Source: a virus. From it: 23,704 nt of DNA. The notes beneath the pieces were generated by a model. It was not told where the DNA came from. It saw only the letters and a list, made by a program, of their open reading frames with translations, and searched no databases. The DNA lies in IMG/VR virus record IMGVR_UViG_3300030103_000415, positions 1-23,704 of that record. One strand, 5' to 3'. Positions 1 through 23,704 of this stretch are shown piece after piece; position 1 is the stretch's first letter, and every line of letters begins with the position of its first letter. Position numbers and translations under genes: made by a program.

Positions 1-291
1 AAGGCTTGGATAAAATTTACTAACAAAAATAGTAATGTTATTCATGTTTCCTTTAATATTAGTTCATTTGATGATGATGGCACTGGCGATTTTGGCATTA
101 ACTTTACGAACAGTATGTCTAGTGCAGAATACTCTGCACCTTCTTCTGGTGGTGAAGATAACAGAAGCACGATTACTAATTTTGGAACAGTTTCATCTAG
201 TGCAATGGATGGTCAAACAAGACAAACTTCAACAAATAATATTAATGATGCAGAAAGAATTTCCATTGAAATACTTGGAGACCTAGCATGA
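1..291 (+). CDS. Tail/receptor-binding structural protein, C-terminal part (partial)
   Basis: Frame 1 is open from the first base of the window to a TGA at 289-291, giving the last 96 residues of a protein whose start lies outside. The residues run AWIKFTNKNSNVIHVSFNIS, then a DDDGTGDFGINFTN segment and a Ser/Thr/Asn-rich end. This pattern, in which an aromatic beta-strand is followed by a D-x-G-x-G-D-[FY]-x-[VI]-N-F turn, is common at the C-termini of phage tail fibre and tail tip proteins, where it forms a beta-rich tip domain. The TGA overlaps the ATG of the next gene (ATGA), so the two are probably translationally coupled. A different reading frame at 35-286 gives a hydrophobic 83-aa product; I regard that as a shadow. 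The family call is by pattern only. Confidence 0.75.
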   Translation, partial: KAWIKFTNKNSNVIHVSFNISSFDDDGTGDFGINFTNSMSSAEYSAPSSGGEDNRSTITNFGTVSSSAMDGQTRQTSTNNINDAERISIEILGDLA

Positions 292-1307
292 GTAAAGCAG
301 CAGAACTAGCCGCACTGATAGGTTCGCAAACAGCCCTGTCAAACAGGAATCTGATTATTAATGGGGATATGCAGTGTTGGCAAAGGGCAACTTCTGCAAC
401 TGCGGCTGCAAATGGATATAGTACAGTAGATAGATGGTATATGACTGAAAATACTGATGGGGCATATACAACTGAAAGGTCTACAGACCACCCTTTTAGT
501 TCTGGCTATTCTTTAAAATGCCAAGTTACTACTGCTGATACAAGTTTATCTGCTGCACAAAGTGCTTTTTTAGACCATTATATTGAGGCTCAAAATCTTC
601 AGCATTTAAACTACGGAACATCTAACGCAAAGTCTTTGACGCTTTCTTTTTGGGTGAAGTCAAACAAAACAGGCACTTATACAATTTCTTTGTATAAACA
701 AGATAGTACTGCCTACATGTACACAAAAGAATATACAATAAGTAGTGCAAATACTTGGGAAAAGAAAATTATAACAATAAGCCCTACTGCTGGAAGCACC
801 TCTTTTATTACATCTTCTGGTGGTGCAATAGCAAATGACAATGGTTCAGGATTGGGTTTGTCTCATGGGCTTGCTTGGGGGTCTAACTTTACTGGTGGAA
901 CGAGTGATAGCTGGTCATCTACTGTTGCAAATTATTCTACAACCAACCATGTTAACTGGATGGACAGCACAGCAAACAATTTTTATTTGGCTCAAGTTCA
1001 ACTTGAAGTAGGCGAACAGGCTACACCATTTGAGCATCGGTCTATTGGGGATGAGTTGGCTAGGTGCGAAAGATATTACCAATTATCTGGCACAAATGGC
1101 TCAAACTTTTTTGTCAGCACTAATTACAATAGTGGTAATAATTGGGCAACTTGTGAATTTAGAACTGTTATGAGAACAAGCCCTTCAGTAACAGCAACAT
1201 ATAGCAATAGCCCAAGCAATACTCATATTTCCGATAGAGCAGTGTCGTGGCAATGGACTTCTACATCAACATTTGCTGTTAACGTAAAAGCAGACGCGGA
1301 GTTATAA
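288..1307 (+). CDS. Tail fibre-like protein with carbohydrate-binding beta-sandwich
   Basis: This 339-aa protein shows the layout of phage receptor-binding proteins. A short helical N-terminus (about 1-20) leads to NLIINGDMQCWQRATS (about 22-37) and a TVDRWY motif, then a beta-sandwich containing LSFWVKSNKTGTY (about 121-133). The segment FYLAQVQLEVGEQATPFEHR follows, with an ARCERYYQ helix near 258-265 and a Ser/Thr-rich C-terminal domain. The 'N-G-D ... R-W ... FWVKS ... QLE-G ... ATPFE-R ... C-RYY' series recurs in tail fibres of marine and other phages and resembles carbohydrate-binding modules. It probably sits at the tail tip and binds a surface glycan. The start overlaps the upstream stop (ATGA). 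The gene is AT-rich with Ser/Asn/Thr-rich coding, unlike the GC-richer gene at 1629, as expected for exchangeable adhesins. Exact receptor unknown. Confidence 0.82.
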   Translation: MSKAAELAALIGSQTALSNRNLIINGDMQCWQRATSATAAANGYSTVDRWYMTENTDGAYTTERSTDHPFSSGYSLKCQVTTADTSLSAAQSAFLDHYIEAQNLQHLNYGTSNAKSLTLSFWVKSNKTGTYTISLYKQDSTAYMYTKEYTISSANTWEKKIITISPTAGSTSFITSSGGAIANDNGSGLGLSHGLAWGSNFTGGTSDSWSSTVANYSTTNHVNWMDSTANNFYLAQVQLEVGEQATPFEHRSIGDELARCERYYQLSGTNGSNFFVSTNYNSGNNWATCEFRTVMRTSPSVTATYSNSPSNTHISDRAVSWQWTSTSTFAVNVKADAEL

Positions 1308-1478
1308 ATGAACATTACTAGCGCACAATATGGCACTGATGAAGATGGTAATAACAATGTAGTTAATGCCACCATTGACGGCAATGAAATGATTGTTCCA
1401 ATTAACCCAGCCAACCGCCACTACGCAGCAATTCTTGAGTGGGTAGCTGAAGGTAACACCATTCAGGATGCAAAATAA
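1308..1478 (+). CDS. Small conserved phage protein downstream of tail fibre
   Basis: A 56-aa ORF begins directly after the fibre stop (TAA then ATG, no gap). It contains a polar N-terminal half and a VPINPANRHYAAILEWVAEG segment (about 30-49). The 'P-x-[DN]-P-x-N-[RT]-x-Y-x-x-[IL]-x-x-W' pattern is common in short proteins encoded just after tail fibre genes and in the C-terminal parts of fibre-associated proteins. A role in fibre assembly or attachment is possible but not shown. The overlap of the next ORF with its end, and the uninterrupted + strand gene order, support it as a real gene despite its small size. Confidence 0.65.
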   Translation: MNITSAQYGTDEDGNNNVVNATIDGNEMIVPINPANRHYAAILEWVAEGNTIQDAK

Positions 1479-1479
1479 C

Positions 1480-1626
1480 ATGAAGCCAGATGATTTTGCT
1501 ATTGCCATTGGTGGCATCTCTGCACCCATGTGGCTACCCGCACTTAACCAGTGGGTAGCACTTGCTGTAGGTATCTTATCAATTTGTTACTTAGCAATTA
1601 AGATATACAATTCTACAAGGAAGTAG
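1480..1626 (+). CDS. Holin-like small membrane protein
   Basis: A 48-aa protein starts with MKPDDFAIAIGGISAP and has one clear hydrophobic segment, WVALAVGILSICYLAIKIY (about 25-43), ending in a basic tail (NSTRK). The size, the single transmembrane helix, the charged C-terminus and the place between tail fibre and virion genes resemble short phage holins, which form lesions in the inner membrane at lysis. An in-frame ATG at 1468 inside the preceding gene would add four residues (MQNN). Two starts a few codons apart is the layout used by some dual-start holins, but neither start has a strong Shine-Dalgarno site. No endolysin gene lies nearby in the window, so the lysis role is an inference from size and topology. 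Confidence 0.5.
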   Translation: MKPDDFAIAIGGISAPMWLPALNQWVALAVGILSICYLAIKIYNSTRK

Positions 1627-1628
1627 TT

Positions 1629-3164
1629 ATGGCGGTATACACTGGCTCTGACCCGCTACAGCAGAACGACCCAACCCCTCTTATGCCTCGAACTGCTGTC
1701 GCTCCAAACCCCGGAAACATATTTGCATTTAAAGCAGATGGAACACGAGTTGAGGTAGCTAAAAATTATTTTACAGCGCAGACAAACACAGCTAATCAAG
1801 CAAGTAACCAAGGAAGTAACACCGTGGCTAAAACAATAACAACTGACCAGCAGCTAGAAACTGAAGTTGGAACCCTTGCAGGTGCTGGACTTCCTGCTGC
1901 AACAACAACTCAGCAGCAGGTTCAACAGGCGGAGTTGCTGGGAACTCAGTCTGGTCAATTAGGAGTTGCACCTACAACAGCGGTGTCTCAGGCTCCAATG
2001 GTGGGCATAACCACCACTGTTCCCCAAGCTCCTGCAGCACAAGTGGGTCAGATTGCGACCACATCAGAAAACATACCCGAACTTCAGCAGTTAGGTGGCG
2101 CACAAGCCGCACAACTAACCCCTACAGGCCCCTATGTCGACCCGACAAACGTTCAAGGTCAGTTATCCGCAGGGGCTTTAGCTACAGCACAAACTGACAC
2201 CCTTGACCCTCAAGCAACCGTTCAGTACCAGCTTGGGCAACTGATGAGTTCGCTTCAGTCGGGTGGACCAATGCCGCCTTGGGCATCCCCAGCAGTTCGC
2301 AAAGTAAATGCCGTCATGCAGCAGCGCGGCCTTGGCGCATCGTCAATGGCTGCAGCAGCTATCACCACAGCCCTCATGGAGTCGGGGGTTCAGATTGCCG
2401 CACAGGATGCTAACAAGTACGCAGCTATCCAACTAACCAACCTGAACAATAAGCAGCAGACAGCCCTGCGTAATGCCGCAACAGTCGCTGCAATGGACAC
2501 TGCAAACCTAAACAATCGCCTCAAGGCTGAAGTTACTAACGCACAGGCGTTCCTGTCTATCGACCTGAAGAATCTTGACAATCAGCAAAAAAGTGATACA
2601 TTAACATATCAAGGGCTATTGCAGGGTCTATTCAAGGACACAGCCGAAGAGAACGCCCGTCAACAGTTCAACGCTAAGAACGAGTTGCAGGTAGAAGAGT
2701 TCTTTGCTGAACTAGGCGCACAAGTCGAAACAACCAATGCAAACCGCAACTCATCTATGCAACAGTTCAACGTATCTGAGGCAAACTCGATGACACAGTT
2801 TGGGGCTACCCTGCGAGATTCGCGGGACAAGTTCAATTCGCAGATGCAATTCGCAGTCGACCAATCGAACGCCGTCTGGAGACGCGAGGTTAATACATCA
2901 AACACAGCCCTGCAAAATGAAACAAACCGTATCAACGTACAGAACGAGTACAACGCGAATCAGAACGCTTTAAATAACCTGTGGCAAATGTATCGCGACA
3001 ACGCTTCGTGGAACTTTCAGAAGAGTGAGTCAGCCCTCGCTCGTGACCACGACCTTGGCTCATTGGCTATGCAGTATGCAAACTCGGAAGCCTTGTACGA
3101 TAAGAAACAGAAAGATGCTCTTGCAAGGGGTGTAGGCAACTGGTTAGCACGGATATTCTCATAG
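1629..3164 (+). CDS. Long-helical virion protein with 11-residue repeats
   Basis: A 511-aa protein with a good ribosome site (AAGGAAG) just upstream of ATG. Residues 1-210 are low complexity, rich in Gln, Ala, Thr and Pro, and probably extended. Residues 215-260 hold a PPWASPAVRKVNAVMQQRGL segment followed by an Ala-rich helix. From residue 271 to about 490 the chain has an 11-residue period: positions 271, 282, 293, 304, 315, 348, 370, 381, 403, 414, 425, 436 and 458 are all Asn, and other block starts are mostly small or polar. Such hendecads are typical of long, slightly right-handed coiled coils. The last 20 residues are basic and amphipathic. Marine podoviruses carry similar 'MQQRGLGASSMAAAAI' proteins among virion genes. 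A fibrous tail, needle or core protein is plausible; the exact role is unknown. Confidence 0.75.
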   Translation: MAVYTGSDPLQQNDPTPLMPRTAVAPNPGNIFAFKADGTRVEVAKNYFTAQTNTANQASNQGSNTVAKTITTDQQLETEVGTLAGAGLPAATTTQQQVQQAELLGTQSGQLGVAPTTAVSQAPMVGITTTVPQAPAAQVGQIATTSENIPELQQLGGAQAAQLTPTGPYVDPTNVQGQLSAGALATAQTDTLDPQATVQYQLGQLMSSLQSGGPMPPWASPAVRKVNAVMQQRGLGASSMAAAAITTALMESGVQIAAQDANKYAAIQLTNLNNKQQTALRNAATVAAMDTANLNNRLKAEVTNAQAFLSIDLKNLDNQQKSDTLTYQGLLQGLFKDTAEENARQQFNAKNELQVEEFFAELGAQVETTNANRNSSMQQFNVSEANSMTQFGATLRDSRDKFNSQMQFAVDQSNAVWRREVNTSNTALQNETNRINVQNEYNANQNALNNLWQMYRDNASWNFQKSESALARDHDLGSLAMQYANSEALYDKKQKDALARGVGNWLARIFS

Positions 3165-3173
3165 GAAAAGTAG

Positions 3174-3668
3174 ATGTTTGATTTTTCTAAAGCATTAAAA
3201 ACAGCGTTTGATTTTGGTAAGGACTATCTTTTAGGTGAAGTTATCGAAAGTGGAGTTTACGATACAGGCACGGGAAAATATATAGATACTTCGAGCAGAG
3301 GTGGTGGTTTTCTCGACACAGCTTTGGGATTAGTATCGACAGGTGCAAAGGCATACAGAGCCATGCAAGATGACCCAGATGGCAACGTCTTCGAAACCCC
3401 AGAGTTTCGCGGACCAGAAATTAGACGTGTTGGAACTGGTGGTGGTCGTGCGGGTCGTGGCGGTCTTACCGGACAAACTGGTTGGAGACCAACCAATCAG
3501 ATGTATCGTGATGCTATCATCCGCCGCATGAAGCAGGTAAACTTTGAAAGTAACTTACAGCGTATGACCGACTCAACAACAGTTCGCCCAACCACACGAC
3601 GCAGAGCCGCAGAAAAACCCGGCACAACAACCATCACACGCACAACAAAAGCTAAAGTTATCACGTAG
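3174..3668 (+). CDS. Small virion-associated protein, Gly/Arg-rich
   Basis: A 164-aa protein whose ATG follows an AGGAAAAG ribosome site. The N-terminus (MFDFSKALKTAFDFGKDYLL) is amphipathic helical. Residues 35-60 are Gly/Ser-rich, and residues 82-100 are Gly/Arg-rich (RRVGTGGGRAGRGGLTG). The C-terminal 45 residues are strongly basic and Thr-rich, with a TTRRRAAEKPGTTTITRTTK stretch. Such a basic tail could contact DNA or the acidic interior of the capsid. It lies among late genes, 9 bases after the coiled-coil virion protein and 9 bases before the next gene. I do not recognise a named family; assignment as a virion component rests on its position. Confidence 0.65.
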   Translation: MFDFSKALKTAFDFGKDYLLGEVIESGVYDTGTGKYIDTSSRGGGFLDTALGLVSTGAKAYRAMQDDPDGNVFETPEFRGPEIRRVGTGGGRAGRGGLTGQTGWRPTNQMYRDAIIRRMKQVNFESNLQRMTDSTTVRPTTRRRAAEKPGTTTITRTTKAKVIT

Positions 3669-3677
3669 GAGACTGAC

Positions 3678-4193
3678 GTGGCAGAAGAATACTTTGACGA
3701 TTTTAACGTTGCACCACCCGGTCACTCTTTGACTGAGGACAACAGCAAGTGGCCTTGGGGTCGTCCGCCTGAGATGGTAGACCCAGACGAGGCTTTGGAT
3801 GCGACTATCGAACAACTGATGGACCCAAAGAAGAAGCAGGAGATGTTTAAGCTGCTGATGGTGGGTGTGTCTGTTGAAACTATGGTTGAGGGCATGATAT
3901 TCACTGCATTTCGTGACGGCAAGTACACCCCAGATGTAGGCTTGCTCCTCAAGGCTCCGCTTGGTATAATGATAGCGGATATGGCTGAAGAAGCGAATAT
4001 ACCGTATCGCCTGTTCGAGAACGACAACGAACTTGATAAGGACGAGATGAATGACGAAACTTTTGTTCGCATGATGAAAGATAACAACCCACAGATGTTC
4101 GAATACGTTCGCGAAAACCTAAATGCTGCCCTTCGTGCTGGCAATCGTCCTATGGAGTCTAACTTTATGAACATGAAGCGGGGAGAAGACTGA
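3678..4193 (+). CDS. Acidic virion-associated protein, unknown function
   Basis: A 171-aa protein starting with GTG at 3678, preceded by GTAGGAGACTGAC, a strong and well-spaced ribosome site that decides the start. The N-terminus is acidic (MAEEYFDDFNVAPPG), followed by a helical core with LLMVGVSVETMVEGMIFTAF (about 60-79) and KAPLGIMIADMAEEANIPYR (about 92-111). The acidic linker is NDNELDKDEMNDE. Proteins with this 'VETMVEGMIF ... G.Y.PDVGLLLKAPL' pattern occur next to the large internal proteins in marine podoviruses, but no function is known to me. Its TGA overlaps the ATG of the 702-aa gene (TGATG), implying coupled translation and perhaps a shared assembly. Confidence 0.68.
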   Translation: MAEEYFDDFNVAPPGHSLTEDNSKWPWGRPPEMVDPDEALDATIEQLMDPKKKQEMFKLLMVGVSVETMVEGMIFTAFRDGKYTPDVGLLLKAPLGIMIADMAEEANIPYRLFENDNELDKDEMNDETFVRMMKDNNPQMFEYVRENLNAALRAGNRPMESNFMNMKRGED

Positions 4194-6301
4194 TGGGTAT
4201 TTTTGCATCCTTTGCTACAGGTTTCCTAGAGGGTTCTGTTCAGGTTCAAAAAGAAAAGGCTGCTGCGGAATTAGAACAGCAAAAGACAGATAATGAACGG
4301 CGAGACAAGCTGGGTACGATTGTATTTGACCTGATTAAAGACGGTAAACTTACAGGGGACCAAGGGTCAGAGTTGCTGGGAAGAAGCGACCTGACACGAG
4401 CAGATATTGCTGGCATGGTTAATATGGTAGAAGATGTTGGTAACTCACATCTGTTGGGTGGGTTTAAATTAAAAAACAACTTTGATGACATAAACAACCC
4501 AGACCAAAAAGCAGAAAACTACCTTACTACTTGGAACACACAGTTCGCAACTCCAGAAACTCGTTCTTCTGCCATACAGTTCTATAAAGAAAAAGGTGAT
4601 GCTAAAGCTGCATTAGCGCAGATTGACTCTTTTGAAAAAAACTTTCTTCTTGCAAATTATGCACCCCCGCAAGGTGGTAAATCAGTTAAGGTGAGTTTAG
4701 AAAAAGGATTTCCTGAACTGTATGCTTTTAAACAAGACCTTACAAAGTTTATAGGGGGTCAGTTTAGAGACGACGTAGATAATATGTTAGACCTACACAC
4801 AACAAATAACGATATAGGTCAACACGAAACTTTAGTTATGTTGCCTAATCAAGATAATAACTTCATACTCCCAACTCAATCGGAGCAAGCAGAGCAGTTG
4901 GATAATCTCGCTAATGTTATACTTCCTAAGGGTGGAAGTCGACATCATTTAATGTCACGAATGGGTGAGTTTAGTTATAATGAAAATCCTAATCTTCAAG
5001 CGCAAGGAATGATACACTCAGCAGCGTTGTTACAATTAGGTATTCAAGACTTCAAAAAAAGCCCAGATGCGAGAGCAGCAGTATCAGATTATCTAATAAA
5101 CACTGTTGCACAAGGTGACCCAGATGCAAATGTAGATAAGCTAATAGCAGCAATCTACCCCATATATCAGAAAAATTTCCAAGTGGATGCTATGGATGAC
5201 CTACTAGGAAGTACGCAGACACCGATGGAATATTTGGGTACTAAAAGATATAATGATACCAGAGGTACATACGAAGCTGCTGATAATGTAGATAAATTAG
5301 GTGAACGGCTTTTTAAACTTAGGTCTGAAGGTAAAACTTCTGGAATTTGGAGAGCAGTTACTGAGGGTATAGTAGGCTTGACTTCTAGCACAGGGCAGCT
5401 ATCTCAATTTTCGCAATCCGTCATAGGCATGGGTTCTGGAGTTACAGACGCAAATGACGCAAGAAATATTGTTTCTATAGACGGAAAAAATTACACTCAA
5501 ACAACCGCCGAAAGTATTGCAGCCATTGCAACAAAATATGGCTATAGTGCCTCTGAACGTATTGGTGAGATGCAAGCTCTAGAATTTAACCTAGCTGTTC
5601 AAATTGCCCGTGCTGCTGACCCTAGCGGTCGTCTGTCTAACCAAGATTTCGAAAATGCCTTGAAGCAAGTAGGTAGAGCAGGTGCGTTTGCTAGTTTAGA
5701 AACAGACCTCAGTGCGTTAAAAACTACAATAGAGGTCAATAGAGATAAGAAGAAAAAGCTCCAGAGGGTATATGACCTGACAAACAAAAACGTCGTGGAA
5801 AGAGAAGACAAGATTGCTCTAGAAATACACGAGACAATAATTAAAGATGTAATAAAGTTAAACAAACAAAACTCTGTAGCAACAACACCGGAAGTTGAAA
5901 TTGCCAAACCCCCTGTAGATGTAAACGCAGTTACAGGTGGCACAAATGTTACCGCAGACTATGACCTACCTCAAGGCACTGAATATTTTGTAACCGACGA
6001 GGGTGGTTTCTTAGTTACAGATGGCGAGGCTGTTGCGGTTACAGATGAAAACAGACCCATTTATAAAGAGACACCTAAAGATAATGCTGCAGCAGCATCT
6101 CCTGTCGTTGCTCAACCTAAACAAGATGTTACCCCACAAGTCCCTGCTCAACCAGTTCAAAGCGGTGTGATAGACCCTAAAATGTTTGCTGGGAAGATGC
6201 AGACTCCTGTTGCAAATGGTCTTGTTAAATTTGAGGGTGACGATATACTGTATAAACCCGTGTTAACTGAAGGTGTAATAACCGGATATGAGGCTCAATA
6301 A
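4193..6301 (+). CDS. Internal virion-type protein (702 aa)
   Basis: A 702-aa protein starting MGIFASFATGFLEGSVQVQK, with a long charged helix after it (about 15-45). The middle is mainly helical. Around 440-510 it has an 'IAAIATKYGYSASERIG ... LEFNLAVQIARAADPSGRLS' segment, which recurs in large internal or ejection proteins of marine phages. A basic coiled coil (about 510-555) leads to a Pro/Val/Thr-rich C-terminal 120 residues that look flexible. I see no peptidase, lysozyme or other catalytic motif. Its ATG overlaps the upstream stop (TGATG) and its TAA overlaps the start of the 1608-aa gene (TAATG), so the two large proteins are probably made in fixed proportion. By position and size it resembles the gp15-type internal core proteins of T7-like phages, which are ejected with the DNA; this is inference, not sequence homology I can show. 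Confidence 0.68.
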   Translation: MGIFASFATGFLEGSVQVQKEKAAAELEQQKTDNERRDKLGTIVFDLIKDGKLTGDQGSELLGRSDLTRADIAGMVNMVEDVGNSHLLGGFKLKNNFDDINNPDQKAENYLTTWNTQFATPETRSSAIQFYKEKGDAKAALAQIDSFEKNFLLANYAPPQGGKSVKVSLEKGFPELYAFKQDLTKFIGGQFRDDVDNMLDLHTTNNDIGQHETLVMLPNQDNNFILPTQSEQAEQLDNLANVILPKGGSRHHLMSRMGEFSYNENPNLQAQGMIHSAALLQLGIQDFKKSPDARAAVSDYLINTVAQGDPDANVDKLIAAIYPIYQKNFQVDAMDDLLGSTQTPMEYLGTKRYNDTRGTYEAADNVDKLGERLFKLRSEGKTSGIWRAVTEGIVGLTSSTGQLSQFSQSVIGMGSGVTDANDARNIVSIDGKNYTQTTAESIAAIATKYGYSASERIGEMQALEFNLAVQIARAADPSGRLSNQDFENALKQVGRAGAFASLETDLSALKTTIEVNRDKKKKLQRVYDLTNKNVVEREDKIALEIHETIIKDVIKLNKQNSVATTPEVEIAKPPVDVNAVTGGTNVTADYDLPQGTEYFVTDEGGFLVTDGEAVAVTDENRPIYKETPKDNAAAASPVVAQPKQDVTPQVPAQPVQSGVIDPKMFAGKMQTPVANGLVKFEGDDILYKPVLTEGVITGYEAQ

Positions 6302-9300
6302 TGGTTGACATTTCTCAAATACCACAGAGAAAAGACACAGCACGATTACCTACAGCGTTTGAACAGCCAATCAGAGGTCTAGGTGGCATGGGTCCTGTAT
6401 TGGTTGACTTGCCTACTCTTGCAGAAAAAGACATTGCAGTACAAACAGGCGCACAAACACAGGACACTCGTAGTTCATTCGAAGATTTAATATCGTCCAC
6501 TACCGCCGAAGAGATAACCTCCAAGGGGGTTACCATGCTGGGCAACACGCCTATTAGCCCCATCATTCTTCAGAAAGCGAGAGAAGACAAAGCTTTCAAA
6601 GCAAAGCTGTACGAAAGTTATGTAAGGTCTGACGCGGTTCCTACCATAGAAGAAGATAGACTTGCTGTTCCCTTCTCCTCTCCTGACTTAACTAAAATAC
6701 GTAGACCTGCCGAAATACAATCGCAACCACAGTGGGTTCAAGATACTTTTGACAGGGCTGTAACTAGAAGTCAAAACATAGCAAAGATATTTCAACAAGA
6801 TTCTCCTATTCCGTTGGCAGGGCAGAAGATTATCTTAGACGACTTTAAAACAGGCAGTTTAGGAGAAGAGGTAGCTCGTTCACTAAAATCTATACCCGGA
6901 GATTTTGCAAGGCTTCCTACTTTAGCTGTTGCAGCGGGGGGTGCTGCAGCAGGACTATACAACGCTAAGATGAACGACAATCCAGACACGGGTTTTAAAG
7001 AAGATTTTACAGAAACATTCGAGGGCGTTATGACATCCTACGGTTCTTTCGATACCGTACAGGCGTATGAAGAAGCCTTGCAAAACAGTGTTATACTACG
7101 TAACTCTGAAAAACGTGTACAGGAATGGTATAAAGATAGCTTTATCAAGAGGTTTGGGCAAGATGCTTGGACGGTTGCACATCAACGTCCTTCCTATAAG
7201 ATAGAAGAAGACGAAAAGGGCAATAAATCTGTAGAGCCTATTTTAAATGCAGATGGTAAGCACGTTATGGAAGATGTAGGGTTGCCTCCTGAAATTGCAT
7301 CTAGTCTTGTTGAGATGGCATATAACGAACTTACTGGCACACAAAAGGCCGTATCAATATTTGCTACACAAGCACCTTTTACTTTGGGATTAACTATGCG
7401 TAGTATTTCTAAAGGACAGAAATATATAGATAAGGTTACAGAAGCACGTAAACAAAAGCCCGGAACATATGGTTCAGATATGTCCGACTATGATGTTTTT
7501 GTAGCTTTGTCAAAAAAAGAAGGCAACATAATTACCCGAACTTTTCAAAAGGGGTGGGCAGCAGCTACTCTTGGTAAGATTGCCAGAGCAGGTAAAAAAG
7601 AATCGATGACTCGTGCTGCTCGTGTTAATGACCATCTAAAAGTTTTAGATGAGTATACAACAAATATTAACAGATTAAAAAACGATATTGAAGTAGCAGG
7701 TCCGTGGTCCAAATTAAATACTGCACGAAAACTAGAAGATGCTAATAAAGAGTTGCAAACCTTAGAGAAGGGTTTGAAAAGCTACACTAGGGGCAAGGGT
7801 AGAGGTTACTTTGATAATCCTTATACTAGGGGTTTGATTGCTGATGATGTAGTTATATCTACGGCTATAGGCTATGCACCTACCATTCTTGATTGGTCTG
7901 GTATAGGTTTAGATGAGGGTACAGCAGAAGTTTTAACAGGAATAGTTACTCCTCTGGTAACTCCTGCAATGTTACCCGCAGGTAGAGGACTCCTATCTGT
8001 AGGCGTATCTGTAACTAATAAGTTTACAGACGGAACAATAAAAGACATAGCTCTAACTTTTGAAAACGCAAACTATCTGCCGTTTATAACAGAGGGTATG
8101 CTCGTCAGAGGTGATGAGGGTGCTATGCGTAGAGCGATGGCAGATGCTGGCGAAGAAGTAACAGACGAACAAATACAGTCGTTTACAACAATGGCTGGTA
8201 TCTTTAAAACTATGAAACCAGAAGCACGTATTAGAAGTTATAATGCTTTGCGTCAATACAACGACTTAATGTCTCGAACTCAAAAACGCATGGAAGAGTT
8301 GTATCTCACTGATGCTAGCGGTATGCCTATAACAGATGAGAAAGCCATACAGGAATCCTACACTGAAATAGCAGCTAACATGCGTACCTTACATTTAAGT
8401 CTGGCAAAGGCAACAGGACTCGCTCCATTGATATCTGTCCAGTACATAAAGGGAAATCAACTAAAGCCAAGTGATTTAACCAAGCCCGGAACTATGGACG
8501 ACATTTTATCTGCACTTGCTAGAGAAGAAGACAACTACAGAGGCATGGATACTCTCCTCAAAACGATGCAAGGAAGATTTGCAAAGAAAGGCATAGAATT
8601 AGACAGCAACGAACCTCTGCAAGCTATGATGGCTCAGATAGAACAGGTTGTCGTAGATGGTAGAGTTGGTGTTAACGTTAAGAAACAAGAGATGCAAAAA
8701 CTGCTAAATCAGTTTTACAACAGCACTGAAACTATAGATGAAGACACAGTTAAAAGAATAGTAGACCTAGAGATTGCTTTAGAGGATTCTGCTATAAGAG
8801 ATACTATTGACAGAAGTAAGAAAGCTGCAGAGGTTTCCTTAAAACTAACAGAAGCAGCCCGTGTACAAGGACGCACTCTCCTTGCTGCTGCTGAAACAAT
8901 GGACGAAAAAGGCGTGTTGAAAAGCATCCGCCCTATTGCTGATAAGTTGTTTGATATAGAACACGGACGTAGGAGAGCGTTAGGTTCTGTAGGCTATAGA
9001 AAAGCGAACAGATATGTACCGGAGGGTTCTGACCAACCTGTTTCTGTAGACATGACTAATGTTGTACGAGAGCTTACCAACTTATCCGATGATTTGCGCG
9101 GGAAGCCCTTGAGCTTTATGTTTAGTGGAGGTCGTCAATTCTTTGGTCGTGCAGGCGGTGACGCATTAGAAAAGACATTTGAAAACATGGCTAGGAAGGG
9201 TCTACAGGAAACTTTTCAAGCAACGGCAGAAGCCACAGGGACCACCGGAGAACAAGCTGCTCAACTCATGTTAAGTGCAGCGTTAGAAAATGGTGACATA

Positions 9301-11127
9301 ACAAGAGCTAGTTATGCTGAATTGGCAATGTTTATGATAGATAATGCAGCCGAAGAAAGTGGTGATATATTTAAGTATTTTAAAGCTACTCCTGAAGAAG
9401 CAGAAGATGTTTATCGTTATTTTAGAGACAGAGCCGCATCTTTAGACCCTGACAAATCTGGAGAAATTGCTAGGTCATTTACCGGTGTTATTAACAAAGC
9501 GTTCGAAGATACAGACCCACAACTTGCCCGTCTTGTAAGAGAAGCTCGTGATAACTATCAAAAAGTTATGGGCTATCAGATGGACAAGGGAAGGTATATG
9601 AGTGATGTTTTAAACTCTAGACAGCGCAGAAATGTAACAGAACAAGCACCAGAAGAAGGCGCACATTTTTATAGAAACATTCAAGGTCGTCCTGAAGCAC
9701 CTTTTATACGTATATCAAAAGCATTTCAAAAGCTGGCAGACACTACAGATGAAGTGAAAATTTCTGAATTAAAAGATGAGATAGCAGAACAAAAGAATAG
9801 GATAATGTTCTTTTTGGGAGCTGAAAGAAATAGTGCTGGAGAGTACGTATTTGACCTTAGAAATTCTAGGCAGCGTAGAGCAGCAGATGCCGCGCAATCT
9901 ATGATGGAAGCCCTTATAGGGAAGCGTATGATAGCTCAGTATAGAAATGAAACAAAGGCCATGTCAGAAGTTCGCACACTATTAAGTGGAGAGAGTCCTG
10001 AGACTGCTAGAGATGCGGTGATGGCTGTTCAAGAAGGAAGTGCTAAGTATGATTTTAGCCGTGCTAAACGAATTACAGATGCAGAGAAAATACTTACTGT
10101 TCCTGTCATAGAAACAGATGGTAGTGATGGTGTTCGTGTGTTAGGTATGAGCGACCAAGTGCGGGGTTTTACCGCAACTACAGACGACCTGCTTCGCCAG
10201 AGTGACAAAGCTAAAATTGAGTTTAGGAATATTAAAGCAGACGTAGAAAATACTGGTAGCATTATAAGAATTGCTGCCCAGCAAGAAGTAGACGTATCCA
10301 ACGCCGCACTTAAAAAGATGGAGCAAATAGAAGCTTTAACACAAAGACCGCAGGATTTCTTTGACCGTGTGTTTGAAGGTCAAACAGTGGATAGTTTAGA
10401 TGGTGTTGTAGCTAGATTTAAAGCTGGTGGCATGTCTGAACAGGAAATTCAACAAGGCTTGAAGTATATGTATATTCGCGGCTTGTATGGTAAGGCAGGT
10501 ATGACATATAACAAAATGGTAGGTCAAACCGACGCTATTCAAGAAGTTGCAGATATCAACGTACTAATAGACCATGTTAATGACCCTACAAAAAGAAGAA
10601 TTATGTCTCGTGTTCTTGGAGAAGACCACACAGAAGAATTGAAAGACATGGCTGAGTGGGCTAAGTTTGCATCGGGAGATGGCTACGGTTTTAGAGCGAG
10701 TCCTGATACAAGAGGTATGTCAATAGACAGCATGTTTGCTAGAGTCTTCAACCTAGCTAGAGGTATGGTTAGCCCTCTTTACTTGGCTACTGAAGTATCT
10801 GCACGAATAATGCTTGCTAGAAATCAAACTCTTGTTAACCTAGCCTTAACAGACAGAGAAGCTGCTAGAATTATAAACAACATATTGGTGAGACCTGAAT
10901 CTGCAGAGATACCTGTTTCTGAATTAGAGGCTCTGGCAGCACGTATGCAGAACTATATAGCAACTGACTTGATAACTAGCGGAGGAGAAATACCTAACTT
11001 AGATATTATGTTGGGTGAACGGCCTGATATATCAACACCAGAAGATGTGATAGAGGCTGAAAAACAAGAAGAACAAGAAGAGATGGTTCAGATTATAAAG
11101 GGTGAAAATGATGATGAACAAGAATAA
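6301..11127 (+). CDS. Giant internal virion / DNA-ejection-type protein (1608 aa)
   Basis: This 1608-aa protein is the largest in the window. It is mostly helical with long charged stretches. Weakly hydrophobic, small-residue-rich segments occur near 200-220 (LPTLAVAAGGAAAGLYNAK) and in roughly 520-590 (VISTAIGYAPTILDWSGIGL, then a VTPLVTPAMLPAGRG stretch); such segments could cross a membrane after ejection. Near the end, FNLARGMVSPLYLATEVSAR resembles the C-terminal 'ARG.VSP.Y.ATE' signature of giant internal proteins of marine podoviruses. The last 30 residues are strongly acidic. Length exceeds T7 gp16 (1318 aa). I looked for a soluble lytic transglycosylase signature at the N-terminus and did not find one. 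Likely role: part of the internal core or ejection conduit. It overlaps the preceding and following genes, and its stop lies inside the T-tract of a terminator on the other strand. Confidence 0.7.
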   Translation: MVDISQIPQRKDTARLPTAFEQPIRGLGGMGPVLVDLPTLAEKDIAVQTGAQTQDTRSSFEDLISSTTAEEITSKGVTMLGNTPISPIILQKAREDKAFKAKLYESYVRSDAVPTIEEDRLAVPFSSPDLTKIRRPAEIQSQPQWVQDTFDRAVTRSQNIAKIFQQDSPIPLAGQKIILDDFKTGSLGEEVARSLKSIPGDFARLPTLAVAAGGAAAGLYNAKMNDNPDTGFKEDFTETFEGVMTSYGSFDTVQAYEEALQNSVILRNSEKRVQEWYKDSFIKRFGQDAWTVAHQRPSYKIEEDEKGNKSVEPILNADGKHVMEDVGLPPEIASSLVEMAYNELTGTQKAVSIFATQAPFTLGLTMRSISKGQKYIDKVTEARKQKPGTYGSDMSDYDVFVALSKKEGNIITRTFQKGWAAATLGKIARAGKKESMTRAARVNDHLKVLDEYTTNINRLKNDIEVAGPWSKLNTARKLEDANKELQTLEKGLKSYTRGKGRGYFDNPYTRGLIADDVVISTAIGYAPTILDWSGIGLDEGTAEVLTGIVTPLVTPAMLPAGRGLLSVGVSVTNKFTDGTIKDIALTFENANYLPFITEGMLVRGDEGAMRRAMADAGEEVTDEQIQSFTTMAGIFKTMKPEARIRSYNALRQYNDLMSRTQKRMEELYLTDASGMPITDEKAIQESYTEIAANMRTLHLSLAKATGLAPLISVQYIKGNQLKPSDLTKPGTMDDILSALAREEDNYRGMDTLLKTMQGRFAKKGIELDSNEPLQAMMAQIEQVVVDGRVGVNVKKQEMQKLLNQFYNSTETIDEDTVKRIVDLEIALEDSAIRDTIDRSKKAAEVSLKLTEAARVQGRTLLAAAETMDEKGVLKSIRPIADKLFDIEHGRRRALGSVGYRKANRYVPEGSDQPVSVDMTNVVRELTNLSDDLRGKPLSFMFSGGRQFFGRAGGDALEKTFENMARKGLQETFQATAEATGTTGEQAAQLMLSAALENGDITRASYAELAMFMIDNAAEESGDIFKYFKATPEEAEDVYRYFRDRAASLDPDKSGEIARSFTGVINKAFEDTDPQLARLVREARDNYQKVMGYQMDKGRYMSDVLNSRQRRNVTEQAPEEGAHFYRNIQGRPEAPFIRISKAFQKLADTTDEVKISELKDEIAEQKNRIMFFLGAERNSAGEYVFDLRNSRQRRAADAAQSMMEALIGKRMIAQYRNETKAMSEVRTLLSGESPETARDAVMAVQEGSAKYDFSRAKRITDAEKILTVPVIETDGSDGVRVLGMSDQVRGFTATTDDLLRQSDKAKIEFRNIKADVENTGSIIRIAAQQEVDVSNAALKKMEQIEALTQRPQDFFDRVFEGQTVDSLDGVVARFKAGGMSEQEIQQGLKYMYIRGLYGKAGMTYNKMVGQTDAIQEVADINVLIDHVNDPTKRRIMSRVLGEDHTEELKDMAEWAKFASGDGYGFRASPDTRGMSIDSMFARVFNLARGMVSPLYLATEVSARIMLARNQTLVNLALTDREAARIINNILVRPESAEIPVSELEALAARMQNYIATDLITSGGEIPNLDIMLGERPDISTPEDVIEAEKQEEQEEMVQIIKGENDDEQE

Positions 11128-11386
11128 AAAAGGCCGTAAAGCATACGCCTACGGCTCTATGGTTAGAAAACCAATGCAGATGGGTGGCATGGCAATGTCC
11201 GCTAATCCTATGGAACCACGCCGACAAACAGGTATGCCTACAGCTATGGGTATGCCGAAGATGGCAGGTGGTGGTGAATTAAAAGAACCTAACAATCCCG
11301 GCCTGAAGAAGTTGCCAAAGCCCGTGCGTAACAAGATGGGTTATATGGCATATGGCGGAAAGATGAAGTCTAAACGTACCTACTAG
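11108..11386 (+). CDS. Met/Lys/Gly-rich small protein, unknown function
   Basis: A 92-aa protein at the end of the late block. Three ATGs in a row (11108, 11111, 11114) follow AAAGGGTGAAA, a usable ribosome site; a GTG at 11102 is less likely. Its composition is unusual: 16 of 92 residues are Met, Lys/Arg are abundant, and short motifs such as MQMGGMAM, GMPTAMGMPKMAGGG and MGYMAYGGKMKSK occur. Proteins ending in 'YM.YGGK' are common as short orphan genes in marine phages, and no role is known to me. The 5' end overlaps the 1608-aa gene by 20 bases. The 3' end overlaps the opposing 73-aa gene by 17 bases, and a minus-strand terminator lies within it. A structural or head-associated role is possible from position only. 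Confidence 0.62.
   Translation: MMMNKNKKGRKAYAYGSMVRKPMQMGGMAMSANPMEPRRQTGMPTAMGMPKMAGGGELKEPNNPGLKKLPKPVRNKMGYMAYGGKMKSKRTY
11126..11155 (-). terminator. Rho-independent terminator for the minus-strand operon, inside + gene
   Basis: Read on the minus strand, GCCGTA (11155-11150) pairs perfectly with TACGGC (11138-11133) across an 11-base loop, followed by C and six T (11131-11126). This is the expected form of an intrinsic terminator for the long minus-strand operon, placed about 215 bases beyond its last stop codon. It lies over the stop of the 1608-aa gene and the start of the Met-rich gene on the + strand. The stem is short (6 bp), so efficiency is uncertain. Confidence 0.55.
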
Positions 11387-11591
11387 AATTTGCCATCACG
11401 TCATCCCCTACCTCTCTTAGGTAGCGAACGAGACTAGCAACCTTAAAGGTCCCTTCATACTCTGGAAAACCACGTTCCATTGTTTTTACAAACTCCTCTG
11501 GGTCTACTGCCTGATAGTCCAGTTCGATATGCCCATCAGTGTTCATAACACATGTCAGGTTAAATAACTCAGCTTTAGCTTTCTTTGCCAT
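11370..11591 (-). CDS. 73-aa protein, last gene of the minus-strand operon, unknown
   Basis: I take the start at ATG 11591, giving a 73-aa protein beginning MAKKAKAELFNLTCVMN. The open frame extends upstream to 11660, but that part lies inside the preceding nuclease gene and has atypical residues. The protein has a basic N-terminus, a probable beta-hairpin (ELFNLTCVMNTDGHIELDYQ) and a helical C-terminal half with 'DPEEFVKTMERGFP' and 'ASLVRYLREVGDDVM'. I do not recognise a family. It overlaps the nuclease gene by 17 bases at its start and the convergent + strand gene by 17 bases at its end. Confidence 0.6.
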   Translation of the reverse strand: MAKKAKAELFNLTCVMNTDGHIELDYQAVDPEEFVKTMERGFPEYEGTFKVASLVRYLREVGDDVMANSSRYV

Positions 11592-11994
11592 CTTTGTATG
11601 CCTTAAATACGTCGGTGGAAAACAGTTTCTGAAGGCTGAGTAAATACATACGAGCCGCACCGTTATCCCCTCCGGATACGGTGCGTTTTTCGTCTAGGTT
11701 GTCTATGATACGTTTGAGGGATGGGACATCGAACACGAGCGTTGCAAAAGTCTCGTCGCCAATACAGAGGTTGTGAAACCAGTAGTCAGATTTGGTTGCG
11801 TTGATGCCACTAGGCTTACCATAGCACTCATACTCTATGGCTATGTTGCCCGTTCGAACCCACATGTCTCGCTCTGACTTGACCTCTATCTTCTTATCCT
11901 GCAGCATGTTAGCAACACGCTTTTCACGTACCTTTCCGTACTGCAAGTCTAAATCAAACTTCTTACGGTCTGCTACACACGGTTCCATACTCAT
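11575..11994 (-). CDS. PD-(D/E)XK-type restriction-like nuclease
   Basis: A 139-aa protein with the restriction-endonuclease-like fold signature. GKVREKRVANML (about 20-31) supplies the first helix, IEVKSERDMW (about 36-45) carries the E-x-K catalytic core (E37, K39), and TGNIAIEYECYGKPSG (about 48-63) adds a conserved acidic E54 and the 'GN..IE...GKPSG' motif. KSDYWFHN follows. This combination is widespread in short phage nucleases; metal-dependent DNA cleavage is expected, and host DNA breakdown or genome processing is possible. The ATG overlaps the stop of the upstream small membrane-protein gene (ATGA). A + strand terminator hairpin is embedded in codons for about residues 103-113. The substrate cannot be read from the sequence. 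Confidence 0.75.
   Translation of the reverse strand: MSMEPCVADRKKFDLDLQYGKVREKRVANMLQDKKIEVKSERDMWVRTGNIAIEYECYGKPSGINATKSDYWFHNLCIGDETFATLVFDVPSLKRIIDNLDEKRTVSGGDNGAARMYLLSLQKLFSTDVFKAYKDGKES
11657..11690 (+). terminator. Rho-independent terminator for + strand late genes, inside minus gene
   Basis: On the + strand GCACCG-T-TATCC (11657-11668) pairs with GGATA-CGGTGC (11674-11684) with a single bulged T and a short CCTCC loop, followed by GTTTTT (11685-11690). This is an 11-bp GC-rich stem with a U-tract, oriented to stop transcription coming from the late block. It is about 270 bases past the last + strand stop codon and lies within the coding sequence of the minus-strand PD-(D/E)XK nuclease. 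The minus strand has no T-tract after the stem, so it should act in one direction. Confidence 0.65.
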
Positions 11995-12119
11995 GAGAAT
12001 TTACCTATCAATGCAATCGCAACTTCATACGCACCGTACAAAAACAGCGCAGTGACACACACCTTTAAAAACTTGTTCATGCCATCATCTGACATTCGTT
12101 CCCACTCTGGTCTACTCAT
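11991..12119 (-). CDS. Small single-span membrane protein
   Basis: A 42-aa protein starting MSRPEWERMSDDGMNKF, chosen because its ATG at 12119 overlaps the end of the upstream gene by 8 bases. The open frame reaches 12182 but the extra part has no independent support. Residues 17-40 form a hydrophobic helix (LKVCVTALFLYGAYEVAIAL), followed by a short basic end (GKFS). It follows another membrane-protein gene and precedes the nuclease, with which it shares an ATGA overlap. Function unknown; a small inner-membrane peptide is the most that can be said. Confidence 0.55.
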   Translation of the reverse strand: MSRPEWERMSDDGMNKFLKVCVTALFLYGAYEVAIALIGKFS

Positions 12120-12405
12120 GCTCTCCCCCTGTTCCTCTACCAAGACCACCAAAGTATTGCGGCCTTTTACGTGCAACCTCAAACGTGGCTACGGTTATTA
12201 CTATACCAGCTATTAGGATACTATGCAATAGCGCACTTACACCAAATACAGTGATAGACCCTAAATACATAGAAAAGATGATACACCACATCCACGCGAG
12301 AAGTTGCATAACAAGATGTCGGGTACTCATATCAGGTATATTTCTCAAGGGGTTATGTTTACTATTCATAACCGTGTTCCAAGTATCGTGTATAAACTTA
12401 TTCAT
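12112..12405 (-). CDS. Two-span membrane protein of marine phage type
   Basis: A 97-aa protein starting at ATG 12405, which shares one base with the reductase stop (TGATG); the GTG at 12408 is discounted. A polar N-terminus with NPLRNIPDMSTRHLVMQ (about 18-34) is followed by a hydrophobic segment with LAWMWCIIFSMYLGSITVFG (about 36-55) and a second one with LLHSILIAGIVITVATFEVA (about 59-78). A short basic/Gly tail follows. The 'NPLR.IPD.STRH.VMQ.LAWMW' pattern recurs in short membrane proteins of marine phages, but no function is known to me. Both ends probably face the same side of the membrane. Location next to NrdJ seems to be positional only. Confidence 0.68.
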   Translation of the reverse strand: MNKFIHDTWNTVMNSKHNPLRNIPDMSTRHLVMQLLAWMWCIIFSMYLGSITVFGVSALLHSILIAGIVITVATFEVARKRPQYFGGLGRGTGGEHE

Positions 12406-14333
12406 CACGCAGCACTCAGGTCAACAACTTCACACACACCGGCTGTACAAGCAAGTTCGCGGGAACCGCTAGTGTTGTCTTCTTTCTCAAATAAACTTAG
12501 CTGGTTCCAATCTAGCTTCACGCCTTTGTATGTTTGCTGCCATTCAAGATAGTCTTCTTTTTCAATATCCTGATAGGGGGCCTGCTGGTAGGTGTGGTCG
12601 CTATGCGGTAAGAACGATACCCCAGAGGCTACATCAAAGTTCTTATACACCCACGCACCAACATCCATCCACTCGTCTTCCTTGACAGAGATAGTTACAG
12701 AGGGCTTGTGTTCGCACCAGTGGATAGCATATGTCTTCCACAGTTCTAGTTGTTCTATGGCTGACATCTGGGTTCGCGTTACGGCGTTGCCGGGAGATTT
12801 CATAGCGAACGAAAACACAGTAGTTGAGTCTGGTTTCATCACGCAGCGTTCGTGTGGTACACCCGCTTCAATCATAAACTGAGTTAGCGGGTCTTTGTTG
12901 TCGCCGCGAACTGTCCTGATATAATAATCGTTGTGCCGTGCGTGAATACCACTAGCGGTGTCGGTTAGCTGTGACACAGTACCCGACGGCTTTACACAGG
13001 TGATTGCAGCGGACACTGGGATTCCAAGCATGTTCGCATACTTGTCGTTCGTCTTGACGGCCTCTTCTCGCATCTCTTGTAGCCACTTCTTGCTGTCTAC
13101 GTTCTTTGACAAGACTGCGTGGTCCATAATACCAGTCAAGGATACGCCCAATAAACGTTCTTCCTCTGTGTTCTTCTTCCATACGCTCCTCAGATACTTA
13201 AAGTCTGTTAGGGTAGATTGTAGGGTTCCTAGTATGGTTGCTAGGCGAACCTTACGCTTCAGGCTATCTAGGTCATCTGTCTCACGAACCATCACCTCTG
13301 ATAGGTTGCAGAACTGATACGGACGTAGAATTATTTCAGAACACGGATTAGTACCCCACATATGTCCTGTCTCCCGCCGTTCATTCTGAGCAACCTGTTT
13401 GTCAGCAGCCTCACGGTTGAACATACCACGTTCACCAGACTTGCTTTCGTACAAAGCAACCCACTCTCTCATGAACGTACCAATCTCTGGCTTACCTTTG
13501 TAGGCTACAGAGTTGTTAGCCAAAGCACGTTGGCCCTCGTTCTCCCACCACATACCAGACTTAGCATGTGCCATTTGGTCGTCGTTTAAGTTCGACAGAC
13601 TAATCAAAGCTGACCGTCTGACTCCCCCTACAACTACAATCTCGCCAATCTTACACATCAAGTCGTGACACTCGATAGGAAATAGTCTACGTCCCTGTGC
13701 TTTCTTGAATGTCTCTACAGTAAAGCGGAACAGGTCATCAAGAGGCTGTGGCCCAGATGCTCTACCGCCCATTGTTTTTAGACGCTCACCAGCAGCACGA
13801 ACCTGTGACATATCCCACGTAGGAATCTGTCCTGCATACAGCAACGCAATTAGTTCGCGAAGTGACTTGGCCCAGCCGGGTTTCGAATCGCCAACCTTGA
13901 TTACAGTATCTGTCTCGTGCATAGCGTCGCTAACCACAGGCAGCTTGTCTACGTTCTCACGCTCTACTGAAAATCCTACGCCTGTGCCGCACATAAGAAT
14001 ATACATACACTCGTCAAACGAACGTGGGCTGTCTACAGGTATATACGAGCAGTTGTATCCTGAGATATTGTCACGAGCAAGAGCAGGACCTGAAGTCATC
14101 ATAGCTCTCATAGACGGCATTACTTCGAGGTTTAAGACGGCCTCGCGAATCTCTTCTACATCCTTCTCAGGCAGTTTGAAGTTATGCTTCCCGCGAACTT
14201 GATTAGCCATAAAGTCAACATAACGGTCAACTGTCTCATGCCAATCCTCACGACGTTGCTCGGAATCCAGCCAACGTGCATACCGTGACTTGTGGATAAA
14301 TTGTTGGTAAGTGGTAGGTAACATATTACTCAT
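12405..14333 (-). CDS. nrdJ: Class II (B12-dependent) monomeric ribonucleotide reductase
   Basis: This 642-aa enzyme reduces ribonucleoside triphosphates to deoxy forms using adenosylcobalamin and supplies dNTPs for phage replication. It matches the monomeric Lactobacillus leichmannii type. YNCSYIPVD carries the first active-site Cys (C95), and a MCGTGVGFSVE loop follows (about 114-124). NPCSEIIL gives C331 and E333, and QFCNLSEV gives C342. The spacing C331-C342 equals the C408-C419 spacing of the Lactobacillus enzyme. The C-terminal tail has the C-x4-C redox pair (C629, C634). ATG 14333 is used because it overlaps the zinc-ribbon gene and follows AGAGAAG; the frame extends ten codons further upstream. 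It is shorter than the 739-aa Lactobacillus enzyme but has every catalytic Cys. Activity would depend on cobalamin in the host. Confidence 0.95.
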   Translation of the reverse strand: MSNMLPTTYQQFIHKSRYARWLDSEQRREDWHETVDRYVDFMANQVRGKHNFKLPEKDVEEIREAVLNLEVMPSMRAMMTSGPALARDNISGYNCSYIPVDSPRSFDECMYILMCGTGVGFSVERENVDKLPVVSDAMHETDTVIKVGDSKPGWAKSLRELIALLYAGQIPTWDMSQVRAAGERLKTMGGRASGPQPLDDLFRFTVETFKKAQGRRLFPIECHDLMCKIGEIVVVGGVRRSALISLSNLNDDQMAHAKSGMWWENEGQRALANNSVAYKGKPEIGTFMREWVALYESKSGERGMFNREAADKQVAQNERRETGHMWGTNPCSEIILRPYQFCNLSEVMVRETDDLDSLKRKVRLATILGTLQSTLTDFKYLRSVWKKNTEEERLLGVSLTGIMDHAVLSKNVDSKKWLQEMREEAVKTNDKYANMLGIPVSAAITCVKPSGTVSQLTDTASGIHARHNDYYIRTVRGDNKDPLTQFMIEAGVPHERCVMKPDSTTVFSFAMKSPGNAVTRTQMSAIEQLELWKTYAIHWCEHKPSVTISVKEDEWMDVGAWVYKNFDVASGVSFLPHSDHTYQQAPYQDIEKEDYLEWQQTYKGVKLDWNQLSLFEKEDNTSGSRELACTAGVCEVVDLSAA

Positions 14334-14484
14334 CGTCTTCTCTTTCTTTTGGATAATATACATTTACATCACTGTTACAATTTGGACAGTGTAAATTAGT
14401 TACTATGCTATACTCAGAATCCTCTTCTGATATATCGTGGTCTCCGCCCCAAATTAATTCTGTTCTACAATGCCAGCAGTTCAT
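14326..14484 (-). CDS. Zinc-ribbon protein (52 aa)
   Basis: A 52-aa protein on the minus strand with two CxxC pairs: C3/C6 in MNCWHCRTELIWGGDHD and C33/C36 in LHCPNCNSD. This is a complete four-Cys zinc ribbon. An acidic linker (ISEEDSEYS) joins the two halves, and the end is charged (PKEREDDE). Similar 'MNCWHC.TELIWGGDHD' proteins are frequent short genes in phages and proteobacteria, function unknown. The ATG overlaps the DUF3310 stop (ATGA), and its stop lies 8 bases inside the nrdJ start, so it is embedded in the nucleotide-metabolism cassette. It could bind nucleic acid or another protein through the zinc site. Confidence 0.82.
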   Translation of the reverse strand: MNCWHCRTELIWGGDHDISEEDSEYSIVTNLHCPNCNSDVNVYYPKEREDDE

Positions 14485-14765
14485 TCTGTCTTCTCATCAA
14501 TTAACTTTTCGAGATACCACCGGGCTTTTTTGAGGTCTTGTAATTTGCCTTTGTATCTGTATCTCCAGACGTACTTGATGATGTTCCCTTGTAGGTATTG
14601 TTCAAAGCCTGTACCCGTCGCCGCCCTGATTGCCTCAATGCACTCGATACCTGCTTGATTATAGTGAATTGGTTTGTTGACCATATCATAGCCGCTGTAT
14701 GCCTCTTTGCCTGCTTGTTCGTATTTATCTTCTATATCTTTCATAATGTTCATATAACTCGTCAC
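14481..14765 (-). CDS. DUF3310 family protein
   Basis: A 94-aa protein with the DUF3310 signature: MVNKPIHYNQAGIECIEAI (about 28-46), GFEQYLQGNIIKYVWRY (about 53-69), and KLQDLKKARWYLEKLID (about 74-90). The family is common in phages and is often labelled nucleotide kinase-like, but its activity is not established. The chosen start is GTG at 14765, which overlaps the mazG stop (GTGA) and has GGAG seven bases upstream; an ATG at 14753 is an alternative. Its stop overlaps the zinc-ribbon ATG (ATGA). The cassette mazG - DUF3310 - zinc ribbon - nrdJ suggests a role near nucleotide metabolism, by association only. Confidence 0.88.
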   Translation of the reverse strand: MTSYMNIMKDIEDKYEQAGKEAYSGYDMVNKPIHYNQAGIECIEAIRAATGTGFEQYLQGNIIKYVWRYRYKGKLQDLKKARWYLEKLIDEKTE

Positions 14766-15103
14766 CGGTTATCTCCATCTCCACCTATCTTACCACGTCT
14801 AGCACGGTCATTTAACTTAACAATATTACCTTGCGCTATGTGCTGCAAGTCGTAACCAATGTCACGAGCCAGTGCTGCACAATACCATAGCACATCACCA
14901 ATCTCACTTGCAAGCTCTCCCTTCTTGATTTCGAACCCTTCTTGGTCGTAACCGTCGCGAACAAACTTCTTTACCTTGTTAGCAACCTCGCCAGCTTCAC
15001 CAGCTAGGCCAAGGGCAGGATAGATTATCTGATGGCTCTCAGGATAGATAGCAGTCTTAGCTGCTTCTTTCTGATAGTAATTTAAGCTCCACTGGTCTCT
15101 CAT
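14762..15103 (-). CDS. mazG: MazG-like nucleotide pyrophosphohydrolase
   Basis: A 113-aa all-helical protein of the MazG superfamily, which hydrolyses nucleoside triphosphates (or related nucleotides) to monophosphates and pyrophosphate. The metal-binding ExxE..ExxD set is complete: E36 and E39 in LGLAGEAGEVANK, then E67 and D70 in ELASEIGDVLWYCAAL. The length fits single-domain phage MazG. Starts by ATGA overlap with the upstream gene and ends by GTGA overlap with the DUF3310 gene. Phage MazG has been proposed to act on aberrant or alarmone nucleotides and to keep host metabolism active; which substrate applies here cannot be read from sequence. The genomic context with NrdJ supports a dNTP-pool role. 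Confidence 0.92.
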   Translation of the reverse strand: MRDQWSLNYYQKEAAKTAIYPESHQIIYPALGLAGEAGEVANKVKKFVRDGYDQEGFEIKKGELASEIGDVLWYCAALARDIGYDLQHIAQGNIVKLNDRARRGKIGGDGDNR

Positions 15104-15456
15104 TGCTTCTCTCCAAAGTTTACCTTAACTATGTTGTCCTCACGGGCAACTACCTTATCTATAATCTCATCAGCCTTGTTACTGTTTAACTCTGATTTGA
15201 ACGAGTTTGCCATAGCTACAAAACTAAGTCGAGCCATGCCAGCATCCCACACACGGTCGAAGTCATTCTCCATCATCTCTATAATACCTGACAAGATTAC
15301 CATGCCAGCAGGAACACTTTCTAAATCAACTACGTCACCTTGTGTTGTATCGTAGGCTGTCATCGAGAACGAGTCTTCATCCTCGTAGTTAAGAATGAGG
15401 TAATACCTGTCTGGGAGCAGACTAGCTCGTTCCATCTGGTTCTTTATGTCATCCAT
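15100..15456 (-). CDS. Conserved phage protein, unknown function (118 aa)
   Basis: A 118-aa protein with a beta-rich N-terminal half (RYYLILNYEDEDSFSMTAYD, about 17-36). A hydrophobic helix-like segment follows (VPAGMVILSGIIEMMENDFD, about 48-67), then a helical C-terminal half ending in KVNFGEKQ. No motif I can name. It sits between endonuclease I (8-base overlap at its start) and mazG (ATGA at its end) in the same operon. The start ATG 15456 has GGAG about 11 bases upstream. Its place suggests an early or replication-time function; nothing more can be supported. Confidence 0.65.
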   Translation of the reverse strand: MDDIKNQMERASLLPDRYYLILNYEDEDSFSMTAYDTTQGDVVDLESVPAGMVILSGIIEMMENDFDRVWDAGMARLSFVAMANSFKSELNSNKADEIIDKVVAREDNIVKVNFGEKQ

Positions 15457-15820
15457 CTTTCAACCACTCCTCTGGAATTGTTTTCTCTGCCCACACAAAG
15501 TTGTGCTTAGTTGCCCAAGCTGCATAGGTGGTCTTGCTACCCCTGTAAATCTTATTGTTAGCGTTGAGGAATACAAATCGAATATCGAGGTCTGGGTATT
15601 GCTGCTTAATCAGCAACATCTTAACACGGTCCCCCTTATCTAGGTGACCTTTAGCTTCGATATACAAGTCTTTGTGAGGGATGTAGAAGTCAGGCGTATA
15701 GTTACGAGGCTTAGGTATATACGTTAGTTTCTTCGATTCGTATTCGAATGTGATGCCTTTTTCTGCAAGGGCCTTGGCTATGTTGATTTCGAACATAGAC
15801 CTATATCTAGTGTTTCTCAT
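15449..15820 (-). CDS. T7 endonuclease I-type Holliday-junction resolvase
   Basis: The protein cleaves branched DNA such as four-way junctions, resolving replication and recombination intermediates before packaging. From ATG 15820 it is 123 aa. RSMFEINIAKALAEKGITFEYE matches the T7 enzyme's first helix with catalytic Glu. NYTPDFYIP holds the Asp and LYIEAKGHL holds the E-x-K. The spacings (E to D 33, D to E 11, E-x-K) nearly equal T7's E20-D55-E65-K67. The C-terminal half keeps the 'KIYRGSKTTYAAWATKHNF' and 'IPEEW' pattern. I chose 15820 because that ATG overlaps the upstream stop (ATGA), and T7 endo I has only about 16 residues before the matching region. The frame stays open to ATG 15943, which would add 41 very basic residues. 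Confidence 0.9.
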   Translation of the reverse strand: MRNTRYRSMFEINIAKALAEKGITFEYESKKLTYIPKPRNYTPDFYIPHKDLYIEAKGHLDKGDRVKMLLIKQQYPDLDIRFVFLNANNKIYRGSKTTYAAWATKHNFVWAEKTIPEEWLKDG

Positions 15821-16212
15821 AATTCTAGCAGGGGAAATGATGTTTTTGCCAGACTTAGCCTTTTTAAGAGATACTGTTCTACTTTTGGTGTATGCTTTTC
15901 TAGGTAGTTTAGTTCTTCGCTTAACAGCATTGTCGGTAGACATACAGTAACGCCCATCCTCAAGTTGTGATTGATTTGTTGAAATTGTTCTTCGATAAGA
16001 ACTATATCCCTAGCTTCTGTGTCGGAAATAAGATAGCCAGTGTCGCTATAGTTATTACGTAGAGTAAGAGGTAGCGAGGTTTCCAACCCGCGAACATGCA
16101 CGGTTGCTGGGTCACCGCCTCTCTCCTCATGTGATTCCACATAGATACACCGCAGGGCTGGATTCATAGTCATCAGCTTTCGTGGGTACGTCTCTGTGTA
16201 AAGTAAGGGCAT
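15817..16212 (-). CDS. Conserved phage protein, unknown function (131 aa)
   Basis: A 131-aa protein with an N-terminal MPLLYTETYPRKLMTMNPA segment, a probable beta region (IYVESHEERGGDPATVHVRG), NNYSDTGYLISDTEARDIV in the middle and a helical C-terminal third. No catalytic motif is evident. Its ATG has GGAG eight bases upstream and follows the nuclease stop by one base. The last 40 codons overlap, in another frame, the possible 5' extension of endonuclease I. It is flanked by two DNA nucleases, so a part in DNA processing is possible but only by association. Confidence 0.65.
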   Translation of the reverse strand: MPLLYTETYPRKLMTMNPALRCIYVESHEERGGDPATVHVRGLETSLPLTLRNNYSDTGYLISDTEARDIVLIEEQFQQINHNLRMGVTVCLPTMLLSEELNYLEKHTPKVEQYLLKRLSLAKTSFPLLEL

Positions 16213-16213
16213 C

Positions 16214-17101
16214 TCAGATACTCCGGTTGACTATCTTAGTGTACCAAGCCTTCGGTGGGAACTTAGCTTTAGACGTAATCTTATCGTGGTATTCTGCGTT
16301 CTTCCAGCAGTTCTCCTTGAATGAACAGAAGGTGCAGGTCTTTGGCATTAGTTTGTTACCCGTAAAAATCTTCTCGCCTTTAACGGTGTAGGATTCGTCA
16401 GTTGCCTCGAAAGGTATCTTGAACTTATTATCCTTAAGAAGGCTCTCCACGCGGCTCCTAGCGTCAGCAATGTACGTTTTACGGTCCTCTTCTTGGTCAG
16501 CAGGTGCTTCAACAAAATCCCACTCGCCAGACGACTTATTAATTGCTATCCAACCGCCAAAAGGCATGTCCTGTGATTCTGAATATAGATAGCCCTGCAT
16601 GATGTAACCAAAAGGGTCATCTTCCTTGATTACATCGTAACCACCTCGTCCTGAAAACTTATTGTCAAAAGACCACGGGCTAGTAGACTTGATATCCCAA
16701 ACTTTCTTTTCTCCATCATCCATGATGAGGTCAAGAGTACCCTTAATCTTCTTCTCACCCAGTTGAAGTTCGCAAGGTGTTTGGGTATCAACCACCTTAA
16801 CACCAGCAGCCTTCATAACAAATACGGCAATCGCCTCAACAAGGTCGCCCATAAGAAAACGCATGATATCATTATACGCAACCTCTTGAGTGTGGCCCTG
16901 CTGTTCCATCTTCTGTTGACACAGAGGACGGCCCAGACCTGACATACGAATACGATAGCCACCACGAGATGACAATTGCTTTCGCAAGGAGTCTTTACAA
17001 TCTTCCCCAAACTGCTCTATCAGGTCGTCAAAGCGGGAAGAGTCAATCTCCCCCCGCCCTGCTTTCTTTAAGAAGTCCTGTATTTCTACAAGAGCAATCA
17101 T
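16214..17101 (-). CDS. Cas4/RecB-like PD-(D/E)XK exonuclease with four-Cys cluster
   Basis: A 295-aa nuclease with the RecB/Cas4 motif set. E89 lies in MGDLVEAIAVF, D124 in IKGTLDLIMDDG and D136-I-K138 in KVWDIKSTSPW. Q169 and Y172 lie in YIMQGYLYSES. One Cys (C61, GRPLCQQ) precedes the nuclease core and three follow it (C256, C259, C265 in TCTFCSFKENCW). This 1+3 arrangement is that of the iron-sulfur cluster in Cas4 and AddB nucleases. Metal-dependent degradation or end-processing of DNA is expected, in the place where T7 has its gp6 exonuclease. Its ATG overlaps the upstream stop (ATGA). There is no cas1, cas2 or CRISPR array here, so it is a replication/recombination nuclease and not a CRISPR adaptation gene. 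Confidence 0.9.
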   Translation of the reverse strand: MIALVEIQDFLKKAGRGEIDSSRFDDLIEQFGEDCKDSLRKQLSSRGGYRIRMSGLGRPLCQQKMEQQGHTQEVAYNDIMRFLMGDLVEAIAVFVMKAAGVKVVDTQTPCELQLGEKKIKGTLDLIMDDGEKKVWDIKSTSPWSFDNKFSGRGGYDVIKEDDPFGYIMQGYLYSESQDMPFGGWIAINKSSGEWDFVEAPADQEEDRKTYIADARSRVESLLKDNKFKIPFEATDESYTVKGEKIFTGNKLMPKTCTFCSFKENCWKNAEYHDKITSKAKFPPKAWYTKIVNRSI

Positions 17102-17934
17102 CCCGCTAACCGATTAGCAAGGTCGATATCTTCATTAGACACGTTCTGCTTGACGGCATCTTTATGTTCGCCAAGAAGCTTGGAGTTCGCAGCAGCTACG
17201 GTATCGTAAAACTTCTGCATTAGTTCCTTGCGTTCTGGTGTGAACTGAACTTCCTTCACCAACTCAGGTTGCGGTATCCAGTAGGTAACACCGCCGTTAG
17301 CCATTCGCTTAGTCTTCAGTTCAATATACGCAGTAGGCAACGGTATCTTATTACCCAACTTCTGCTGTACAAAGTCATTGATAGGGCGGAAACCAGAACG
17401 CTTGAAGTAACCAACAAACGGAAGGTTCTCTACAGGAGAGGCTTCCCCAGCAGCGTTGACGGCGTTTGGCATATCAAGCTGCCCATAAACAATGATGTTA
17501 CACGTTACTGACTTACTCAGCAACAACCTTGGGTCATCGTCTGTTAGACTTTCTTCTTCAGAACGAACCAGTCTACCACACTTGAACCCACCAGAATTAT
17601 CTGGGAAAGTCTCCGTCATCTTTTTTCGCTGAACAGAGCGACAAGTAAATGCCCCCTCTTCTTGGTCATAGATAGAATACTCGTAGGTTCGTAGCATCGG
17701 ATTGATAAACACAGAGTCAGCATAGACCATCTCTGTTCCATTATAAACTTTCCAAGTACCACGCTTTAACGTGTGACCCTCTTCAGTGTCCGCATCGTAG
17801 TTAATACGAAGACTAGACGGGCCAGATTGCCTGCTCTCCGCAACGCCATCCTGACCAAGTGCTGCCAACAAAGCGTTTTTATCATCAGAAATACTAATCG
17901 CAAATTCATTTTCTACAGTTTCTAAGTTACCCAT
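17098..17934 (-). CDS. Candidate single-stranded DNA-binding protein (gp2.5 position)
   Basis: I choose ATG 17934, giving 278 aa beginning MGNLETVENEFAISISDDK, because GGAG stands nine bases upstream. The frame reaches a TTG at 17982, but that start would overlap the polymerase and lacks a ribosome site. The protein is beta-rich and mixed-charge, with 'RINYDADTEEGHTLKRGTWK' and 'MLRTYEYSIYDQEEGAFTCR' (two aromatic-rich strands), a 'VYGQLDMPN' region and a C-terminal helical segment. I do not recognise a family signature. The place between polymerase and exonuclease, and its own ribosome site in the only gap of this operon, fit an abundant DNA-binding protein such as an SSB. Against this, it lacks the very acidic C-terminal tail of T7 gp2.5. 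Treat the SSB role as a hypothesis. Confidence 0.6.
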   Translation of the reverse strand: MGNLETVENEFAISISDDKNALLAALGQDGVAESRQSGPSSLRINYDADTEEGHTLKRGTWKVYNGTEMVYADSVFINPMLRTYEYSIYDQEEGAFTCRSVQRKKMTETFPDNSGGFKCGRLVRSEEESLTDDDPRLLLSKSVTCNIIVYGQLDMPNAVNAAGEASPVENLPFVGYFKRSGFRPINDFVQQKLGNKIPLPTAYIELKTKRMANGGVTYWIPQPELVKEVQFTPERKELMQKFYDTVAAANSKLLGEHKDAVKQNVSNEDIDLANRLAG

Positions 17935-17971
17935 GTCATTCTCCATTGGGCTAAAGTTGAACGTAAAAGGA

Positions 17972-19504
17972 TTATACCTCAAACACAGCTTCTAAGTCAA
18001 GCCAGTTTTTTCCCATTTTTAATTCTATTCCTACAGGCATACTGTACTCCTTGTTATACCTACGTTTTGTCTCCTGTGGCAAACACAACATTGCCTTAGA
18101 CATAACCTGAATACACTGCTCTTCCTCGCCGGGATACACATCAATTACAATAGAATCGTGTACTGTGTTGCAAATAACAGACTGCATGTTCTTCATGTCA
18201 TGGTGTAGTTTGACAAGAGCCATAGGCAACAGGTCTGCAGTAGCAAAGCCTTGTACAGGATAATTACAGATAGCTGTGCGATTGGTAGCTGTACCCCACT
18301 CAGTCCACCTAGCATCTGGGAAAGCATATTGTCTGCCTGATGGTAAGGTAATTTCTTTCTTGGTAACAGCATCTTTCTGTAAGGACTTGTGCCATTCAGT
18401 AACGCCGCGATACTTCTCCTTGAACGCCCGGTAGTAGCGTTGCTGGTCATCTGTACCACTAACACCCCCATACAGAGGTTTAAAGGTGTGTGCTTTCGCT
18501 TCTTGTCTTGTACAACCAATCACACTAGCAGTGTAGCTATGAACGTCTGTGCCAGCTTCTACGTCCGTTAAGATACCATCGTCGTTAGCAAGGTAACCAG
18601 CAACTCTAAACTCTAGCTGTGCATAATCACCTTCTAATATCTGCCCACCCTCGAACCTGCTTTCTACTGCTCTGCGGATAGCAAAGGTAGAACCACGAGG
18701 CATATTCTGAAAGTTAGGGTTGCGGCTAGACAACCTGCCAGTTGCCGTAACGCACTGCATAAACTCTGTGTGGATGAATCCGTTGCCATCCATGTTATTC
18801 TCCATCCCCTCAACAAAGGAACGCAGATAGGTTCGCAGGGCAGAGTATCGTATATAAGACTGCGCGAACTCACGAGCATCACCCCGCAAGGACAGTGACA
18901 TGTCTTCTAGTGTCTCCTTGTCAGTCTTAAAACCACCCGCCGCAACATCAAATGCGTCACGAGGAACCATCTTAAAACCTGCAACCTCACCCGTATTCTC
19001 ATAAACCACACCTTTACCCGAACACGTTCGGCATATTCTAACAGCTTTTCCAACAGTTCCATCCTTCTTTAATGGGTTGTATCTACCCTTGCCATTACAG
19101 TTAGAACACTGTGAACCTACTGTCTTGTAGACCACATCAGTCTCTCGCAACACATGCCCTTTGAACTCTGCACGGGACATACGCCTACGCATCTTGGGTT
19201 TCTTAGTTGCACCGCGCATCTCATGACCAAGGTTGAATATCTCAGCCCACGTCCTCTTGTCAGCAACTTTGCAAGAATACATCAGCATAGACCTGTCGTC
19301 TGGGCTGTCAAGATTGACGGGAGTATCTCCCATAGCATACTGGGCTAGTTCATTTAATCTGCGTTCTAGCTGAAACAGTTCTTGTTCATATTCTTCGCGA
19401 ATCTCAGCTAGGGTTGCTTTGTTTATCTTAATGCCGTTCTGTTCGATGTGAGCCAGAACGCTTGTCATTTCAAGCGATAATCTTAGTGTCGGTATCAGTG
19501 TCAT
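17972..19504 (-). CDS. Family A DNA polymerase (polymerase part) with DnaJ-type zinc insertion
   Basis: From ATG 19504 this is a 510-aa polymerase without its own exonuclease domain. Family A motifs are clear: TATGRLSSRNPNFQNMP (about 253-269), motif A DYAQLEFRVAGYL (D293), motif B RQEAKAHTFKPLYGG (R333, K337, F341, Y345) and motif C NTVHDSIVID (H449, D450). F341 corresponds to E. coli Phe762. Motif C has Ser where E. coli has Glu883. Residues 133-165 contain two CxxCxGxG units (C133/C136 and C158/C161), half of a DnaJ central zinc domain, inserted before the palm. HMO-2011-type phages have such a polymerase. The exonuclease is the upstream gene in the -2/+1 frame, overlapping by 35 bases; together they total 702 aa, close to T7 gp5 (704). 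TTG 19531 is a possible earlier start. Confidence 0.93.
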   Translation of the reverse strand: MTLIPTLRLSLEMTSVLAHIEQNGIKINKATLAEIREEYEQELFQLERRLNELAQYAMGDTPVNLDSPDDRSMLMYSCKVADKRTWAEIFNLGHEMRGATKKPKMRRRMSRAEFKGHVLRETDVVYKTVGSQCSNCNGKGRYNPLKKDGTVGKAVRICRTCSGKGVVYENTGEVAGFKMVPRDAFDVAAGGFKTDKETLEDMSLSLRGDAREFAQSYIRYSALRTYLRSFVEGMENNMDGNGFIHTEFMQCVTATGRLSSRNPNFQNMPRGSTFAIRRAVESRFEGGQILEGDYAQLEFRVAGYLANDDGILTDVEAGTDVHSYTASVIGCTRQEAKAHTFKPLYGGVSGTDDQQRYYRAFKEKYRGVTEWHKSLQKDAVTKKEITLPSGRQYAFPDARWTEWGTATNRTAICNYPVQGFATADLLPMALVKLHHDMKNMQSVICNTVHDSIVIDVYPGEEEQCIQVMSKAMLCLPQETKRRYNKEYSMPVGIELKMGKNWLDLEAVFEV

Positions 19505-20048
19505 AAAATAGTTCCTCAAACGATGAGCCAAAGGCTTTGAGTTGTGCTAGTGCTACATCTTCTGTAGCGATTACATCTGCAATCCCGTACTCTACTATAG
19601 TATCCCACGGTATGTCAAAGAATGTTTTACCTTCCTTAAAGTAGGGGCTGATGAGGTCTTTCTCTTTCTGAACGCCGCCGTATTTATCAGCAACAGCAGA
19701 AAGGCTAAGTGACCAACGTCTTGCCTTGGCAAGGATGTACTCAGCAACCATCGTGTCGTACACATGTCCCTCGTACTTGAAGTTGCACTCACGTATCCAC
19801 GATAAGTCAAACTTGATATTGTGACCTACAACTACGTCAGCAAGGTTTAGGGCATCTTGAAATATATTGAAGCCATCCTTGCTAGGTTGCTGGGTACTGT
19901 GGTCAAAGCAAAGGTAGTGTACCTCTTCAATGCCCAACCATTTGTAGCCCACAGAGACAAGTGTGTTACCGAAGTACGGCAGGGGTGTAGATGAACCATT
20001 GGGTTTCTCCTTGTGGGTTGTCTCCACGTCAAACGTTAAGACTCTCAT
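19470..20048 (-). CDS. 3'-5' proofreading exonuclease domain of the polymerase (DEDDy)
   Basis: A 192-aa protein with the three DnaQ-like exonuclease motifs: Exo I LTFDVETTH (D7, E9), Exo II VVGHNIKFDLSW (N77, D81) and Exo III YGIADVIATED (Y154, D158). The last has the Tyr spacing of the DEDDy class, as in PolA-type proofreading domains. It should remove misincorporated bases for the neighbouring polymerase. In T7 and, as I recall, HMO-2011 this domain is fused to the polymerase; here the frame closes at TGA 19472-19470, while the polymerase frame is open from about 19540. The start ATG 20048 overlaps the preceding gene stop (ATGA). Whether the product acts alone, is joined by +1 frameshifting, or is split by a sequence error is unresolved. 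Confidence 0.9.
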   Translation of the reverse strand: MRVLTFDVETTHKEKPNGSSTPLPYFGNTLVSVGYKWLGIEEVHYLCFDHSTQQPSKDGFNIFQDALNLADVVVGHNIKFDLSWIRECNFKYEGHVYDTMVAEYILAKARRWSLSLSAVADKYGGVQKEKDLISPYFKEGKTFFDIPWDTIVEYGIADVIATEDVALAQLKAFGSSFEELFYDTDTDTKIIA

Positions 20049-20326
20049 TCTGACCTCAGTTTTTTTGTCTTAAAGAAGTTGTTATACTCTGAAAACTCTT
20101 CATTAAACATTCTAGCATAGTATGCCCTATGGTTGTTAGACAGCTTAAAGGAATCTTTTGATTTTGTTTCTATATCTGTGTGCCATCGTATGCGTTCAAA
20201 GATTGCGTTAACACTATAGTGCTTTCTACCTGAACGTATTACGTCAAAAGAGAACATCTTAAATAGTTCCCACACTTTTGGATTATTGTCATGAAACTGT
20301 TGAAACTTATCTTGTAACTTATTCAT
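20045..20326 (-). CDS. Conserved small phage protein (93 aa), unknown function
   Basis: A 93-aa protein from ATG 20326, which shares a base with the helicase stop (TGATG); the upstream extension to 20380 lies inside the helicase gene and is discarded. The pattern is NPKVWELFKMFSFDVIRSGR (about 14-33), HYSVNAIFERIRWHTDIETK (about 35-54), and FKLSNNHRAYYARMFNEEF (about 59-77). This 'NP.VW..F...F..I..G..HY....I.ERIRW.T' series recurs in many phage and prophage small proteins; I know no assigned role. It is mostly helical and basic. Its place between helicase and polymerase exonuclease suggests a replication accessory, by association. Confidence 0.75.
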   Translation of the reverse strand: MNKLQDKFQQFHDNNPKVWELFKMFSFDVIRSGRKHYSVNAIFERIRWHTDIETKSKDSFKLSNNHRAYYARMFNEEFSEYNNFFKTKKLRSE

Positions 20327-21564
20327 CAGTAGTATACTCCCGTATGTACATCTATGTGGCTGGTAAACATGCCATGCCACCCGTTTAGTTTGTTCTTAGA
20401 GATACAGATGTGTCTTGCTGTATTCTCTTCCTCAGATGTTCCTGTCTTCCCTATCCCAATGATAACGTCTGCTTCACCAGCTTTACCAGTTCGAGAACCA
20501 TCTAACATGGCGTAGTCGATAAACTGTCTGTCGTGCGCTTCGAAGCTGGCCTGTGAGACTGACCATATCAGAAGTTTATTACGCTTGGCAATCTCCCGCG
20601 CAACTACATAGGTTTCCTTCAAGCGTTCATCACCACGATTAAACTCACCAGAAACCCTAAACTTATCAAGCTGGTCACAGAACATAACGTCCGGTTCGTT
20701 TAGCTGGGCGTATTCGTTTAGTTCTTCCATAGATGTACCTACAGAGTCCATGACAACGAGGTATGGTGCTATCTCTTCGTCGTAGCGTTGCTGTAATGTG
20801 TGCTGTTCTTCTATCATCTGCTGTCGTGTGCGTTCGAAAAACGATTGGATGATACGTAACTTAATCTTCTCAGCAGGCTCCTCGTTTGCCCAGTAAACCA
20901 CCTTGTGCTTCTGCCTAACGTAGTTCGCGGCAAGAAAAGCACAGAACGTTGTCTTACCTACCTCTGGACGAGCAAAGATGATGCCAAGGTTGCCTCTGTC
21001 CATGCCTGACAAATGCTCTGACAGCAAGTCCCAATCAAACGGGAAGTCAGGGTCACCTGTTTCTTCTTGCACTAATTGTGTAAAGTCTTTGTCCATTTCA
21101 CTATACGTTGTCTTATCTGTCATCCGCCCATCTTCAACCATGTCGATAAGCGTCTTAAGTTCGCCGAAGTGTTCTGATTCGCCAGTGAAGATAGCAATCG
21201 CTTTCTCACCAATCTGTCTGGCTCTGTCTCGAACCCAGAAGTTCTTAACCACATCGTGTTCGAGGGCCATCTCCTCAGATATGTTCGTGGATAGGTTGTC
21301 CAGTATGGTATATATTTCGTGTACTGCGCTAGATGGCATGGCAGGGTTGCGGTCACTGACCAGTGCCGCCACCTGATGAGGGTGCATATCGACACCGTAT
21401 TCCTTGTGACCATAGGTAATCACGTCGAATATGGTAGCATCCCGTCCTGCGAACATATCTTTTGTAATAATGTTCTTTACTTTATTGTAAAACTCGTGGT
21501 TGAGCATGAAGCCCAACACCTGATGCTCAAGTGTACTTTGCGAGGACTCGCTCTCTTGTTGCAT
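20326..21564 (-). CDS. dnaB: DnaB-like replicative helicase
   Basis: A 412-aa RecA-fold helicase that unwinds the fork 5' to 3' as a hexamer. An N-terminal helical domain (about 10-160) contains the DnaB-N-like STLEHQVLGFMLNHEFY. The C-terminal domain has Walker A ARPEVGKTTF (about 198-207), the NEEPAEK motif with the likely catalytic Glu (about 227-233), Walker B PDVMFCDQLD (D297), VSQAS (about 336-340), and a GSRTGKAGEADVIIGIG motif (about 356-372) with the Arg-finger region. Walker A has Ala in place of the first Gly of the usual GxxxxGKT. Primase is encoded just upstream with a 38-base overlap, so primase and helicase are separate proteins, unlike the fused T7 gp4. The ATG has AAAGGA upstream. 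Confidence 0.93.
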   Translation of the reverse strand: MQQESESSQSTLEHQVLGFMLNHEFYNKVKNIITKDMFAGRDATIFDVITYGHKEYGVDMHPHQVAALVSDRNPAMPSSAVHEIYTILDNLSTNISEEMALEHDVVKNFWVRDRARQIGEKAIAIFTGESEHFGELKTLIDMVEDGRMTDKTTYSEMDKDFTQLVQEETGDPDFPFDWDLLSEHLSGMDRGNLGIIFARPEVGKTTFCAFLAANYVRQKHKVVYWANEEPAEKIKLRIIQSFFERTRQQMIEEQHTLQQRYDEEIAPYLVVMDSVGTSMEELNEYAQLNEPDVMFCDQLDKFRVSGEFNRGDERLKETYVVAREIAKRNKLLIWSVSQASFEAHDRQFIDYAMLDGSRTGKAGEADVIIGIGKTGTSEEENTARHICISKNKLNGWHGMFTSHIDVHTGVYY

Positions 21565-22324
21565 TATCCATGTCCTTTATGTCTTGATTTAAAATCATCA
21601 TGTTAGTAGGCACAATGCCTTGTAATTTTCTTACAATTTCTAGGGCCTTTTGGGTAGCATCCTTATCAAGAGCTACAAATACCTTGTCGTAGTTCTGCAA
21701 TACTTTGACGTGAGTGTCAAGAAGGTTCGTCCCAAGCAGTGCTACGCCCGAAAAAACATCAGATACACAGCAAGCACTAGCACAATCTTCGACAAGAACA
21801 GCGATACGTCCCCTGCCGCAAACGAAAGGATTACCTGACTTTCCATATCTCCACCACTTCGGTTTCTCGTTAGTTAATGTTCGGCCTGCCGCATCGACCA
21901 CACGCTTGCCATCCGTGATGAGGTAGACAATTCGATTACGTTGGAAATCGAACCGCAAGTCTACCCGACCATCTAAATAGGCATCGTAAGCATGTACTCG
22001 TTTGAGGTAGTCCACTGATTCTTGGCTACGTGTTATCGGAACGAACGTGCTTGGCATTTCAAAAGTAGCACAGTACGTAACAGCAGCATCACTCTTGTTG
22101 TTTCTTTTCAGTAACATAGGATGTGTTGTTACATCCTTGGTTAACCTGAAGCCTGTACGACCAGAAGCAGTACAGTCAGCATGGAAGCAATGATATAAAC
22201 GTTGCCCATTCTCTTCTCCTACACTAAACGTGTTCTTCTTTCCGCAAACAGGACAATCCATCCGCATCCGACCATTCGGTTGCAAAGGCAAGTCCATCAC
22301 GAAATCTTTAATCCAGTTAGCCAT
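21527..22324 (-). CDS. TOPRIM DNA primase, zinc-finger type
   Basis: A 265-aa primase, the first gene of the minus-strand operon. The N-terminal zinc finger has C24/C27 (MDCPVCGKK) and C46/C51 (YHCFHADC). The TOPRIM domain follows with E179 (VLVEDCASACC) and D220/D222 (VFVALDKDA). It should make RNA primers for lagging-strand synthesis with the neighbouring helicase. Length matches the primase half of T7 gp4. I chose ATG 22324; the frame is open to 22405, but that part runs through the promoter region. The promoter predicts a transcript starting at about this ATG, so it may be translated leaderless. Its stop overlaps the helicase gene by 38 bases. Confidence 0.9.
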   Translation of the reverse strand: MANWIKDFVMDLPLQPNGRMRMDCPVCGKKNTFSVGEENGQRLYHCFHADCTASGRTGFRLTKDVTTHPMLLKRNNKSDAAVTYCATFEMPSTFVPITRSQESVDYLKRVHAYDAYLDGRVDLRFDFQRNRIVYLITDGKRVVDAAGRTLTNEKPKWWRYGKSGNPFVCGRGRIAVLVEDCASACCVSDVFSGVALLGTNLLDTHVKVLQNYDKVFVALDKDATQKALEIVRKLQGIVPTNMMILNQDIKDMDNATRERVLAKYT

Positions 22325-22330
22325 GACATA

Positions 22331-22359
22331 TCCATACGACAAACTAAAAACACTGTCAA
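22331..22359 (-). promoter_or_regulatory. Promoter for the minus-strand replication operon
   Basis: On the minus strand TTGACA (22359-22354) is followed by exactly 17 bases and TATGGA (22336-22331). The -35 is a perfect sigma-70 consensus. Only six bases separate the -10 from the primase ATG at 22324, so the expected transcription start falls at about the A of that ATG. The spacer shares TAGTTT and GTATGGxTA with the promoter at 23085-23113. Confidence 0.65.
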
Positions 22360-22377
22360 CATGATTTTTTTGTTGAC
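22355..22377. repeat. Inverted repeat formed by back-to-back -35 boxes
   Basis: GTCAACA (22355-22361) and TGTTGAC (22371-22377) are perfect inverted copies separated by nine T-rich bases. Each arm contains most of the -35 element of one of the two divergent promoters. The symmetry could be chance from two consensus -35 boxes, or an operator that switches both operons; the ribbon-helix-helix protein encoded just downstream (22576-22791) is a candidate binder, by inference. Confidence 0.6.
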
Positions 22378-22401
22378 GGCAAATCCAGTACGTGCTAATA
22401 A
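22373..22401 (+). promoter_or_regulatory. Promoter for + strand early genes
   Basis: TTGACG (22373-22378) is followed by 17 bases and TAATAA (22396-22401), with TGC directly before the -10 (extended -10 type). It would transcribe the genes from 22452. The -10 matches the consensus at only three of six positions. A perfect TATAAT at 22428-22433 lies nearer the gene but has no recognisable -35 17 bases upstream, and it may serve as an alternative -10 or as AT-rich melting DNA. Confidence 0.5.
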
Positions 22402-22409
22402 CCAATATA

Positions 22410-22425
22410 CCCTGCAGGGAACCCT
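22410..22425. repeat. Overlapping inverted repeats CCCT-AGGG-CCCT
   Basis: CCCTGCAGGG (22410-22419) is a perfect 10-base palindrome, and AGGGAACCCT (22416-22425) is a second inverted repeat using the same AGGG arm. The three alternating arms lie just downstream of the + strand promoter -10 and before the first gene, in the likely 5' leader. They could be operator half-sites or two mutually exclusive short hairpins; stems of four or five pairs are weak as RNA. Confidence 0.45.
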
Positions 22426-22451
22426 ACTATAATTACTTATTATATATTACT

Positions 22452-22646
22452 ATGAAGAAAAGAAACCCTATAGCTAAACAAATACGTAACCCTACTTATA
22501 GGACACAAGTTGTACCTAACAAACGAGGCGTGGACGAAACCTACGATTGGGTTGCTGAATGGATGGACGAGGAAGATGGCAAGACCACCGAAGATAGAAG
22601 AGAAAACAAAGACGTACAATCTACTGATGACGGTAAGCCAATATGA
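22452..22646 (+). CDS. Small basic/acidic phage protein of the MKKRNPIAK type
   Basis: A 64-aa protein starting MKKRNPIAKQIRNPTYRTQV. The 'MKKRNPIAK.LR.P.YR..V' start is a very common short-gene signature in phages of marine and other proteobacteria; its function is unknown to me. A basic N-terminal half (to about residue 25) is followed by an acidic half (DWVAEWMDEEDGKTTEDRRE). ATG 22452 is preceded by AT-rich DNA and has no Shine-Dalgarno site, whereas the next three genes do. The open frame extends back to 22392 but that would run through the leader. It overlaps the regulator gene at 22576 by 71 bases. Confidence 0.8.
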   Translation: MKKRNPIAKQIRNPTYRTQVVPNKRGVDETYDWVAEWMDEEDGKTTEDRRENKDVQSTDDGKPI

Positions 22647-22791
22647 CAAACTTGCTACGCTATCAGAGAAACGACAAAAGACCGAACTAGAACAAGTCAG
22701 TGTTGCTGACCTAATACGGGAAGCAATCGACCTATACATCCACGTAATTGAACAAGAGGAAGAAGATGCGAAGACGGGAACTGAAGGCTGA
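22576..22791 (+). CDS. Ribbon-helix-helix-type DNA-binding protein
   Basis: From ATG 22576 (preceded by GAGGAAG) the product is 71 aa. TYNLLMTVSQYDKLATLSEKR (about 13-33) reads as a short beta-strand plus helix, and SVADLIREAIDLYIHVIEQ (about 42-60) as the second helix; this is the order of ribbon-helix-helix repressors of the Arc/CopG kind, which dimerise and bind operators by the strand. Length fits the family. The tail is acidic (EEEDAKTGTE). It is in the first + strand early operon close to the divergent promoter, as expected for an autoregulator. It starts inside the 64-aa gene in another frame and overlaps the next gene by 26 bases. The fold call is from pattern only. Confidence 0.68.
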   Translation: MARPPKIEEKTKTYNLLMTVSQYDKLATLSEKRQKTELEQVSVADLIREAIDLYIHVIEQEEEDAKTGTEG

Positions 22792-23014
22792 GATAGTCGA
22801 ACGAGAGTTTGACGGGAAATGGCAAGTCCTCACGCCAGCTAGTATGGTAAGGCTAAACGAGACAAGCCGCGAACTTGTTAAACAGGGTGAAGCTGTCGAC
22901 CTGACAAAGTGGGTCACGGTTCATGTGACAAATTCTGAACGCCAAGCAAAAAAATGGCTTGACACTAATGCCGGTTATGTGTTAAGACTAAGTACGCCCT
23001 ACGAGGTTGCATAG
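22766..23014 (+). CDS. Small early phage protein (82 aa), unknown function
   Basis: From ATG 22766 the product is 82 aa, with AAGAGGAAGAAG directly upstream giving a strong ribosome site; the TTG at 22748 is not needed. It starts very basic (MRRRELKAEIVEREFDGKWQ), has a middle 'ASMVRLNETSRELVKQG' helix, and ends with a strand-rich stretch (TKWVTVHVTNSERQAKKW). Overlaps the regulator gene by 26 bases and is the last gene before the terminator at 23046. No family recognised. Early position and small size fit a host-takeover or regulatory protein, but that is only inference. Confidence 0.65.
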   Translation: MRRRELKAEIVEREFDGKWQVLTPASMVRLNETSRELVKQGEAVDLTKWVTVHVTNSERQAKKWLDTNAGYVLRLSTPYEVA

Positions 23015-23045
23015 ACGTAGGGTGTCCTTTCTGTTGGTTGGGAAG

Positions 23046-23080
23046 CGGGGTTGTCCTTTTGGATAGCCCCGTTTTCTTTT
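23046..23080 (+). terminator. Strong rho-independent terminator
   Basis: CGGGGTTGTCC (23046-23056) pairs with GGATAGCCCCG (23061-23071) along all 11 positions (two of them G-T), with a TTTT loop and a TTTTCTTTT tail (23072-23080). It closes the first early operon about 30 bases after the stop of the 82-aa gene, and the next promoter begins five bases later. Confidence 0.88.
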
Positions 23081-23084
23081 GGGG

Positions 23085-23113
23085 TTGACACGTTTAATAG
23101 TTTACTGTATGGG
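23085..23113 (+). promoter_or_regulatory. Promoter for second + strand early operon
   Basis: A perfect TTGACA (23085-23090), a 17-base spacer and TATGGG (23108-23113), directly after the terminator. It shares the TAGTTT in the spacer and GTATGGxTA around the -10 with the primase promoter at 22331-22359. A start near 23120 would leave a leader of about 28 bases before the ATG at 23148, which has its own ribosome site. Confidence 0.65.
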
Positions 23114-23147
23114 TAATGAAACTGCAAACAAACAGAAGGAAAAGCAG

Positions 23148-23369
23148 ATGCGTTCAAATCACAAATTAATTATCAAAGCAAGAGTAATGAAACAAGTTAC
23201 CGAAGAATATCAGTTTGATTGTACAGGCATGACACCAGACCAGATACAAGAAGAAATGGGAAGAGCGTATGTAGAAGACAGGGACGCTGAAGGCTGGGAT
23301 TGTGTGGGTTGGGAAACTGACCATTCAGAAATTAAGATGAATTTGGAGATTGTAGAAAATGACAATTAA
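23148..23369 (+). CDS. Small early phage protein (73 aa), unknown function
   Basis: From ATG 23148, chosen because AGAAGGAAAAG lies at the right distance upstream; an in-frame ATG at 23109 lies inside the -10 element and is unlikely. The 73-aa protein begins MRSNHKLIIKARVMKQVTEE and has a 'DCTGMTPDQIQEEMGRAYVE' helix, then 'EGWDCVGWETDHSEIKMNLEI' as likely beta-strands. Pattern suggests an alpha/beta small protein; no family known to me. It overlaps the next gene by 11 bases. Confidence 0.68.
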   Translation: MRSNHKLIIKARVMKQVTEEYQFDCTGMTPDQIQEEMGRAYVEDRDAEGWDCVGWETDHSEIKMNLEIVENDN

Positions 23370-23613
23370 AAGAATACACATCAACCAACATCACATCCGC
23401 CACAACAGCAAGACAGGTGATTACAAGCCCGTTATATCTGTAAAGGTTAACGGTAAGAACTACACAGGACATGGTGTAGAGTTTTTATCTGGGCGTGTTG
23501 TTTACTCACCAGACAAGCCGTTGTCGTGTGGTGCTAAGGTTTGGATAGAAACAACAGAGGCAGTGGCTATCAAGAAAGAACCAACAGGAGATAAGTGGAC
23601 ATGGATGGCTTAA
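23359..23613 (+). CDS. Small conserved marine-phage protein (84 aa)
   Basis: An 84-aa protein beginning MTIKRIHINQHHIRHNSKTG, with 'KPVISVKVNGKNYTGHGVEF' and 'GRVVYSPDKPLSCGAKVWIE' (about 45-64). The 'IHVNQH.IR.N...G..KPV..VK' and 'VVYSPDKPLSCGAKVWIET' signatures are shared by short proteins of many marine podoviruses and cyanophages; no function is assigned as far as I know. It looks all-beta. The start overlaps the stop of the preceding gene, and the next gene starts 13 bases inside its end. Confidence 0.8.
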   Translation: MTIKRIHINQHHIRHNSKTGDYKPVISVKVNGKNYTGHGVEFLSGRVVYSPDKPLSCGAKVWIETTEAVAIKKEPTGDKWTWMA

Positions 23614-23704
23614 CTTGTTTACGGTGTGGTCACTACCATGAGGACTACAACCGCTTAAAGCATTACAGTTATGATAGCGGCGGGTTCTGCCGTAATTGTG
23701 ATTA
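23601..23704 (+). CDS. Zinc-ribbon protein, N-terminal part (runs off the window)
   Basis: From ATG 23601, in another frame than the preceding gene, the product begins MDGLTCLRCGHYHEDYNRLK and continues to CRNCD at the end of the window. Two CxxC pairs (C6/C9 and C30/C33) form a complete four-Cys zinc site. The frame is still open at the last base. The overlap with the preceding gene is 13 bases. It is a second, unrelated-looking small zinc-ribbon protein in the window; role unknown. Confidence 0.6.
   Translation, partial: MDGLTCLRCGHYHEDYNRLKHYSYDSGGFCRNCD

Follow-up and report, generated by a model that had tools for sequence, protein, structure and literature searches.

The window analysed here, the whole 23,704-nucleotide stretch of IMG/VR virus record IMGVR_UViG_3300030103_000415, encodes a proofreading exonuclease and a family A DNA polymerase in two overlapping frames of the minus strand. 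Do these frames specify two subunits, are they joined by a +1 ribosomal frameshift that also yields a fused enzyme, or was one gene broken by a one-base sequence error? All three options had been put forward in the initial annotation of this DNA. They were compared using the split and fused relatives of the locus, the signals at the junction, and predicted structures of both proteins.

Organization of the replication operon

The minus-strand replication operon runs in the order primase, helicase, small ORF, exonuclease, polymerase. Its first two members are a Toprim-like primase gene (21527..22405; phrog_47, DNA primase) and a DnaB-type helicase gene (20326..21564; PF03796). The small ORF 5' of the exonuclease (20045..20326; phrog_13625, no function assigned) starts at ATG 20326, which has a good Shine-Dalgarno sequence and overlaps the helicase stop; its own stop overlaps the exonuclease start, ATG 20048, as ATGA. 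The stand-alone gene for a DEDDy 3'-5' proofreading exonuclease (19470..20048, minus strand; 192 aa; PF01612, phrog_403, phrog_17; AlphaFold fold) ends at TGA 19472-19470. The family A polymerase gene (17972..19504, minus strand; 510 aa) carries a DnaJ-type zinc insert and lacks an exonuclease domain. Its start codon, ATG at 19502..19504, lies at the boundary between the exonuclease and polymerase domains, so placed that the two genes overlap by 35 nt (19470..19504) with the polymerase +1 relative to the exonuclease.

On recheck, the ORFs, coordinates and relative frame of the initial annotation were correct, as were its candidate polymerase starts (TTG 19531, ATG 19504, ATG 19468), its summed length of 702 aa (192 + 510, counted from ATG 19504) and its domains (PF01612 on the exonuclease; PF00476 and a DnaJ CXXCXGXG insert on the polymerase). 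The polymerase frame had been described as open from about 19540; it is open there, and its actual limit lies slightly farther upstream, at 19549, preceded by the in-frame stop TAG 19552-19550.

Two of the three parts of an HMO-2011-type polymerase are found in the polymerase ORF: the family A domain (PF00476, E=1e-48) and a partial DnaJ domain, represented by the motifs CSNCNGKG and CRTCSGKG, by invariant zinc-insert residues (C133, C136, C158, C161) and by a PF00684 match that falls below Pfam's cut-off (E=1.2e-4). The third part, an exonuclease in the same polypeptide, is missing; a separate exonuclease ORF is present in the window, as in every scorable split relative.

Elsewhere in the window, a gene resembling Cas4-domain exonucleases (phrog_1990; 16214-17101) lies downstream of the polymerase, and an adenosylcobalamin-dependent ribonucleotide reductase of the RTPR type is encoded at 12405-14363 (TIGR02505, below its cut-off). 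Neither of two long ORFs on the plus strand (702 and 1608 aa; 4193-11127) has a PHROG match. Plus-strand genes converge on the minus-strand replication genes, the two sets meeting near 11.4 kb.

Conservation of the split and signals at the junction

An IMG/VR scan with the window polymerase returned 80 relatives (74-96% identity), and the same split was found in all 78 that could be scored at the junction. Scans started from other members, plus a DNA-pattern sample, raised the collection to 114 distinct split junctions (related sequences, not independent events), and all scorable relatives of the window polymerase were split. The DNA-pattern sample, drawn without ranking by similarity, comprised 26 split and 24 fused loci. 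Every split member recovered is a metagenomic contig from an uncultured phage; among named phage records there was no near relative (top polymerase identity 46.6%), and a host search in bacterial genomes gave a single distant match (31% identity). One locus, L156, was excluded from the split set: the short gap inside its exonuclease domain (L156:1981-2528) interrupts an otherwise fused polymerase and is probably an assembly fault.

A single-base sequencing or assembly error in one fused gene could be suspected from the window itself, where a TTTT run stands just 5' of ATG 19504 and removal of one base joins the frames. The run is mostly absent in relatives (TATTCAATG), however, and error is refuted because more than 100 distinct junction sequences share the arrangement; the probability left to it is negligible. 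Had the window been a broken copy, its close relatives should have shown one continuous frame, as the initial annotation reasoned; the opposite was found, the close relatives being split and fused genes appearing only at about 57% polymerase identity or less. Transcriptional slippage was also rejected, 81 of the 114 junctions having no homopolymer longer than 3. Judged from these sequences, the exonuclease/polymerase split is real and inherited.

The polymerase has a start signal of its own near the exonuclease stop, as in coupled gene pairs. In the window, the Shine-Dalgarno sequence GAGGAA (19512..19517, minus strand) lies 7 nt upstream of ATG 19504, within exonuclease codons E178-E179. Within a set distance of the domain boundary, a start codon whose predicted Shine-Dalgarno energy was at most -5.5 kcal/mol was present in 109 of 111 split loci versus 3 of 184 fused loci (boundary placed approximately in fused loci that were matched through other queries), which again argues against a sequence error. 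Of 116 distinct split sequences, 113 encode E178 with GAG, compared with 48% GAG among glutamate codons of the exonuclease interior; other conserved glutamate columns have a majority codon in 61-86%, and the adjacent E179, part of the same Shine-Dalgarno sequence, is GAA in 90% (a descriptive bias, given without a formal test as the sequences are related). Across split relatives, the polymerase start codon switches between ATG, GTG and TTG while GAGG is mostly kept at 9 or 6 nt, as independent initiation predicts. From the overlap, translation of the polymerase is probably coupled to that of the exonuclease.

A conserved GCCTTTGGC block is located 5' of the Shine-Dalgarno sequence (window 19544-19504). 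A weak consensus hairpin in the same interval would pair part of the Shine-Dalgarno sequence; hiding of this site by an RNA hairpin is kept only as an idea because covariation is absent.

If +1 ribosomal frameshifting were programmed in the overlap, a fused exonuclease-polymerase would be made besides, or instead of, the separate proteins. This would fit the +1 position of the polymerase, which the window shares with most split loci, the common stop context GCT TGA, and the retention of the +1 relation through most of the main clade, a pattern that low-level frameshifting could equally yield. Against it stands the variability of the junction. The +1 overlaps range from 8 to 68 nt (35 nt in the window), and two lineages use the other frame: L274, with a 4-nt TTGA stop/start overlap, and L269, where one of the candidate starts gives an ATGA overlap. 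The exonuclease stop varies in codon and position, the reading frame ending at GTGAGTAG in L195, eleven bases from where the polymerase ATG begins in L323, and further downstream in L295. In three lineages, unrelated ORFs in inserts of 0.4-1.25 kb part the two genes: a PDDEXK_14 endonuclease gene in L290 (L290:4406-4856, locus coding strand), and, in L294 and L329, a stretch of about 1.25 kb containing several small ORFs (L294:1091-2270 and L329:2299-3484, coding strand). No conserved slippery motif was seen at the split junctions, and the stimulatory structure, judged from a predicted consensus RNA fold, had no covarying pair (no pair changed on both sides). A conserved frameshift is unsupported because none could span the other-frame lineages and the inserted genes. 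The mechanism was rejected as a conserved one and is improbable overall; low-level frameshifting in the window itself is possible.

Function of the two halves and history of the proposed fission

The exonuclease could alternatively be a decaying remnant, leaving a polymerase that acts without proofreading. Its C-terminal tail does drift freely: in residues 182-192, encoded by the overlap, exonuclease-frame pN mostly exceeds pS by a wide margin, the pattern expected where constraint acts on the polymerase frame alone. The remainder of the protein does not look like a remnant. The DEDDy motifs DxE, Nx3D and Yx3D are present, and the catalytic residues (D7, E9, N77, D81, Y154, D158) are invariant in every distinct split sequence covering them (112-118); pN/pS of 0.09-0.34 indicates purifying selection; and the exonuclease is retained upstream of the polymerase in 133 of 133 testable loci. 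The protein modelled alone with AlphaFold has a confident fold (mean pLDDT 90.5) that matches Klenow-type exonucleases, with a last helix at 177-181 and a predicted disordered tail (residues 184-192, pLDDT below 50). Decay is accordingly very improbable. The polymerase modelled alone (pLDDT 88.1) matches Klenow/Bst fragments and starts almost directly at a helix (residues 4-23). By sequence and model, both halves look functional, and the exonuclease presumably proofreads for the window polymerase through its predicted 3'-5' activity.

In a synonymous-constraint scan of the exonuclease, constraint rose in the overlap and peaked again in the interior near codons 115-119; because of this interior peak, only the results for the Shine-Dalgarno codon and the overlap were taken from the scan. 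The interior stretch of unusually conserved synonymous sites lies at window 19709-19686 (exonuclease codons ~114-120).

Exonuclease and polymerase share one frame in HTVC033P-type (79), HMO-2011-type (78) and CRP-3-type (24) contigs, and in 6 of 6 cultured relatives examined. They are also fused in an L482-type group (L482-L526), whose polymerase is about 53-57% identical to that of the window. In alignment, the site of the split corresponds to the linker that joins the two domains in the fused relatives. In an 80-row polymerase tree, one branch parts split from fused sequences (support 100/99; bootstrap not fully settled). When the L482 group was included (47-row tree), this fused group was placed between the L269/L313 pair and the remaining split lineages, with support of 87/82 and 84/80; a single split clade was not rejected (AU p = 0.114).

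These results are best explained by an ancient fission at the exonuclease/polymerase linker, which very likely left two overlapping and probably coupled cistrons whose products would most likely form a two-subunit proofreading family A polymerase. The ancestor of the marine group would have had a fused gene of the HMO-2011/HTVC033P type, cut at the linker between the domains, each half becoming a cistron of its own. The exonuclease would be translated first and end in a short, unconserved tail; the polymerase would initiate independently at ATG 19504, using the GAGGAA that lies within the final conserved codons of the exonuclease, and its translation would probably be boosted, via the overlap, by ribosomes translating the exonuclease. 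The two proteins would most likely work jointly. What the alignments support directly is that the ORFs are separate, conserved and maintained by selection, each with a start signal of its own; from these features we infer that translation is coupled, that the two proteins reassemble physically and that proofreading takes place in trans. Of the options in the initial annotation, the two subunits are supported by the conservation of the split at 114 junctions and by a polymerase start and Shine-Dalgarno sequence of its own, while the one-base error is contradicted by the relatives and a fused frameshift product finds no support in the unconserved frame relation, stop and junction.

At least one fission occurred on this reading of the trees. 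Exactly one is not proven, because the place of the L482 group beside or inside the split group is weakly supported. As variants of the fission history, at least two independent fissions, or a single fission followed by re-fusion in the L482 group, would account for a fused group sitting among split lineages in the 47-row tree; given the support values there and the AU result, such a history is conceivable and somewhat doubtful. Re-fusion is possible for L482-L526.

Comparison with known systems

In the literature searched, no description of an exonuclease/polymerase split like that of the window was found; other kinds of split phage polymerase are known. In HMO-2011-type polymerases (Puniceispirillum phage HMO-2011, Pelagibacter phage HTVC033P and Roseobacter phages CRP-x), exonuclease, partial DnaJ and polymerase form one polypeptide (PMC9038755). 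The window shares with this type the homologous exonuclease and polymerase, the two CXXCXGXG motifs between them and, in most cases, the adjoining helicase gene (PMC9038755), but its exonuclease is a protein of its own. The published survey of this type set a minimum alignment length of 80%, and its DNAP phylogeny admitted only sequences longer than 540 aa (PMC9038755); it would pass over the split polymerase because 510 aa is below that cut-off.

Surveys that rely on full-length polymerase genes can in this way miss the split group. A large lineage of marine phages appears able to do without the covalent linkage of exonuclease and polymerase that is standard for T7-/Klenow-type replicases, and it would offer natural two-piece forms of a compact proofreading polymerase; with natural fused and split relatives at hand, the role of the linkage in proofreading becomes testable.

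A precedent for reassembly is the split gp43 (43A/43B) of the T4-related Aeromonas phages 25 and 44RR, in which the replicative polymerase is likewise made as two polypeptides; in phage 25 the two gp43 halves co-purify and are active as a polymerase (PMC2988022). Unlike the window enzyme, gp43 belongs to family B and is divided by intercistronic sequence or a homing endonuclease, with no overlap at an exonuclease/polymerase linker. The MEP401-type OM43 phages, also marine, have a family A polymerase in two ORFs, but their break interrupts the polymerase domain itself and a small ORF separates the pieces; the exonuclease remains joined to the first half, and there is no DnaJ part (PMC10580990). 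In phiKZ-type jumbo phages, a stand-alone exonuclease is found alongside a polymerase without its own, as in the window (PMC7824862). Those exonucleases pair with divergent family B polymerases, whereas the window exonuclease is a DEDDy enzyme apparently derived from family A fission.

Phage exonuclease subunits annotated as such exist, since the window exonuclease matches phrog_403 (E=2.7e-14) and phrog_192, both named 'DNA polymerase exonuclease subunit'; in contrast to these families, its strongest resemblance is to the exonuclease portion of fused polymerases (phrog_17, E=9.2e-27). In Escherichia coli, the epsilon subunit of Pol III (DnaQ) is a separate proofreading exonuclease, of the DEDDh type, that serves a family C polymerase. 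The window exonuclease resembles DnaQ in being separate from its polymerase and differs in its DEDDy type and its putative origin by fission of a family A enzyme. We tentatively suggest that this marine phage group may have made the built-in proofreading domain of a family A replicase a separate, dissociable subunit, with proofreading tunable by protein ratio or used in trans, and so arrived independently, from a Klenow-type enzyme, at an arrangement like that of Pol III epsilon.
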